From Chromohalobacter moromii (lineage in GTDB: Bacteria; Pseudomonadota; Gammaproteobacteria; Pseudomonadales; Halomonadaceae): a stretch of DNA of 64,000 nucleotides. This document shows positions 1 to 64,000 of this stretch, piece by piece. The stretch is taken from positions 124,001-188,000 of the forward strand of contig NZ_JAHXDI010000002.1 of the NCBI RefSeq assembly GCF_023091865.1, read 5' to 3'. A model generated the notes under the pieces. The model worked only from the letters and a program-made list of their open reading frames with translations. It was not told the DNA's origin and made no database searches. Each line of letters starts with the position of its first letter. Positions within the stretch are counted from its first letter, which is position 1. The translations under genes and the position numbers were made by a program.

Positions 1-383
1 GCCGCAAGATGCGCAACCACCTGGGTAGCAGCGATCAGGCCGGCCGCCAGGGAACGTTTCATCTCAAGCAGGATCCCGGTGGCATGGTGGATATCGAGTT
101 CCTCTGCCAATACGCGGTGCTGCGGCTGGGCGATGAAGCGCCGGAAATGCTCGCCTTCAGCGATAACATGCGCATTCTCGAAACGCTGGAGGAAAGCGGC
201 CGCCTTCCCGCCGATCAGGCACGCGAACTGCGCGAGGCATACCTCACCTATCGCGGCATCAGCCATCGTGCCTCGCTGGCCAAGGCCGGGAGCCAGGTCG
301 AGATCGCCGATATCGACGATCATCGCCGCCGAGTTCGCGCCATTTGGGCACAATGGATGCAAGAGGACGATGCCTCGCGATGA
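1..383 (+). CDS. glnE: Glutamine synthetase adenylyltransferase, C-terminal part (cut by window edge)
   Basis: The window opens inside this gene; the frame runs unbroken to TGA at 381-383. GlnE adds and removes AMP on glutamine synthetase in response to the PII nitrogen signal. The visible part is the end of the second nucleotidyltransferase unit: a KMRNHL stretch, then LKQDPGGMVDIEFLCQY, the family's conserved acidic motif that helps bind the metal-nucleotide, followed by a helical tail. No start is visible and nothing can be said of the N-terminal deadenylylase half. A hairpin terminator lies about 110 bases downstream, so this appears to be the end of its transcript. Confidence 0.93.
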   Translation, partial: RKMRNHLGSSDQAGRQGTFHLKQDPGGMVDIEFLCQYAVLRLGDEAPEMLAFSDNMRILETLEESGRLPADQARELREAYLTYRGISHRASLAKAGSQVEIADIDDHRRRVRAIWAQWMQEDDASR

Positions 384-494
384 ACTGTGCTGGAAACACA
401 TTGTTACTTTTCGTGCTCACGATAACTCGGTGAATGGTTAGTACGACAAAAGTTGGGTATTGATCATTCGCGTGGAAACTTTATAGTCCGCCTC

Positions 495-524
495 CGGCGA
501 TGGCATACGTGCCATCGCCGTTTT
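495..524 (+). terminator. Rho-independent terminator after glnE
   Basis: A perfect 11-bp inverted repeat (CGGCGATGGCA at 495-505, TGCCATCGCCG at 510-520) with loop TACG is followed by TTTT. It falls between glnE and the peptide permease. It also argues against starting the permease at the ATG at 500, which lies inside the hairpin. Confidence 0.85.
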
Positions 525-598
525 GTTTCGCCGCGCGCTCACAAGGCATGGCGATCGTCGGGCACAACCTGAAAGTTCTCAACGAGGCAGATACTCCA

Positions 599-2179
599 AT
601 GCGCTCTAACACGGATGTAGCATCGCCCCGCTCCCAAGAGGACCGGGGTTTCGCCGGTCACCCGCGGGCGCTGGGGCCGTTATTTTTCACCGAAATGTGG
701 GAGCGTTTTTCCTACTACGGTATTCGCCCGCTTCTCGTACTGTTCATGGCCGCCACGGTCTTCGAGGGTGGGTTGGGCTTCACGCGTGAAACGGCCTCGG
801 CCATCGTCGGTATCTACGCGGGCGCCGTCTATTTGTCGGCCTTGCCCGGCGGCTGGCTGGCGGACAACTGGCTGGGCCAGCGACGCGCCGTCTGGTACGG
901 CTCGGTCCTCATTGCTTTGGGCCATCTTTCTATCGCGTTTTCTGCCGTCTGGGGCGCGACCTGGTTTTTCATCGGGCTGGTGCTGATCGTGATCGGCTCG
1001 GGGCTGTTCAAGTCATGCATCTCGGTCATGGTGGGCAGCCTCTACGACCAGGGTGACGTGCGTCGCGACGGCGGTTTCGCCATCTTCTATATGGGCATCA
1101 ACATCGGCGCCTTGCTGGCCCCGCTATTCACTGGCTTGCTGATGCGCGAGTACGGCTGGCACTGGGGCTTCGGCATCGGTGGGCTTGGCATGTTGGTGGC
1201 CTTGCTGATCTTTCGTTTGTCGGCCATTCCCTCCATGCGCCGCGCCGACAGCCTGCGGGGCCGCGCCGCCAGTTGGGATGCGCCGTCCGTACACCGTCGC
1301 GGCGTGGGGTATTACGTCGCCGGATTGGCGATCGCGCTGGCGGGTTTCATCGCGCTGGTGGCAAACGGCGTGATCACCTTGAACGCCGTGGTGATCGCCG
1401 AGGCCATGACCACGATCATCATCGTCTGTGCGCTTGGCTATTTCGTCTTTCTCTTCGGTTTTAACGGGCTCGATAAGCAGGAGCGGGCGCGCATCGTCGT
1501 GTGTTTCATCCTGATCATGGCGGCGGCGTTTTTCTGGGCGTCCTTCGAGCAACAGCCGACGTCCTACAATCTGTTCGCGCATGACTATACCGACCGCATG
1601 TTGTTTGGCTGGGAAATTCCCACTGTGTGGTTTCAGTCGTTCAACCCGGTTTTCATCATACTGCTGGGGCCGCTCTTCGGCTGGCTGTGGCCGGCACTCG
1701 GCCGCCGCCGTCTGGAGCCCGGCAGCCCAGTGAAATTCATCCTCGGCCTCTTGTTCGCGGCCGGTGGTTTTGCCTTGATGATGTTCGCCGCGATGCGCGT
1801 GGCCGGTGGGATCGATCAGGTCTCGCCGCTGTGGATTACCGCCAGCTTGCTGCTGTTGACGATCGGCGAGCTGTGTCTGAGCCCGGTGGGGCTTTCAACC
1901 ATGAGCGCGTTGGCGCCGACCAAGCTGCGCGGTCAATTGATGGGGTTGTGGTTCACCGCCTCGGCGCTGGGGAACCTGGTCGCCGGGCTGATCGGTGGGC
2001 ATGTGAATGCCGAAGAGCTGGAACAGTTACCAGAGCTATTCGGTCGCTGCGCGGTGGCGTTGGTGCTATGTGCCATCGTGTTGGCGCTGCTGACGCCGTT
2101 CATCAAGCGTATGCTGAAGGGTAATCCCACCGTCGATCCCGCCGGTGCTTCGTCTTCTAATGCCACCACCGGAGCCTGA
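599..2179 (+). CDS. POT/PTR2 family proton-coupled oligopeptide permease
   Basis: About 526 residues, an inner-membrane protein of the major facilitator superfamily that imports di- and tripeptides with protons. The PTR2 signature is near the N-terminus (FFTEMWERFSYYGIRPLL, residues 29-46) and the second one is FYMGINIGALLAPLFTG. Many hydrophobic helices follow, as expected for 12-14 spans. I start at ATG 599 because the upstream in-frame ATG at 500 lies in the glnE terminator; GAGG at 584-587 is a modest ribosome site. The stop is 3 bases before the aminopeptidase P gene, so the two probably form an operon that imports peptides and trims X-Pro peptides. Paralogues of this family (DtpA/B/C/D types) cannot be told apart by eye. 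Confidence 0.9.
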   Translation: MRSNTDVASPRSQEDRGFAGHPRALGPLFFTEMWERFSYYGIRPLLVLFMAATVFEGGLGFTRETASAIVGIYAGAVYLSALPGGWLADNWLGQRRAVWYGSVLIALGHLSIAFSAVWGATWFFIGLVLIVIGSGLFKSCISVMVGSLYDQGDVRRDGGFAIFYMGINIGALLAPLFTGLLMREYGWHWGFGIGGLGMLVALLIFRLSAIPSMRRADSLRGRAASWDAPSVHRRGVGYYVAGLAIALAGFIALVANGVITLNAVVIAEAMTTIIIVCALGYFVFLFGFNGLDKQERARIVVCFILIMAAAFFWASFEQQPTSYNLFAHDYTDRMLFGWEIPTVWFQSFNPVFIILLGPLFGWLWPALGRRRLEPGSPVKFILGLLFAAGGFALMMFAAMRVAGGIDQVSPLWITASLLLLTIGELCLSPVGLSTMSALAPTKLRGQLMGLWFTASALGNLVAGLIGGHVNAEELEQLPELFGRCAVALVLCAIVLALLTPFIKRMLKGNPTVDPAGASSSNATTGA

Positions 2180-2182
2180 GTC

Positions 2183-4000
2183 ATGCCGCTGAGTGAATCT
2201 CCCCAAACACCCGCCGCCCGCCTGGCCGCGCTGCGCGATACCATGCGTGAACAGGCCGTCGACGCCTGGTGGCTGCCATCGTCCGACCCACACAGTTCCG
2301 AATATCTGCCGCATCACTGGCAAGGTCGCGCTTGGCTTTCGGGCTTCGATGGTTCGGTGGGCACGCTGGTGATCACCCAGCAGGCGGCCGGTCTATGGGT
2401 GGACAGTCGCTACTGGGTACAGGCGGAGCAGCAGTTGGCCGGCAGCGGCATCGAGTTGATGAAACTCCAGCCCGGCCAGGCGCAGCACCCCAAGCAGTGG
2501 CTTGCCGAGCAGCTTCCGGAGGGCGCCACGGTGGGCTTCGACGGCGCCGTGGTGTCGGCGGCCAGCGTGCGTCAGATGGAGGCGCATCTGGCGCCGAAGG
2601 GAATCCGCTGGGAAGGCCATCGGGATCTGCTCGATGCCATCTGGCCGGACCGCCCTGCGTTGCCTGAGGCGCCGGTGCGTGCCCACCCGAGCGCTTACGT
2701 GGACATCTCACGGCGCGATAAGCTGGCGACGTTGCGTCAGGAAATGGAGGCTCAAGGCGCCGATACGCATCTGGTGTCGACCCTCGACGACATCGCCTGG
2801 CTGACCAATCTGCGCGGATCGGATGTCGACTTCAATCCGGTTTTCCTGTCGCATCTGCTCGTCGAGGCGACGCGCGCAACCTTGTTCGTCGCTCCGGGCA
2901 AATTGGATGACGCCTTGGTCGGCGAACTCGCCGACGACGGCATCGATGTTGCCGACTACGCGTTGGTGGCGGAGCGTCTCGCGGGGCTGTCTGCCGACGC
3001 GCGCCTGTTGGTCGATCCGGCGCGGGTCAGCCTGGCGCTGACGGAGGCCGTGCCGGAGAGCGTGACCGTCGTCGAGGCCTTCCAACCGAGCACGCTTGCC
3101 AAGAGCCGCAAGAGCGACCGCGACATCGCGCATGTGCGCCATGCCATGGAGGAAGACGGTGCCGCGCTATGCGCGTTCTTCGCCTGGTTGGAAGACGCAT
3201 TGGCCAGCGACGAGGCGGTGACCGAGCTGAACGTCGACGAGCGTATCACCGCCGCACGCGCTGAGCGCGACGGCTTCGTCTCGCGGAGTTTCGCGACCAT
3301 CGCCGCCTTCAATGCTAACGGCGCGCTGCCGCATTATCACGCTACTCCGGCGGCGCATTCCGTGATCGAGGGCGATGGTTTGCTGCTGATCGACTCGGGG
3401 GCCCAATATCTGGGCGGTACCACCGACATCACCCGTGTGGTGCCGGTGGGCGAGATCGACGCGGCGCACCGGCGCGATTTCACCCAGGTGCTCAAGGGCA
3501 CCATCGCGCTGTCGCGTGCCCAGTTCCCGCGTGGCATCCCATCGCCGCAACTGGACGCCATCGCCCGCGCGCCGCTGTGGGCCGCGGGCATCGACTACGG
3601 GCATGGCACCGGGCACGGTGTTGGCTATTTCTTGAATGTCCACGAGGGGCCGCAGGTGATCGCGTGGTACGCATCGCCGACGCCGCAGTCAGCCATGCAA
3701 CCCGGTATGATTACCTCGATCGAGCCGGGCGTCTATCGGCCGGGGCAGTGGGGCGTGCGCATCGAGAACCTAGTGGTCAATCGTTCGGCTCAGCCCAGCG
3801 ACTTCGGCGAGTTCCTGCACTTCGAGACGCTCACGCTGTGCCCCATCGATACCCGAGCCATCGATATTGCGCTGCTCGATGATGCGGAAATCGCCTGGCT
3901 CAACGCCTACCATGACGAGGTTCGTCAACGCCTGATGCCCAAGGTCGACGGCGAGGCCCGCGACTGGCTCGAGCGGCGTACGGCGGCCATCGCCCGCTAA
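2183..4000 (+). CDS. Xaa-Pro aminopeptidase (aminopeptidase P, M24B)
   Basis: 605 residues, the long three-domain type like eukaryotic XPNPEP1 rather than the ~440-residue PepP of E. coli. It removes an N-terminal residue when proline is second. Two creatinase-like N-terminal domains precede the pita-bread catalytic domain. All five metal ligands are visible: D404 and D415 (in IDSGAQYLGGTTDITRVV), H478 (GHGTGHGVG), E514 (SIEPGVY) and E528 (RIENL). H383 and H386 in the PHYH stretch lie just before, as is common in the family. The start is 3 bases after the peptide permease stop, which suggests co-transcription and a joint role in using imported peptides. A hairpin terminator follows at 4020. 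Confidence 0.92.
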   Translation: MPLSESPQTPAARLAALRDTMREQAVDAWWLPSSDPHSSEYLPHHWQGRAWLSGFDGSVGTLVITQQAAGLWVDSRYWVQAEQQLAGSGIELMKLQPGQAQHPKQWLAEQLPEGATVGFDGAVVSAASVRQMEAHLAPKGIRWEGHRDLLDAIWPDRPALPEAPVRAHPSAYVDISRRDKLATLRQEMEAQGADTHLVSTLDDIAWLTNLRGSDVDFNPVFLSHLLVEATRATLFVAPGKLDDALVGELADDGIDVADYALVAERLAGLSADARLLVDPARVSLALTEAVPESVTVVEAFQPSTLAKSRKSDRDIAHVRHAMEEDGAALCAFFAWLEDALASDEAVTELNVDERITAARAERDGFVSRSFATIAAFNANGALPHYHATPAAHSVIEGDGLLLIDSGAQYLGGTTDITRVVPVGEIDAAHRRDFTQVLKGTIALSRAQFPRGIPSPQLDAIARAPLWAAGIDYGHGTGHGVGYFLNVHEGPQVIAWYASPTPQSAMQPGMITSIEPGVYRPGQWGVRIENLVVNRSAQPSDFGEFLHFETLTLCPIDTRAIDIALLDDAEIAWLNAYHDEVRQRLMPKVDGEARDWLERRTAAIAR

Positions 4001-4019
4001 ACGCTTGCCGCACGTTGAA

Positions 4020-4052
4020 AAATGCCGGGCCCATGGGCTCGGCATTTCTCTT
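4020..4052 (+). terminator. Terminator after aminopeptidase P
   Basis: Inverted repeat AAATGCCG (4020-4027) and CGGCATTT (4040-4047) with an inner GC-rich stem, followed by the pyrimidine run CTCTT. The A-tract on the left side makes it able to work in both directions. Confidence 0.75.
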
Positions 4053-4141
4053 ACAGTAGCCTCTCGGTGGCCGATGCTCGAGAATGGAAAGGGCGTATCG
4101 CGTCCATCACCATGAGCTATCCGGGCACCAAGGAGACTCGT

Positions 4142-4948
4142 ATGCCGGTCAGTCAGGAACGTATCACGCCCTTTCAACTCGTCGTGCTGGTGCTGTCGTT
4201 CTATGTGATTGGCGCCTTGTTGGCGGATCTTTTCCTGACCCTGCCCGCGGAAGTCTCGCGCCTTCTAACGTACATGGACTGGGTGGTGTGCGGGTTCTTC
4301 TTCGTGGACTTCTGCCTGCGCTTGCGTGCCGCTCCCGACAAGTGGCGCTACATGCGCTGGGGGTGGCTCGACCTTCTGGCCTGTATCCCGCCGGGGCCTT
4401 TCCAGGGGGCGCGATTGTTCCGTGTCGTGCAGATGCTGCGGGTGATCCGTGCGCTGAAATCCCTGCACATGATCTGGCGGGTTCTGTTTCGCAATCGTGC
4501 CGAGGGGGTATTTGCTTCGGCGGCGACGGCCACGTTGCTGCTGGTGGCGTTCGGGGCGATCACCATGTTGCTGGTCGAGTCACCGCATCCACAAAGTCCC
4601 ATCGACACCGCAGAGGAAGCGCTGTGGTGGGCCTTCGTGACGGTGACCACGGTGGGCTATGGCGATTATTACCCGGTCACCACCCTGGGCCGAGTCGTGG
4701 CGATCTTTCTCATGGTCGGCGGTGTGGGGCTATTCGGGAGTTTCGCGGCGTACATCGGCTCGTTGGTGGTGTCCGATGACAGCGAGCATGAATCGCGACA
4801 GCACAAGGCGGACCGCGAGATGATGCGGCATCTTTCCCGACAGATCGAAAGCCTGAACGCCGAGGTTACGTCCCTGAGGACGCTGCTGGAAGCGCGGGAC
4901 TCGGAAGGCGCCACGCCTCGGGCACCGGCGACGCGCGACAAGGATTGA
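4142..4948 (+). CDS. Voltage-gated-type potassium channel (six-helix ion transport protein)
   Basis: 268 residues. The pore has the K+ selectivity filter TVGYGD at 170-175 between two membrane helices. Before it is an S4-like segment with a basic residue at every third position: R91, R94, R100, R103, K106 (Q97 replaces one). That is the classic voltage-sensor pattern. The C-terminal 40-50 residues are charged with a heptad-like stretch (about 226-252) that could hold the tetramer together. Start chosen at ATG 4142, which has AAGGAG six bases upstream; an earlier in-frame ATG at 4022 lies in the preceding terminator. It probably conducts K+ across the inner membrane. Whether gating is really voltage-dependent is inference from the S4 spacing. 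Confidence 0.9.
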   Translation: MPVSQERITPFQLVVLVLSFYVIGALLADLFLTLPAEVSRLLTYMDWVVCGFFFVDFCLRLRAAPDKWRYMRWGWLDLLACIPPGPFQGARLFRVVQMLRVIRALKSLHMIWRVLFRNRAEGVFASAATATLLLVAFGAITMLLVESPHPQSPIDTAEEALWWAFVTVTTVGYGDYYPVTTLGRVVAIFLMVGGVGLFGSFAAYIGSLVVSDDSEHESRQHKADREMMRHLSRQIESLNAEVTSLRTLLEARDSEGATPRAPATRDKD

Positions 4949-4984
4949 AGAGAACTATCGCTATCATGCTAACAATTTATTGGT

Positions 4985-5116
4985 GGCATGAGACGCGTAG
5001 GGATAAAGTAAGCGGCATCTGGTGCTCATCAGATGTTCCATCCCTGCATCGTTTCGCGATGCACCCCTAGTAGTACCCTGCCTCGACCCGCGCAGCCCCC
5101 TGGCGCGGGTTTTTTT
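4985..5116 (+). ncRNA. Candidate structured small RNA of unknown family
   Basis: This gap between the channel gene and valS has no convincing ORF but holds a run of hairpins. AGGGAT (4999-5004) can pair with ATCCCT (5040-5045), enclosing CATCTG (5016-5021) with CAGATG (5030-5035). Next come TGCATCG (5045-5051) with CGATGCA (5057-5063), and last the terminator CCCGCGC/GCGCGGG plus seven Ts. A weak promoter (TTGGTG, then GATAAA) may lie at its 5' end. It does not match a family I recognise, and could instead be only the 3' UTR and terminator of the channel gene. Confidence 0.35.
5087..5116 (+). terminator. Strong rho-independent terminator
   Basis: CCCGCGC (5087-5093) and GCGCGGG (5103-5109) with a 9-base loop are followed by seven Ts (5110-5116). 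It ends transcription of the channel gene or of the candidate small RNA. Confidence 0.9.
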
Positions 5117-5137
5117 ATGTGCCGTGCCCCTGACATG

Positions 5138-5173
5138 AAAACGCCCATGCGGTGTGAACCGCATGGGCGTTTT
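5138..5173 (-). terminator. valS: Bidirectional terminator after valS
   Basis: A perfect 15-bp inverted repeat (5138-5152 and 5159-5173) with loop TGTGAA. The arms end in AAAA on the left and TTTT on the right, so it ends valS transcription from the minus strand and can block reading from the plus strand. Confidence 0.9.
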
Positions 5174-5214
5174 CGGTTTGCGCCGGCGTTGTCCCGACGT
5201 TGTGACAGCGGCGC

Positions 5215-8058
<2,844 letters not shown>

Positions 8059-8160
8059 GGGCGTCGGTCGGCTCTTGAAATACGGTCAGCACGGCGCATG
8101 GCCGTGGCGAAAAATGCCGACAAGTATAACCCCGCAAGCGGGGTGACGTCATGGCGGGGC

Positions 8161-8613
8161 TTAGCCCGCAGCGTTGCGTGAGGTGTTGGTGAGGTCGTTG
8201 GCTTTGACGGGGTAGCCGCGCTTTTTATAGGTCTGCCAGCAGGCGCGCTTGGCGGTCAGCACGTCCTGGTGCTGATTGATGATCTCGGCGACGCGCTCGA
8301 AGCGCGAGAACCATTCCGGGATCTCGGGATGCAGGTTGAGCATCGCCTCGACGCCGGGCGCCGGCGGCGCTTCCCAGCCCAGAGTGACGGGAGGCAGGGG
8401 CTCGACCTCGTCGGCCAGCACTGCATGGGGCAGGTAGCTTTCGGGCTTGAAGGTCCACAGCCGATCGTCGAGGTCACGCGCCATGGCTTCGTCCTCGGTG
8501 TGGATATGCAGCCGATAGCCCTTGCGGTGGATGGTCTCCGCCAGCCGGCACGCGAAGTCCAGCCGCGCGCCGAGCGTGGTGTCGGGCAAGATGTAGAAAT
8601 CGACTTGAGTCAT
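8161..8613 (-). CDS. holC: DNA polymerase III chi subunit
   Basis: 150 residues, opening with MTQVDFYILPD, the typical chi N-terminus. Chi joins the clamp loader (through psi) to single-strand binding protein during replication. The middle contains LWTFKPESYLPHAVL, matching the family's second beta strand and SSB-contact region, then the conserved N-L block (MLNLHPEIPEWFSRF). AAGGGG lies just upstream of the ATG. holC-valS is usually preceded by pepA; here ilvE and a short-chain dehydrogenase separate them. Confidence 0.93.
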   Translation of the reverse strand: MTQVDFYILPDTTLGARLDFACRLAETIHRKGYRLHIHTEDEAMARDLDDRLWTFKPESYLPHAVLADEVEPLPPVTLGWEAPPAPGVEAMLNLHPEIPEWFSRFERVAEIINQHQDVLTAKRACWQTYKKRGYPVKANDLTNTSRNAAG

Positions 8614-8686
8614 GGGCCCCTTCGGGGAGTCGTAAGTTGTAAGAGCGGCGCTACGCGCCTGGAAGCTGGAAGAAAGACAATCCCGG

Positions 8687-8720
8687 CTACGAGCTACGAG
8701 CTACGAGCTACGAGCTACGA
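8687..8720. repeat. Tandem 7-bp repeat (CTACGAG, nearly five copies)
   Basis: CTACGAG repeats head to tail at 8687, 8694, 8701 and 8708, with a partial fifth copy at 8715-8720. It sits in the 175-base gap upstream of holC, downstream of the SDR gene. A related GGAAGCTGGAAG stretch precedes it at about 8661. No protein is encoded. The length probably varies between strains through slippage. Confidence 0.9.
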
Positions 8721-8788
8721 AAGGTAGATTATCTGATTCTTTGGCTTACAGCCCAACACCCGGGCGATGCGCAGCCAATCGATGGCGA

Positions 8789-9529
8789 CTAAACGCCGCC
8801 GTCGATATCGATCAACGCCCCGGTGGTGAAGCCGGCCTCGGCCAGCCACAGCACGCCGTTGGCGATTTCCTCGGGCTCGCCGATGCGGCCCATGGGAATC
8901 ACCGAGCCGGCGACATCGGGCTTGTCGGGGTTGCCGCCACTGGCGTGAATGGTGGTGCGAATCACGCCGGGGCGCACGCCGTTGACGCGGATGCCTTCGC
9001 CGGCGACTTCCTTGGCGAGGCCTTCGGTCATGGTGTCGATGGCGCCCTTGGAGGCGGCGTAATCGACGTATTCGCTGGCACCGCCGAGGTGCGAGGCCGC
9101 CGAGCCAACGTTGACGATGGCGCCGCCTTGCCCGCCGTGCTGGGTGGACATGCGCTTGATCGCCTCACGGGCGCAGACGAACGGGCCGGTCACGTTGATG
9201 CGCATCATGCGGTCGACACGTTCGAAGCTCATCGCGTCGACGCGGCTGATCTGGTCGACGATGCCGGCATTGTTGACCAGCACGTCGAGGCGCCCCAGCT
9301 CACGGTCGACGGTTTCGAACATGGCAACGATATCCGCCTCGTTGGCGACATCGGCCTGAATGGCGATGGCGCGTCCGCCCGCCGACTCGATGTCACTCAC
9401 GACACCCTCGGCCGACGCCTTGTCGCTGCGATAGTTGATGGCTACGGAATAGCCTGCTTGCGCGGCGTGCTTGGCAGTGGCGGCACCGATGCCGCGACCG
9501 GCGCCGGTAATCAGCATCACTTTCGTCAT
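8789..9529 (-). CDS. Short-chain dehydrogenase/reductase (SDR)
   Basis: 246 residues with a full classical SDR core: the cofactor motif TGAGRGIG near residues 7-14, NNAG, a catalytic Ser (GSAAS) and YAASK. The basic residue in AINYRSD after the second strand suggests NADPH. The C-terminus ends in the usual GALIDIDGG. It resembles glucose-1-dehydrogenase-like and 3-oxoacyl-ACP-reductase-like SDRs, whose substrates cannot be read from sequence. AGAGGT precedes the ATG. It is downstream of ilvE on the same strand, but a good terminator separates them, so it probably has its own promoter. Confidence 0.88.
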   Translation of the reverse strand: MTKVMLITGAGRGIGAATAKHAAQAGYSVAINYRSDKASAEGVVSDIESAGGRAIAIQADVANEADIVAMFETVDRELGRLDVLVNNAGIVDQISRVDAMSFERVDRMMRINVTGPFVCAREAIKRMSTQHGGQGGAIVNVGSAASHLGGASEYVDYAASKGAIDTMTEGLAKEVAGEGIRVNGVRPGVIRTTIHASGGNPDKPDVAGSVIPMGRIGEPEEIANGVLWLAEAGFTTGALIDIDGGV

Positions 9530-9545
9530 CGTGACCTCTTTGCCG

Positions 9546-9584
9546 AAAAAAAGCGGACGACACGGCCAGGCCGTGCCGTCGTAT
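9546..9584 (-). terminator. Terminator between ilvE and the SDR gene
   Basis: Read on the minus strand, a GC-rich imperfect inverted repeat (ACGACGGCACGGCC with GGCCGTGTCGTC, about 9557-9582) is followed by CGC and seven Ts (complement of 9546-9552). It ends the ilvE transcript. Confidence 0.8.
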
Positions 9585-9638
9585 GAGGGACTCTTGTCAG
9601 GCTGATTCAGCCGAACCGATTCAGTCAGCCTAGACGTC

Positions 9639-10739
9639 TCAGGCCAGACGCGTCAGCCAGTTGCGCGTATCTTCGCTGCGGCCGTACTGCAGGTCGAGCA
9701 GTTCCTTGCGCAGGCGCTTGCCGACTTCGCCGCCGCTATCCGCCTTGAGACGAATGCTCTCGTCTTCGCTGCGTAGCTCGCCGACCGGGGTGATGACGGC
9801 CGCCGTGCCACAGGCGAAGACCTCGGTGATCTCACCGGAGGCAGCGCCGTCGCGCCACTCGTCGATACTGATGTGACGTTCCTCGGGCGTCAGGCCCTGG
9901 TCGCGGGCGAGCTCCAGGATGGAGTCACGGGTGACGCCTTCGAGGATGGTGCCGGTCAACTTGGGCGTGACGATGCGCCCGTCCTTGTAGACGAAGAACA
10001 GGTTCATGCCGCCGAGTTCCTCGATCCACTTGTTCTCGGCGGCGTCGAGGAAGGCGACCTGGGCGCAGTCGTGCGCTTCGGCTTCTTTCTGGGCTGCCAA
10101 CGAGGCGGCGTAGTTGCCGCCGCACTTGGCGAAGCCTGTACCGCCGGATGCGGCCCGCTTGTAATGCGAGGACAACCAGATGGAGACCGGATTCACCCCA
10201 CCCTTGAAGTACGCCGCCGCCGGCGAGGCGATGACGTAGTAGTCGACCTCTTTGGAGGGCCGTACACCGAGGAAGGTCTCGCTGGCGATCATGAACGGAC
10301 GCAGATAAAGGCTCGACTCCTCGGCGGCACTGGCCGGCGTTGGCACCCAGGTATTGTCTTGGGAGAGCAACGCCTTGAGTGAGCCGATGAAGTCCTCGTC
10401 GGACAGCTCGGGCAGTGCCAGGCGCCGCGCGGAAGCGCGGAAACGCTCGGCGTTCTTCTCGGGGCGGAAGGTCCATACCGAACCGTCGGCATGACGGTAG
10501 GCCTTGATGCCCTCGAAGATTTCCTGAGCGTAATGCAATACCGCCGCTGCCGGGTCCAGCGTCAACGGTCCGTAGGGGCGGACTTCGTGGCCATGCCAGC
10601 CGACATCGCTCGTCCAGCGGATATGAGCCATGTGATCGCTGAAATGACGACCGAAACCGGGGTTCTCGAGAATCGTCTCGCGCAGGGCGGCATCCTTGGG
10701 ATGCGCGTTAGGCCGTATATCGAAGCCTGAAGGGGTCAC
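9639..10739 (-). CDS. ilvE: Branched-chain amino acid aminotransferase (group II)
   Basis: 366 residues, a fold-type IV PLP enzyme for the last step of Leu, Ile and Val synthesis. Its length and motifs match the eukaryote-like group II rather than the ~310-residue E. coli IlvE. Visible are EIFEGIKAYR, the PLP-lysine region FAKCGGNYAASL, EELGGMNLFFV and TGTILEGVTRDSIL. The start is GTG at 10739, with GGAG seven bases upstream. It lies between an SDR gene and pepA, all on the minus strand. The 163-base gap to pepA probably holds its promoter, though I could not pick out a clear -35/-10 pair. Confidence 0.95.
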   Translation of the reverse strand: MTPSGFDIRPNAHPKDAALRETILENPGFGRHFSDHMAHIRWTSDVGWHGHEVRPYGPLTLDPAAAVLHYAQEIFEGIKAYRHADGSVWTFRPEKNAERFRASARRLALPELSDEDFIGSLKALLSQDNTWVPTPASAAEESSLYLRPFMIASETFLGVRPSKEVDYYVIASPAAAYFKGGVNPVSIWLSSHYKRAASGGTGFAKCGGNYAASLAAQKEAEAHDCAQVAFLDAAENKWIEELGGMNLFFVYKDGRIVTPKLTGTILEGVTRDSILELARDQGLTPEERHISIDEWRDGAASGEITEVFACGTAAVITPVGELRSEDESIRLKADSGGEVGKRLRKELLDLQYGRSEDTRNWLTRLA

Positions 10740-10902
10740 TGAAGTTCTCCGTTACATCTAAGCGCTCGGCGAAAGACGCCGGTTGAAAAGCCGTCAAATT
10801 CGGCGATTGGTTGGATGCCGAGAATGACACAGGCGCGTCGGACGAGGAAAGGCCGGCGCGCCTGCTACTTACGTTAGCATGCAAATTGTTTGCTGCGAAG
10901 GG

Positions 10903-12426
10903 TCACTCGACGCTGGGGCGCGTCTCGTTGGCCTCGGTTTCGCGGTCGAGCAAGTATTGGGTCAACAGGCCCACGGGGCGGCCGCTGGCGCCTTTCTTGT
11001 CACCCGAAGTCCAGGCGGTACCGGCGATATCCAAGTGCGCCCAGGGATAAGCATCGGTGAAGCGCGACAGGAAGCAGGCCGCCGTGATGGTGCCGGCGGG
11101 GCGACCGCCGATGTGGGCCAGGTCGGCGAAGTTGGAATCGAGCTGGCTCTGGTACTCGTCCCACAATGGCAGATGCCAGGCACGGTCCCAGGCGTTCTCG
11201 CCGGCGTCGAGCAGGTCCAGCGCCAGATCGTCGTCGTTGGACAGAAGTCCCGAGGCATGATGGCCCAGGGCGATGACCGCCGCACCGGTCAGGGTGGCGA
11301 TATCCACCACGCTGGCAGGCTTGAAGCGCTCGACGTAGCTCAGCGCGTCGCACAGCACCATACGCCCTTCGGCGTCGGTGTTGAGGATCTCGACGTTGAG
11401 CCCCTTGAGAGTCTTGACGATGTCGCCGGGCTTGAAGGCGCGGCCATCGGGCATGTTTTCGGCGCTTGCCACCACGCCGATGATATTGATCTTGGGCTTG
11501 AGCGCGAGCACCGTCTTCATGGTACCGAAGACGCTGGCGGCGCCGCACATGTCGAACTTCATCTCGTCCATGCCGGCCCCGGGCTTGAGCGAGATGCCGC
11601 CGGAATCGAAGGTGATGCCCTTGCCGACGAGGACGTGCGGGGCTTCGTCCGGGTCCTCGGCGCCGCGATACTGCATGATGATCAGACGCGAGGGTTCTTC
11701 GCTGCCCTGACCGACAGAGAGCAGGGCGTTGGCGCCCAGCGCTTGCAAGGCCTCTTCGTCGAGGATCTCGACGTTCAGCGCGCCGTCGGCGTCTGCTGCC
11801 AATGTTTGCGCCTGCTCGGCGAGGTAACGCGGCGTGCAGACATTGCTGGGCAAGTTGCCCAGGGTACGCGTCAGCGCGACCCCTTCGCCGACGGCGGAAC
11901 CGATGCGCGCGCCTAGCTCGGCCTGAGGCGTTTCGTCCGCATCGCTGACCAGCAGCGTCAGGCTCTTGAGGCGCGGTGCGGGGGCCGGCTGCGACTTGAA
12001 GTCGTCGAAGCGATAGCAGGCGCGATGCGCGGCTTCCAGCGTGACGCGTGCCTTCCAGGCGGTGTCGCGTTCGCCGACCGGTACGTCGGTGAAGGCGGCG
12101 GCCACGTCGTCGAGCGGCAGTTTGATGACGGTAGCGAAGGCGGCATCGAGGGCCTTGATGAGTTGGCCTTCGCCAAACTTGGCGCGCTCGCCGAGGCCGA
12201 CGAGCAGCAGACGCTCGGCACCGAGCCCCGGCGCGAAGGGAATCAATTGCACATTGCCGAGGCTAGGGTCGAAGTCGCCCCGGTCGAGAAGCTGGCCGAT
12301 CAGACGTTCACTGGCGTCGTCGAGTTTGTCCGCCGCCGGCAGCAGATCCCCATCCTGGAAGACGGGCACGATCAGGCATGCCGTTTCGACCTTGGCCGGG
12401 TTGACGTTGATTACGGGGGATTCCAT
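10903..12426 (-). CDS. pepA: Leucyl aminopeptidase (cytosol aminopeptidase, M17)
   Basis: About 507 residues. The enzyme is a hexameric two-zinc peptidase, and in several bacteria also a DNA-binding accessory protein. The metal and active-site region is clear: VGKGITFDSGGISLKPG, then MKFDMCGAA and the signature NTDAEGRMVLCDAL. I start at ATG 12426 (MESPVINVNPAK), with GGAG close upstream. A longer in-frame extension would run into the opposite lptF gene and has no family similarity. It is divergent from lptF, a conserved gammaproteobacterial arrangement, with a 10-bp palindrome in the shared promoter region. Confidence 0.96.
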   Translation of the reverse strand: MESPVINVNPAKVETACLIVPVFQDGDLLPAADKLDDASERLIGQLLDRGDFDPSLGNVQLIPFAPGLGAERLLLVGLGERAKFGEGQLIKALDAAFATVIKLPLDDVAAAFTDVPVGERDTAWKARVTLEAAHRACYRFDDFKSQPAPAPRLKSLTLLVSDADETPQAELGARIGSAVGEGVALTRTLGNLPSNVCTPRYLAEQAQTLAADADGALNVEILDEEALQALGANALLSVGQGSEEPSRLIIMQYRGAEDPDEAPHVLVGKGITFDSGGISLKPGAGMDEMKFDMCGAASVFGTMKTVLALKPKINIIGVVASAENMPDGRAFKPGDIVKTLKGLNVEILNTDAEGRMVLCDALSYVERFKPASVVDIATLTGAAVIALGHHASGLLSNDDDLALDLLDAGENAWDRAWHLPLWDEYQSQLDSNFADLAHIGGRPAGTITAACFLSRFTDAYPWAHLDIAGTAWTSGDKKGASGRPVGLLTQYLLDRETEANETRPSVE

Positions 12427-12454
12427 GAAGTCTCCACACGACTGAGCTGACATG

Positions 12455-12477
12455 ACTTGTCTCGTGGCGAGACAAGT
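12455..12477. promoter_or_regulatory. Perfect palindrome in the pepA/lptF divergent promoter region
   Basis: ACTTGTCTCG (12455-12464) and CGAGACAAGT (12468-12477) are perfect inverted arms with spacer TGG, 29 bases upstream of the pepA start. There is no T-run, so an operator is more likely than a terminator. Which protein binds is unknown. Confidence 0.55.
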
Positions 12478-12634
12478 GTCCGGGTATTCTGGATAATGCC
12501 GACAAGGATGCCGGTGCTGAACGTACTCCAGTGTACGCAAAGCCGGAACGCAATGCATGGGGAGGGTGGTCGAAGGCTGCATTGGGCCCGCAAGGGGCCG
12601 TCGTGGACCAGGGAACCGACCCGGGAGAAAACGC

Positions 12635-13717
12635 TTGATCGTATTCCGCTATCTGACGCGCGAGATCCTCGCCACCATGGCTGCCGTGGCCGGTGTGCTA
12701 TTGCTGGTGATCATGGGCAGTCGCTTCATTCGCTATTTCGGCGATGCCGCGCAAGGGGATATTCCCGCCAACATTCTCGGCACCCTGATGCTTTTCCACT
12801 TGCCCGGGTTCATGGAGCTGGTGCTGCCGCTGTCGTTCTTTCTCGGCATTCTGCTGGCGTTCGGGCAGCTTTATCTCAATAGCGAGATCACCGTGCTGGT
12901 GGCTTGTGGCATCAGCCCCAATCGGCTATTGCGGGTGACGCTGTGGCCGGCAGTGCTGGTGGCCATCCTGGTGGCGGTATGCAGCCTGTGGCTGACCCCA
13001 AGCGGTGCTCGCCACAACGAGATGGTGCTCGAGGAACAGAAAAGCCGGCTCGATTTCTCGGTGCTGCAGCCGGGGCGTTTCCAGGAGTTCGGTAGTGGGC
13101 GCACCGCTTATACCGAGAGTCTCAGCGATGATCGCTCGCGGATGGAAAACGTGTTCATCAGCGAGCGCCAGCCACGCAACGATGGCACACCGGAGACGGT
13201 GGTCACCCGCGCCGACGGAGGCTATCAGACCGTCGACGAGGATACCGGCAGCCGGTTCCTGGTGTTGACCGATGGTGAGCGTTACAGCGTCGAGCCAGGC
13301 AAAAACGTCGCCGAGCGGGTGCAGTTCGACACCTATGCGGTGCGTCTATCGCGCGCCAGCGAGCGGGTCGACCTCGATGCCGCCGAGCTGACCTCGACCC
13401 CGCAGCTCATCGAGCGCGGCGATAACGAAGCTTGGGCCAATCTGCAGTGGCGGCTTTCCATGCCGTTGATGGTGCCGATCCTCACCTTGCTGGCGCTGCC
13501 GTTGTCGCGCGTCAATCCACGCCAAGGGCGTTTCGCCAAGCTGATGCCGGCGATTTTCCTACACATCAGTTACTTGAGTTTATTGCTGGCGGCTCAGGAC
13601 GCCATCTCGCGTGGCTCGCTGGCGCCCTCCATCGGCATGTGGCCGATTCACTTGGGATATCTACTGTTGGGGATCTGGATGACACGCCGTGATCAGCGCC
13701 GGGGGGGCCGCACATGA
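12635..13717 (+). CDS. lptF: LPS export permease LptF
   Basis: 360 residues of the YjgP/YjgQ family. With LptG and the LptB ATPase it extracts lipopolysaccharide from the inner membrane and passes it to LptC/A. Three helices lie at each end around a periplasmic beta-jellyroll. The start I choose is TTG at 12635 (then IVFRYLTREIL, the family's usual N-terminus), with GGGAG at 12623-12627 and a 7-base spacer. The in-frame ATG further upstream would add a non-homologous basic segment. The stop overlaps the lptG start in ATGA, so the two are translationally coupled. Confidence 0.95.
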   Translation: MIVFRYLTREILATMAAVAGVLLLVIMGSRFIRYFGDAAQGDIPANILGTLMLFHLPGFMELVLPLSFFLGILLAFGQLYLNSEITVLVACGISPNRLLRVTLWPAVLVAILVAVCSLWLTPSGARHNEMVLEEQKSRLDFSVLQPGRFQEFGSGRTAYTESLSDDRSRMENVFISERQPRNDGTPETVVTRADGGYQTVDEDTGSRFLVLTDGERYSVEPGKNVAERVQFDTYAVRLSRASERVDLDAAELTSTPQLIERGDNEAWANLQWRLSMPLMVPILTLLALPLSRVNPRQGRFAKLMPAIFLHISYLSLLLAAQDAISRGSLAPSIGMWPIHLGYLLLGIWMTRRDQRRGGRT

Positions 13718-14778
13718 TTTTCGACCGTTTCGATCGCTACATCGCGCGCAATGTGCTGGCGGCCATGCTGGTCGTGCAGGTCATGATCCTGGGGCTGGAC
13801 CTTGTCATTTCCTATATCAACGACCTCGGTGACGTCGAAGGTAACTACGGCGCTCTGGACGTCTTTGTGTATCTGCTGATGCGCCTGCCGTGGCGGTTTT
13901 ATCAGTATGCGCCGGTCGGCGTGTTGATCGGCGCCTTGATCGGCCTGGGCAGCATGGCATCGAGCAACGAGCTGACGGTGATGCGCGCCTCCGGGCGTTC
14001 GCTGGGCCGCATTCTGTGGGGCGCCATGAAGCCGTTAGGTCTCGTGATCATCCTGACCATGGCGATCAGCGAGTGGGTCAGCCCGGTGACAGAGCAGTAC
14101 GCGGAAGCCTGGCGTCTGGAACAACTCGAAGGCGAGGGCGCGATTCTCTCCGAGCGTGGCGGCTGGCAGCGCGAGGGCGACGATTTCTATCGCTTCGGCA
14201 CCATACGCGCGGATGACGTGGTCATCGATGTCACGCGCTACCACTTCGATGGTACGCAGTTGGTGAGTACCACGCATGCCGACCGTGCGGTATGGGAAGA
14301 GGGGAGCTGGCAATGGCAAAACATCGAGGAAACCCGCTTCGAGGACGGTCAGACCGTCGTCGATACCACTGACAAGCGTACCTGGGAAACCTCGTTCACC
14401 CCCGAACAGCTCAATCGCCTGTTGCGCCCGCTGGAGAGCCAGTCGCCCAGCGACTTGTGGCGCTACGCCAGTTACCTGGGCAATCAGGGGCTCGAGGCGA
14501 CGCAGCCGCTGCTGTACTTCTGGCAGAAAATGCTGCTGCCCTTCACTCTGGCGGGCTTGATGCTGGTGGCTGCATCGTTCGTGTTCGGTCCGCTGCGCAC
14601 CGTGGCCGCCGGTACGCGAGTGTTCTACGGCATCATCGTCGGTGTCTCGTTCAAGTACCTGCAGGACCTGCTGGCGCCGGCGTCGATGTTGTTCGGCTTC
14701 TCGCCGGTGTTCGCGGTGCTCGTACCCACTGTGGCCTGCTATGTGCTGGGCATCGTATTGCTCAGACGCACCGGCTGA
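13714..14778 (+). CDS. lptG: LPS export permease LptG
   Basis: 354 residues, partner of LptF in the LptB2FG transporter. The N-terminus MIFDRFDRYIARNVL, followed by a long hydrophobic helix and the coupling-helix region LTVMRASGRSLGRI, is typical. The middle third is the periplasmic domain, rich in W, E and T. Three helices end the protein, including ASFVFGPLRTVAAGTRVFYGI. It overlaps lptF by four bases. A GC-rich terminator follows. Confidence 0.95.
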   Translation: MIFDRFDRYIARNVLAAMLVVQVMILGLDLVISYINDLGDVEGNYGALDVFVYLLMRLPWRFYQYAPVGVLIGALIGLGSMASSNELTVMRASGRSLGRILWGAMKPLGLVIILTMAISEWVSPVTEQYAEAWRLEQLEGEGAILSERGGWQREGDDFYRFGTIRADDVVIDVTRYHFDGTQLVSTTHADRAVWEEGSWQWQNIEETRFEDGQTVVDTTDKRTWETSFTPEQLNRLLRPLESQSPSDLWRYASYLGNQGLEATQPLLYFWQKMLLPFTLAGLMLVAASFVFGPLRTVAAGTRVFYGIIVGVSFKYLQDLLAPASMLFGFSPVFAVLVPTVACYVLGIVLLRRTG

Positions 14779-14806
14779 CGGAAACGACACGCAGGCCCCA
14801 ACGCAT

Positions 14807-14844
14807 CGCCCCCGGCGCCGTAAATTCGGCACCGGGGGCGTTTT
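14807..14844 (+). terminator. Terminator after lptG
   Basis: CGCCCCCGG (14807-14815) pairs with CCGGGGGCG (14832-14840), followed by TTTT. It closes the lptFG operon. Confidence 0.8.
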
Positions 14845-14888
14845 CGTTCATTGACGCGCGTGTCGCACAGGCCGCTTTCGTAAAAAGC

Positions 14889-15695
14889 CTAGTCGGCGAG
14901 CGCGCGATCCAGGCGTGTGAGGATGGTGTCGACCTGGCGTGCCGGAACCACCAGAGCGTCGTCCAACGACGCCAGCGTCTCGATGCGGTGCGGTAGTTGC
15001 GTGATCGCCAGCCCCATGCCCTCGTGGCATTCCCCATGTTGATAACGCACGAAGGAAAGCTCTCCGAGGGCGTCGCGGCCACCGAGATCGAGGCGCGCCA
15101 GCTTGCTGAAAGCATCGACGCTATCGAACACCGGTGCGCGTGTCAGCGGTAGATGGGTCAAGTGCCAGGCCAGCCAGCCGTCGCCGAGGCGCTCGGCATC
15201 GTCGCGCAGGGCGCGAAACCAGAGCTGAACCTGTTCGAGGCGATAGCGTGCCCATGCGGGCTTATCCATCCACAGCACGTCGGTGCTCTGGGTCGTGGCG
15301 GCATCGAGCTGGCCGGGCATGTACACCCATGACTCGGTGAGCTGTGCCAAGCCGGTGGGCAGTGGTTCCTCGAGCATGCGCTCGCCGAGCGAGTCCAGCG
15401 CCGAGTCGAGCTGGCTGGGCGCTTCCGAGTAGCCAACGTTATAGCGCCACACGCGTCCGGAAATCTCTTGAGTGACGATATGGTCTTCGTCGAGTGCCAT
15501 ATGGCTCATCAGGTCGCGAGCCTCGAGCGATGCATCCGCGAGGCCGGCGCGGCGCGCTTCTATGCACAGGCGCTTGAGCATCGGGTTGAGTGGCAGGCGG
15601 TGGTAGTCGCCGTAGCACTGGCCGTCTTCCTGAAAGGGAGTGAGGTCGAGGTGCAATCGCGGAGCGTCGCCGCTTTCGGCGTGACGTAATGTCAT
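14889..15695 (-). CDS. Conserved-looking cytoplasmic protein of unknown function
   Basis: 268 residues from ATG 15695, chosen because AGAGAG lies just upstream; an earlier in-frame ATG at 15722 lacks a ribosome site. I do not recognise the family. It is acidic, has no signal peptide or membrane helix, and is rich in Leu, Asp, Arg and Trp. Codon use and GC match the backbone. Neighbours are the lptG terminator on one side and an AraC regulator on the same strand upstream, about 270 bases away, so it is probably a single-gene unit. Confidence 0.75.
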   Translation of the reverse strand: MTLRHAESGDAPRLHLDLTPFQEDGQCYGDYHRLPLNPMLKRLCIEARRAGLADASLEARDLMSHMALDEDHIVTQEISGRVWRYNVGYSEAPSQLDSALDSLGERMLEEPLPTGLAQLTESWVYMPGQLDAATTQSTDVLWMDKPAWARYRLEQVQLWFRALRDDAERLGDGWLAWHLTHLPLTRAPVFDSVDAFSKLARLDLGGRDALGELSFVRYQHGECHEGMGLAITQLPHRIETLASLDDALVVPARQVDTILTRLDRALAD

Positions 15696-15967
15696 GATGT
15701 CTCTCTTGTGAACACTAGGCATTGTCTATGTGCATCGCGGCGCGATGCAGGAAATGCCTACCCCGGTCACGAATTCCGCGTGACACTCATATTGCCTAGT
15801 ACTTATGGCTTAGTACTATGAACGTGCATCACGAGGAATTCTTGCCTTGCGCGGGTAGAATAAAATTTCGTTATCTACTTTATCGGATTGACGCTGAAAT
15901 GCAAGCACACTCCTTGAGGAGGCGCTGATAGAAGATGCGTTTTAAGCGTCTTTGGGGCGCCGCGCGC
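15696..15967. other. 272-base gap with palindromes, no gene seen
   Basis: This AT-richer spacer lies between the unknown gene and the AraC gene. It holds GCATCGC/GCGATGC arms near 15733-15750 and two TAGTACT copies near 15800-15825. A weak hairpin (AGATGC/GCGTCT, about 15933-15951) near the end of the AraC gene may act as its terminator. No ORF here has a ribosome site or family similarity. Confidence 0.5.
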
Positions 15968-16930
15968 TCAGGCGATGAGTAGACGGCGATAGTCGCCCGG
16001 TGTGAGCCCATAGGCTGCCTTGAAGCGCCGCGTGAAGTGGCTGAGGCTGCGATAGCCCAGCGAGTAGCAGATTTCGGTGATGGGGGCGTCGGCCTCGCGC
16101 AGCCACTGCCGGGCGCGTGCCAGGCGCAGGCGCTGCTGGTACTCGCCGGGGGTATAGCCGACCTCGCGCTGAAACAGCCGGTACAGGCGCGCTTTGCTCA
16201 TGCAGGCCTCGCGGGCCAATTGCGCCCCATCCAGAGGCAGCTCGGGGTGGCGTTCCAGCCAGGAAAGCGCCGCCGCGAGCCCGTGACGCGGCGGCGCCTG
16301 GCGGGCGTCGGCGAGCAGCAACTCACGCGATTGGGTCCGCAGCAAACGTACGATCAACTCGTCGATGCCCAGCCCGATCAGCGCGTCGCGGTCGGGGTGA
16401 TTCTCGCGGAAGAGCCCCATCAAGCGTTCGATAAGCGCCTGGGTGGTTGGACTGTGCGGTACGTGCAGTGCCTGGGGATGATAGTGCCACTCGCCGAGCT
16501 CCCGCTCGCGTGGCTGGGTCTGGTTGAGGCGTTCGCTAAGGGCGTGAATGCGCGCGGGATCGAGATCGATGGTCAGGCAGGTAGTGGGCGCATCGGGGTG
16601 CGCATCGGGGAAGTCGATGCGCACTTCCTGGTGCGGCGCCAGTACGAAGCTCTCGCCTGGCAAGAAAGTTTCCGGTCCTTCGGTGGCGCCATTCATGACC
16701 TTGCGCCCTTGCAGCATGCCGCAGTAGAGCACCCGCTCGGCGCTCAGGGCGACATCCTGCGCGGGCCACCAGGTGTCGTAGATCGAAAGCTCCGCATGCG
16801 GGCCGGCATAACAGATGCGATTCTCGATCAAGCGCCGTGTGCGGGGCGTGTCCGCCAGTTGCTCGAGCGCGCTGGCGTTGTCCACTTGGGATGCCCGGGA
16901 GCGCGAATCGGGAGGCGTGACAGCGTGCAT
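15968..16930 (-). CDS. AraC/XylS-family transcriptional regulator
   Basis: 320 residues. The C-terminal ~100 residues are the double helix-turn-helix domain: DGAQLAREACMSKARLYRLF for the first helix pair, and ITEICYSLGYRSLSHFTRRF for the second, ending GLTPGDYRR. The N-terminal half is a cupin-like ligand or dimerisation domain of the type found in the acetaldehyde/aldehyde dehydrogenase regulators. GAGGAG lies upstream of ATG 16930. It is divergent from the aldehyde dehydrogenase gene, and the 225-base gap carries a 17-bp direct repeat at 21-bp spacing, an AraC-type operator. It probably activates the aldehyde and alcohol dehydrogenase genes; the inducer is unknown. Confidence 0.9.
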   Translation of the reverse strand: MHAVTPPDSRSRASQVDNASALEQLADTPRTRRLIENRICYAGPHAELSIYDTWWPAQDVALSAERVLYCGMLQGRKVMNGATEGPETFLPGESFVLAPHQEVRIDFPDAHPDAPTTCLTIDLDPARIHALSERLNQTQPRERELGEWHYHPQALHVPHSPTTQALIERLMGLFRENHPDRDALIGLGIDELIVRLLRTQSRELLLADARQAPPRHGLAAALSWLERHPELPLDGAQLAREACMSKARLYRLFQREVGYTPGEYQQRLRLARARQWLREADAPITEICYSLGYRSLSHFTRRFKAAYGLTPGDYRRLLIA

Positions 16931-17008
16931 GGCGAACTCCTCAGCGGTACCGACGGTATGGGCGTGGATGACGCCCGTTACCTTGCAGTGTAGGCAAATT
17001 CAGTATCT

Positions 17009-17046
17009 GAGACTGGCAGACAAACGTCGGAGACTGGCAGGCAAAC
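17009..17046. promoter_or_regulatory. Probable AraC-type operator (direct repeat, 21-bp period)
   Basis: GAGACTGGCAGACAAAC at 17009-17025 and GAGACTGGCAGGCAAAC at 17030-17046 differ at one base and start 21 bases apart, two turns of the helix. That spacing is typical for an AraC-family dimer. They lie between the divergent AraC and aldehyde dehydrogenase genes. Confidence 0.7.
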
Positions 17047-17155
17047 CGACGCCTGGCTGACAGGCCATGCTGAGGGCGATGCGTACTCATTTTCCAAGGG
17101 GCAGGGTCGCACACCAGACGATTCGCCCCGGCGCATTCACCCAAGGAGACACGCC

Positions 17156-18676
17156 ATGATTCATGCACGTCCCGGCACCCCGGGTGCCGTCGTCGACTTC
17201 AAGTCGCGTTACGAGAATTTCATCGGCGGCGAGTGGGTGGCGCCCGCTGATGGTCGCTATCTGGACAACATCACCCCGGTCACCGGTGAAGTCTTCTGTC
17301 AGGTGCCGCGTTCATCGGCAGCGGATATCGACCGTGCGGTGAAGGCGGCACAGAAAGCCGCTCCGGCCTGGGGCAAGATGCCACCCGCCGAGCGCGCCAA
17401 GGTGCTGCTCCAGATCGCTGACCGTGTCGAGCAGAACATCGACAAGCTCGCCGTGGCCGAAACCTGGGACAACGGCAAGCCGATCCGCGAAACCAGCGGT
17501 GCCGACATCCCGTTGGTGGCGGATCACTTCCGCTATTTCGCCGGTTGCTTGCGTGCCCAGGAAGGCACCATCAGCGAAGTCGATGAGAACACCGTCGCTT
17601 ATCACTACCACGAGCCCTACGGCGTGGTGGGCCAGATCATTCCCTGGAACTTCCCCATCCTCATGGCGACCTGGAAGCTGGCGCCCGCGCTTGCTGCCGG
17701 CAACTGCTCGGTGCTCAAGCCGGCCGAGCAGACCCCGGCCTCGATCAACATCTTCCTCGAACTCATCGCCGACCTGGTGCCGCCGGGCGTGATCAACGTC
17801 GTGCATGGCCTCGGTGAAGAAGCCGGCGAGGCGCTGACCACGCATGAAGGTGTCGCCAAGATCGCCTTCACCGGTTCCACGCCGGTAGGCAGCCATATCA
17901 TGGCCAATGCCGCCAAGCGCATCGTCCCGGCCACGCTGGAACTGGGCGGCAAGTCGCCCAACGTCTACTTCGAGGACGTGCTCTCGCATGGCGACGCCTT
18001 CGCCGAGAAGTGCATCGAAGGCCTGCTGATGACCTTCTTCAACCAGGGCGAAGTGTGTACTTGCCCCTCCCGCGCGCTGGTCCACGAGTCGATCTACGAC
18101 GAGTTCATGGCCCGCGCCATCGAACGCGCCAAGACCATCCGCCAGGGCGATCCGCTGGACACCGAAACGCAGATCGGCGCGCAAGTCTCCAAGGAGCAGT
18201 ACGACAAGATCCTCTCGTACATGGACATCGGCCGCGAGGAGGGCGCCGAATGCCTGCTGGGCGGCGGCAAGACCACGCTCGAGGGCGAGCTGGCCGGTGG
18301 TTTCTACGTGCAGCCCACCATTCTCAAGGGCCGCAACGACATGCGCGTCTTCCAGGAGGAAATCTTCGGCCCCACGCTTGCCATCACCACCTTCCGTGAC
18401 GAAGAAGAAGCGCTGGCCATCGCCAACGATACCGAGTTTGGCCTGGGCGCCGGGGTCTGGACCCGCGACATGAACCGCGCCTACCGCATGGGCCGGGGCA
18501 TTCAAGCCGGACGCGTGTGGACCAACTGCTACCACCAATACCCCGCGCACGCCGCCTTCGGTGGCTACAAGAAATCAGGCATCGGCCGTGAGACCCACAA
18601 ACTTATGCTCGACCACTACCAGCAAGTGAAGTGTGTGCTGGTCTCCTACAGCGACGACCCGATGGGGCTTTATTGA
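17156..18676 (+). CDS. NAD-dependent aldehyde dehydrogenase (AldB/ExaC/AcoD type)
   Basis: 506 residues. It oxidises acetaldehyde or similar aldehydes to the acid. The catalytic cysteine is C301 in [11 protein letters not shown] and the general-base glutamate is E262 in ELGGKSPN. The cofactor region shows [16 protein letters not shown] and FTGSTPVGS. The length and the GEVCTCPSR stretch match the acetaldehyde dehydrogenase subgroup. AAGGAG at 17143-17148 is well placed before ATG 17156. It is followed by a zinc alcohol dehydrogenase on the same strand and faces an AraC regulator, forming an alcohol-to-acid oxidation module. Confidence 0.94.
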
Positions 18677-18682
18677 GCCTGG

Positions 18683-18709
18683 GCCGTTCGGGGCACTGCC
18701 CCGAACGGC
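18683..18709 (+). terminator. Hairpin between the aldehyde and alcohol dehydrogenase genes
   Basis: Perfect 11-bp arms (18683-18693 and 18699-18709) with loop CACTG. Only a weak T-rich stretch follows, so it may lower read-through or protect the upstream mRNA end rather than fully terminate. Confidence 0.6.
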
Positions 18710-18809
18710 ATTCCCGTTTCATCAATAGTGGAGTCACCGCTCCATCACGGCTTCGGCGCACTCAAAGGCGCGCAGCGTTCGGCTGCCCGCCAACCGAGGA
18801 GAAATGACA

Positions 18810-19838
18810 ATGGACAAGACGATGAAAGCTGCCGTGGTACGCCAGTTCGGCGAACCGCTGGCGCTCGAGGAGGTCGCGACCCCGCGACCGCAGCAGGGTG
18901 AGATCCTGGTCAAGATAGCCGCCTCGGGCGTGTGCCACACTGATCTGCATGCCGCCCACGGCGACTGGCCAGTCAAGCCCAGCCCACCCTTCATACCCGG
19001 TCACGAGGGCGTCGGCCATATCGTGGCGGTGGGCGAGGGGGTCAAGCACGTCAAGGAGGGTGACCGTGTCGGCGTGCCGTGGCTCTATTCTACCTGCGGC
19101 CATTGCGAACACTGTCTAGGGGGCTGGGAGACCCTGTGCGAGTCACAGCAGAACACCGGCTACTCGGTGAACGGCGGTTTCGCCGACTACACCCTGGCCG
19201 ATGCCGGCTACGTGGGGCGGCTGCCCGACAACGTCGACTTCCTGGAGATCGCGCCGGTGCTGTGTGCCGGCGTGACGGTCTACAAGGGACTCAAGATGAC
19301 CGATGCCCGTCCTGGCCAGTGGGTGGTGATCTCGGGTATCGGCGGTCTCGGTCACATGGCGGTGCAATATGCCAAGGCCATGGGCTTTAACGTGGCCGCG
19401 GTGGATATCGACGACGGCAAGCTGGCGCTGGCCGAGCGCCTGGGGGCCACCGTTGTCGTCAATGCCTTGAAGGCCGATCCGGCCGAGACCCTCAAACGCG
19501 AGGTCGGCGGTGCTCATGGCGCGCTGGTCACCGCGGTGTCACCCAAGGCCTTCGATCAGGCCCAACGCATGCTGCGTCGCGGAGGCACCCTGGTGCTCAA
19601 TGGCCTGCCGCCGGGCGACTTCCCGTTGCCGATCTTCGATACGGTGCTCAACGGCATCACCGTACGCGGCTCCATCGTCGGCACTCGACAAGACCTTCAG
19701 GAAGCGGTCGATTTCGCCGGTGAAGGCAAGGTCGAGGCCACCATCGCCACCGAGAAGCTGGAAAATATCAACGACGTCTTCCAGCGCATGATCGATGGCA
19801 AGATCGAAGGGCGGATCGTGTTGGACATGACGGGCTGA
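18810..19838 (+). CDS. adhP: Zinc-dependent alcohol dehydrogenase, propanol-preferring type
   Basis: 342 residues of the medium-chain dehydrogenase family, oxidising ethanol and similar alcohols with NAD. Catalytic zinc ligands are C42 and H65 (C-H-T-D and GHEG), and structural zinc is bound by C96, C99, C102 and C110. The nucleotide motif is [14 protein letters not shown]. The C-terminus ([12 protein letters not shown], then [10 protein letters not shown]) matches AdhP closely. I use ATG 18810, eight bases after GAGGAG; ATG 18804 is only two bases from that site. With the aldehyde dehydrogenase upstream it should carry alcohols through to acids. Confidence 0.92.
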
Positions 19839-19887
19839 GCCGCCATGCCTTCGCTTCCACGTACTGAGTCGCGTCCGACTCATGCTT

Positions 19888-19914
19888 TGCCGCTTCCCCG
19901 GAAGCGGCATTTTT
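19888..19914 (+). terminator. Terminator after adhP
   Basis: TGCCGCTTCC (19888-19897) and GGAAGCGGCA (19900-19909) form a perfect stem followed by five Ts. Confidence 0.85.
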
Positions 19915-19967
19915 GTGGGTGATGGCTGAGCCTGATCCGAAGTGCCTGGACCGAGTCCGAAAAGCGC

Positions 19968-21233
19968 TCAGGCCTTGCTGACGATCAGCGCGGCATTCAC
20001 CCCACCGAAGCCGAACCCATTGCAAAGCACGTGCCGGCAGCGGTGCTCGCGTGCCTCGCCCGAGACGAAGTTCAGATCGCTCAGGTCCGCGTCGACGTGT
20101 TCCAGATTCAGGGTCGGGGGCAGGCGATCCTGGATGGCCGCCAGGGCCGAGAAGATGCTCTCTACGCCGCCGGCGGCGCCGAGCAGGTGGCCGGTGGCCG
20201 ACTTGGTGGCGGAGATCGGAATGCCGGGCAGAGCGTCACCAAACGCATTGCGTAATGATGCGATCTCCGCCCGGTCGCCGACCGGCGTCGAGGTGGCGTG
20301 GGCGTTGATGTGATCGATGGCCTCGGGTGCGAGCCCCGCCATCCTCAGCGCGGCCCGAATGGCCGCCGCGGCACCGGCGCCATCTTCCGGCCCGGCCGTG
20401 ATGTGGTGAGCGTCCGCGCTGGTGCCATAGCCGCTGAGAAAAGCCAGTGGCGTCGCCCCGCGCGCCTCGGCGTGGGCCAGGGTCTCGATCACCAATAACC
20501 CCGCGCCTTCGCCCATGACGAAGCCGTTGCGGGCCTGATCGAAAGGACGCGATGCCTTGGCGGGCGCCTCCTGCTCGGTGGAGAGCGCCTTCATGGCATG
20601 GAAGCTGGCCAGCGAGAGCGGGTCGATACAGGCCTCGGCGCCACCCACCAGGGCCACCTCAGCCTCGCCGCTGCGGATCAGGCGCATGCCGTCACCGATG
20701 GCCTGCACACCCGCCGCGCAGGCCGTGACCGGGCAGCCCAACGGCCCGCGTAAACCATAGCGAATCGACACATTGCCCGCCGCCAAGTTGGCCAAAAAGG
20801 CCGGCACGGTAAACGGCGAGAGTCGGCGATGGCCGCGCGTCGTGAGCGTGTTCTGCGCCTGGGTGATGGTCGGGAAGCCACCGATGCCGGAGCCCACGAT
20901 GGTGGCGGTTGCCAGCCGGTCCTCATCGCTCGAGGGGAACCAGTTCGCCTGGGTCAGCGCCTCGTCGGCGGCGGCCATGGCATAGAGGCTGAACAGCTCC
21001 ATCTTGCGGCGTTCCTTGGCATCGGCCACGCGGTCGGGGTCGAAGCCCGCCTCTGGGTCGCTCTCCATGCCGGGAACCGAGCCCGCGACCTTGATCGGCA
21101 GCTCGCCGGTCTCGAAGCGCGTGATCGAGGAAACGCCGGAGCGGCCCGCCAGAAGGCGCTCCCAACTGGCATTGACGCCGCAACCAAGGGGACTGACCAT
21201 GCCCATGCCGGTGATAACGAGCGGTGATGACAT
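19968..21233 (-). CDS. fabF: Beta-ketoacyl-ACP synthase II type enzyme
   Basis: 421 residues of the KAS I/II condensing family that extends acyl chains with malonyl-ACP. The triad is present: C172 (VTACAAGVQ), H312 (NAHATSTPVGD) and H349 (KSATGHLLG), with K344. The C-terminus has FGFGGVNAAL. It is not in a fatty-acid gene cluster, so it is probably an extra copy beside the main fabF. It faces a TetR regulator across a 113-base gap with three 7-bp repeats, suggesting control linked to membrane lipid composition. A role in a specialised product cannot be excluded, but no acyl-carrier or reductase partner is present. Confidence 0.9.
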   Translation of the reverse strand: MSSPLVITGMGMVSPLGCGVNASWERLLAGRSGVSSITRFETGELPIKVAGSVPGMESDPEAGFDPDRVADAKERRKMELFSLYAMAAADEALTQANWFPSSDEDRLATATIVGSGIGGFPTITQAQNTLTTRGHRRLSPFTVPAFLANLAAGNVSIRYGLRGPLGCPVTACAAGVQAIGDGMRLIRSGEAEVALVGGAEACIDPLSLASFHAMKALSTEQEAPAKASRPFDQARNGFVMGEGAGLLVIETLAHAEARGATPLAFLSGYGTSADAHHITAGPEDGAGAAAAIRAALRMAGLAPEAIDHINAHATSTPVGDRAEIASLRNAFGDALPGIPISATKSATGHLLGAAGGVESIFSALAAIQDRLPPTLNLEHVDADLSDLNFVSGEAREHRCRHVLCNGFGFGGVNAALIVSKA

Positions 21234-21297
21234 GCGAGTGTCCTGAACTGTTGGAATTTACGCCACGCTAGCACCGGGCTTGATATGATCAAGATAA

Positions 21298-21326
21298 TAT
21301 TCAGCGTGTATTCAGCACCTATTCTG
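21298..21326. promoter_or_regulatory. Three TATTCAG-type repeats at exact 11-bp spacing
   Basis: TATTCAG at 21298 and 21309 and TATTCTG at 21320 start 11 bases apart, so they lie on the same face of the helix. They sit in the divergent fabF/TetR promoter region, over or next to an AT-rich stretch (TATGATCAAGATAATAT). Probably the binding site of the adjacent TetR protein. Confidence 0.55.
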
Positions 21327-21346
21327 AGTAGCAGCGTGAGGTCGCC

Positions 21347-21994
21347 ATGTCCGACTCGACGAATCGCAAGGCCAGGTCGCGCGAGCGAATCCTTAAATCG
21401 GCCGTCGAACTGTTCAGCCGCCAAGGCTTCGAGAAGGTCTCCATCGGCCAGATCATGAAACTGGCCAAGATGACCCACGGCGCCTTCTATGCCCACTTCG
21501 CCTCCAAGGAAGCGCTGTACCACGCCTCGGTGCGAGACACCCTGGAAAGCAGCCGCGCGGCCAGGCTGGTCAAGGGGCCGCTTTCGGTGAAGCACCTCAC
21601 GGAACTGGTCTCCAATTGCTGGAATCTCCAGGAGCTGGAACGCAAGCACCAACCCGGGCCGGAGACCGTGCTGTTCAACGAGATCGGCAACGAGAACGCC
21701 GAGATCCGCACGCTCTTCGAAGCCTCCTATCTGCGCATGAAGAAGATGCTGGAAACCCGCCTCATCGCTCTCAGCCGCCTCAAAAAACTCCCCTTCGAAC
21801 CCGACCGCGACGTCATCGCCGACAAGTCCCGCGTCATTCTTGCCTCCCTGGTGGGCGCCGTCGCCCTCGCCAAGAGCCTGCCCGGCGAGCAAGAGCGTCA
21901 GCACATCCTCGAAGCCGCCCAGCGCAACATCCTGCAGATGCTCGGCGTTGACGAAAGCGAACTGGAAAACATGCTGGGCGACGCTAGCCAGTAG
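21347..21994 (+). CDS. TetR-family transcriptional regulator
   Basis: 215 residues. The N-terminal helix-turn-helix is clear (RERILKSAVELFSRQGFEKV, then IGQIMKLAKMTHGAFYAHF and SKEALY). The rest is an all-helical ligand and dimer domain of unknown specificity. It starts at ATG 21347 with GTGAGG upstream and faces the KAS II gene, which it probably controls together with itself. Many such regulators sense acyl-CoA or long-chain lipids, which would fit, but that is inference. It is the last backbone gene before the integron island. Confidence 0.88.
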   Translation: MSDSTNRKARSRERILKSAVELFSRQGFEKVSIGQIMKLAKMTHGAFYAHFASKEALYHASVRDTLESSRAARLVKGPLSVKHLTELVSNCWNLQELERKHQPGPETVLFNEIGNENAEIRTLFEASYLRMKKMLETRLIALSRLKKLPFEPDRDVIADKSRVILASLVGAVALAKSLPGEQERQHILEAAQRNILQMLGVDESELENMLGDASQ

Positions 21995-22121
21995 CCCCAG
22001 TACCCCCAGCGTGAAACGCCTTGCGCTTTATCCTTTCGTGGGCATTGCTCTCCCTGTAACGGCTGGTTACGGTACAGCAAAGACTACTTAAGAAGACTTA
22101 TGACCAAGCAGTACGCAGAGA

Positions 22122-22496
22122 CTATCGCATGGATGACAGCCTCTCATCGCCGCATGCACAGGTAGGGGCGGTAGCGTTCCTGAAGGGCCTTGCCCTCATC
22201 CCAATAGGCCCCGCACTCCGGTAAAGCTTCTCCCAGTACATGCCGATAGAGGAAATAAGAGCATCAGGGGGCTGATTCTGCGTGGCCGCGGCCACATGGC
22301 GCTGTACCGCAAGATGCTCCAGAAAAGCCTTCACCTCAGGGCCACCCATGCTGGCGGGGTGACGCAACCCATTGAAACGAATGAAATAACGTATCCAGTA
22401 GCAGTAAGTCTTCACGGTGCGTGGGCTGTAGCGTTTCACCCTCATGATGGCTTTCACGCGATCCATCAGTTTTGGCGGTTGGTTGTGAGTATCCAT
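22122..22496 (-). pseudogene. intI: Integron integrase IntI, inactivated N-terminal fragment
   Basis: From ATG 22496, with GAGGG upstream, the frame reads MDTHNQPPKLMDRVKAIMRV, YSPRTVKTYCYWIRYFIRF and FLEHLAVQRHVAAATQNQ, the SAM-like N-terminal domain of IntI tyrosine recombinases. Near 22252-22256 one T seems lost: in the shifted frame the homology goes on as FLYRHVLGEAL, then stops. From about 22220 the sequence is unrelated to IntI. The catalytic domain with R-H-R-Y is missing (family length ~320, here ~90 recognisable residues). Its position and opposite orientation to the cassettes are those of a normal integron. A LexA-like box lies 15 bases upstream. Confidence 0.88.
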
Positions 22497-22510
22497 GAGC
22501 CCTCGTATTA

Positions 22511-22528
22511 GTGTATTTTTATACAGTA
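22511..22528. promoter_or_regulatory. LexA (SOS) box over the intI promoter
   Basis: Read on the minus strand the site is TACTGTATAAAAATACAC, close to the gammaproteobacterial LexA consensus (CTGT-N8-ACAG, one mismatch). It lies 15-32 bases upstream of the intI start, where the SOS operator sits in active integrons. Confidence 0.7.
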
Positions 22529-22643
22529 TTATTGGATTCAGAAAAACGCGCAAGCACGCGAATCCTGTATAACGCGCCGAATTATGCTTAGCACAATGTA
22601 AAATCAATGAGTTAGGTGCGAAAAGGCGGGCTTGATAAGATTT

Positions 22644-22684
22644 CTTGAACGCGCGCGCTCGTTCAAGTGGCAAAACGAGCGCGC
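22644..22684 (+). promoter_or_regulatory. Two mutually exclusive hairpins in the attI/leader region
   Basis: Hairpin A: CTTGAACG (22644-22651) with CGTTCAAG (22660-22667). Hairpin B: GCGCGCTCGTT (22653-22663) with AACGAGCGCGC (22674-22684). They share bases 22653-22667, so only one can form at a time. They lie just before the insertion point of the first cassette. Confidence 0.6.
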
Positions 22685-22690
22685 TATCTA

Positions 22691-22704
22691 ATACCTGTTA
22701 AAAA
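22691..22704 (+). other. Presumed attI recombination point
   Basis: GTTAAAA at 22697-22703 matches the core GTTRRRY except for the last base and is identical to the first attC right end at 23554. The first cassette would begin at 22698. The flanking attI arms are inferred only from position. Confidence 0.5.
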
Positions 22705-22718
22705 TTCAAGGAGGAGTC

Positions 22719-23486
22719 TTGGAGCTTCTTAAAAAGGTTCTTGCCTTTGATGTCTTTCCTTTTCTCTGCAGATTAGCGGCAGTATTTTTCTTTCTGCTCG
22801 CTGTCTACGGAATAGGAGTGCCACCGAGGAATAACATAGACTCCCCTTCGTTCATATTGTTGGTCTTTTCTCTGTTCTTCTTGCTGCTTCCCGTTGCCAA
22901 AAAGATCAGCATTGGAAAGCTCCTCACCTTCGAACGTGAAATTGGAAAGGTGAAAGAGGATGTGACTGAATTTAAGGCTGAAACTCGTGAGTTCCTCAAT
23001 GTTTACAGCAGCATGATTACTGCCATATCGAATACCGTAAACCAAACTGTAAACGTACATCTTCCTGGACAGGCAGAAGCGCAAGAAGCAAAGGAAGAAC
23101 TTAAATCGACTCTGGGCGAGGAGAGTGATCAGTTCAACTCAACTGATCAGGTCGAGGAATACCTCACCCAGTCTGGAAACGATATTAACTTCGCCTTGGC
23201 GAGGTTGCGGATGGATTTGGAGAGAAAGCTGCGTGAAATTCTTGGAAAAAGAATATCCACGGGCGATCCACTGAGCATGAAAGGCGGATTTCTCTCAGCA
23301 AGGCAACTATTCAGGCAATTTGTAGATCGTTATCCAAAATACAAGGGTATGCATAGCTCATTCGACTATATCCTTAAGGTCTGCAATGCGGCTATCCATG
23401 GGCAGCAGGTTCTAGACGGACATGGCATGGAAGCGCTGTACATGGGGTTGAAAATGCTCAATGAGTTAGAGCGACTCGAGCAGTGA
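22719..23486 (+). CDS. Integron cassette 1: membrane-anchored protein with HEPN/DUF4145-like C-terminus
   Basis: 255 residues, start TTG at 22719 behind a very strong AGGAGGAG site. Two hydrophobic helices open the protein (about 14-34 and 45-62). A charged coiled-coil-like stretch follows (about 70-95), then a helical C-terminal domain with RLRMDLERKLREIL and NAAIHG. The spacing of these two motifs resembles DUF4145/HEPN-type domains, but I cannot assign a family. The topology suggests a cytoplasmic domain held at the inner membrane. It is the first cassette after attI, so it is best placed to be expressed from any cassette promoter. GC is clearly lower than in the backbone. Function unknown. 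Confidence 0.8.
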   Translation: MELLKKVLAFDVFPFLCRLAAVFFFLLAVYGIGVPPRNNIDSPSFILLVFSLFFLLLPVAKKISIGKLLTFEREIGKVKEDVTEFKAETREFLNVYSSMITAISNTVNQTVNVHLPGQAEAQEAKEELKSTLGEESDQFNSTDQVEEYLTQSGNDINFALARLRMDLERKLREILGKRISTGDPLSMKGGFLSARQLFRQFVDRYPKYKGMHSSFDYILKVCNAAIHGQQVLDGHGMEALYMGLKMLNELERLEQ

Positions 23487-23487
23487 A

Positions 23488-23561
23488 TTTTTAACAAATG
23501 GGTCAAGCCGACCGGTACTCCGCTGCGCTCCGTCCCGGCGGCTTACCCACGGCGTTAAAAA
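23488..23561 (+). repeat. attC site 1
   Basis: Outer arms TTTTTAAC (23488-23495) and GTTAAAAA (23554-23561) are perfect complements. Inner arms GGGT-AAGCCG-CCGG and CCGG-CGGCTT-ACCC also pair, with an unpaired C on the left side, the extrahelical base expected of attC. The recombination point is after G23554. Confidence 0.88.
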
Positions 23562-23573
23562 TAGGGGACTCGC

Positions 23574-24245
23574 GTGGCAGACTATATAAATAAGAACATT
23601 CTTGCTCAGGCCTATCTGCACATCGAGCCCGAGGATATTGAAAGCATCGATTTGGATGCTGTATCTGAGCACCTGAATGAATTTCTAAGAAGTCGAACCG
23701 ATTTCTTTTTCACTTCCTCAGCCGACATTTCAGTCGAGTTCGCCGAGGGCTCGATAAAAGTTTATGGGACGGTTCTCGGCACGATCGCGGCAATTTATAG
23801 CGGAATAGCCACTTATCCAAGTTTTAGAGAGGGTGTTCTTCTCCTCTATGAAGATTCTAAGCGGCTGTCCGAGTATATGGTCGCTGAGGGCCTGTTTACA
23901 ACGAATGCTCGCCATCAAAATGTCGTGCGGTTGGAGGCTCGAACAGGCGTCATTGGTTCTCTTCGAAAAGTGGTCGGCCTCATAGATCAGGCAAGAAACA
24001 TGAATGGCGTAAAATCTGCCGATAAAATCGAAGAAAAGCTTGTCGAGGCGGACACGGAACTGCGGCTATTGCTTTCGAATCTCAACTCTGAAGAAGATCT
24101 TCAACTGGTAAAAAACGGATTCAAAAATCTATTTGAAGAATTGCCGGAGGTTCCCGCGCCTCCACCTCGGAGTTTCAATTCACAGATTGCTATCCGGCGA
24201 TATCAGGTTGCACGAAACCAAGCGGTCCAAACTTGTACATTATGA
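23574..24245 (+). CDS. Integron cassette 2: protein of unknown function
   Basis: 223 residues, start GTG at 23574 with AGGGGA five bases before. No family recognised. A moderately hydrophobic stretch (KVYGTVLGTIAAIYSGIATY, about 62-81) lies between an acidic N-terminal part and a helical, charged C-terminal part with two heptad-like segments. It could be a membrane-touching or oligomerising protein. It has its own attC downstream and no promoter of its own that I can see, typical of a cassette. The composition is AT-rich compared with flanking chromosome. Confidence 0.75.
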   Translation: MADYINKNILAQAYLHIEPEDIESIDLDAVSEHLNEFLRSRTDFFFTSSADISVEFAEGSIKVYGTVLGTIAAIYSGIATYPSFREGVLLLYEDSKRLSEYMVAEGLFTTNARHQNVVRLEARTGVIGSLRKVVGLIDQARNMNGVKSADKIEEKLVEADTELRLLLSNLNSEEDLQLVKNGFKNLFEELPEVPAPPPRSFNSQIAIRRYQVARNQAVQTCTL

Positions 24246-24253
24246 CAATGAAG

Positions 24254-24339
24254 TTTTTAACAAGGCCAGTCACGGCGACGTCTACTCCATTGCGGCTTCG
24301 CCTCCATTCCGTAGCCGCGCATGCTGGCTGGCGTTAGAC
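24254..24339 (+). repeat. attC site 2
   Basis: Left end TTTTTAAC (24254-24261), right core GTTAGAC (24333-24339), a perfect GTTRRRY. Inner complementarity includes GCCAG near 24265 with CTGGC near 24327. It shares the GGCGACG and CATTGCG blocks of the next two sites. Confidence 0.85.
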
Positions 24340-24370
24340 GAGAGCGTTCGTAGGTTAGAGGAGGTACGAG

Positions 24371-24811
24371 TTGAGGATTATCTTATATTGGTTTGTCTCA
24401 ATCGCGGCGCTTTTTGTCGTAATGGTGCTTTATCCATATGTCGCTTTCCGCGTTTTTGATGGCTCTTGGGAAAAGATGGCGTTTCTAGGAGGAGCCTTTG
24501 GTGCTGTCAGCGCTCTATTTTCGTCACTAGCGTTTATAGGCGTTGCAATCTCCCTATTCATTCAAAGGAAAGAGCTGGCGCAGCAGCGCAGATCGGCTGA
24601 GGTTCAGTCAAAACAGAACCTCCTTTCATGCAAAATATCCGCAGCCATATCGAAGCAAGAGATACTTGCTCAGTTCTTGGTCGGAGGTAGAGTGCATCCG
24701 CATTTTAAAATTAGCGATCAACCCGGTGACTACCGAGAAACGCTAGCGAAAAATTTGGCCGAGACCGAAGGGCTCGTCTCAGAAGCAGAGCACTTGCTTA
24801 AAGATGATTAA
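24371..24811 (+). CDS. Integron cassette 3: small two-helix membrane protein
   Basis: 146 residues, start TTG at 24371 with AGGAGGT five bases upstream. Two membrane helices (about 4-26 and 37-64) are followed by QRKELAQQRRSAEVQSKQ, a charged helical stalk, and a short soluble tail. Glycine-rich GGAFGAVSALFSSLAFIGV in the second helix followed by a Q-rich stalk resembles the N-terminal part of putative phage abortive infection (PutAbiC-like) and related membrane proteins, but the catalytic-looking C-terminus of those proteins is absent. That likeness is from memory and weak. Otherwise unknown. Confidence 0.75.
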   Translation: MRIILYWFVSIAALFVVMVLYPYVAFRVFDGSWEKMAFLGGAFGAVSALFSSLAFIGVAISLFIQRKELAQQRRSAEVQSKQNLLSCKISAAISKQEILAQFLVGGRVHPHFKISDQPGDYRETLAKNLAETEGLVSEAEHLLKDD

Positions 24812-24813
24812 AT

Positions 24814-24897
24814 GTCTAACAAGTGCAGGCAAGGCGACGCCCACTACATTGCGCCTTCGGCTTCATTGCGTGGGCGCGCATGCTGCAAGCGTTAATT
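24814..24897 (+). repeat. attC site 3
   Basis: Left end GTCTAAC (24814-24820) fits RYYYAAC exactly; right core GTTAATT at 24891-24897. TGCAG on the left pairs with CTGCA on the right. The body is close to site 4 (AGGCGACG..., ATTGCGCCT, GCGCGC, TGCTGCAAGC). Confidence 0.88.
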
Positions 24898-24949
24898 GAG
24901 TGGGTCGATCGGGCCCTACGTTTAGAATCAAATCACTAATGAGGAACTC

Positions 24950-25987
24950 ATGACGGAAATAGATCATTCAAGGAACGGTGATGGACAGCCAAGCACGGGC
25001 AAACCCGGTACCGTGATGGCCGCGTTGGATAAGAACGACCTGAGGTCGATGTTTCATTTGCTGGTTGGTAAACCTGACTCAACCCAACAAATGTTCAAAC
25101 GCCGGGTTCATGTGAACATAGCAGCTATTCATGACTTACATGGACAGATGGTAGAGAAACTACGCAATCATCGTGTGGAGGGAATGATTGCTACCGTCGA
25201 TGTAAGTTTCGAAGACAAAACATCCTTAGAGTTTGGGACGTGGGCGGAATTTGAGCAACATCGTTGGACAAGTCCAAAAGTCACAAGGGAAGTGCGGTTG
25301 AGGTGGGAGTTTTTGGTAACTGTGGATGGTTATGACGTCCCACAAAGGCACACGGTGACAGTAAAGCTTTCGCCTCATCTCAAACCGATAGATGTGATGC
25401 GCGCAGTACTCTCTAAAGATCCTTCCGAGGCAGACTCCTTTGAGATTGAGAGTGTTCCAATATTTTGCCGAGTAGATTTTGTAAACCATATTCTGAGCAA
25501 GGAGCTTTTAGCACTTGTTGACGAATGGGTTCATAGTTTGCCTCAACCCGCTGTTGAAAATTCGTGGTTTTCTTGGTTTGAAGAACGCGCCAACCCTTTT
25601 TGTGCTCTGATTAGATATTCGGCGCCTTTGCTTACCGCTTTAGCCGCTCTTTTATGCTTGAGTTTGGTGGCCCCCCTGGATGAAAACCCTGAAGCGCCGC
25701 TGACCAAGGGATATTTGGTTATGATCGCCCAGTGGGCATTTATTTCCCTAATAATCCTGTATGTGGTCGACAAAAGCTCCGGATTCATCGCTGGAAAGAC
25801 CTTTGAGTCGATTCAGAAGTACGGTGCTTTTAGAATGTTCAAATTGACAAGCGGAGATGATGAAGGCGAGCAAAAGCTTGCACAACGGAACAAGAAACAA
25901 GTCAGAAATTTTTTGATCAGCTCCGGATTCTCCCTTTTGATAAATATCATTGGTGGTGTCATCGTCTATCTGGGTTTCACCAATTAA
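24950..25987 (+). CDS. Integron cassette 4: membrane protein of unknown function
   Basis: 345 residues, ATG at 24950 with GAGGA five bases upstream. The first ~210 residues are soluble and beta-rich with many charged residues. Three membrane helices follow (about 218-241, 253-273, 321-343), the last almost at the C-terminus. No recognised family or catalytic motif. The long cytoplasmic N-terminal part on a C-terminal membrane anchor would suit a sensor or an effector, but this is only topology. It is the largest cassette and has its own attC. Confidence 0.78.
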   Translation: MTEIDHSRNGDGQPSTGKPGTVMAALDKNDLRSMFHLLVGKPDSTQQMFKRRVHVNIAAIHDLHGQMVEKLRNHRVEGMIATVDVSFEDKTSLEFGTWAEFEQHRWTSPKVTREVRLRWEFLVTVDGYDVPQRHTVTVKLSPHLKPIDVMRAVLSKDPSEADSFEIESVPIFCRVDFVNHILSKELLALVDEWVHSLPQPAVENSWFSWFEERANPFCALIRYSAPLLTALAALLCLSLVAPLDENPEAPLTKGYLVMIAQWAFISLIILYVVDKSSGFIAGKTFESIQKYGAFRMFKLTSGDDEGEQKLAQRNKKQVRNFLISSGFSLLINIIGGVIVYLGFTN

Positions 25988-26065
25988 CAAATGCAGGCAC
26001 GGCGACACCCTTTCCATTGCGCCTCTGGCTCCATTCCAAGGGCGCGCGTGCTGCAAGCGTTATAC
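25982..26065 (+). repeat. attC site 4
   Basis: Left AATTAAC (25982-25988) and right core GTTATAC (26059-26065) frame TGCAGGCACGGCGAC and GCGCGCGTGCTGCAAGC, which pair and closely resemble site 3. The left end overlaps the stop codon of cassette 4. Confidence 0.88.
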
Positions 26066-26068
26066 ACT

Positions 26069-26719
26069 ATGAGTAGAAAAAATCGAGTAGCTCGGCCAAA
26101 AGGCGAGTTATTGAAAGAGTTCAATGAGCAAATACTGCTTCTGACTCATGCTTGCTCAACTTTTGATCAAGGCCTAGAGCCAATAGGTAAGCATATTGCG
26201 TTGAGTCTTCGGTTGCTCCTTCATCATCACGGGCAGTCCCAAGCGCTCATGCAGCAGCTCAATTTACGTGCGAAGCGATTCATGGATACCGCACATGATT
26301 TAAACCCGCGCAATCTTATGACCGATTGTCCGCTAACTTTGATGCGAGTCGGGGGTGGAAGCAAATATTTGGCTTTATGCCAAGGCGGCGGAGGGCCGCG
26401 TGGGTATCGATGGATCAAGTTCGAGGATTGGTGGAATAACAGCGTTGTGAAGGACGAGACGGGGCGTTTCTTTAATCGGCGCGAACTTATATTAAATGTC
26501 GCAAATACCGACGGCGGGGGTCATGTCGATCCAACTCTAGACGAAGCATACCTAGATCTTTCTCGAAATAATTCGCTAGGTTGGGTGATATCTGAAGGGG
26601 ACGTACAAAGACCTTTCCCACCGCCCGTCATGGCATGTATACGGCAGATTGCTCATGAAACACTTGAAACTATAAAAGCTAAAGCTGATGCCTCGGTAGT
26701 CTGCGAATATGAAGTATAA
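26069..26719 (+). CDS. Integron cassette 5: cytoplasmic protein of unknown function
   Basis: 216 residues from ATG 26069, only nine bases inside the cassette, with no clear ribosome site; translation may depend on the preceding cassette. No signal peptide or membrane helix. Distinct features are YLALCQGGGGPRGYRWIKFE, FNRRELILNVANTDGGGHVD and a run of aromatic and acidic residues. I believe similar hypothetical proteins occur in other mobile regions, but no function is known to me. The stop overlaps a degenerate left attC end (GTATAAC at 26714). Confidence 0.72.
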   Translation: MSRKNRVARPKGELLKEFNEQILLLTHACSTFDQGLEPIGKHIALSLRLLLHHHGQSQALMQQLNLRAKRFMDTAHDLNPRNLMTDCPLTLMRVGGGSKYLALCQGGGGPRGYRWIKFEDWWNNSVVKDETGRFFNRRELILNVANTDGGGHVDPTLDEAYLDLSRNNSLGWVISEGDVQRPFPPPVMACIRQIAHETLETIKAKADASVVCEYEV

Positions 26720-26795
26720 CTAAATGGACTTCCCCCGCTCTAGTGGACACTTCTGCCCTATGATGAGTGCATAGGAGGGAACGTCATCGTTAGGC
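26714..26795 (+). repeat. Degenerate attC 5, possibly interrupted by an insertion-sequence remnant
   Basis: A left end (GTATAAC, TAAATGG) and a perfect right core GTTAGGC (26789-26795) are present, but the body lacks the paired arms of sites 1-4. Instead it reads TGGACTTCCCCCG, then TAGTGGACACTTCTGCCC, which looks like the end of an IS3-family element. Low certainty on the IS part. Confidence 0.4.
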
Positions 26796-26822
26796 TAATC
26801 GGTATTAGAAAAGGATGAAAAA

Positions 26823-27239
26823 TTGAAGAAGGAAGTGCGAGTAGGTGTGGCTGCGGTCATTCTACGCGAAGGGCGTGTTTTACTTGGAGAGCGTATAGGC
26901 TCTCATGGAGCCCATACTTGGGCGACTCCTGGCGGGCACCTTGAATGGGGTGAAAGTATTGAAGAATGTGCACAACGGGAAGCTTTCGAAGAAACAGGCT
27001 TGGTTGTGGGCACTTTTAAAAAGCTAAGTTTCACCAATGATGTCTTTGAACAAGAAGATAAGCATTATGTGACATTGTTCGTTGTAGCTTGTTGCTCTAG
27101 TGGTGAGCCTCAGGTTGCTGAGCCGGATAAATGTAAGCAGTGGAAGTGGTTCGAGCTAGATAAGTTGCCGGAGCCGCTTTTCTTACCCCTGGCTAATTTA
27201 CTGAAAGAGCCCGTAAACCTCAGAGAGTTTGTTGGATAA
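26823..27239 (+). CDS. Integron cassette 6: Nudix hydrolase
   Basis: 138 residues; start TTG at 26823 behind AAGGA (about 26811). The Nudix box is complete: G38, E44, and REAFEETGL at 52-60. Nudix proteins cleave nucleoside diphosphates linked to another group; this one resembles MutT-like NTP pyrophosphohydrolases (GERIGSHGAHTWATPGGHL), but the substrate is not readable. Nudix genes are frequent integron cassettes. The base composition is AT-rich, and a Vibrio-like repeat follows, suggesting capture from a vibrio-type array. Confidence 0.9.
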   Translation: MKKEVRVGVAAVILREGRVLLGERIGSHGAHTWATPGGHLEWGESIEECAQREAFEETGLVVGTFKKLSFTNDVFEQEDKHYVTLFVVACCSSGEPQVAEPDKCKQWKWFELDKLPEPLFLPLANLLKEPVNLREFVG

Positions 27240-27310
27240 GTTGTTTAAGAGATGTTTTCAGTGCGTGGCATTTTTACAATGCGTTGGTTCGCGTGCTTAA
27301 GTTAATTTGC
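27240..27310 (+). repeat. Half attC resembling a Vibrio cassette repeat (VCR)
   Basis: Directly after the Nudix stop codon the sequence has TTTAAGAG, GCGTGGCATTTTTAC, GCGTTGGTT and TTAAGTT, in the order found in the left half of Vibrio superintegron repeats. A matching right half with GTTRRRY is not visible before the LysE gene. Likeness is judged from memory of VCRs. Confidence 0.5.
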
Positions 27311-27374
27311 ATCGTTTTTACTGTTGTATTGCTTGTTCTCTTGGTAATCATTTGATTAAAAGTGATAATCAATC

Positions 27375-27563
27375 ATGACCTTGTCGACAATCCTTTTGTT
27401 TATACCAGCGAGCTTTGCTTTAAATATGTCTCCTGGCCCGAATAACCTTCTTTCAATGGCGAATGCCAAACGTTATGGGGTTAAGGTGGCCTACTGTGCT
27501 GGCATTGGTCGGCTTGTTGCTTTTGTGGGTATGATTACTCTTGCAGCTCCTGGCTCGCCGTGA
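27375..27563 (+). pseudogene. LysE-family exporter, N-terminal fragment
   Basis: Starts as a normal LysE/RhtB translocator (ATG 27375; PASFALNMSPGPNNLLSMAN, the conserved first loop) and continues to GMITLAA, then runs out of homology into PGSP and a stop after 62 residues. The family needs ~200 residues and five to six helices, so this cannot be functional. The break is probably where a cassette junction or deletion joined it to the downstream repeat-like sequence. Confidence 0.8.
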
Positions 27564-27690
27564 GTGAACACTAGCCAGCCGCGTAAGGCGGACGTCCCGT
27601 CCCTGACGGGTCGCGCTTCGCTTTATAAGGCCACTGGTGCGCTTCGCGATGCCATGCTGGCATCGGAGTTCTCGCGTCACTAGGCGTTGC
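27564..27690 (+). repeat. Palindromic spacer between cassettes, possible atypical attC
   Basis: It holds ACTAGCC near the left and ACTAGGC near the right, and a perfect hairpin GATGCCA-TGC-TGGCATC (27648-27664). GTTGCAT at about 27676 is a poor match to GTTRRRY. Its paired ends suggest a cassette boundary, but the core is not canonical. Confidence 0.4.
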
Positions 27691-27726
27691 ATTGAACAAG
27701 GCGGTGAACGAGGCATCAGGTACCCA

Positions 27727-28275
27727 ATGGACTACGAAGCACAAATCAAAAAATGGATAGAGCAGGACGCAGAACGCATGGAGGCGCTTTCTATAGCCGC
27801 TGACCTGTGCCTGCCGGATTGGTGCCTTGCCGCGGGGTTTGTTCGCAACCTTGCTTGGGACAAGGTGCATGGTTTTTCGGCCGCGACGGCTCTCAACGAT
27901 ATCGACTTGGTCTACTTCGATCCGAAGGATATTAATGAAGCTAGGGATCGGCGTATAGAAGCGAAGCTCAGAAGCTCTTCTGATTTTCCGTGGTCGGTAA
28001 AGAACCAAGCGAGAATGCATGAGCGCAACGTCGATGATCCCTATACGTCAACCACCAATGCCATGAGCTACTGGGTCGAAGTCGAGACAGCCGTCGGCGC
28101 TACACTGGATGCCAGCAGGGAGGTCGTCTTAGTCGCTCCCTTTGGCGTCGAGCCTTTGTTCAATTTCACCATCACCTTGAACCCTAACAGGCCAAAGCCC
28201 GTTGATTTTAGGAAACGTGTAGCAGGGAAAAGGTGGCAGGAAATCTGGCCAAAACTAACGGTGGTAAATGCCTAG
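27727..28275 (+). CDS. Nucleotidyltransferase-like protein (DUF925/NTP_transf_6)
   Basis: 182 residues from ATG 27727. It has the family's LPDWCLAAGFVRNLAWD block (about 29-45) and LNDIDLVYFD (56-65), where the acidic D-x-D pair binds metal in the nucleotidyltransferase fold. The biological substrate of this family is not known. The family is often found in mobile regions and integron cassettes. It appears complete, and its GC is slightly below that of the backbone. No clear attC follows, although GTTATCG occurs at about 28309, and the array seems to end here. Confidence 0.82.
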   Translation: MDYEAQIKKWIEQDAERMEALSIAADLCLPDWCLAAGFVRNLAWDKVHGFSAATALNDIDLVYFDPKDINEARDRRIEAKLRSSSDFPWSVKNQARMHERNVDDPYTSTTNAMSYWVEVETAVGATLDASREVVLVAPFGVEPLFNFTITLNPNRPKPVDFRKRVAGKRWQEIWPKLTVVNA

Positions 28276-28511
28276 CCACATACAGCACCTGACAAGCCGC
28301 CGTGCATAAGCGTTATCGCCCCACATCTTTTCCTCTTTAAGCCAAGGTTGCGCCATGGGCTGTTGAGGCGACAAAAGCCTCCCAATCCCTTCCATCTCAG
28401 CCCACCCGGCAACTCTCCGTTTAGCCCTACTTTTCAGCCACTTGGCTTCACGTTAGCCGAAAGTCGAGCCTCCGCCGAGCGAAAAGATAGTGATTGGGGG
28501 TTGAAAGTCTT

Positions 28512-28530
28512 TATGCGAATCATTTACATT
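28512..28530. promoter_or_regulatory. Possible Fur box upstream of bfd
   Basis: The stretch TATGCGAATCATTTACATT resembles the 19-bp Fur operator (AAT-ATT repeats around a centre), about 30 bases upstream of bfd. bfd is iron-repressed by Fur in many bacteria. Confidence 0.5.
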
Positions 28531-28560
28531 CCCTATCAGAGCGATCAGCGAGGTGATGGA

Positions 28561-28764
28561 ATGTACGTGTGCATATGCCGAGGCGTGACCGACAATGCCA
28601 TTCGCGAGGCCGTTGAAGACGGCGCGCGTAGTTGGAGAGAAGTGCGCGAGCGCACCGAGTGTGCGACTCAGTGCGGCCGCTGTGCCTGCACGGCCAAGGC
28701 CATCACGCGTGATGCCATCACCCAGGAAATGATGCCGAGCGCGGATCTCGCCTACGCCGTCTAG
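28561..28764 (+). CDS. bfd: Bacterioferritin-associated ferredoxin
   Basis: 67 residues from ATG 28561, with GAGGTGATGG just upstream. Bfd docks on bacterioferritin and passes electrons to reduce and release stored iron. The four [2Fe-2S] cysteines are visible: C4 and C6 (CIC) and then C-x3-CGRC; a further cysteine follows in ACTA. Length is normal. It has its own terminator and lies upstream of bfr on the same strand, so the pair is probably regulated oppositely by iron. Confidence 0.93.
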   Translation: MYVCICRGVTDNAIREAVEDGARSWREVRERTECATQCGRCACTAKAITRDAITQEMMPSADLAYAV

Positions 28765-29077
28765 CCGTTGCATCGCTTATAAACGCTTCGCTGTGTACCG
28801 ATCATCGCCAACGCCGCTATCCCATTGGGTAGCGGCGTTTTCGTGTCTGGACTGAGTCATGCTTGTCTCCGCGAGGCGAGAGCGGAGTGGCAATCGTTCT
28901 CGCCTGTTATTTCCAATCCTTCACAAATGCGGCGTTTTCGCGGCAAGATCTTGTCTTAATTCGACTTTTTCGGCGAAATAGTCGATACTCCCTGTATCCC
29001 ATGGCGGTGGCGGCTGGGCCGTGTCTGGCTGGCCATCTCGCCTTAAAACCAAATGAATCTGCAAGGGAGACGTGACG
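28765..29077. other. bfd-bfr intergenic region with terminator and promoter
   Basis: A terminator (AACGCCGCTA 28810-28819, TAGCGGCGTT 28830-28839, then TTC) ends bfd. A second hairpin, AGGCGAGA (28874-28881) with TCTCGCCT (28898-28905), has no T-run. The AT-rich stretch at about 28930-29000 probably holds the bfr promoter. No ORF is convincing. Confidence 0.7.
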
Positions 29078-29557
29078 ATGAAAGGTGATGCCAAGGTCAT
29101 TCAGTACCTCAACACCGCACTGGGCAATGAGCTGGTCGCCATCAACCAGTACTTCTTACACGCCAAGATGTACAAGGACTGGGGGCTGGCTAAGCTTGCC
29201 AAGTGGGAATACGACGAATCCATCGAAGAGATGCGCCATGCCGACGAGCTGATCGAGCGCATCCTGTTCCTCGAGGGCATTCCCAACCTGCAGGATCTGG
29301 GCAAGCTGCACATCGGCGAGAACACCAAGGAAATGCTCGAGTGCGACCTCGCCATCGAGAAGACAGGCTGGCAGGATCTGGTCGACGCCATCGCTTATTC
29401 CGAGGAAGTGCGCGATTACGTCAGCCGTGACCTGTTCCGCCGCATCCTCAACGACGAGGAAGAGCACATCGATACAATCGAGACTGAACTCGGCCTGATC
29501 GACAAGGTGGGAATCCAGAACTACCTGCAGCAGCAGATGAGTGCCGACGACGAGTGA
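29078..29557 (+). CDS. bfr: Bacterioferritin
   Basis: 159 residues, a 24-subunit heme-containing ferritin that oxidises and stores iron. Ferroxidase and heme residues fall exactly where E. coli Bfr has them: E18, Y25, E51, H54 and heme ligand M52, with the second half (E94, E127, H130 region) conserved as [13 protein letters not shown] 29078 is used because AAGGGAG is eight bases upstream; GTG 29072 is too close to it. It follows bfd, the common order. A hairpin terminator follows. Confidence 0.96.
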
Positions 29558-29581
29558 TCGCGTCGCTGCCATGCTGATACG

Positions 29582-29609
29582 AGATGCCCGCCAATTGGCG
29601 GGCATCTTG
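29582..29609 (+). terminator. Hairpin after bfr
   Basis: AGATGCCCGCC (29582-29592) and GGCGGGCATCT (29597-29607) with loop AATT. The T-run is short, so termination may be moderate. Confidence 0.7.
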
Positions 29610-29638
29610 CGTTACGGCGGATGGAACGAGGCGAGGCC

Positions 29639-30733
29639 TTAGCCTAGGTCGTTGACCAGTAGCGCTTCGATATCGGCGGTGCGTTCGGCCAGCGTGGCCG
29701 CGTCGGGGGCGAGCACCGTGATATGGCCGATCTTGCGGCCGGGGCGGGGCGCCTTGTGGTAGTCGTGCAGGTGCGCGCCGGCAACGCTGAGCACGGCGTC
29801 ACGCTCGGGGAAGGCGCCGATGATGTTGAGCATGGCGCAGGGCACGAGCCGCGTGGTCTCGCCAAGCGGCAAGCCGGCGATGGCGCGCAAGTGGTTCTCG
29901 AACTGGCTGGTCGTCGCGCCTTCGATGCTCCAGTGCCCGGAATTATGCACGCGCGGGGCGATTTCGTTGGCCAGCAGTTCGCCGTCGCGGGTGACGAAGA
30001 ATTCGAAGGCCATGACGCCGACGTAATCCAGTGCCTCGAGCACGCGTGTGGCGTAATCGGTGGCTTTGGCTTGCAGCGGGTGATCGGGCTGCGGCTCGGC
30101 GCGATGCAGCATGCCCTGGCGATGCTCGTTGCGCGACAGCGGCCAGACCCGCACTTCGCCGTCGCGACCGCGCACGGCGATGGCCGAGACTTCGTGGTCG
30201 AAGTCGACGAAGCCTTCCATGATCAGCGGTACATCGCCTAGCTCGGCGACGCTACCGGGGACGTCCTCGGCGTTGCGCAGCACCTTCTGGCCCTTGCCGT
30301 CGTAGCCCAGGGTGCGCGTCTTGAGCACCGCCGGCAGGCCGATCTCGGCCACTGCGCGGTCCAGGTCGTCCTGGCTCTCGATCAGCGCGATGGGGGCAAT
30401 GGCGATGTCCAGCGACTGAAACAGCGATTTTTCGGCGCCACGGTCGCGTGCGGTTTCCAGCGCTTTGGCCGGCGGAAAGGCCGGGCGCTGTTCGGCGAGC
30501 TGCGTCAGCGCCATCGTCGAGACATTCTCGAACTCGAAGGTGATGACGTCGCTAGCTTCGATCAGCGCCTGATGCGCCTCGTCGTCGTCCCACTCAGCGC
30601 AGAGATGGACGCCGTGGATGGCGGCGCAGGCTTGGGTCGAGGGGTCGAGAAAGGTGAAGCGCATGTCCAGCGGCGCGCCCGCTTGCGCCAGCATTCGACC
30701 CAGTTGGCCGCCGCCCACGATACCGATATTCAT
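29639..30733 (-). CDS. purK: N5-carboxyaminoimidazole ribonucleotide synthase
   Basis: 364 residues, an ATP-grasp enzyme that carboxylates AIR at N5 in purine synthesis, feeding PurE. The N-terminus (MNIGIVGGGQLGRMLAQAG) and the ATP-grasp segments (PAVLKTRTLGYDGKGQ, EGFVDFDHEVS, EIAPRVHNSGHW) are all present. Its ATG directly follows the purE stop without a gap, so the two are translated from one mRNA. Confidence 0.97.
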   Translation of the reverse strand: MNIGIVGGGQLGRMLAQAGAPLDMRFTFLDPSTQACAAIHGVHLCAEWDDDEAHQALIEASDVITFEFENVSTMALTQLAEQRPAFPPAKALETARDRGAEKSLFQSLDIAIAPIALIESQDDLDRAVAEIGLPAVLKTRTLGYDGKGQKVLRNAEDVPGSVAELGDVPLIMEGFVDFDHEVSAIAVRGRDGEVRVWPLSRNEHRQGMLHRAEPQPDHPLQAKATDYATRVLEALDYVGVMAFEFFVTRDGELLANEIAPRVHNSGHWSIEGATTSQFENHLRAIAGLPLGETTRLVPCAMLNIIGAFPERDAVLSVAGAHLHDYHKAPRPGRKIGHITVLAPDAATLAERTADIEALLVNDLG

Positions 30734-31243
30734 TCATGCCTCCTGCGTGTCGTCGGTGGGACGCGGGTCAGGCGCGTCGAGCACCTTTTGTGTCTGTGCG
30801 TCGCGATAGGTTTCTAGCGCCTGACGAATATCCGGATACTTGTTGCCCAGCATGGCGGCGGCGAGCAGGGCGGCGTTGATGGCGCCGGCCCGGCCGATAG
30901 CCAGGGTGCCGGTGGGAATGCCCGCCGGCATCTGGACGATGGAGAGGAGCGAGTCGACGCCGCTGAGCATGCTCGATTGCACGGGCACGCCGAGTACCGG
31001 TAGGGGCGTCTTGGCAGCGGCCATGCCGGGTAGATGCGCGGCACCGCCGGCCCCAGCGATGATGACTTCCAGGCCGCGGTCGGCAGCGCCGGCAGCGTAG
31101 TCGAACAGCAAATCCGGCGTACGGTGGGCCGAGACAACCTTGACCTCGTGCTCGATCCCCAGTGCCTCGAGCGTATCGACGGTGTGACACAGGGTCGCCC
31201 AGTCAGACTTCGAGCCCATGATGACACCAACCAGTGCGCTCAT
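30734..31243 (-). CDS. purE: N5-carboxyaminoimidazole ribonucleotide mutase
   Basis: 169 residues. PurE moves the carboxyl group of N5-CAIR to C4. The substrate motifs are clear: [24 protein letters not shown] and the helix ending [14 protein letters not shown] 31243 is preceded by AAGGAGAG at good spacing; an earlier in-frame ATG has no such site. First gene of the purEK operon. No obvious PurR site was found in the ~100 bases upstream. Confidence 0.97.
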
Positions 31244-31342
31244 GCGTTCTCTCCTTCGGATGTGTGGCAACGTCATGGCGTCGCGCGAAACGAGAAGCGC
31301 GGCATTATAGCATCAGCGCCCTCGCTCAGCGACGCACGCCGC

Positions 31343-31573
31343 TCAGCGGAAGGCGGCTTCGAGTTCGAAGCGTGGCACCGGTTCGCCGGCGACTTCGACG
31401 GTCTCGCAGAACATCGTCAAGGGGCGCACCCAGAGGCCGTAGTCGCCATACAGCGCGCGATAGACCACCAGCGGTTCTTCGGTCTCGCTGTGGTGCGCGA
31501 CGCCCAGCACTTCATAGCTGGCGCCCTTGTAATGGCGATAGATGCCGGGGATCGGGCGTGTCTCATGGCTCAT
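31343..31573 (-). CDS. DUF1653 domain protein
   Basis: 76 residues making one small domain: PGIYRHYKGASYEVLGVAHH, LVVYRALYGDYGLWVRP and MFCETV match DUF1653 along the whole length. The family forms a small beta fold of unknown role. Its start overlaps the end of tcdA by four bases, so it is translated with it. No signal peptide. Confidence 0.88.
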   Translation of the reverse strand: MSHETRPIPGIYRHYKGASYEVLGVAHHSETEEPLVVYRALYGDYGLWVRPLTMFCETVEVAGEPVPRFELEAAFR

Positions 31574-32394
31574 GAGGGTATCTCCGTGACGTGGGAATCG
31601 GCCGGTTCGCGTTCGGCCTTGGCGGCGAGCCGTGCCAGCGTGCGCGAGGCGGCCACGAAGCCGAAGCTCCCGGTGACGAAGGTCGCCGCGCCGAAGCCGG
31701 AAGCGCAGTCGAGACGCGTAGACTCGCCATTGCCGGGTTTTTGCTGGCAGACCTCGCCATCGGCGCCGGGGTAGACGAGCTGCTCGTCAGAGTAGACGCA
31801 TTCGACGCTGAAGCGTCGCTTGGGATTGCGTGAGAAGCCGAAATCCCGCCGCAGGCGCGCGCGCACCTTGGCTAGCAGCGGGTCGTGCTCGGTGCGTGTC
31901 AGGTCGGCGACGCGGATCCGCGTGGGGTCGGTCTGGCCGCCTGCCGCACCGGTGACGGTCAGGCCGATCTTGCGGCGCTTGCACCAGGCGATCAATGCAC
32001 TCTTGGCGATGACGCTGTCGATGGCGTCGATGACGTGGTCGGCGTCCTCGGGCAGGCGTTCGGCGAGATTGGTCGGCGTCACGAAGGCGGTGTCCGCATG
32101 CACGGTGATCCCGGGCTGAATGGCGCGGCAGCGCTCGGCCATCACCTCGACCTTGGGCCGGCCGATGGTGCCGTCCAGCGCGTGCAACTGGCGATTGACG
32201 TTGGACACGCAGACATCGTCGAGATCGATCAATGTCAGGGTGCCGATGCCGGCGCGTGCCAGGGCTTCCACGGCCCAACTGCCTACACCGCCCACGCCGA
32301 TGACCACCACGTGCGCACGGCGGAAGAACGCGGCGGCTTTGGCGCCGTACAGTCGGCGGATGCCGCCGAAGCGGAAATCGTAATCGTCGTGCAT
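31570..32394 (-). CDS. tcdA: tRNA threonylcarbamoyladenosine dehydratase (TcdA/CsdL)
   Basis: 274 residues of the E1/ThiF-like family. TcdA uses ATP to turn t6A37 of tRNAs into its cyclic form. The nucleotide motif is VVVIGVGGVGSWAVEAL, followed by IDLDDVCVSNVNRQ and the GRPKVEV strand. ATG 32394 gives the family-type N-terminus (YDFRFGGIRRLYG); a longer in-frame start would add a non-homologous stretch. It overlaps the DUF1653 gene and sits just after truC, another tRNA-modifying gene on the same strand. Confidence 0.93.
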   Translation of the reverse strand: MHDDYDFRFGGIRRLYGAKAAAFFRRAHVVVIGVGGVGSWAVEALARAGIGTLTLIDLDDVCVSNVNRQLHALDGTIGRPKVEVMAERCRAIQPGITVHADTAFVTPTNLAERLPEDADHVIDAIDSVIAKSALIAWCKRRKIGLTVTGAAGGQTDPTRIRVADLTRTEHDPLLAKVRARLRRDFGFSRNPKRRFSVECVYSDEQLVYPGADGEVCQQKPGNGESTRLDCASGFGAATFVTGSFGFVAASRTLARLAAKAEREPADSHVTEIPS

Positions 32395-32408
32395 GTGATC
32401 GTTCCTCG

Positions 32409-33194
32409 TTACCGGTCGTGGCCGGTGGGCCATAGCGAAGCAGGGCGCGTCGCGTGCCAATCGACGCGTGTCGCCGGGGCGTGGCCCTGCCAACCGAAGC
32501 GCGCGAACAGTGTGTGCATGTCGTCGGCCAGGGGTGCATCGAGCTGCAGCGTGCGCGCTTGCTCGGGGTGCCAGATCGTCATGCCCACGGCCGCCAGCAA
32601 CAGGCGCGGGCTTTCCAGATGATCGCGGAAGAAGCGGTTGTGGGCGCCCTTGCCGTGTTTGGCATCACCGATGATCGGGTAGCCGCGCCGTGAAAGGTGG
32701 CGGCGAATCTGATGCCGTCGGCCGGTCCAGGGCTGTGCTTCCATCAAGGAATAGCGCACCTGGGGATAACGGTCGATGCGTACCGGCAGTTCGACGCTAT
32801 CCAGGCGGCGCACAGCGGTCCAGGCGGCAAGCTCGGGCATTTCCGACTTGGGGCGTTTGCCGTCTTCCTCGCGCAGGCCGTAATCGAGCACGTCTTGCTC
32901 CGGGCCGACGCCCCGCACCACCGCCAAGTACCGCTTATGGACGCGATGCGCGGTGAATTCCTCGCCCAGCGCCTTGGCCATCTCCGGGTCGAGGGCGAAC
33001 AGCAACAGCCCCGAGGTCGGCCGGTCGAGCCGGTGCACCGGATAGACGTGGCGCCCTAGCTGATTGCGCAGGGTTTGCAGGGCGAATACCTGCGCATCGG
33101 CGGCGATCGCACTGCGGTGGACGAGCATGCCCGAGGGCTTATGCACGGCAACCATGCGCTCGTCCTGATAAAGTATGGGCAATTCCGACGTCAT
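32409..33194 (-). CDS. truC: tRNA pseudouridine-65 synthase (TruC)
   Basis: 261 residues of the RluA/RsuA-like class. The catalytic aspartate is in HRLDRPTSGLLLFA. LYQDERMVAVHKPSGMLVHRS at the start and GRRHQIRRHLSRRGYPI later are typical of TruC, which modifies U65 of tRNA-Ile and tRNA-Asp. No S4 domain is present, in agreement with TruC. It lies upstream of tcdA on the same strand with a 14-base gap, so these tRNA-modifying genes probably share a transcript. RluA-type paralogues are a less likely alternative. Confidence 0.88.
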   Translation of the reverse strand: MTSELPILYQDERMVAVHKPSGMLVHRSAIAADAQVFALQTLRNQLGRHVYPVHRLDRPTSGLLLFALDPEMAKALGEEFTAHRVHKRYLAVVRGVGPEQDVLDYGLREEDGKRPKSEMPELAAWTAVRRLDSVELPVRIDRYPQVRYSLMEAQPWTGRRHQIRRHLSRRGYPIIGDAKHGKGAHNRFFRDHLESPRLLLAAVGMTIWHPEQARTLQLDAPLADDMHTLFARFGWQGHAPATRVDWHATRPASLWPTGHDR

Positions 33195-33259
33195 GAAGGG
33201 GCCTTCGGTTCGCTCGAAGGGCGCCTATTGTCGATCTTGCCACCAAGGATGTACAGCCG

Positions 33260-34147
33260 ATGATGCTAGGGGTCGTCACGGGCCTATTGGGTGCTCTGTG
33301 TCAGGCGATTTATTATTTCGTAGCCGCCTATGTGGGCAGCCGTTACACGCTATCCACGCGCGCCATGCTGGTGTTTTCCCATCTGTTGATGGGCGGCGTC
33401 TCGTTGCTGGGAGTGGCGCTGCTGCTGCCGGGCAGCGGTGCGCGCCTGGAGGCGGTATGGTTGCCGCTGCTGGCGATGAACGTGTGCTACCTCGGAGGCC
33501 AGGCGGCGCTGTTTCGTGCGCTGCGGCGAGACGTGGCGTCGCGCGTCTCGCCGCTGCTGGGTCTCAAGGTCGTGCTGCTGGCCGGCGTGACGGCGCTGGC
33601 GGCGGAGCAGGCGTTGAGCGTTCTGCAGTGGGCGGCGGTGATCCTGTGTGGTGGCGCGGCGCTTGCCATGAGCCTGGCGGGCGGACGGCTCAAGCCTTCG
33701 GCGGCGGGCTGGATCCTGGTTGCGGTGGCCGGTTATTCGGGCTGCGATTTGGGCGTGGTCGCGCTGACCCGCGGCATCGAGGTGCCGGGCCTGCACGGCG
33801 CGTTGCTGTCGGTGTTCCTGGCGTATAGCGTGGCCGGCCTGCTGGTGGCCCCGGTGGGCATCGGGCTCTCCAAGCGCCAGTGGCGCAAGGCGCTCAAGAC
33901 GTGGCCGGTGGCGTCTGCGTGGCTGGTATCGATGCTGCTGATGTTCATCGCCTTCAATATTCTGGGCGCGGTCCACGGCAATATCATCCAGTCGTCGCGG
34001 GGCATCCTGTCGATCGCCCTGGCGTTGCTGGCCACGCGGTTGGGCGTGGGCCTGGCCGATCCGCTCAAGCGCGGGCGCGTGTTCTATCAGCGTCTGGCGT
34101 GCGCGGTGGTGATGGCGGGCGCCATCGTGTTATTTCAATTGGGTTGA
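33260..34147 (+). CDS. EamA/DMT-superfamily inner-membrane transporter
   Basis: 295 residues, almost wholly hydrophobic, with about ten helices in two repeated halves, as in the drug/metabolite transporter superfamily. The first half contains QAIYYFVAAYVGSRYTLSTR; the end of the first repeat is LQWAAVILCGGAALAMSLAGG. Two adjacent ATGs at 33260 and 33263 could serve as start. The substrate cannot be guessed. It is divergent from truC across 65 bases. Confidence 0.85.
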   Translation: MMLGVVTGLLGALCQAIYYFVAAYVGSRYTLSTRAMLVFSHLLMGGVSLLGVALLLPGSGARLEAVWLPLLAMNVCYLGGQAALFRALRRDVASRVSPLLGLKVVLLAGVTALAAEQALSVLQWAAVILCGGAALAMSLAGGRLKPSAAGWILVAVAGYSGCDLGVVALTRGIEVPGLHGALLSVFLAYSVAGLLVAPVGIGLSKRQWRKALKTWPVASAWLVSMLLMFIAFNILGAVHGNIIQSSRGILSIALALLATRLGVGLADPLKRGRVFYQRLACAVVMAGAIVLFQLG

Positions 34148-34205
34148 ATCACATTCATTTCCTTGAACAACATTCACTTCTTGAACCACATATCGCGAGG
34201 TAGGC

Positions 34206-34934
34206 ATGAGCGAGCATCAGGCACCGCATCTCGTTGTCCTCACCGGGGCGGGTATCAGCGCCGAGAGCGGCCTGAAGACGTTCCGCGACGGCGACGGTCT
34301 GTGGGAAAACCATCGCGTGGAGGATGTCGCCACGCCCGAGGCCTTCGACCGCGATCCCGAAAGCGTGCTGCGCTTCTACGACGAGCGCCGCGAGCAGACG
34401 CGTCAGGCATCGCCCAACGCCGCGCATCACGCATTGGCCGAACTCGAACGAGCCGGGTTCCGCGTCAGCGTCATCACCCAGAACATCGACGACCTGCACG
34501 AGCGGGCTGGATCGCGCGATGTGCTGCACCTGCATGGCGAGATTCTCATGGCGCGCTCGAGTGCCGACCCTAGCTTGCGCTACCCGGTGGGGCGGCAGGG
34601 CATCCGGATGGGTGAGTTATGCGACAAGGGCAGCCAACTACGTCCGGACGTGGTGTGGTTCGGCGAGCCGGTGCCGCGTTACGCCCAGGCCTGCGACGTG
34701 GTCGCCGAAGCGGATTTCGTGCTGGTGGTGGGCACATCGCTGGCGGTGATGCCGGCGGCGATGCTGCTCGATCAAGCGCCGATTGAAGCGCCATGCTTGC
34801 TCGTCGACCCTCAGGCAGAGTCTCTCGCGCCGCGTGGCGTGCGCGCCATTTCGCAACCGGCGAGCCAGGGCGTGCCGCCGCTGATCGAGCATTGGCGTCA
34901 CGCGGGCGCGCTGTGGATGCCGGACTGGGCCTGA
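34206..34934 (+). CDS. cobB: NAD-dependent protein deacylase (sirtuin) without the zinc cysteines
   Basis: 242 residues. NAD motifs GAGIS (14-18), FRDGDGLW, QNID (92-95) and the catalytic H110 (LHLHGEI) are present. Y58 and R61 match the pair that lets CobB-type sirtuins remove succinyl and other acidic acyl groups. The region that normally holds two CxxC zinc pairs (about 113-145) reads ARSSADPSLRYPVGRQG and has only C139, so no zinc can be bound there in the usual way. AGGTAGGC precedes the ATG. It is a monocistron between two transporter genes. Activity is likely, since related zinc-free bacterial sirtuins exist. Confidence 0.88.
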   Translation: MSEHQAPHLVVLTGAGISAESGLKTFRDGDGLWENHRVEDVATPEAFDRDPESVLRFYDERREQTRQASPNAAHHALAELERAGFRVSVITQNIDDLHERAGSRDVLHLHGEILMARSSADPSLRYPVGRQGIRMGELCDKGSQLRPDVVWFGEPVPRYAQACDVVAEADFVLVVGTSLAVMPAAMLLDQAPIEAPCLLVDPQAESLAPRGVRAISQPASQGVPPLIEHWRHAGALWMPDWA

Positions 34935-35034
34935 CGCCGAGGCGCTTCGCCTGCGCCACGTTTTACGGCACACTATTGCCTCCCTTCGATACAACAAGGT
35001 GCATAAAGCACCGACGAAACACGCTAGGACACTC

Positions 35035-35985
35035 ATGCCAATCTTCGAACGTATCAATCGTCTGTTTCCCGTCTGGGCCATCTTGCTGGCGGTCATCGCC
35101 GCCCTGGTGCCGGAGCTGTTTACCGGCTTGGCCGGCTATATCAAGGCGCTATTGGTGATCATCATGTTCGCCATGGGGCTGACGCTCACCAAGGGCGACT
35201 TCGCACGCGTGGTGAAGTCGCCCAAGCCCATCGCCGTGGGCGTCATCCTGCAGTTTCTGGTCATGCCGCTGGCGGCACTGCTGGTCTCTCGGGTGCTGGG
35301 CCTGTCGCCCGAATTGACCATCGGCATGGTGCTGGTCGGCGCCACGGCGGGCGGAACTTCCTCCAATGTGATGACCTGGCTGGCCGGCGGCCATGTGGCG
35401 CTGTCGGTGTCGATGACCATGGTCTCGACACTGATCTCGGTGGTCGCCACGCCGTTGATCACCTTGCTGCTGCTGGGCCAGAGCATCGATGTGCCGGTGC
35501 TGGGCATGCTGCTGAGCATCGCTCAGTTGGTGGTTGCGCCCATCGTGCTGGGCGTGGTGATTCATCACCTGCTGGGTACGCATATTCAACGTGTGGAACC
35601 GGCCTTGGCCACACTGGCCATGGCGTCCATCGTTTTGATCATCGCCATCGTGGTGGCGCTCAATGCCGGACGCTTGAGCACGCTGGGGCCCATCGTGGCG
35701 CTGGCGGTCATCGCGCATAACGGCATCGGCCTCGCGGCGGGCTACGGTCTGGCGCGGGCGCTGCGCTTCGACACGCGTACCGCGCGCACCATCGCCTTCG
35801 AGGTTGGCCTGCAAAATTCAGGGTTGGCGGTGACGCTGGCGAATCAATTCTTCACCGCAGGTGCGGCGCTGCCCGGCGCCTTGTTCTCGGTGTGGCACAA
35901 CGTTTCCGGTTCGCTGCTGGCGGGATACTGGAAGCGTCGGCATGCTTCGAACGCGCCGCCCGCAGCCTCGACACCGCGTGGATGA
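35035..35985 (+). CDS. Bile acid:sodium symporter family (BASS) transporter
   Basis: 316 residues, about ten helices. The family signature is clear in GMVLVGATAGGTSSNVMTWLAGG and FEVGLQNSGLAVTLANQFF. Bacterial members of this branch (PanS-like) carry organic anions such as pantoate or keto acids with Na+; the real substrate here is unknown. I use ATG 35035, with AGGA five bases before, rather than ATG 34999, which adds a basic stretch. Na+ coupling suits a halophile. Followed by a terminator. Confidence 0.88.
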   Translation: MPIFERINRLFPVWAILLAVIAALVPELFTGLAGYIKALLVIIMFAMGLTLTKGDFARVVKSPKPIAVGVILQFLVMPLAALLVSRVLGLSPELTIGMVLVGATAGGTSSNVMTWLAGGHVALSVSMTMVSTLISVVATPLITLLLLGQSIDVPVLGMLLSIAQLVVAPIVLGVVIHHLLGTHIQRVEPALATLAMASIVLIIAIVVALNAGRLSTLGPIVALAVIAHNGIGLAAGYGLARALRFDTRTARTIAFEVGLQNSGLAVTLANQFFTAGAALPGALFSVWHNVSGSLLAGYWKRRHASNAPPAASTPRG

Positions 35986-35991
35986 AAGCCT

Positions 35992-36021
35992 GGCCGGGCA
36001 TGCTAGAATGCCCGGCCTTTT
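35992..36021 (+). terminator. Terminator after the BASS transporter gene
   Basis: GGCCGGGCAT (35992-36001) and ATGCCCGGCC (36008-36017) form a perfect 10-bp stem followed by TTTT. Confidence 0.85.
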
Positions 36022-36040
36022 CGACCCAGCCTGATGTCTC

Positions 36041-36823
36041 ATGCATGAATCCCACGATGCACCGGCCGATTCAGCCACGACGGTCTCCGGTTATGACCCC
36101 GATGCGCCGCGCAAGCCGTTCAATGCGCGCGGTAGCTTCGTCTCGCGCTGTCCGGAGTGCCGGCTGCCCAAGCTCAACTGCTTGTGTCCGTACCGTGTGG
36201 CAGCCGAGAGCCGCGTACGTTTCTGGCTTTTGACGCATCCCATCGAGCACTACAAGCCGACCAATACCGGTCGTTTGATTAGCCATATCCTGCCTGAAAC
36301 CGAAGTCTTCACCTGGTATCGCACCGAACCCGATCCGCGGCTTCTGGCACTGCTCGATGACGACCGCTTTGCGCCGTTCGTCGTCTTTCCCGACGACCAG
36401 GCGGATTACGCCGAGCGCGTAGTGGGCCCCGAGGCCGTCGATGCGGCACTGGCCGACTCGCGCACGCCGGTGTTCATCCTGCTCGACGGCACCTGGCGCC
36501 AGGCGCGACGGATCTTCCGGCGTAGCGAGTACCTGGCCTCGCTCCCGGTACTACCGCTCAAGACATCACGCCTGACGCGCTACCGGCTGCGCAAGGCCGC
36601 CTCCAGCGAGCATCTATGCACCGCCGAAGTCGCCGCCGAACTGTTGCGCATCAGCGGCGACACCGAGGCCTCGGCGATCCTCGACGACTACTTCGAAGTG
36701 TTCAACGAAAACTACGCCTCCAGCCGGCGTGATCGGCCCGGCGAGGCACCTTCCGGCGCGATGCAACGTTTGCTCGAGCGGCGTGGCGACGCAGATGGCG
36801 CAAGCGATTCGAATCGCACATGA
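36041..36823 (+). CDS. DTW-domain tRNA aminocarboxypropyltransferase (TapT-like)
   Basis: 260 residues. An N-terminal zinc-like cysteine set (C37, C40, C47, C49) precedes the DTW motif at 149-152 (DGTW in LLDGTWRQARRIFRRS). DTW proteins put the acp3 group on uridines of tRNA (position 47 in E. coli) using S-adenosylmethionine. Other conserved blocks are LTHPIEHYKPTNTGRL and LTRYRLRKA. It starts 20 bases after a terminator. The stop lies at the very edge of the BCCT tandem duplication. Confidence 0.9.
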   Translation: MHESHDAPADSATTVSGYDPDAPRKPFNARGSFVSRCPECRLPKLNCLCPYRVAAESRVRFWLLTHPIEHYKPTNTGRLISHILPETEVFTWYRTEPDPRLLALLDDDRFAPFVVFPDDQADYAERVVGPEAVDAALADSRTPVFILLDGTWRQARRIFRRSEYLASLPVLPLKTSRLTRYRLRKAASSEHLCTAEVAAELLRISGDTEASAILDDYFEVFNENYASSRRDRPGEAPSGAMQRLLERRGDADGASDSNRT

Positions 36824-36945
36824 TCGGCGACCTTGTCTGCTTTTATGGCGCTGGACGCCCCCCGATGTTGAAATTTCGATTTGCCGTCTAAGACCAAGGT
36901 CGGTAGGGTGTGCGCCCCTCACGCGACTATCGGAACCGGAAACAG

Positions 36946-38499
36946 ATGACTCAAGACAACACGAGTGCCACGCGCTCGGGTATTCGCTATGGCGACCCGA
37001 CGGTGCTGGGGCTGACTATTGGCTTTATCGTGTTATTCGTGGCGTTCTCGCTGACCGATCCCGAGGGCATGACGGCGGTGATCGGCGCCGGGTTCGCCTG
37101 GACGGCGAAGACGCTGGGCGCCTATTTCCAACTCCTGCTGCTGCTGACCTTCCTGATCGCCGTGGGCGTGGCCGCCTCGCCGGCAGGCCGCGCGCGCATC
37201 GGTAATCTTGAGCGACCGGACATGGGCACCTTCAAGTGGGTGTCGATCATTTTGTGCACCCTGCTGGCCGGGGGCGGTGTGTTCTTCGCCGCCGGTGAGC
37301 CGGTCTATCATTTCGTGGTCACGCCGCCGGCATTTTCCAGCGAGGCGGGCACCGCCGCGGCCGTGCCCAATGCACTGGCGCAGTCCTTCATGCACTGGGG
37401 CTTTCTGGCCTGGGCGGTGCTCGGCACCCTGGCGGCCATCGTGCTGTCGCATCACCATTACGACCGTGGCCTGCCGCTGCAGCCGCGTACCCTGTTGGCG
37501 CCGCTGTTGGGTGAGGAACGCATGCGCGGCGTGTTCGGCGGCGTGGTGGACGCGGTCTGCGTCATCGCCGTGGTCGCCGGTACCGTGGGCCCCATCGGCT
37601 TTCTGGCGACCCAGATGAGCTTCGGCCTGCATACGCTGTTCGGCGTCGCCGAGGGCTACGGCACGCAACTGGTGATTCTTCTCGTGCTGGGCGGTGTCTA
37701 CGTGACGTCGGCGATCACCGGGGTCGACCGGGGCATTCAGATGCTGAGCCGTTTCAATGTCATGCTGGCATTGGCGATCGGCGCCACGATCCTGCTTCTG
37801 GGGCCGACGCAGTTCCTGTTCGATAGCTGGTTCCAGGGCTTTGGGACTTATGTGGGATCGTTCTTCGAGATGGCGACCATGACCTCGCAGACCGCGCCGG
37901 ACTGGTGGATGAAGTGGTGGACGGTGTTCTTCTTCGCCTGGTTCATCGGCTACGCGCCGTTGATGGCGATCTTCGTGGCGCGCATCTCGCGGGGACGCAC
38001 CATTCGCCAGATGATCGTGGCCGTGGCCGTGCTCGCCCCCGTGGCCACTTCGGTGTGGTTCACGCTGTTGGGTGGCTCGGGCATCTTCTACCAGATGAGC
38101 GGCGCTATCGATCTTAGCGAAGCGCTCAACAACTTCCAGTTCGATGTCGCGACGTTGACGGTGGCCCAGGCGCTACCGGGCGGAAAGCTGATGGCGCTGG
38201 CGGTGCTGGTGCTGACGACGATCTTCGTGGCCACTACCGGCGATTCCATGAGCTATGCGATCTCCGTGGTCAACGCCGGTCATGACGAGCCGCAGCCCGC
38301 GCTTCGCGCGTTCTGGGGCGTGGCCATGGCGTTGATGGCGGCAATTTTGCTGTACATGGGCGCAGGGCAGATCAGTGTGTTGCAGCAGTTCATCGTGATC
38401 ACCGCGATCCCCGTGTCGCTGGTGTTGCTGCCCTCGCTGTGGCTGGGGCCGCGCGCCGCGCAGGCCATGGCCAAGCGTCAGGGAATCGTCGCCTCGTAA
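36946..38499 (+). CDS. BCCT-family betaine/carnitine/choline-type transporter, copy 1
   Basis: 517 residues, twelve helices. The BCCT signature is complete in the eighth helix region: WWTVFFFAWFIGYAPLMAIF followed by VARISRGRTIRQ. ATG 36946 is followed by a short hydrophilic N-tail (MTQDNTSATRSG); both tails are short, so the osmosensing C-terminal domain of BetP/BetT-large types is absent. Transport is Na+- or H+-coupled uptake of a quaternary ammonium or sulfonium compound; the exact substrate cannot be read. The gene is the first of two tandem copies leading to an operon of oxygenases and a DddP-like enzyme. Confidence 0.9.
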   Translation: MTQDNTSATRSGIRYGDPTVLGLTIGFIVLFVAFSLTDPEGMTAVIGAGFAWTAKTLGAYFQLLLLLTFLIAVGVAASPAGRARIGNLERPDMGTFKWVSIILCTLLAGGGVFFAAGEPVYHFVVTPPAFSSEAGTAAAVPNALAQSFMHWGFLAWAVLGTLAAIVLSHHHYDRGLPLQPRTLLAPLLGEERMRGVFGGVVDAVCVIAVVAGTVGPIGFLATQMSFGLHTLFGVAEGYGTQLVILLVLGGVYVTSAITGVDRGIQMLSRFNVMLALAIGATILLLGPTQFLFDSWFQGFGTYVGSFFEMATMTSQTAPDWWMKWWTVFFFAWFIGYAPLMAIFVARISRGRTIRQMIVAVAVLAPVATSVWFTLLGGSGIFYQMSGAIDLSEALNNFQFDVATLTVAQALPGGKLMALAVLVLTTIFVATTGDSMSYAISVVNAGHDEPQPALRAFWGVAMALMAAILLYMGAGQISVLQQFIVITAIPVSLVLLPSLWLGPRAAQAMAKRQGIVAS

Positions 38500-38523
38500 C
38501 CGACGGCCGATGCCTTGCATGTA

Positions 38524-38556
38524 AAGCGCCCCGGCATATCGCGTGCCGGGGCGCTT
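38524..38556 (+). terminator. Terminator hairpin after BCCT copy 1
   Basis: AAGCGCCCCGGCA (38524-38536) and TGCCGGGGCGCTT (38544-38556), 13-bp perfect stem, short T-rich tail. Same element as at 40342-40374. Confidence 0.75.
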
Positions 38557-38574
38557 GTCGTTGGACGCGAGATT

Positions 38575-38607
38575 TTTACTCGCTGGCCCCAGCCATTCGT
38601 CGATCAC
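38575..38607 (-). pseudogene. Remnant of the 3' end of an OpuAC binding-protein gene between the BCCT copies
   Basis: Read on the minus strand, this stretch encodes VIDEWLGPASK, matching the last residues LVDEWLAASE of the intact binding protein at 40438. It follows BCCT copy 1 in the same orientation and at nearly the same distance as the intact gene follows copy 2 (about 43 bases closer). It is most simply the piece of that gene carried along when the BCCT unit was duplicated. Confidence 0.6.
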
Positions 38608-38763
38608 CCGAGTGGGCGATGCGAACGACGTGGATGGTACATGATCGGCGACTTTGTCTTCTTTTGCGGCGCCAGACGCGCCCGAAGTTGAAATTTCGAT
38701 TTGCCGTGTTCGACGAAGGTCGGTAGTGTGCGCGCCTCACGCGACGATCGGAACTGGACATTG

Positions 38764-40317
38764 ATGACTCAACACGATGCGAGCGCCACGCGCTCGGGCA
38801 CGCATTTTGGCGACCCGACGGTGATGGGGCTGACGATCGGCTTCATCATCCTTTTTGTGGCGTTTTCGTTGATCGACGCCGACGCGATGACCGCGGCGAT
38901 CAGCGTGGGGTTCGCCTGGACGGCGAAGAACCTGGGGGCCTATTTCCAACTGCTGCTGTTGCTGACCTACTTTATCGCCGTGGGCGTGGCGGTATCGCCT
39001 GCGGGGCGTGCGCGCATCGGCGATCGGCAACGTCCGGACATGGGCACCTTCAAGTGGGTGTCGATCATCCTGTGCACGCTGCTGGGCGGAGGCGGTGTCT
39101 TCTTTGCCGCCGGCGAACCTATCTATCATTTCGTGGTCACGCCGCCGGCATTTTCCAGTGAGCCAGGCACGGCGGCAGCGGTGCCCAATGCGCTGGCACA
39201 GTCCTTCATGCACTGGGGGTTTCATGCCTGGGCGGTGCTCGGCACCCTGGCAGCCATCGTGCTGTCGCATCATCACTATGATCGCGGTTTGCCGCTACAG
39301 CCGCGCACGCTGTTGGCGCCGCTATTGGGTGAGGCGCGCATGCGCGGCGTTTTAGGTGGCGTGGTGGATGCCGTCTGCGTCATCGCCGTGGTCGCCGGCA
39401 CCGTGGGCCCCATCGGCTTTCTGGCGACCCAGATGAATTTCGGCCTGCATACGCTATTCGGCGTGGCCGAGGGCTATGGCACCCAGTTGATGATCCTCGT
39501 CGTACTGGGTGGGCTCTATGTGAGTTCGGCGATCACCGGCGTCGATCGTGGCATCCAGTTTTTGAGCCGCTGCAATGTCATGCTGGCATTGGGTATCGGC
39601 GCCGTGATCCTGCTCTTCGGCTCCACCCAGTTTCTGTTCGATAGCTGGTTCCAGGGCTTTGGCACCTATCTGGGGTCGTTCTTCGAGATGGCCACCATGA
39701 CCTCGCAGACCGCGCCGGACTGGTGGATGAAGTGGTGGACGGTGTTCTTCTTTGCCTGGTTCATCGGCTACGCGCCGTTGATGGCGATTTTCGTGGCGCG
39801 TATCTCGCGGGGGCGTACCATTCGTCAGTTGGTCGTCGCCGTGGCCGTGCTCGCTCCCGTGGCCACCTCGGTGTGGTTCACGCTGTTGGGCGGCTCGGGG
39901 ATCTTCTACCAGATGAGCGGTGCCATCGATCTCAGCGAAGCGCTCAAGAACTTCCAGTTCGATGTTGCCACGCTGGCGGTGGCCCAAGCGCTGCCGGGCG
40001 GTAAATTGATGGCGCTGGCGGTGCTGGTGCTGACCACGATCTTCGTGGCGACCACCGGCGATTCCATGAGCTATGCGGTTTCCGTGGTCAACGCCGGCCA
40101 TGACGATCCCCAGCCGGCGCTGCGCGCGTTCTGGGGCGTGGCCATGGCGTTAATGGCAGCGATTCTGCTGTACATGGGCGCAGGACAGATCGGCGTGTTG
40201 CAGCAGTTCATCGTGATCACGGCGTTCCCCGTGTCGCTGGTGCTGCTGCCCACGCTGTGGCTGGGGCCGCGCGCCGCGCAGGCCATGGCCAAGCGTCAGG
40301 GGATCGTCACGCCGTAA
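38764..40317 (+). CDS. BCCT-family betaine/carnitine/choline-type transporter, copy 2
   Basis: 517 residues, same length and topology as copy 1. The signature around VARISRGRTIRQ and the surrounding aromatic helix is identical, so the substrate class is probably the same. Differences cluster in the N-tail, in the first helix loops (IDADAMTAAISVG instead of TDPEGMTAVIGAG) and at single positions in helices, e.g. F to C in SRCNVML. Such changes could shift affinity or induction rather than class of substrate. ATG 38764 lacks a strong ribosome site, like copy 1. It runs towards the minus-strand binding-protein gene. Confidence 0.9.
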   Translation: MTQHDASATRSGTHFGDPTVMGLTIGFIILFVAFSLIDADAMTAAISVGFAWTAKNLGAYFQLLLLLTYFIAVGVAVSPAGRARIGDRQRPDMGTFKWVSIILCTLLGGGGVFFAAGEPIYHFVVTPPAFSSEPGTAAAVPNALAQSFMHWGFHAWAVLGTLAAIVLSHHHYDRGLPLQPRTLLAPLLGEARMRGVLGGVVDAVCVIAVVAGTVGPIGFLATQMNFGLHTLFGVAEGYGTQLMILVVLGGLYVSSAITGVDRGIQFLSRCNVMLALGIGAVILLFGSTQFLFDSWFQGFGTYLGSFFEMATMTSQTAPDWWMKWWTVFFFAWFIGYAPLMAIFVARISRGRTIRQLVVAVAVLAPVATSVWFTLLGGSGIFYQMSGAIDLSEALKNFQFDVATLAVAQALPGGKLMALAVLVLTTIFVATTGDSMSYAVSVVNAGHDDPQPALRAFWGVAMALMAAILLYMGAGQIGVLQQFIVITAFPVSLVLLPTLWLGPRAAQAMAKRQGIVTP

Positions 40318-40341
40318 TCGACGGGCGATGCCTTGCATGAA

Positions 40342-40374
40342 AAGCGCCCCGGCATATCGCATGCCGGGGCGCTT
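40342..40374 (+). terminator. Terminator hairpin after BCCT copy 2
   Basis: Perfect 13-bp stem (40342-40354 with 40362-40374), same sequence as after copy 1. It lies between convergent genes and may serve both. Confidence 0.75.
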
Positions 40375-40437
40375 GTCGTTGCGGGGAGGCCCCGTGTGGA
40401 CCAGGCCTCGTGTGGATCGGGCGCGGTGACTAGCAGG

Positions 40438-41298
40438 TCATTCGCTGGCGGCGAGCCACTCGTCGACGAGGTCCTGGTTGTCTTCGATCCAGCTCTTGGC
40501 CCCTTCCACCGGGTCGCCGGCCTGTTCGATCTCTGCCATCAGGCCGCCCAGGCTGTCGTCATCCATGTGCCAGGCGTTGAGCACCTCGGTGAGCCAAGGG
40601 TCGTCCTCGGTGAAGCCCGGGCGCGAGAACCAGTAGATGGTTTCGTTGTCGCCGTAAACGTTCTTGGGATCCTCGAGGTACTTGAGGTCGTACTCGGCAA
40701 AGGCCCAGTGCGGGCTCCACAGCGTCACGACGATTGGCTCTTCCTGCTGGTAGGCCGCATCCAGCGCGGCCATCATGGCCGGCCCGGAGCTGTTGACCTG
40801 TTCCATGGGGAGTTCGTATGCGTCGATGGCCTCGTCGGTCAGGCCGGCGATCGCCGAGCCGGAGTCGATGCCCAGAATGCTGGGGCTGCCCTGGTAGCCG
40901 TAGTCCTCGGCTTGCGCCTTGAGTTCCGGGATGGTGTCGATGTCGGCATAGCTCGGCACTACCAGGCCGAGCCCGGTGCCTTCGTACCAGGCGCCGTTGA
41001 TTTCGAGCTGGTCCTTGTAGGGCTCGAGGTAGCGCGCGTCGGTGTTGGGGAGCCAGATTTCGAGCGAGATGTCGAAGTCGTTGTTGGCAAGGCCGCTGTA
41101 GAGGGCGTTCTTGCTGACATCGGAGAGCTCGACATCGTAGTCGTAGCGGTTCTCGAGGATGAGCTTCCACATGTTGGCGACCGCGACGTTCTCGGCCCAG
41201 TTGTTGGTGCCGATCACCAGCGTCTTGTCCTCGGCTTGGGCGGTCGTGGCGGCCGTGAAGATTGCCGCGGCGGCCAGGGAGCACAAAGTCGTTTTCAT
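40438..41298 (-). CDS. Glycine-betaine/proline-betaine type ABC substrate-binding protein (OpuAC), without its transporter
   Basis: 286 residues with a Sec signal peptide (cleavage after TTAQA, about residue 22). The OpuAC/ProX domain fills the mature part: IGTNNWAENVAVANMW, DFDISLEIWLPN, VVPSYADIDTIPEL, and VVTLWSPHWAFAEYDLKYLE with aromatic residues of the kind that cage a quaternary ammonium group. No permease or ATPase gene is nearby, so it must serve a transporter encoded elsewhere or act with another system. It is the last gene of the minus-strand oxygenase operon and converges with BCCT copy 2. Confidence 0.9.
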   Translation of the reverse strand: MKTTLCSLAAAAIFTAATTAQAEDKTLVIGTNNWAENVAVANMWKLILENRYDYDVELSDVSKNALYSGLANNDFDISLEIWLPNTDARYLEPYKDQLEINGAWYEGTGLGLVVPSYADIDTIPELKAQAEDYGYQGSPSILGIDSGSAIAGLTDEAIDAYELPMEQVNSSGPAMMAALDAAYQQEEPIVVTLWSPHWAFAEYDLKYLEDPKNVYGDNETIYWFSRPGFTEDDPWLTEVLNAWHMDDDSLGGLMAEIEQAGDPVEGAKSWIEDNQDLVDEWLAASE

Positions 41299-41421
41299 GT
41301 TGTCATTCCTCGGTGGGTGGTAGAAAAAAGCAAGCGTCTATAAAGCATTACCCGGTCAGGGTGGCGACATTGTCGTCGCGTCGTTCGGTCGCCGGGGACG
41401 TCCGGCGCTGCCGATTCAGTG

Positions 41422-42435
41422 TCAGTCTCGTGCGGCGGGCGCGCGTTCCAGCCCCTGGAATTCGACGAAGGCCTGCATGCGCTGCCATAGCCGGTCGCCG
41501 TAGACATAGCCGCCGTCGCCATCGGCGTTCGGGGCCTCGATGGTGGCCTCGACCGCGGGCTCGAAGAAAAACGGAATCGAGTGCCGCGAGCGTGTGCCGC
41601 CGACGATGCGGTGTTCCGTGGCCTGGATCCGCCCGCCGGACCAGTCCGACAGCAGGCGGCCGAAATTGACCACCAGGGCGTTGTCGCGCGGTGCGACGTC
41701 TTCCCAGTCGCCGCCGGGCGTTTGCACTTGCAGGCCGCCGACGCGGTCCTGCCAGAGCAGGGTGATGAAGCCGTTGTCGCAATGCGGCACGCCGACCATC
41801 CAGCGCCGTGCATCGCCTTCGCCATCGACGGCCGGCATGCTGGCCAGTGTCTCGGCGGGACGCTCGGGGTAATGAATCAAGCGTAGCGTTGAATTGCCGT
41901 TTTCGAAGGGCTGCATGAGCGTGTTACGCGGAATGCCGAGGCCTTCGGCGAGCGCCGCGGCGATTACGCCGCCCAGGGATTCCATCGCCGTGTAATAGGC
42001 GGCGACATCGTCCGACCAGCCCGGCAGGGACGCTGCCGGCGGCTGCGGCGTGGGCTCGCGCAGCGGATCGCCGCTCGCCGCGTCGGCGCGCTCGGGATGA
42101 GCGACATCCGCGCCGAGGTCGATGCCTTCCTTCCAGGTCGGGTCCTGGTTCTGCGGCGGGAAGTAGCCGCGGTACACATTGCGGTTGGCCGGTTCGAACT
42201 TGTGCCGCGCCAGGCGGTGCTTGGCGGTGGCATCGAGCTCGAAAAAGCGCAGCAGCCGTGCATGGATGTCATCGGGCAGATCCAGTTGCCCCGGCGCGAT
42301 GCCCACGGTCATGAAGCCGGAATGGCAGGCGGCATCGACGATGGCTGCGACGCTATCGGCGTACGCGGGATCGTCGCCGCCGGCGCCACCGAGAAGTGGC
42401 GTGAGATCGATATGCGGGATCAATGTCTGGGTCAT
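41422..42435 (-). CDS. 2-oxoglutarate/Fe(II) oxygenase, isopenicillin-N-synthase family
   Basis: 337 residues. The iron triad is H218 and D220 (VPHCDNGF) with H275 (ATEHRIVGG), and R284 with S286 (RHSIPFFFEP) binds 2-oxoglutarate. The N-terminal DIOX-type segment begins IPHIDLTPLL. Members oxidise small amino-acid-like or onium molecules. It starts 36 bases after the M24 gene and is followed after 123 bases by the binding protein, all on one strand, so it is probably part of one pathway. The substrate is unknown; demethylation or hydroxylation of an imported onium compound is plausible. Confidence 0.87.
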   Translation of the reverse strand: MTQTLIPHIDLTPLLGGAGGDDPAYADSVAAIVDAACHSGFMTVGIAPGQLDLPDDIHARLLRFFELDATAKHRLARHKFEPANRNVYRGYFPPQNQDPTWKEGIDLGADVAHPERADAASGDPLREPTPQPPAASLPGWSDDVAAYYTAMESLGGVIAAALAEGLGIPRNTLMQPFENGNSTLRLIHYPERPAETLASMPAVDGEGDARRWMVGVPHCDNGFITLLWQDRVGGLQVQTPGGDWEDVAPRDNALVVNFGRLLSDWSGGRIQATEHRIVGGTRSRHSIPFFFEPAVEATIEAPNADGDGGYVYGDRLWQRMQAFVEFQGLERAPAARD

Positions 42436-42471
42436 GGCGTTCGCTTCTGTCGGAATGAGACGGCTGGCCCC

Positions 42472-43767
42472 TCAGTCGGCCAGCAACCGCGCGTCGAGCG
42501 GATAGTCGGAGAGCAATTCGACCTGACCGTCGTCGCGAATGTAAAGCTGCTCCTCGAGCTTGACGCCTTCGCCACCGTCTTCGTGGCCGATGTAGCTCTC
42601 CACACACAGCGTCATGCCGGGTTGCATGATGCCGTCGTAGCCCTTGTCGTCGATGTCTTCGCGATGAACGATATACGGATATTCGCCGGTCATGCCGACA
42701 CCATGCGCCAGCGCGAAATAGCGGCGCGCCTTGTAGGGCTGGGGAATCTGCCAGGCCTTCTCGGCGTATTCCTTGAATGACATGCCCGGTGCGATCAGGG
42801 CCATGTTATGGCGCACCTGGTCGAAAGCCATGCGATACAACTCGCGCTGGGTGGACGTCGCCTGGCCGTCGCCGCACAGGAAGGTCCGCGAGAAATCGGC
42901 GTAATAACCGTATCGGCCCACGACGTCGGTATCCAGTGCCACCAGCTCACCGTCCTGGATGACGCGGTTGGAACATTCCTGAAACCAGGGGTTGGTGCGC
43001 GGCCCGGAATTCATCAGCCGGGTTTCGACGTAGTCCGCATCGGTGGCGATGATGTGCTGGTGCAGCTGCGACCAGACCTCGTTCTCCGTGGCGCCGGGGC
43101 GAATCGTCGCTTCCAGCTTGCGGACTCCGTCCTCGACCGCGCGCAGTGAGCTGCGCACCATCTTGATCTCGTTGGGCACCTTGATGGCGCGTGCCCGTTC
43201 CAGCGGAATCTGGGCATCGCAGATCTGCCAGCCGCGTTCGCCTAGTGCGAAGGCGGCATGCGAGGTGGCGCTTTCGATGGCCACCTTGTCGCCCTTTTGG
43301 CCGCCGCATTGGCGTACCAGTTCGTCGATCTCGTCCGCCCACGCCTCGGTGGTCTGCTGAAGGTTATCTTCACAGAAGTAATAGGAGATCGCCGTCGCCG
43401 GGCGTGTTTCGTCGATGCCGGGCAAGCCCTCGGTCAAGTGACTGCAGCCGGAGAACTCGAACATCACCACTGGGCCTTCCGCCGGCACGAAGGCGTAACG
43501 CGCCGGGTTGCGCGCCGAGTAGACCTGCATGTTGCGCGCGCCGGTCGCGTAGCGCACATGGGTCGGATCGAACAGCACGGCGGCGACGATATCGCGTTTC
43601 TTCAGCTCGGCCCGGGTGCGGGCCAGGCGGTCGAGCAGAATCTGGCGGCTCTCGGCCTGCGTGGGCTCGCACTCGGCGGGATCGTGCGTCGGCGCCAGAA
43701 TATCGGTGCCTTCCAGCAGGGAAGGCAGTGTGGATGACAAGCGGGTCATGGTCGTCGGTCCCGTCAT
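42472..43767 (-). CDS. M24-family enzyme resembling DMSP lyase DddP
   Basis: 431 residues with the creatinase/pita-bread fold. Metal ligands are D279, D281, D291, H355, E390 and E405, the six-ligand pattern described for DddP (including the extra Asp of D-T-D) rather than the five of normal aminopeptidases. Around them are ETRLMNSGPRTNPWFQEC, LDTDVVGRYGYYADFSRTF and VKLEEQLYI, which read very like DddP. DddP splits DMSP to dimethylsulfide and acrylate, but the clade also holds uncharacterised proteins annotated as Xaa-Pro peptidases. ATG 43749 is an alternative start. Its operon partners are two oxygenases and an onium-binding protein, favouring a small-molecule substrate. Confidence 0.75.
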   Translation of the reverse strand: MTGPTTMTRLSSTLPSLLEGTDILAPTHDPAECEPTQAESRQILLDRLARTRAELKKRDIVAAVLFDPTHVRYATGARNMQVYSARNPARYAFVPAEGPVVMFEFSGCSHLTEGLPGIDETRPATAISYYFCEDNLQQTTEAWADEIDELVRQCGGQKGDKVAIESATSHAAFALGERGWQICDAQIPLERARAIKVPNEIKMVRSSLRAVEDGVRKLEATIRPGATENEVWSQLHQHIIATDADYVETRLMNSGPRTNPWFQECSNRVIQDGELVALDTDVVGRYGYYADFSRTFLCGDGQATSTQRELYRMAFDQVRHNMALIAPGMSFKEYAEKAWQIPQPYKARRYFALAHGVGMTGEYPYIVHREDIDDKGYDGIMQPGMTLCVESYIGHEDGGEGVKLEEQLYIRDDGQVELLSDYPLDARLLAD

Positions 43768-43834
43768 GAAAGTGGAATCAGCGTGATTTATCTAGACAGA
43801 AATACCGAAACGCGCGGGAACGCAGGCGTTCCGA

Positions 43835-44767
43835 TCAGTCGAGCAGTCCGTCGGCACGCTCTTCACGGCGCTTCTCCGCCTCGATGTGTGCTTCCGAGAC
43901 CCGGCCGTAGAGCTGGCGCGTGCGCTCGAGACGCCCCACCACGCCGGGCTGTTGCGAATAGGCGAAGATCGCGGTGTGACGCTCGCGCTGGCCGCCGACG
44001 CGTGTCACGCGGTGCAGCGAGTAACGGCCCTTGAAGAGTTGCAGGTCGCCGGGACGCAGCAGCAGCGTGCGGGGCGTGGTGGTGTCCTCGCCGCGGATCA
44101 CCGCGCCGACGCCGTCGTAGTTCTCGCCCGCCGGAGTGCGGATGTTGGGGCAATACTGGAACTCGCCGCCGCTGTCCGGTATGTCGGTCATCATCGTGAC
44201 GATGTATTCGTTGGTATCGTAGTGCCAGGGTTGCTCGGTGCCCGGCGGAAGCACGTTCTGCACCAGGCCGGCGAACGGATCGGCATATTCATAGACCTCG
44301 TCCTCCTGCAGGCACTCGGCCACCAGGCGCTTCATCGCCGGCGAGACGTAAAGCTGCTGGATCACCGTATCCGCCGGAATCATGTCGCGGGTCACGAAGC
44401 CGCTGGTGCGCTCCATGAAATGCCGCCGGGGATCGCTCTCGGGGAGGCTTTCGTCGTCGCTGGTGAACCAAGCGTTGACGCGGCGGCTGGCGTAATAGCT
44501 CTTGGCCGAGAGTTCACGCCCCTCGTTGCGGGCCTGCTCCAATGCCTCGGGGCGCAGGAAACCGCGCAGCACGGCGCAGCCCTCGCGATCCAGATCCTCG
44601 CGCACCCGGGCGATCTCGGCCTGAAGGCGCGGATCGTCGACGTCATGCAGCGGGTAGCGGTCGGTGTCGACCAGTTCGCTCAGGTCGGTGCGCTCAGCAT
44701 CGGCGAGCCGGCGCTGGGTCGGCTTGGCGTCGACGGCGGAGTCGATCGCGGCAGCGGTCGTCGGCAT
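43835..44767 (-). CDS. Iron/2-oxoglutarate dioxygenase related to the BesD/ArpA family
   Basis: 310 residues from ATG 44767 (AGAGGA upstream). The iron triad is H182 and D184 (WHYDTNEYIV) and H252 (RYSLHRVT), with R261 or R263 for 2-oxoglutarate. The surroundings (SGGEFQYCPNIR, LRPGDLQLFKGRYSLHRV) resemble the BesD amino-acid halogenase group, but D184 is kept where halogenases have Gly, so hydroxylation is expected. The first gene of the minus-strand operon, divergent from a LysR regulator. The substrate is probably a free amino acid or betaine; unproven. Confidence 0.82.
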   Translation of the reverse strand: MPTTAAAIDSAVDAKPTQRRLADAERTDLSELVDTDRYPLHDVDDPRLQAEIARVREDLDREGCAVLRGFLRPEALEQARNEGRELSAKSYYASRRVNAWFTSDDESLPESDPRRHFMERTSGFVTRDMIPADTVIQQLYVSPAMKRLVAECLQEDEVYEYADPFAGLVQNVLPPGTEQPWHYDTNEYIVTMMTDIPDSGGEFQYCPNIRTPAGENYDGVGAVIRGEDTTTPRTLLLRPGDLQLFKGRYSLHRVTRVGGQRERHTAIFAYSQQPGVVGRLERTRQLYGRVSEAHIEAEKRREERADGLLD

Positions 44768-44891
44768 GGCAGGTGTCCTCTCGATCAGCAAGGTGTCAGG
44801 TAACGGGACGTTGCCGCCGTGAAGGTTGGGCGGCCCGTCGATGTCCTCTATGCTGGACAGAACCCTCCCATCAGTAAAACGAGTCATTTCA

Positions 44892-45788
44892 ATGGCAGTC
44901 ATCGGAAATGCCGATAGCACGGCGCTGGCCGCGCTGGACAGCGACCTGCTGCTGGCCTTCGTCACCGTGGCCGACAGCGGCGGTTTCACCGCCGCGGCGC
45001 GTTATCTGCACAAGACGCAGTCGACCATCAGCCTGCGCATCAGCACGCTCGAGTCACGCCTCGATACCTTGCTGATCGAGCGTGGCAGCCGTCGGCTCAC
45101 GTTGACCGGCGATGGCGAGACCTTCCTCGTCTACGCGCGGCGCCTGCTGCAGCTGCAACGCGAGGCGATCGCGGCGCTGGGGCGTTCCCAGCCCGTGACG
45201 CTGCGCTTCGGCCTCCCCGAGGACTATGCCGATACCTGGTTGCCGGCCTTGCTCGAACGCTTCGGCGCCCGGCATCCCGACGTTCATGTGCATATTCACT
45301 GCCGCATGTCGACGGAACTGCTGGAACAATTGGAGAAAGGCTCGCTGGATATCGTGATGGCGGTGCAACACGCCGCGGACAGCGGAGGACGACCCGTGGC
45401 CACGGAGGACGTGGTCTGGGCGGCGCATCGGCGTTTTGTGCTCGACCCCGGGCGGCCGATTCCGCTGGCGCTGTTTCCGGAGCAGTGCATTTACCGGCGC
45501 CGGGCACTGGCCGCGCTGGCCGGCATCGGTCACGACTGGCAACTCGACTCTACCAGTCAGAGTCCGAGTGGTTTGCGCGTCATCGTCAATCAGGGCCAGA
45601 CGCTGACCGTGACCGATCGCCGCTCGCTACCCGAGAACTGGCGAGCGCTGGGAGAAGAGGAGGGGCTGCCGTCGCTGCCCCCCGCCGTGATCGAAGTACA
45701 CCGTTCCCCGAGCCTGACGCACCCCGCCTTCGACGATTTCGTCGCGCTGATCGACGAGGTGCTGGAGGAGAGCGTCGTGGTGGAGTGA
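44892..45788 (+). CDS. LysR-family transcriptional regulator
   Basis: 298 residues from ATG 44892. The N-terminal winged helix reads LLLAFVTVADSGGFTAAARY, then KTQSTISLRISTLESRL, the LysR signature. The rest is the usual two-lobed co-inducer domain (LRFGLPEDYADTWLPALLERF). It is divergent from the dioxygenase gene with ~125 bases between, the classic position of a LysR activator of that operon. A ribosome site is weak (only GAG at 44880). The effector is probably the imported compound or a breakdown product. Confidence 0.88.
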   Translation: MAVIGNADSTALAALDSDLLLAFVTVADSGGFTAAARYLHKTQSTISLRISTLESRLDTLLIERGSRRLTLTGDGETFLVYARRLLQLQREAIAALGRSQPVTLRFGLPEDYADTWLPALLERFGARHPDVHVHIHCRMSTELLEQLEKGSLDIVMAVQHAADSGGRPVATEDVVWAAHRRFVLDPGRPIPLALFPEQCIYRRRALAALAGIGHDWQLDSTSQSPSGLRVIVNQGQTLTVTDRRSLPENWRALGEEEGLPSLPPAVIEVHRSPSLTHPAFDDFVALIDEVLEESVVVE

Positions 45789-45789
45789 A

Positions 45790-45818
45790 AGGTCAGGGCA
45801 CTTTTGCTGGCTCAGGCC
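45790..45818. repeat. 29-bp direct repeat, copy 1
   Basis: AGGTCAGGGCACTTTT followed by GCTGGCTCAGGCC is repeated exactly at 47542-47570 in the same orientation. It overlaps the end of a truncated gene and may be the end of a former insertion sequence. Confidence 0.85.
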
Positions 45819-45969
45819 ACAATCCTTGGACGTCAACGGGCTCCCCGTCGATGGATGCGACCACCACGTCGATTTGCGGCACACGCGAGAAAAATTGATG
45901 AGGTCCGGTGAAATCCAGGTGCGTTACGCCGGGGTAGATCGGTATGACGACACGTATCTTCGAGTCCAC
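45793..45969 (-). pseudogene. DJ-1/PfpI-family protein, N-terminal fragment
   Basis: A GTG start at 45969 with AGAGGAAG upstream opens a 58-codon frame: IRVVIPIYPGVTHLDFTGPH is the typical first strand and loop of DJ-1/PfpI (isonitrile-hydratase-like) proteins, and QIDVVVASIDGEPVDVQGL continues the second strand. It then runs into the 29-bp repeat and stops (WPEPAKVP). The family needs ~190-230 residues including the catalytic Cys, so this is a dead fragment. The break coincides exactly with the repeat, implicating a mobile-element event. Confidence 0.75.
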
Positions 45970-46064
45970 GATAGCTTCCTCTGTAGAACGGATTCGAGGT
46001 ATAGATTAGCGTGAACCGTAATAGCCTAGAATGACTTGTTGCATCGAATCCTCTATCTCCCGGC

Positions 46065-46784
46065 TTAAGCTTGGCGTTTCGCCAACGCCAACCACCCGGC
46101 CAGGCTAACCATTAGCGAGCCGCTGATACCATCCAGCCAGCGTTGCCGGCTCAGACTGATGCGGCCGCGCCCGAGTAGATGTCCCGCGCCGGCATAGAGC
46201 AGCGCGCAAACGAACTCGATCAAGATATAAGCCAGCCCCGCCAGCATGATGGCCGGTGCGAACGAGACGCTATCGGCATGCAAAAACTGCGGCAGGAAGA
46301 GCGCAAACAGCACATATGCCTTGGGGTTGGAGAATGCGACCAGCGCTTCCCGGCGTAGCAGCGGCCAGGCCTGTGCGGCCTCGATGTTCTCGCTCGGCGC
46401 TACCGCTTTGGGCTTCCAGGCCGTTAGCAATGACCGCACTCCGAGATATGACAGATACGCCACGCCAATCCACTTGAGCACGTTGAAGAAGATCGCCGAC
46501 GTTGCCAGCCAATGCCCCAGCCCTACGGCGACACCGATCACCATGAGCACGAAGGCCGCGAACCGCCCGCAGGCCGCCGTCATGGCAGGCGCGACACCGA
46601 CATGGAAACCATTGGAAAGCGATAAGAGCTGATTGGCGCCAGGCGTTAAAGCCATGACTATGGACGCACCGATCAGTAGCGCCCAGTCGATGGAGGTAAC
46701 CGCACCCGGGAACGCCTGTGTCATGACCACGATGATCAGCGCCATCAGGCCACTGCAGAATAATGGGACGCGGATCATGGTCAC
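46065..46784 (-). CDS. LysE/RhtB-family amino acid exporter
   Basis: 239 residues, about six helices. The conserved LTPGANQLLSLSNG loop and FSNPKAYVLFALFLPQF match LysE/RhtB exporters, which expel amino acids or homoserine lactone-like compounds using the proton gradient. ATG 46784 has AAGGAG six bases before. The N-terminus is about 30 residues longer than usual, so an internal start such as the Met in IVVMTQAF is possible. It shares the strand with the nitroreductase upstream, 60 bases away. Both lie between the two 29-bp repeats. Confidence 0.88.
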   Translation of the reverse strand: MTMIRVPLFCSGLMALIIVVMTQAFPGAVTSIDWALLIGASIVMALTPGANQLLSLSNGFHVGVAPAMTAACGRFAAFVLMVIGVAVGLGHWLATSAIFFNVLKWIGVAYLSYLGVRSLLTAWKPKAVAPSENIEAAQAWPLLRREALVAFSNPKAYVLFALFLPQFLHADSVSFAPAIMLAGLAYILIEFVCALLYAGAGHLLGRGRISLSRQRWLDGISGSLMVSLAGWLALAKRQA

Positions 46785-46844
46785 TCCTTCCTTGGTGGAA
46801 AACTGTCAGTGGCTCTCGGACATCGTTTATTCCGTCGGGACCCG

Positions 46845-47435
46845 TTACTGCTTAGCAGCCGGCCAACCGAAGCACAAATGGATTAGCGGCGTTACAGGCG
46901 CTTCGAGGGCCAGTGCTTCTAGCGTAGCCTCGTCGCGGAAACCGGCGACGAGCACGCTGCCCAGTCCCTCGGCCGTTGCCTGCAACTGAATGTTTTGAGC
47001 TGCGGCGCCTGCCTCGATCCAGGCGTAGCGTTGGCCGCGTGATCCATAGGGCGGTTGATCGGCGAATGTTTGGGTTGCGACGCTCATGTCGGCACAGATC
47101 GTGATAATGCCGGCCGCCTGGCCGATCCAGGGTTGATCCTCGAGTGCCGTGTGCTGGAGTGCCTCGCGTATGTCGTGGTCGAGGTGCGTTTTCAGCCTGC
47201 AGCTTTCGGGATCGAAGATGTAGGTCGCCGCGTCCAGGTCGCGAATGCGCCCGGCTATCGCTAACAGCTTGAGGGGGTAGAGAGAACTCGCCGAAGGCAC
47301 GCTGCGTTTGCCATCGGCATGGGTAATTCCCTGAGCGGTCTTCAGCAGTCTGTCGAGGAGTGCGCGAGGAACCGTTTGCGGGCTGAAATCACGACAGCTA
47401 TAACGCGACCGGATGGTGTGCTCGAACGAGGCCAC
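46845..47435 (-). CDS. Nitroreductase-family protein (SagB-like)
   Basis: 196 residues from GTG 47435, chosen because GGAG is six bases upstream; the ATG at 47456 carries that site inside its own coding sequence. FMN-binding motifs SRYSCRDFS near the start, SVPSASSLYPLKLL and AGAAAQNIQLQATAEGLGS match the SagB-type nitroreductase/dehydrogenase fold. Such proteins oxidise azoline rings in peptide toxins, or act as general flavin reductases. No peptide or cyclase partner is present, so a toxin role is unlikely. Confidence 0.85.
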   Translation of the reverse strand: MASFEHTIRSRYSCRDFSPQTVPRALLDRLLKTAQGITHADGKRSVPSASSLYPLKLLAIAGRIRDLDAATYIFDPESCRLKTHLDHDIREALQHTALEDQPWIGQAAGIITICADMSVATQTFADQPPYGSRGQRYAWIEAGAAAQNIQLQATAEGLGSVLVAGFRDEATLEALALEAPVTPLIHLCFGWPAAKQ

Positions 47436-47541
47436 ATTTCTCTCCTTGGTTTGCATGGATTAGGCGATGTGCAGCTCTGCCCGAGGGTGATGCCGACAGT
47501 TCGGATCGTCCAAGACTAATAGCCGAATATGTCGGATCGCT

Positions 47542-47570
47542 AGGTCAGGGCACTTTTGCTGGCTCAGGCC
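47542..47570. repeat. 29-bp direct repeat, copy 2
   Basis: Identical to 45790-45818. Here it covers the stop codon region of the diguanylate cyclase gene. The two copies frame a 1.7-kb segment with the nitroreductase and LysE genes. Confidence 0.85.
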
Positions 47571-48721
47571 TGCTCGGTCAGTTCCTGAAAGCATCCCTTG
47601 CCTTGCCGCTTGGCTTGGTAGAGGGATTGATCCGCCTGGGCGACCAGGCGCTCCAGACGGTCGCGATCCATGCCTCGCCAATCCTGGCAATGCACGAGTC
47701 CGATGCTCAGCCCTATTCCCGGATAGGCGTGCCCGATGTCGGCGATGGTGTCGACCAGTCGCTGCGCGATCATGCGACTCGCCTCTGGACCGGTGCCCGG
47801 CAGCAGAATCACGAATTCATCGCCGCCCCAGCGCGCGAGAATGTCGTCGTGGCGCAGGATCTCGCTCATGGCGGTGGCTACGTGGCGCAGAAGATCATCG
47901 CCTGCCATGTGGCCGTAGGTGTCGTTGATGTACTTGAAACCGTCGAGATCCGAAAAGAGCAGGCTGACGGGAAGTGGCGCGCGCCCCGGTCCACGAATCG
48001 ACAGGGCCTCGCGGAACCAGCCTTCCCGGTTGAACAGCTCGGTCAGCGGGTCGAGGCTGGCCCGTCGCTGACTGTAATACTCGCCGAGCAGGGCTTGAAT
48101 CGACATGTCGTCGAGAGCGCGAATGATCCTGTACAACCCCATCCAGAAGAAGGGACCTTGCAACACGAATATCCAGAACCAGGGTTCGGGCTGGAAGGGG
48201 ACCGCGAGCTTGAGCGGTAGATCCAGTAGTAGGACCTGCAGCATGGCATAGCGAGGCGTGCCATGAGAAAAGCACGCGGCGAGGGAGGCAAAGACGACCA
48301 TTGAGGGAATGACCAGCACTTGCAGGACGGTGTCGCCGCTGAGCAGGCAAAGCGCGGTTCCCAGCCCGGTCGTGGCACACCAGAGCAGGTTGACCAAGTA
48401 AATCTGGTCGGCGGGGTTGGCGATGCGTTGGCGCCATTGTTGCCGGATCTGATAATGCAGCCCAACTCGGTAAATCGTGAGCGTGAGGGTGACCAGAAAC
48501 CAGAGCCAGAATAACGGTGTTGGATGACGATAGAGCCCGACCAGCGTGAGCAGGAGTGTCGAGAGCGTCCCGGACCACATGGTGGCTGTCTGAATATTGG
48601 GGCCCGAGATCAAGCGTCGCTGAATTTGTAGGGGCAGGCGTTCGTTGCAGAGAAGCCAGCGAAAGAAACGCCAGCTCGGAATGGAATACGTGTTGTGGTG
48701 CATGTAACGCTTGTCTGGCAT
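47564..48721 (-). CDS. Membrane-bound diguanylate cyclase (GGDEF)
   Basis: About 385 residues. Roughly six membrane helices occupy the first 200 residues, without a recognised sensor domain. The GGDEF domain follows a short linker: DPLTELFNREGWF, SLLFSDLDGFKYINDTYGH and the active site WGGDEFVIL, so it should make cyclic di-GMP from GTP. A product-inhibition RxxD site is not obvious. I start at ATG 48721 (GAGGG upstream); two further in-frame ATGs upstream are possible. The 3' end overlaps the 29-bp repeat. No EAL domain is present. Confidence 0.9.
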   Translation of the reverse strand: MPDKRYMHHNTYSIPSWRFFRWLLCNERLPLQIQRRLISGPNIQTATMWSGTLSTLLLTLVGLYRHPTPLFWLWFLVTLTLTIYRVGLHYQIRQQWRQRIANPADQIYLVNLLWCATTGLGTALCLLSGDTVLQVLVIPSMVVFASLAACFSHGTPRYAMLQVLLLDLPLKLAVPFQPEPWFWIFVLQGPFFWMGLYRIIRALDDMSIQALLGEYYSQRRASLDPLTELFNREGWFREALSIRGPGRAPLPVSLLFSDLDGFKYINDTYGHMAGDDLLRHVATAMSEILRHDDILARWGGDEFVILLPGTGPEASRMIAQRLVDTIADIGHAYPGIGLSIGLVHCQDWRGMDRDRLERLVAQADQSLYQAKRQGKGCFQELTEQA

Positions 48722-49030
48722 ACGGGCTGCCCTCATCGGTAAAACGGCCTTGCGTGGCGACGGGGCTACCGCATGCTGCAAAACGTCGCCGCTTTCGTCA
48801 TCAAGGCCGAGCGTGCCTGCGTTATGTTCGAGACTCCAATAATTTTATCGGCAAGGAACGCGATTTTCGTAGGCCATGTCCGGATGATGCCTACGCGTTC
48901 GTCTAACCCGTGCATGCGCTTGTTGATGTGTTAGACGGAGCGGGGTGACTCATGGTGGATGACCGGCCGGCCATCGGCCGGTCGAGGTGCCCCGCGAGCA
49001 GTGCCTGTGGGCAATGGGGTGGAAGTGTCC
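48722..49030. other. 309-base gap, one strong hairpin, no gene seen
   Basis: GACCGGCCG (48961-48969) and CGGCCGGTC (48975-48983) form a perfect hairpin downstream of the TraB-family gene, probably its mRNA end, without a T-run. The rest is the upstream region of the diguanylate cyclase; no ORF or clear promoter recognised. Confidence 0.55.
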
Positions 49031-50245
49031 TTACCCGAACAGTTGCCCGGCGATACGCAGCCCGGCGATCCAGGTGCCGGCGGCGGAACCCAGCGTGGCA
49101 AGCAAAAAGACCAGCAGCGTACGGGCGACACGGTTCTTCCACCAGCCGCGCGGTGAGCTGACGTCGCGGCGCAGGCGCGAGAAGTCACCCACCGTGGGGC
49201 GGCGCAGGGCCAGTTCGACGCCGGCGGCGACAAAACCGGCGCCGATGGTCGGGTTGAGCGACGTCAAGGGCGCGGCGATGAAGGTCGCGATGATGGTCAG
49301 TGGATGGGCCAGTGCAATGGCGGTGCCCAGTGCCGAGAGCGCGCCGTTGATCAGGAACCATTCACCGACCAGCGACCAGCCGAGGCCGGTATCGCGGGAA
49401 AAGCCGATGGCGAAGCCGGTCAGTACCAGCGCGACGATGACCCACGGCAGCACCTTCCAAAGCTTGGGGCGGGCCGGGGTGACTTCCAGTGAGCGCCGCT
49501 CCTCGTCGATGGCTTCGGCATCGGGCGGTTGTTGCCCCAGCGTTTGGAGATGCTCTCCCAGCCCCTTCATGTGACCGGCGCCGACGACCACCAGGATATG
49601 CCGTGGCGCTTTCCCGGCGACTTCCTCGCGTAGGCGCAGCGCCATGTAGCGATCGCGCTCGCGGATCAACGGCGTGTACAGCGACTCCGACTGTTCGGCG
49701 AACTCGGCGAAGGTCGATTCGAGTACATCGCCTTCCTTGAGGCGCTCGATCTCCTCGCTGGAGACTTTCTTGCGCGAGACCACGCTGCCCAGCAGCCCTG
49801 AAATCAGGCTCATGCGTTGCCACCAAGGCACGTTGTGATAGATGCGCTTGAGGGTCACGCCGATTTCGCGATCGACGAGATATAGCGGCAAGTCCGCACG
49901 CTGGGTCTCCTTGATCGCCATCTGCATCTCGGCCCCCGGCGTCACGCCGGACTGCTCGGCGACGCGTTGCTGGAAAGCACCCAGTGCGAGGCTGGCGGCG
50001 ACCATGCCAGCCTTGCCCTGGCGCAGGACCTGGAAGAGATCCATCTTGGCCATGGCGTCGGGCTGAGTGGCGCTCTGGTGGCGCGTGGGGCACAACTCGA
50101 TGGCGACGGCGTCGAAGTCGCCGGAGCGGATCAGCTCGCGGACCTCATCGGCGCTGGCGCGCGAGACGTGGGCGGTACCCAGGAGGGTATAACGGGTCTC
50201 GCCCTGATCGATGACCTGGCGAGGGCCGGCGGGAGTATCGGGCAT
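49031..50245 (-). CDS. TraB/PrgY-family membrane protein
   Basis: 404 residues. The N-terminal ~235 residues are the TraB domain with its conserved LLGTAHVSRAS, VAIELCPTRH, LVDREIGVTLKR and VVVGAGHMKG motifs; histidines and glutamates in these are thought to be metal ligands. Four or so hydrophobic helices form the C-terminus (VIVALVLTGFAIGF and following). In enterococci the relatives (PrgY, TraB) shut down pheromone signals; in proteobacteria the role is unknown. It is a single gene upstream of a hairpin. Confidence 0.87.
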   Translation of the reverse strand: MPDTPAGPRQVIDQGETRYTLLGTAHVSRASADEVRELIRSGDFDAVAIELCPTRHQSATQPDAMAKMDLFQVLRQGKAGMVAASLALGAFQQRVAEQSGVTPGAEMQMAIKETQRADLPLYLVDREIGVTLKRIYHNVPWWQRMSLISGLLGSVVSRKKVSSEEIERLKEGDVLESTFAEFAEQSESLYTPLIRERDRYMALRLREEVAGKAPRHILVVVGAGHMKGLGEHLQTLGQQPPDAEAIDEERRSLEVTPARPKLWKVLPWVIVALVLTGFAIGFSRDTGLGWSLVGEWFLINGALSALGTAIALAHPLTIIATFIAAPLTSLNPTIGAGFVAAGVELALRRPTVGDFSRLRRDVSSPRGWWKNRVARTLLVFLLATLGSAAGTWIAGLRIAGQLFG

Positions 50246-50312
50246 GCGGCGTTTCGCTTCGGTGGCGGAAAAGCTCGATTATCCACGATGGCAGGGGGCG
50301 GGCCAAACCCGG

Positions 50313-50339
50313 CCCCGCTCGATGATGCGGCGAGCGGGG
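50313..50339 (-). terminator. Hairpin after sstT
   Basis: CCCCGCTCG (50313-50321) and CGAGCGGGG (50331-50339) just beyond the sstT stop codon. It has no good T-run, so it is an mRNA end stabiliser or weak terminator. Confidence 0.5.
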
Positions 50340-50354
50340 CGTCGAGTGCACGAA

Positions 50355-51566
50355 TCAGCGCTTGGCACGGCACGCCGCGGCGGTGAACAACACGTCGGTG
50401 GACGAGTTCAACGCGGTCTCCGTGGCGTCCTGCACGACGCTGATGACGAAGCCGATGGCGACGACCTGCATGGCCACGTCATTGGATATGCCGAAGAGGC
50501 TGGCGGCCATCGGGATGAGCAGCAGAGAACCGCCGGCTACACCGGAAACGCCGCAGGCAGCGAGCGAGGCGACGATACACAGCAACAGGGCCGAGGCGAA
50601 GTCTACGCCGATCCCTAAGGTATGGGCGGCTGCCAAGGTGATCACCGAGATGGTGATGGCGGCGCCGGCCATGTTGATGGTCGCGCCTAGCGGAATCGAG
50701 ATCGAATAGGTGTCGGCGTCCAGGTCGAGGCGCTCGCAAAGCTCCATATTGACGGGAATGTTGGCGGCGCTGCTGCGTGTGAAAAACGCCGTGATGGCAC
50801 TGCCACGTAGGCAAGCGAACACCAGTGGGTAGGGGTTGCGTCGGGTGGCCAGGAACACGATCAAGGGATTGGTGATCAATGCCACGAATACCATGCAGCC
50901 GACGATGACGGCGAGCAGGTGGGCGTAGTCGAGCAGGGCATTCATGCCGGTATCCGCGAGCGTGCCTGCGACCAGCCCGAAGATGCCCAGCGGTGCGCAG
51001 CGGATCACCAAGCGTACGATGTTGGAGACAGCATCGGAAAAGGCGTTGAGCATCCCGAGCGTGGTCTCCGAGGAGCCGCGCAGCATCATGCCCAGCCCGA
51101 TCGCCCAGGCCAGAATACCCACGAAGTTGGCATTCATCAGCGCATGGATGGGATTGTCCACGACGTTGAGCAGCAGGTTGCGCAGGATCTCGGCGATACC
51201 GCCCGGCGGTTCGCCGCTCGCCTGGGGCGCGTCGATGATCAACGTGGTGGGAAGTGCGAAACTGGCGACGACGGCCACCAAGGCAGCGCACAGGGTGCCG
51301 ACCACGTATAGCAGCAGCACGCCGCGAATATGCGTGGGCTGACCGCGGCGATGATTGGCAATGGCCGCCATGACCAGCAGGAAAACCAGCACTGGTGCCA
51401 CTGCTTTCAGGGCGGAGATGAACACCTCACCCAGAAGCGATATCGAGGTGGCGACATCGGGCCAGGTGGTGGCCACGACGATGCCAAGCACGATACCGAT
51501 GATGATTTGTGGGATGAGCCCTAGGCGGGCTACCGCACGTATAGGGCTTGCGAGGCTGGTAGACAT
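50355..51566 (-). CDS. sstT: Serine/threonine:sodium symporter
   Basis: 403 residues of the DAACS (dicarboxylate/amino acid:cation) family. It imports serine and threonine with Na+. The hairpin regions typical of the family are visible: [20 protein letters not shown] (HP1) and [15 protein letters not shown] (the NMxG-like Na+ site), with [17 protein letters not shown] (HP2). The sequence tracks SstT through most of its length rather than GltP. The Na+ coupling fits a halophile. It appears monocistronic. Confidence 0.93.
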
Positions 51567-51741
51567 GACGCTTTCTCGAGGCTGAATAACGGATAAAGGC
51601 CCGTCGCGGTGGGCCGGGAAGCGCGCATGGTAGCATTGCCACCATCGCGATACCCGACGAATCGGCCTCGTTGTTCTTAGTCTTTAGTGAAGAGAGGGTG
51701 TGAAATGTCGCCCTTCTAGCATGAATAGTGGGGATTTCGAC

Positions 51742-51775
51742 AATTCATGGTGAATAGTAATTCATGGTGAAGAGT
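51742..51775. repeat. Two tandem 17-bp repeats downstream of trkH
   Basis: AATTCATGGTGAATAGT (51742-51758) is followed directly by AATTCATGGTGAAGAGT (51759-51775), one mismatch. Located just beyond the trkH stop, in an AT-rich 220-base gap. Confidence 0.8.
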
Positions 51776-51786
51776 GCCGTATTGGC

Positions 51787-53235
51787 TCAGCGTCGCCAGA
51801 AGGCGGGCGTGAACAGCACCAGGATGGTGAAGATTTCCAGGCGCCCAAACATCATCGCCATCACCAGGGTCCACTTGGCGAGATCCGGCATGTCACCGTA
51901 GTGTGTGGCCACGCCGCCCAGCCCTGGGCCTAGGTTGTTGAGGGCCGAGCCCACCGCCGACCAAGCCGTCACCTGATCCAACCCGGTGGCGAGCAGAATC
52001 AACAGCATCAGCACGAAAAGCAGCATATAGGCGGAGAAGAATCCCCATACCGCTTCGGCCACCCCCCCGGAGATACGCATCTTGCCGACCTTGACCGAAA
52101 ACACCGCATTGGGGTGAATCAGGCGGTGAATCTCGCGCAGGCCCTGTTTGAGGATCAACAGGATGCGGATCACCTTCATGCCCCCGCCGGCGGAGCCTGA
52201 GCAGGCACCGACGAAAGCGGCGATGAACAGCATGAACGGCAAAACCCCCGGCCACGCAGTGAAGTCGGCGACCCCGAAACCGGTGGTGGTAGCCACCGAC
52301 ACCACCTCGAACAAGCCATGGCGCAATCCCAGGGTGTCGTCGTAGGTACCGCTCAGCATGAGCGTGGCGATGGTGACGCTGACCAGCAGCGCGAGGAAGA
52401 TCACGAAAAAGCGGAATTCGGGATCGAGCAAATAATGGCTCAGACGCTTCTCGCGCCACACCGCGAAGTGGAGCCCGAAGCTCAGCGACGAGACGATCAT
52501 GAAGAACACGCAAATCAGCTCGATGGTCGCGCTGTCGAAATAACCGATGCTGGCGTCGTGGGTCGAGAAGCCACCGACGGCGACGGTCGAGAAGCTGTGC
52601 CCGATGGCGTCGAACCAGCTCATGCCCGCCAGCCAATACGCCAAGAAACACGTCAGGGTCAGGGCGGCATAGATGTACCACAGGGCCTTGGCGGTTTCGG
52701 TGATACGCGGCGTCAGCTTGGAGTCCTTGAGCGGTCCGGGAATCTCGGTGCGGTAAAGCTGCATGCCACCGATGCCCAGCGTCGGCAGGATCGCCACCGC
52801 CAGCACTACGATCCCCATGCCGCCTAGCCATTGCAGCTGCTGGCGATAGAAGCGGATCGACTCGGGCAGCAGGTCGATGCCGGTGAGGATGGTGGCACCG
52901 GTAGTGGTGAGGCCGGAAAACGATTCGAATACGGCGTCGGTGAACGATAGTGACGGGTCTGCGGCAAGCATCAGCGGCAGCGAACCGAACAGCCCCAGTA
53001 CGCTCCAGAACATCACGGTGATCAAAAAACCATCGCGGGTACGCAGTTCGCGGCGCGCATTGCGCGCAGGCCAGTAAAGCAGCGCTCCGGTAAGGAAGGT
53101 GATGCCTAGCCCGATGACGAAGGCATCCCAGGTGGCGTCGTCGAAAATCAACGAAATCACCACCGGTGGCACCATGGTCAGGCTGAACAGCATGAGCAAT
53201 AGCCCGACGATCCTCAGGATCACCAGAAAGCTCAT
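51787..53235 (-). CDS. trkH: Trk potassium uptake channel subunit TrkH
   Basis: 482 residues, four pore-loop repeats. Filter-like glycines are seen in GLTTTGATI, STVAVGGFSTHD, SVATTTGFGVAD and ALNNLGPGLGG. TrkH lets K+ into the cell under control of the NAD/ATP-binding TrkA, the main response to osmotic upshock. It follows trkA on the same strand after 46 bases, so they are one operon. In Halomonas elongata both TrkH and its paralogue TrkI exist; which one this is cannot be settled by eye. Confidence 0.94.
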   Translation of the reverse strand: MSFLVILRIVGLLLMLFSLTMVPPVVISLIFDDATWDAFVIGLGITFLTGALLYWPARNARRELRTRDGFLITVMFWSVLGLFGSLPLMLAADPSLSFTDAVFESFSGLTTTGATILTGIDLLPESIRFYRQQLQWLGGMGIVVLAVAILPTLGIGGMQLYRTEIPGPLKDSKLTPRITETAKALWYIYAALTLTCFLAYWLAGMSWFDAIGHSFSTVAVGGFSTHDASIGYFDSATIELICVFFMIVSSLSFGLHFAVWREKRLSHYLLDPEFRFFVIFLALLVSVTIATLMLSGTYDDTLGLRHGLFEVVSVATTTGFGVADFTAWPGVLPFMLFIAAFVGACSGSAGGGMKVIRILLILKQGLREIHRLIHPNAVFSVKVGKMRISGGVAEAVWGFFSAYMLLFVLMLLILLATGLDQVTAWSAVGSALNNLGPGLGGVATHYGDMPDLAKWTLVMAMMFGRLEIFTILVLFTPAFWRR

Positions 53236-53281
53236 GGTAGTCGCCTTGTAGAAACGGAAGCCGTGGGTAACCGGTTACTCA

Positions 53282-54655
53282 TCAGAAGAACGTCAGCCCT
53301 ACCTGGAAAAGGCGTTCGACGTCGCGGATGCGGCGCTTGTCGATGACGAAGAGAATCACGTGGTCGCCGCTTTCCACCACGACATCGTCGTGGGCGATGA
53401 GGACCTCCTTACCGCGCACGATAGCGCCGATGGTGGTGCCGTTGGGCAAGTCGATCTCGTCGATGGTGCGTCCCACCACCTTGGAGGAACGCGAATCGCC
53501 GTGGGCGATGGCCTCGATGGCCTCGGCGGCACCACGCCGCAGTGAGTGCACGTTGACGATGTCGCCGCGCCGCACATGCGTGAGCAAACCACCGATGGTG
53601 GCCTGCTGCGGCGAGATGGCGATATCGATCTCGCCGCCCTGGACGAGATCCACGTAGGCGGCATTGTTGATCAGCGTCAGTACTTTCTTGGCCCCCAGGC
53701 GTTTGGCCAGCATCGACGACATGATGTTGACCTCGTCATCGTTGGTCAGCGCGCAGAAAATATCGCAGTCCTCGATGTTCTCTTCCAGCAACAAGCGCTT
53801 GCTGGTCGCGCTGCCGTGCAGGACCACGGTGCGGTCGAGACGTTCCGAGAGCACCGTGCAGCGTTCCAGCTCATGCTCGATGATTTTCACCTGATGGCTG
53901 TGCTCGAGCGTCTCGGCAAGGCGTTCGCCGATGTTGCCGCCACCGGCGATGATTACCCGACGGAAGTCACGGTCGACCTTGCGCAACTCGCTCATCACCG
54001 CGCGAATATCCTTGCGCGCGGCGATGAAGAACACCTCGTCGTCGGCCTCGATGACGGTGTCGCCGTGAGGAATGAGTGCTCGGTTGCGGCGGTAGATCGC
54101 CGCCACGCGGGTATCCACGTTGGGCATGTGACGGCGCAGGAAGCCCAGTTCCTGACCCACCAACGGTCCACCGTAGTAAGCCTTGACCGCCACCAACTGG
54201 GCTAGGCTGCCGGCGAAGTCGAGCACCTGCAGGGCGCCGGGATATTCGATCAAGCGGCGAATATGGTCGGTAACGACCTGTTCGGGACTGATCAGCACAT
54301 CGACGGGAATCGCATCGTGGGAAAACAGCCCCTTGCGCGTCAGATAGGCGGTGGCGCGGACGCGGGCGATCTTGGTCGGCGTGCGAAACAGCGTATGCGC
54401 GACCTGGCAGGCGATCATGTTGACTTCGTCGGAGTTGGTCACCGCGATCAGCATGTCGGCGTCCTCGCCCCCGGCCTGGCGTAGCACCATGGGGTAGGAG
54501 GCCGTGCCGACGACCGTGCGGATATCCAGACGGTTGTGCAGCTCGCGCAGACGCTTGGTATCGATATCGACGACGGTGATGTCGTTTTCTTCGCTGGCCA
54601 GGTGTTCGGCCAGTGTGCCGCCGACCTGGCCGGCGCCGAGTATGATGATCTTCAT
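53282..54655 (-). CDS. trkA: Trk potassium uptake regulator TrkA
   Basis: 457 residues, two RCK-N/RCK-C units in tandem. The first NAD-binding motif is [19 protein letters not shown], the second [19 protein letters not shown]; each is followed by a TrkA-C domain. It is a peripheral cytoplasmic subunit that gates TrkH in response to nucleotides. ATG 54655 gives the exact family N-terminus; the in-frame ATG upstream adds an unlikely 24 residues. First gene of trkAH. In relatives trkA comes right after rsmB; here pncA and a dodecin gene lie between. Confidence 0.96.
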
Positions 54656-54755
54656 GCGAGGGAATCCGCGCTCAATGACTGGCGCGTAGCATAAACCAGG
54701 CGGCGCCTCCAATGACAGGGGCGCCAAGGCGTCGTGCCATGGCGCCCGGTGACGT

Positions 54756-54962
54756 TCAATCGAGGGCTAGGCCAACCTTGAGCGTGACCTGCCAGTGGCC
54801 CACGCGTCCGTCCTCGAGATGGCCGCGAGTATCGGTGATCTCGAACCAGCGCATGCCGTGCAGCGTCTCGCGGGCCTTTTCCAAAGCATTGTTCACGGCT
54901 TGCTCGATGCCGTGCGGCGAGGAGCCGGTCAGCTCGATGTGCTTGTAGACGTGATCGCTCAT
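54756..54962 (-). CDS. Dodecin
   Basis: 68 residues, the right size for a dodecin: [20 protein letters not shown], then [18 protein letters not shown] with the flavin-stacking Trp (W39), and the last strand [13 protein letters not shown]. Dodecins are twelve-subunit shells that bind flavin or CoA as buffers. AAGGAG precedes the ATG. It follows pncA after 36 bases, so is probably co-transcribed. Flavin binding is inferred from W39. Confidence 0.92.
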
Positions 54963-54998
54963 GGCGTTCTCCTTACGCTTGTCGTGCGATGGGTTGGC

Positions 54999-55646
54999 TC
55001 AAGCGCCGATGATCTCGACGCCGAGCCGAGTGAGACGCTGCCGCGTGGCGGCGTCCGTGTCGTGGGTGACCGGGCGAGTCAGCGGCCACAGAAAGCATGT
55101 CTTGAACCCCGCGGCGACGGCATCCTCGGCGCTCCACAACACGCATACGTCACGCGCCAGGCCGCAGAGATAGACGCTGTCGACGCCGCGTTCGCGTAGC
55201 CAACCGGCTAGCCCCGTGGTGGGGCGTGTGCCATCGGGCGCCAGGTTGTTGCGAAAGGCGCTGTAGGAATCGATACGGGGGTCGCATCCCTTGCGCACGA
55301 TGAGATCCACCGGTGCCCAGTCGAGCTCGGGATGCAGCCGGGCGCCGGGTGTGTTCTGCACGCAGTGATCGGGCCACAGGGTCTGCGGCTCGCCGTAGAG
55401 GTCGAGAGTGTCGAAGGGTTGATAGCCCGCATGCTCGCTGGCGAAAGAGACGTGCCGAGCGGGATGCCAGTCCTGGGTCGCCACGACGTGCGCGAATCGT
55501 CGCTCGCTGAGCAATTGGCTCAACCCCGGCAGGATGGCATCGCCATCGGCGCAGGCTAGCGCCCCGCCAGGCATGAAGTCGCCTTGCACGTCGACGACGA
55601 GCAGGGCACAACGCGTATCGATGATCTCGAGGGCATCCTGCAACAC
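54999..55646 (-). CDS. pncA: Nicotinamidase (isochorismatase family)
   Basis: 215 residues from GTG 55646. Its GGAG is five bases upstream; the longer ATG frame in front belongs to the antisense of rsmB and has no homology. Active-site residues are D (LVVDVQGDF), K (IVRKGCDPRIDSY) and C (CGLARDVCVLWSA); metal ligands fall in ATQDWHPARH. It hydrolyses nicotinamide to nicotinate for NAD salvage. It sits with dodecin between rsmB and trkA, where most relatives have nothing. Confidence 0.93.
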   Translation of the reverse strand: MLQDALEIIDTRCALLVVDVQGDFMPGGALACADGDAILPGLSQLLSERRFAHVVATQDWHPARHVSFASEHAGYQPFDTLDLYGEPQTLWPDHCVQNTPGARLHPELDWAPVDLIVRKGCDPRIDSYSAFRNNLAPDGTRPTTGLAGWLRERGVDSVYLCGLARDVCVLWSAEDAVAAGFKTCFLWPLTRPVTHDTDAATRQRLTRLGVEIIGA

Positions 55647-55728
55647 GAGGGCTCCACACGTGGGTGAGATACCCTCAGTATCGAAGTCTCCGGCGCCCCT
55701 GGCAAGGGGCGCCGATGGGGGGGGCGGG

Positions 55729-57045
55729 TTACGTGGACTGCTTGCGCAAACGGGCGTAGAAGAAGCCATCGTGGCCGTCGATGCGTGGCAGAAGCTGGCG
55801 TCCGGCGCCGGCGGGGCGGCCCCAGTCGACGTCGAGTTTGTCGGCGCTGGCGTCCGGGGTGCGGGCAAGGAAGGCCGCGACCTGATCCACATTCTCTTCG
55901 GGCATTACCGAGCAGGTGGCATAGAGCAACGTGCCGCCAGGGGCGAGGGTGGTCCACAGCGTGTCGAGCAGGCGGGCCTGCAGCGCGGCGAGTTCGCGGA
56001 TATCGTTGGGACGACGCAGGCGCTTGATATCCGGGTGGCGACGAATGACACCAGTGCCCGAGCAGGGCGCGTCGAGCAGCACGGCATCGAAAGTGTGTTC
56101 ATCCCACCACTCGAGGCGGCTGGCGTCGGCGGTCAACGTGGTGGCCTCGAGCCCGAGGCGCGCCAGGGTGGCGTCGACGCGGCTGAGTCGCTCGGCATCG
56201 CTATCCAACGCGGTGAGTTCGAGATCGAAGGCTTCGAGCAGGTGCGCGGTCTTGCCGCCGGGAGCGCTGCAGGCATCCAGCACACGAGCGCCGGGCGTCG
56301 TGGCCAGAGCCGGTGCGAGTAATGGTGCGGTCAACTGGGCGGCCTCGTCCTGCACGCTCACCGCGCCCTCACTGAAGCCGGGTAGGGCGCGAACGTCGCA
56401 GGCTTCGTGCAAGGTCACGCCATCCGGCGCGTACGGCGTAGGGTCGGCGGCCAGCCCGGCATCCCGCAAGCGGGCCAAGTACGTTTCGCGATCTACGTGG
56501 CGACGATTGACGCGCAGGGTCATGGGGCCGGGCTGATTGTTGGCCTTGGCCAGCTCGCGCCAGTCGTCGGGCCAGGCCTCGCGCCAACGCGTGAGCATCC
56601 ATTCGGGATGCAGCAGCGCGATGCTCGGGTCACGATCGACCTGCGCTTGAAGCGTCTGAGTATCGCGCTGAAAGCGGCGCAGGCAGCCATTGAGCACACG
56701 CGTGGCCCAGCCCTTGCCCAGCGCGCGGGCGGCCCCGGCGGTTTCCCCCACGGCGGCGTGCGCGGGGACACGCATGTACAAGAGCTGATAGAGGCCGAGC
56801 AACAACAACGCCTGGATGTCCTGGTCGCGGCGCTTGAAGGACTGGCGCAGTAGAATCTTGGACAGCGCCTCGAGGCGCGGCAACGTGCGGCAGACACCGA
56901 AACACAGCGCCTTGGCCAGGCCGCGATCGCGACCCTCGACGCCAGCGGATTCCAAGATGCTATCGAGCGCGTTCAGCGATCCCTTGCCGTCGAGCACGGG
57001 GGCCAGAGCGGAGGCGCAGACGGCGCGAATGTCCGGTGTGCTCAT
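55729..57045 (-). CDS. rsmB: 16S rRNA m5C967 methyltransferase
   Basis: 438 residues. An N-terminal NusB-like domain (ALNALDSILESAGVEGRDR onwards) is followed by the SAM-dependent methyltransferase. The two cysteines of m5C enzymes are in LLDAPCSGTGVIRRHPD and YATCSVMPEENVDQV; the SAM loop is VLDACSAPGGKTAHLLE. Its ATG overlaps the stop of fmt by four bases, so it is translationally coupled. Part of the conserved def-fmt-rsmB series. Confidence 0.96.
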   Translation of the reverse strand: MSTPDIRAVCASALAPVLDGKGSLNALDSILESAGVEGRDRGLAKALCFGVCRTLPRLEALSKILLRQSFKRRDQDIQALLLLGLYQLLYMRVPAHAAVGETAGAARALGKGWATRVLNGCLRRFQRDTQTLQAQVDRDPSIALLHPEWMLTRWREAWPDDWRELAKANNQPGPMTLRVNRRHVDRETYLARLRDAGLAADPTPYAPDGVTLHEACDVRALPGFSEGAVSVQDEAAQLTAPLLAPALATTPGARVLDACSAPGGKTAHLLEAFDLELTALDSDAERLSRVDATLARLGLEATTLTADASRLEWWDEHTFDAVLLDAPCSGTGVIRRHPDIKRLRRPNDIRELAALQARLLDTLWTTLAPGGTLLYATCSVMPEENVDQVAAFLARTPDASADKLDVDWGRPAGAGRQLLPRIDGHDGFFYARLRKQST

Positions 57046-58016
57046 GAGGTGGTCTCCTGACCCAGTAGCTGTCCCGGAGCAAAGCGCTCGCCACGGGCGT
57101 TGAGCAGATCGCGCACCGCGAGCGGCTTGCCGCCGGGCAGTTGGGCGCGGGTGATGCGCAGCACCTGGGTGCCATCGGGGCCGCAGGCGATGCGCAGCGC
57201 ATCCGGGGCGCTCTCCAGCAGGGTGCCGGGGGCCGTGGCGGTATCGGACTCAGCGTCGGGCTCGGCCAGCCACAGGCGCAGTGTGTCGCCCGCGAGGCGC
57301 GTCCAGGCCACGGGCCAGGGGTTGAAGGCACGCACACGGGTGGCGAGTTCGGCGGCGGGGCACGTGAAATCGAGCTCGGCCTCGGCCTTGCTGAGCTTGG
57401 TGGCGTAGGTGATGCCCTCTGCCGGTTGGGGGGTCGCTGTCAGGCCCGTGTCCGCCAGGGCATCGAGCGCCTCGACGATGGCCTTTCCGCCCAATGTGGC
57501 AAGGCGGTCGTGCAGCTCGCCGCTGGTGGTCGTCGCGGTGATCGGCGTGTCGCGTACCAGCAGCATGTCGCCGGTATCGAGGCCGGCGTCCATCTGCATG
57601 ATGGTCACTCCGCTACGCGTGTCGCCGGCTTCGATGGCGCGCTGAATGGGCGCCGCGCCGCGCCAACGGGGCAACAGCGAGGCATGCACGTTGAGGCAAC
57701 CCAGGCGCGGGATATCCAGTACTGCTTGCGGGAGTATCAATCCATAGGCGACCACGACCAGTACGTCGGCGTTGTCATCGGTGAGTGCCTGACGGGCGAC
57801 GGGGTCCTTGAGCGTGGTCGGCTGATGGACGGGCAGCGCGTGTTCGAGCGCCAGTGCCTTGACCGGGCTGGGCGTGAGCTTGCGCCCGCGTCCCGCGCCA
57901 CGGTCGGGCTGGGTATGCACCGAGACCACTTCGTGGCGGCTTTCGAGCAGCGCCGCGAGGCTGGCGGCGGCGAAATCGGGCGTGCCGGCGAATGCGACGC
58001 GCAGAGACTGGGACAT
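57042..58016 (-). CDS. fmt: Methionyl-tRNA formyltransferase
   Basis: 324 residues. It formylates Met-tRNA for translation start. The catalytic N, H and D are in LNVHASLLPRWRGAAP and GLDTGDMLL; the N-terminus (LRVAFAGTPDFAAASLAAL) is the folate-binding Rossmann part and the last ~100 residues the OB-like tRNA domain. ATG 58016 has GGAAG upstream; the in-frame ATG 15 codons earlier adds nothing conserved. It follows def after 99 bases on the same strand. Confidence 0.97.
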   Translation of the reverse strand: MSQSLRVAFAGTPDFAAASLAALLESRHEVVSVHTQPDRGAGRGRKLTPSPVKALALEHALPVHQPTTLKDPVARQALTDDNADVLVVVAYGLILPQAVLDIPRLGCLNVHASLLPRWRGAAPIQRAIEAGDTRSGVTIMQMDAGLDTGDMLLVRDTPITATTTSGELHDRLATLGGKAIVEALDALADTGLTATPQPAEGITYATKLSKAEAELDFTCPAAELATRVRAFNPWPVAWTRLAGDTLRLWLAEPDAESDTATAPGTLLESAPDALRIACGPDGTQVLRITRAQLPGGKPLAVRDLLNARGERFAPGQLLGQETTS

Positions 58017-58115
58017 CGGGCGGACTTCCGTAACGGCTTGCGGGACCTGGATGAATGCCACGGACCGGCAAGTGCCGGCCCGTTTGGCGAGTGCGAGGCG
58101 AGAGGGGGCGTAGCC

Positions 58116-58628
58116 TCAGGCGTCCTGCATGGCCTTGTGGCGTTTCTGCATCTTTTTCATGATTCGGTCGCGCTTGAGCGGCGAGAGATAGTCGACGAAC
58201 AGCGTGCCTTCGAGATGATCGCACTCATGCTGGATGCAGTGGGCGAGCAGGCCATCGGCCTCCAATTCGTAAGGCGTGCCATCGCGATCCAGCGCCTTGA
58301 GCGATACCCGCAACGCACGCGGCACCTCGGCGTAATGGTCGGGAATCGACAAGCAGCCTTCCTGCATGGGCTCGCGCTCGTCACCCAGGGGGGTGTATTC
58401 GGGGTTGATCAGTACGCGGGGCTGCGAGCGATCGTCACTGACATCCATGACGATGACGCGGCGGTGCACGTCGACCTGGGTCGCGGCCAGGCCGATGCCC
58501 TGGGCGTCGTACATGGTGTCGAGCATGTCGTCGACCAGCGTACGGATCTCGTCGTCGACGGTCTCGACGGGCGCCGCCTTGTTGCGCAGGCGTCCATCGG
58601 GAAATTCGAGAATGGTCAGCTTGGCCAT
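58116..58628 (-). CDS. def: Peptide deformylase
   Basis: 170 residues. The three conserved motifs are [17 protein letters not shown] and QHECDHLEG; Cys of motif 2 and both His of motif 3 bind the catalytic iron. It removes the formyl group from new proteins, the reverse of Fmt, which lies just downstream. ATG 58628 is at the edge of the ~250-base divergent promoter region with the exported protein gene. Confidence 0.97.
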
Positions 58629-58878
58629 GGCGTTAAGAAAACCGTTATGCTGTCACGTGAAATTTGTCCGCTAGTGTAATGCGCCGCTGGCGGGAACGGA
58701 ACCGAAAGGACGCCGATGCCCCCGATAGCGAATCACTAGGCGGTGCGCCGCCGGCAGCGTTAAAGCAGGGCGACGGAACATGTGAATAGTATAGCAGTGC
58801 GTCCTGACGCATGCCGAGGGCCCAGGGCATCGGTGCGGTGGCACGTTGACGTGCGAGCAATCAGAAGAAGAGACGATC

Positions 58879-59781
58879 ATGAGGGCAGGATATGGTGGGA
58901 GCGCTGCCGGGTGGTGGCGCGGCGGTATGCGAGTAGGACTCGGGCTGGCACTGGTCGCTATTGTCGGCGCGGTCTATGCCGCCGAGGAACCGCGTGAGGT
59001 CGTGCATTTGTCCCCACGTGTGCGTGAACTGCCGCCGAGCGAAGCGGCTCCCACCCTCGAGCGCCAGACGGTGGCGCCCTTCATGAACGAATATCGCCTC
59101 ATCGACTCGCGAGCCGCGCTGGACGATACGCCCTACGTCGTTGCGGGCGAGGAGGGGCATCAATTGGTTGGGAGTGGCGACCGGATTTATGTCCGTACAG
59201 GCGAGGAGGCCGCACGCTCGCGTGACGCGCGGCGCGTCATCTATCGCCCCGGCACGATCTACCATGATCCGGACAGCGACGCGTTGCTGGGCATCGAGCT
59301 GCGTGCCGTGGGCGAGGCCCGCTGGGTGAAGCGCGAAGGCGACCTGGATGTCTTCGAGGTGCGCCGGGCGCGTCAGGAAATACGCCCCGGCGATCGCCTG
59401 CTGCCGTATCGTGAAGAGCCGCTTTCCCTGACGTTGTCCCCTCATGTGCCAGACCATGCCGTCGATGGCGAAATTCTGGGCGTGCCCGAGGGTGTGAGCT
59501 ATGTCGGCCGGCACAGCATCGTGGCGATCGACCTGGGGCGCAGGAATGACGTGACGCCGGGGACCGTACTGGCCTTGGATGCCCCGCCGGTGCAGGTGAA
59601 TGATCCACTCGAAGGTGGCACCTTACGTTTGCCGGGTGAGCCCGGCGGCATGGCAATGGTGTTCGAGAGTTTCGAGCGGGTCAGCTACGCGCTGGTCATT
59701 AAGGCCTCGCGGCCGCTGGAAGTGGGCGATGGCGTGAGCACGGCCGAGCGGAGTGTGTTGACGTCATTCGAAGCCCGGTGA
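58879..59781 (+). CDS. Exported protein in the position of the dprA-linked LysM protein
   Basis: 300 residues from ATG 58879 (GAAGAAGAG upstream). A signal peptide is likely, with the core RVGLGLALVAIVGAVYAA; cleavage may follow AVYA near residue 34. The mature part is beta-rich with repeated short V, D and G segments (PGTIYHDPDSDALLGIELRA, EIRPGDRLLPYREEP), like the C-terminal part of the LysM protein found upstream of dprA in many gammaproteobacteria. The LysM domain (the usual Y-V-V-G-D-T-L-W) is not visible. It is coupled to dprA downstream. Probably a cell-envelope protein; function unknown. Confidence 0.78.
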   Translation: MRAGYGGSAAGWWRGGMRVGLGLALVAIVGAVYAAEEPREVVHLSPRVRELPPSEAAPTLERQTVAPFMNEYRLIDSRAALDDTPYVVAGEEGHQLVGSGDRIYVRTGEEAARSRDARRVIYRPGTIYHDPDSDALLGIELRAVGEARWVKREGDLDVFEVRRARQEIRPGDRLLPYREEPLSLTLSPHVPDHAVDGEILGVPEGVSYVGRHSIVAIDLGRRNDVTPGTVLALDAPPVQVNDPLEGGTLRLPGEPGGMAMVFESFERVSYALVIKASRPLEVGDGVSTAERSVLTSFEAR

Positions 59782-59792
59782 GGAAGTCGTAC

Positions 59793-60932
59793 ATGATGAC
59801 AGCAAGAGAGTGGTGTGCCCTGGCGCATCTCCCCAAACTCGGCGCACGGCGTTTGGCGGTCATTCGCCGTGAACTGGCCGCGCAAGGCTTGGCCGATGAC
59901 TGGCCCGAGGCTTGGCTGGCGGCAATGCCTGCCGGGCCGCGTGACACGCTGCGGTACTGGCTCGATCATCCTGCGAAGAGCCCTTTGGAGACACCGGTCA
60001 CGGCGGCTCTGGCGTGGGAGGCGAGCCAGCCATCGCATCATCTCTTGTATCCCGGTCATCCGGCCTGGCCCGCTTTGCTCGATGAAATCGTCGATCCGCC
60101 GGCGCTGTTATGGGCCAAGGGCGATTTGGCCGCGCTCGATCTGCCGGGGCTGGGCATGGTTGGCACGCGGCGCCCGACCCGCGAAGGCAGCGACAACGCG
60201 GCCTTCTTCGCCCGCGAACTCGTCGAGGCGGGCTTCTCCATCGTCAGCGGCATGGCGCTGGGTGTCGATGGCGTGGCTCAGCGGGCGGCGTTGGATGCCG
60301 GCGGTCGCAGCGTCGCGGTACTCGGCTGCGGTGTGGATGTGATCTACCCGCCCCGTCATGCTGGCCTTTATCGCCGTCTGCTCGATGAAGGTGGTCTACT
60401 CCTCTCCGAGCACCCCGCTGAAACGCGGGCGCATGCGCGCTATTTCCCGCGCCGCAATCGCATCATCACTGGGCTATCGTTGGGCGTTTTGGTCGTCGAG
60501 GCGGCCGAGAAGAGCGGTTCGCTGGTCAGCGCGCGGCTGGCGATGGAGCAGAACCGCGAGGTCTTCGCGATTCCCGGCTCGCTGCACAATGTGCAGGCAC
60601 GCGGCAACCTGGGGTTGATCCGCGACGGCGCCTGCCTGGTACGCGGACGCGACGATATTCTCGAGCAGCTCGGCCATTGGCAGGCATTGAACGCGACGTC
60701 ACCCGAGGCCGACACGGCGACGCCTTCGATGCGTGCGGAGGCACCGGCGCCCTCCGATGTGCCCCAGGATCCGTTACTGGCGTTGTTGGACACGGCCCCC
60801 ACGCCGCTGGACGTGCTCGTCGAGCGCAGCGAACTGGATGTCGGCGGATGCCAGATGCGCCTGCTGGAACTGGAGCTCGACGGTCAGGCTGCGCAGGTTA
60901 GCGGGGGGTGGGTGCGCCGTGCCACGCGCTAG
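59793..60932 (+). CDS. dprA: DNA-processing protein DprA
   Basis: 379 residues from ATG 59793, with AGGAAG six bases upstream; a GTG at 59778 overlapping the previous stop is possible. The Rossmann-like core is GMVGTRRPTREG, FSIVSGMALGVDGVAQRAAL, FPRRNRIITGLS and EKSGSLVSARLAMEQNREVF. A winged-helix domain closes the C-terminus. DprA loads RecA on incoming single-stranded DNA during transformation. It heads the dprA-tsaC-hemF-aroE series. Confidence 0.95.
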   Translation: MMTAREWCALAHLPKLGARRLAVIRRELAAQGLADDWPEAWLAAMPAGPRDTLRYWLDHPAKSPLETPVTAALAWEASQPSHHLLYPGHPAWPALLDEIVDPPALLWAKGDLAALDLPGLGMVGTRRPTREGSDNAAFFARELVEAGFSIVSGMALGVDGVAQRAALDAGGRSVAVLGCGVDVIYPPRHAGLYRRLLDEGGLLLSEHPAETRAHARYFPRRNRIITGLSLGVLVVEAAEKSGSLVSARLAMEQNREVFAIPGSLHNVQARGNLGLIRDGACLVRGRDDILEQLGHWQALNATSPEADTATPSMRAEAPAPSDVPQDPLLALLDTAPTPLDVLVERSELDVGGCQMRLLELELDGQAAQVSGGWVRRATR

Positions 60933-61019
60933 GCCTGCGACAGCTTGGCGCGGCGTCTTCCCCCACGTGCATGATAAGATGGCTATACCTTGTATTGCCG
61001 TGAAGCGACATCCTGCGCC

Positions 61020-61577
61020 ATGTCAGAGACCTCCGACACTCTCAGTCACGCCGTGGCGGCATTGCGCCGTGGTGGCATCGTGGCTTACCCCACCGAAGCG
61101 GTGTGGGGGCTGGGCTGCGACCCCGATGACGATACCGCGCTGGCGCGGCTGATCGAACTCAAGCAACGCGATCCTGCCAAGGGTCTGATCCTGATCGCCG
61201 GGGACGTGTCTCAATTGGCCCCCTGGCTGGAAGGGCTCGACGCGACGCAGCGCGCGCGTCTGGCGGCCAGCCACACGGTGCCCACCACCTGGCTGATACC
61301 CGACAACGGGCAGGCACGCCCGTTGTTGCGCGGCGAGCACGCCACCTTGGCGGTGCGTGTCAGCGACCATCCTCTGGTACAGACATTGTGCGATGCCTTC
61401 GGCGGGCCGCTGGTCTCGACCTCGGCCAATCGTGCCGGAGAATCGCCTGCGATGAGCGCCGACGATATACGTGCGGCCTTCGGCGAGTCGGTGACGCTCG
61501 TCGAGGGGGCGCTGGGCGGCTATGCGCGGCCGAGCACGATCCGTGATCTGGAAAGCGGCGAGGTCCTGCGCGATTGA
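61020..61577 (+). CDS. tsaC: Threonylcarbamoyl-AMP synthase
   Basis: 185 residues of the YrdC/Sua5 fold (short TsaC type without the Sua5 extension). It makes threonylcarbamoyl-AMP for t6A37 of tRNA. ATG 61020 gives the family N-terminus; RRGGIVAYPTEAVWGLGCDP, KQRDPAKGLILIAGD and LVSTSANRAGESPA are the conserved segments. The position between dprA and hemF is the normal one. Together with TcdA at 31570 it belongs to t6A/ct6A modification. Confidence 0.95.
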   Translation: MSETSDTLSHAVAALRRGGIVAYPTEAVWGLGCDPDDDTALARLIELKQRDPAKGLILIAGDVSQLAPWLEGLDATQRARLAASHTVPTTWLIPDNGQARPLLRGEHATLAVRVSDHPLVQTLCDAFGGPLVSTSANRAGESPAMSADDIRAAFGESVTLVEGALGGYARPSTIRDLESGEVLRD

Positions 61578-63406
<1,829 letters not shown>

Positions 63407-63436
63407 CGTTCCGCAGGCACCTGAGGTCAGGCGCCG

Positions 63437-63500
63437 GTGTGGGAGCGAATTCATTCGCGATGGAAGTGGCTGACATCATCGGGAACAAGTTCCCTCCCAC
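63437..63500. repeat. REP-like palindromic element between convergent genes
   Basis: GTGGGAG (63439-63445) and CTCCCAC (63494-63500) frame an element with two inner hairpins: GCGAAT-TC-ATTCGC (63445-63458) and GGGAAC-AA-GTTCCC (63481-63494). The left half, GTGGGAGCGAATTCATTCGC, looks like the extragenic palindromes of pseudomonads and halomonads. Confidence 0.8.
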
Positions 63501-63517
63501 TGGCTTTCAGGGAACGA

Positions 63518-64000
63518 TCAGCGTTGGCAATTGGGGCGCTTTCCGTTAGCCCGGGCCTGCTCGTAGAGCGGCTTGGCTTCATCGAGACGATCTTGCAAGC
63601 CTTGAATGCGTGACTGGTTGCTGGGGTGGGTGGAAAGCCATTCCGGGGGTGCGCCCTGGCTTTGCGAGGCCATGTTCTGCCATAGGTCGATGCTGGCACT
63701 GGGGTTGAAGCCGGCCTCGGCCATCAAGTCCAGGCCCAGCTTGTCGGCTTCCGATTCGTGCTTGCGCGAGAAGGGCAGGATCACGCCATATTGAGCGCCC
63801 GCACCGAGAAGCCCCATGAGCTGTTCGCCGGTAGCGCCTTCCAGCCCCGCGGCCGATTGCAGGATCGAGAGTCCGGTCTGCGTGGCGGCTTGCGTCGATA
63901 CACGCTCGTTGGCGTGATGCGCGAGGACGTGTGCTACCTCGTGGCCGATGACAGCGGCCAGTTGGTCCTGGCCCTCGGCGATATCCAGCAGGCCGCTATT
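63518..64000 (-). CDS. M48-family metalloprotease (LoiP/BepA-like), C-terminal part
   Basis: 161 codons are visible; the gene continues beyond the window. The zinc motif HEVAH (in VIGHEVAHVLAHHANERVS) is present and the third ligand, Glu, lies in SRKHESEADKLG. The tail PEWLSTHPSNQSRIQGL is common to periplasmic M48 proteases such as LoiP/YggG and BepA/YfgC, which handle outer-membrane protein quality. Only the C-terminal part is seen, so a TPR domain or lipobox cannot be checked. It ends with PNCQR. Confidence 0.9.
   Translation of the reverse strand, partial: NSGLLDIAEGQDQLAAVIGHEVAHVLAHHANERVSTQAATQTGLSILQSAAGLEGATGEQLMGLLGAGAQYGVILPFSRKHESEADKLGLDLMAEAGFNPSASIDLWQNMASQSQGAPPEWLSTHPSNQSRIQGLQDRLDEAKPLYEQARANGKRPNCQR

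Follow-up and report, generated by a model that had tools for sequence, protein, structure and literature searches.

Integrons are taught as a system of one integrase, one attI and one array, and dead chromosomal integrons are an already known kind. In a survey of intI genes, about one third were pseudogenes disabled by frameshift or deletion, and over one fifth of the lineages with integrons had multiple intI (PMC2426708). In Xanthomonas, a sedentary chromosomal integron at the ilvD locus carries an intI that is mostly truncated or absent, while relatively conserved CALIN arrays without intI are found at seven other chromosomal loci (PMC12444791). Earlier work cited in the same paper holds that identical arrays usually accompany the same intI lesion. 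The complex class 1 integron of SGI1 has two attI sites with separate sets of cassettes (PMC7056807), and in mobile integrons attI sequences away from intI are described for DeltaattI-type gene cassettes (PMC12901181). Sites resembling attI, and inversions between attI and such sites, have also been described (PMC10127599). We recognized no description of a single integrase combined with multiple dispersed attI docks in the open-licence PMC literature on Halomonas/Chromohalobacter integrons, multiple attI or attC-targeting IS3 elements.

The window, a stretch of 64,000 nucleotides from Chromohalobacter moromii, shares with Xanthomonas the combination of one conserved home locus with inactive intI and intI-less arrays at other chromosomal loci. 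For the Xanthomonas CALINs, the part of that paper considered here reports no attI copies, whereas here every array is led by the same attI; the same intI lesion usually goes with identical arrays there, whereas genomes with a common relic allele hold different arrays here (PMC12444791). The two attI of SGI1 lie inside one mobile integron structure (PMC7056807), in contrast to docks at separate chromosomal loci that are conserved in the genus. In DeltaattI-type cassettes, pieces of attI act as cassette ends (PMC12901181), whereas here whole attI copies lead arrays. The intI genes surveyed were likewise disabled by frameshift or deletion, but over one fifth of the integron lineages there have multiple intI (PMC2426708), whereas genomes here usually have at most one intI but several attI. 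We consider it likely that the window contains the hub, or integrase-bearing dock, of a distributed chromosomal integron whose one IntI served several docks in trans and whose hub intI has since died. The unusual part is this layout and not the dead integrase gene, because four matching docks are present here and several scattered docks are also usual in relatives whose recombinase gene is functional.

The sequence-only reading had described a chromosomal integron layout with an IntI N-terminal domain on the minus strand, frame-broken and lacking the catalytic half. Profile searches agree on the domain, with minus-strand matches to PF13495 (IntI N-terminal SAM-like domain, E 2.3e-21) and TIGR02249 (68 bits, model positions 2–72 of 315). 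In the alignment to a complete IntI that this reading had proposed, run with the intact gene of G007, ~220 codons including the catalytic domain are absent from the window's intI, which retains codons 1 to ~88 and the last ~12. Judged by the catalytic motifs of IntI, no catalytic residue is left. The broken frame and the missing catalytic half therefore stand, but the deletion is internal and the C-terminus is not simply lost: the last ~12 codons are still present, and beyond them normal downstream sequence resumes. Alignment to the nearly intact intI of G004 places the inner deletion edges slightly differently, and both alignments give a net frame loss. A short run of T lies close to this frame loss, as judged by eye. 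The deletion probably arose between short direct repeats that encode HVL, and a similar junction is found in G001, G002, G006 and G008. No IntI above the family cut-off was detected anywhere in the C. moromii genome. Two allele classes are combined in the window's intI, a mosaic that we considered and rejected as ancestor of the doubly deleted relics. Species identities argue against that role (G000, the C. moromii genome, sits among the relic-class genomes), and recombination between two hub copies, of which G006 has two and G003 perhaps also, seems to fit better.

The attI adjoins the relic, and cross-species similarity stops at its crossover GTT (22697–22699). Among 16 attI sequences, 94% of cells in its inverted repeat are paired. 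A search for promoters of the sigma-70 type, as a Pc promoter driving the cassettes might be, gave no match in 22400–22800 around attI. For attC, we trained a covariance model (R1) on 16 sites of six other genomes, leaving the C. moromii genome out; two-sided changes occur at 18 of its 23 pairs. An empty result of such a search had been named beforehand as refuting the proposed integron island. With default filters and E≤10, R1 detects exactly four attC in the 64 kb (E 4e-14 to 7e-24, 56–88 bits, all bottom strand). It replaced a regex and folding scan, owing to matches of that scan within tetR and to its top-strand misses (2/4 window sites on the top strand, 4/4 on the bottom strand).

Among the hallmarks of a complete chromosomal integron, the window thus contains a divergent arrangement of intI (minus strand) and cassette ORFs (plus strand), an attI with crossover GTT adjoining intI, and attC whose bottom-strand fold is conserved and whose arms covary (four held-out matches); a functional intI tyrosine recombinase gene is lacking. 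Relic, attI and four attC confirm the chromosomal integron with inactivated integrase. With four attC and only an intI relic nearby, the array resembles a CALIN (at least two attC without working integrase), but a CALIN is known by attC alone and here an attI is present. Rfam at gathering thresholds gave no match in the window. A defence-family search of the window cassettes matched solely the Nudix ORF (PDC-S07, E 3.4e-14), and a plasmid search with the array gave mainly attC-sized or Nudix-sized matches in 21 records, with no donor plasmid among them.

Table 1. Features of the hub locus in window coordinates. R1, attC covariance model; R2, attI model.
Feature	Position	Strand	Remarks
Dock leader motif GGCGGTAGCG	22167..22176	+	just past 3' end of intI
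intI relic	22187..22496	-	profile matches and alignments to relatives' intI; frame broken near 22257
attI, conserved 165 bp	22535..22699	+	R2 match 22538-22699, 148 bits
11-bp inverted repeat inside attI	22653..22684	+	arms 22653-22663 and 22674-22684
Cassette 1 ORF, 255 aa	22719..23486	+	no family; N-terminus hydrophobic by eye
attC 1	23489-23560	-	R1 55.9 bits, E 4.3e-14
Cassette 2 ORF, 223 aa	23574..24245	+	phrog_31894 (unknown function)
attC 2	24255-24339	-	R1 84.2 bits
Cassette 3 ORF, 146 aa	24371..24811	+	DUF6082
attC 3	24814-24897	-	R1 86.6 bits
Cassette 4 ORF, 345 aa	24950..25987	+	no family
attC 4	25982-26065	-	R1 88.3 bits
Cassette 5 ORF, 216 aa	26069..26719	+	phrog_7805 (unknown function)
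Relic of IS left end	26725..26788	+	IS kind found inside attC sites at other docks; right limit by eye
Nudix hydrolase ORF	26823..27239	+	no R1 attC
LysE-type translocator fragment	27375..27563	+	weak matches
NTP_transf_6 gene, array terminus	27727..28275	+	common to G002 and G006, 95% DNA identity
Likely terminal-attC remnant GCGTTATC	28310..28317	+	

The ORFs beyond 26720 (Nudix, LysE fragment, NTP_transf_6) have zero R1 matches, so the recognised-attC part of the array ends near this position, where an IS-end relic appears to interrupt the attC of cassette 5. Insertion sequences of the IS1111-attC group target attC and insert at one position within it. The IS found here likewise sits at one attC position, but differs in its end TGGACTTCCCC and, by eye, in an IS3-like OrfA start. 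YAAC is located 8 bp before the IS-end relic in the window versus 23 bp at other docks. The IS-end pattern has 46 distinct contexts in genome contigs, and in just 8 of them YAAC lies exactly 23 bp ahead, so the IS end was discarded as a constant marker of attC. Seven of the eight are among the nine contexts in Chromohalobacter (5/5), Halomonas (1/2) and Marinobacter (1/2), some being insertions already known from docks. The eighth belongs to a metagenome bin in which the pattern has many other contexts, and it is probably a chance occurrence. The DNA of the Nudix ORF is 76% like Nudix genes in three Vibrio records. The right flank is alignable from ~28310 in G002, G004, G006 and G008.

The integron island proposed from the sequence is indeed an integron, but it is not a lone one. 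The 165-bp attI is found at four chromosomal loci of the genome, the window's included, and each leads an array; R2 scores the attI of the other three at 100–138 bits, and 8/8 attC matches of the genome have an attI ≤15 kb upstream and lie on the correct strand. Each of ten genus genomes has 3–7 R2 matches (E≤0.01), and 34 genomes from other families of the order have none. In the ten genomes, 65/91 attC matches lie ≤15 kb downstream of attI, with 0.7 expected under uniform placement; the 26 without a detected attI within 15 kb upstream count against a multi-dock reading. The docks are syntenic across the ten species, with the hub (locus 1) and locus 2 in nine genomes each, locus 3 in eight and locus 4 in seven. 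Junctions at these docks are exact, interspecies similarity stopping ≤10 bp from the crossover GTT in 132/143 aligned ortholog pairs.

Beyond the genus, 16 near-complete family genomes have an intact intI. In 14 of them an attI match lies 58–82 bp from the intI match, and 15 have 1–4 further attI matches elsewhere, the nearest 5.6 kb away. Several attI-led arrays with usually at most one intI are therefore the pattern both here and in these relatives; family attI matches of 28–40 bits are less certain. Poor fits are G264 (attI 968 bp off, no second attI) and G280 (no adjacent attI). For 20 remote docks in eight intact-intI genomes, 37/37 attC matches lie downstream and on the correct strand; they are spread over 18 of the docks, and the two docks without attC (L167, L183) are among those with the weakest attI scores. 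Against a one-integrase reading, G021, G184 and G204 have two or three intI above cut-off. These multi-intI genomes, together with intI remnants at 2/20 remote docks (L173, L180), suggest that some docks may once have owned an intI.

We infer that an ancestral IntI, divergent from attI at the hub, would have put cassettes into the hub attI and, acting in trans, would also have filled additional attI docks at other chromosomal loci lacking an integrase gene. The hub intI would then have lost its catalytic domain by internal deletion, plus its frame, so that all four docks of this genome would now depend on an outside integrase. Cassette content may have diverged between species by site-specific exchange whenever an integrase was present, and by a second route, homologous replacement of entire dock segments via conserved flanks.

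Alternatively, each dock could be what decay has left of a complete integron of its own, the platform having been copied to several loci and intI lost except at the hub, with no initial trans action. We regard this as unlikely, even though locus 3 retains 62–92 bp of the hub sequence downstream of intI, GGCGGTAGCG is placed before attI at docks and after intI at the hub, and the additional intI and the remnants at L173 and L180 point the same way. tblastn covering ≤2.5 kb upstream found no intI or relic at docks other than locus 1, including loci 2–4 in their 7–9 genomes; three single docks have <800 bp of upstream sequence, so an intI may be present there. In addition, GGCGGTAGCG lies 38–59 bp ahead of attI at the integrase-less loci 2, 3, 4 and 6 of the genus, with L162 (110 bp) as sole exception. 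This near-constant spacing argues for one integrase-less dock ancestor rather than repeated deletions. With one mismatch tolerated and a range of 1.4 kb, GGCGGTAGCG is seen at 45/49 genus docks versus 4/20 docks of other genera (6/69 expected), and is thus not a general dock motif.

The claim that cassettes are locked in place is unsupported in general. First cassettes at the docks differ in nearly every species, by changes that may predate or follow intI loss, and they differ from the nearest relative compared (G001, 95–96% identical) at both docks common to the two genomes. Cassette blocks are 97–99% identical between species that are merely 90–91% identical over 13–20 kb. Homologous recombination between conserved flanks, swapping whole arrays without any integrase since intI death, could in principle account for all cassette differences. 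Such exchange is among the commonest changes in mobile SGI1 integrons (PMC7056807), and it is consistent with the mosaic intI and with hub flanks 96.4% and 98.6% identical between G000 and G001 around a relic-attI block of ~83%, a pattern repeated at locus 2 (96% vs 86%). As the sole route we nevertheless find it improbable. G004 and G008 have a common 2.49-kb cassette block (99.0%) that starts 3 bp ahead of GTT in two different attCs and occupies different array positions, and an 842-bp stretch (97.2%) common to the relic-allele genomes G002 and G008 ends in an attC GTT core, its left edge lying within an attC and not at GTT.

That the window holds an ordinary single integron and the other arrays are unrelated CALINs at attG-like sites, as dead intI with dispersed CALINs is documented in Xanthomonas (PMC12444791), is very improbable given the same attI leading them at positions conserved across species; that intI only looks dead through assembly error near the T run is barely credible with ~220 codons absent and a like junction in four other genomes.

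On balance we favor, beyond the hub reading of this locus, the view that Halomonadaceae run a distributed integron with a single integrase, two to several scattered attI docks and fast-changing arrays, in which docks outlive the integrase and are refilled when any matching integrase enters the cell. The sequence-only reading had kept an integrase acting in trans as a caveat; on this view, most docks of the family would normally rely on such an integrase. To our knowledge, general searches include no model of attI. If one integrase fills several docks, arrays classed as CALIN may therefore be attI-led docks that such searches miss. In that case arrays can differ in position, expression context and copy number. 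The present genome, which has four docks but lacks an integrase, offers a direct test of trans refilling of decayed integrons.

The sequence-only reading had taken the region for a chromosomal integron whose integrase is dead; this proved real, and the integron is of an already known kind. The minus-strand relic of the integron integrase gene matches Phage_int_SAM_4 (E 2.3e-21) and TIGR02249 (68 bits, positions 2-72). Aligned with a relative's intact intI, the relic retains codons 1 to about 88 and the last 12 or so; about 220 codons in between have gone, and the frame is broken near 22257. In relatives, a similar short HVL-coding repeat, recognized by eye, lies at both ends of the deletion, and the loss is therefore likely repeat-mediated. 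No protein of the C. moromii genome reaches the IntI cut-off. The claimed attC-like sites between the ORFs are also present. A covariance model whose training set was 16 attC sites taken from six other genomes, with both-sided changes in 18 of its 23 predicted pairs, finds exactly four in the 64-kb window at E ≤ 10, every one of them within the array and on the bottom strand. The ORFs that they set apart measure 255, 223, 146, 345 and 216 aa, and no function was assigned to any. The attC of the fifth cassette appears to be interrupted by an IS end, and the model recognized no attC for the final three ORFs. The last of these, an NTP_transf_6 gene, has the same position in two other genus genomes, G002 and G006, with 95% identity. 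The DNA of a Nudix ORF in the window is 76% identical to three Vibrio records, and the stretch after it looks by eye like a Vibrio-type repeat.

Features of the hub, attI sites and associated elements (window positions unless a C. moromii contig, C, or an extracted locus segment, L, is named)
Feature	Position	Remark
Integron region	22122-28310	between tetR-like gene and bfd-like and bfr-like genes
tetR-like gene	21347-21994	named by eye
bfd-like gene	28483-28764	NCBIfam match, under cut-off
bfr-like gene	29072-29557	named by eye
Strong attI of C. moromii	window; C2:312529-312690; C3:313027-313189; C4:35221-35377	attI profile
Weak attI-profile matches of C. moromii	C2:613819; C4:42529	39.6 bits; 21.4 bits
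Inverted repeat within attI	22653-22684	directly before crossover
Nudix ORF	26823-27300 (with the stretch that follows the ORF)	
IS relic	26725	
IS sites at docks	L052:7219; L100:4818(-); L102:2501(-); L139:4352(-); L141:5095(-); L144:2128; L148:7236(-); L153:2737(-); L155:6049	
TIR, FRG and SIR2-like cassettes	L101 (C4) 4483-5250 and 1941-3299; L102 (C3) 3707-5014	remote docks

The attI of this locus has counterparts elsewhere. A family-wide DNA search revealed that the attI region occurs a second time in the C. moromii genome, and an attI profile built on 16 sequences matches three to seven times in each of the 10 Chromohalobacter genomes (54 matches at E ≤ 0.01, of which 49 were analysed after exclusion of five weak or contig-end matches). 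In C. moromii, all eight attC matches, obtained by scoring 150 of 2692 initial candidates, lie downstream of the four strong attI sites in the correct orientation. Grouped by upstream flank, the attI-led arrays, or docks, fall into four conserved loci, namely locus 1 (the tetR hub) and locus 2 in nine genomes each, locus 3 in eight and locus 4 in seven, besides two smaller groups and seven sites that stand alone. By tblastn covering up to 2.5 kb upstream of attI, intI or its relics occur only at locus 1; in G009, no attI was found at the hub. The six attI sites of G006, a single 3.595-Mb contig, are spread over 1.28 Mb.

Upstream of attI, the leader at loci 1-3 carries an inverted CTACCGC/GCGGTAG. 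Loci 4 and 6, like several of the single docks, have a second leader type with a long common upstream sequence, which suggests duplication of the docks themselves. The inverted repeat within attI is paired in 94% of cells; its covariation score was equalled in none of 500 shuffles and its number of two-sided-change pairs in 131 of 500. The repeat could form binding sites of the integrase or a regulator. Cassettes at remote docks of C. moromii encode TIR, FRG and SIR2-like domains; the TIR protein and the SIR2 protein fit defence models of the ThsB and ThsA types.

Across the genus, the alignment is conserved as far as ATACCT-GTT (GTT at window 22697-22699), with almost no conservation beyond. 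Among 149 ortholog dock pairs, which are not independent and include copies inside one genome, 143 align through attI. In 132 of these, similarity stops no more than 10 bp from GTT; in one (G002/G003, locus 3) it runs more than 50 bp past it. Docks therefore take up cassettes at one exact place, and their contents differ in nearly every species.

At E ≤ 1e-6 the attI profile matches in at least 213 of 275 family genomes, a lower bound since filters were strict and ten candidates were scored per genome, and 171 of the 212 positive genomes tallied have two or more matches. IntI exceeds its cut-off in 63 of the 275; 34 genomes from other families of the order gave no attI match. In 16 genomes that are near-complete (1-4 contigs) and have an intact intI, an attI match lies 58-82 bp from the intI match in 14, and one to four further matches lie elsewhere in 15. 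The deviating genomes are G264 (attI 968 bp away, no second) and G280 (no adjacent attI); in G300 one extra attI is just 5.6 kb from the hub attI, adjoined by intI remnants (L173). At 20 remote sites from eight of these genomes, all 37 attC matches lie downstream on the correct strand, with 18 sites occupied and intI remnants at two. Of the 71 attC matches in the eight genomes, a 15-kb rule assigns 26 to remote docks and 20 to hubs, with the other 25 lying elsewhere.

Within the genus, intI exceeds the cut-off only in G007; in G004 its frame is broken, and one of the G003 copies carries an internal deletion. The large-deletion junction is alike in C. moromii, G001 (its nearest relative among the genomes compared), G002, G006 and G008, and the latter four also lack the intI 5' end. 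The intI core in the window is nearest the relic class (91-92% to G002, G006 and G008; 88% to G007, 87% to G003a, 83% to G004). Its 5' end and promoter region have a counterpart only in the intact class (93% G004, 92% G003a, 83% G007). We read this mosaic of a relic-class core and an intact-class 5' end as putative recombination between two hub copies. G006 carries the hub twice in tandem, each with tetR end, intI relic and attI (L053). G003 has two tetR-hub copies on short contigs (L064/L066), which may be real or reflect a mixed assembly.

Cassette blocks common to two species exceed their surroundings in identity (90-91% over 13-20 kb; 92-94% in the immediate hub flanks). G004 and G008 share 2490 bp at 99.0%, starting 3 bp ahead of GTT in two different attCs, and G002 and G008, both with the relic allele, share 842 bp at 97.2%. 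Between C. moromii and G001, the relic-attI block is 83% identical as against 96-99% in the flanks; judged from such alignments, whole blocks look replaced by homologous recombination. Both routes are probably at work, and each may have acted before or after intI was lost. Given this, and because loss of the integrase in G004 could be recent, it is no more than likely that cassettes were still gained once the integrase had died.

In nine of 14 dock contexts, the relic in the window not being one of the nine, the YAAC box of attC starts exactly 23 bp ahead of an IS with the end TGGACTTCCCC and, by eye, an IS3-like OrfA start. A genome-wide scan for the end pattern gave this spacing in eight of 46 contexts, seven of them among the nine contexts in Chromohalobacter, Halomonas and Marinobacter. 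The element is probably an attC-targeting insertion sequence.

Pseudogenes are reported to make up about one third of intI genes, and more than one lineage in five to have several intI (PMC2426708); one attI per integron is stated (PMC3607928). A survey of integrons of halophiles (PMC7923331) names neither Halomonas nor Chromohalobacter in its main text. The closest system is Xanthomonas (PMC12444791), with a home locus, a mostly dead intI and CALINs at seven other loci, for which, however, the available text mentions no attI. The complex class 1 integron of SGI1 (PMC7056807) has two attI sites, but inside one structure, and DeltaattI-type cassettes (PMC12901181) carry attI pieces within arrays. 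Searches confined to the open-access literature turned up no account of a single integrase accompanied by several dispersed attI docks. As far as checked, the setting, in which a genome has several dispersed docks and usually no more than one integrase, is a new form of a known kind, and the best-supported reading is that the integrase serves these docks in trans.
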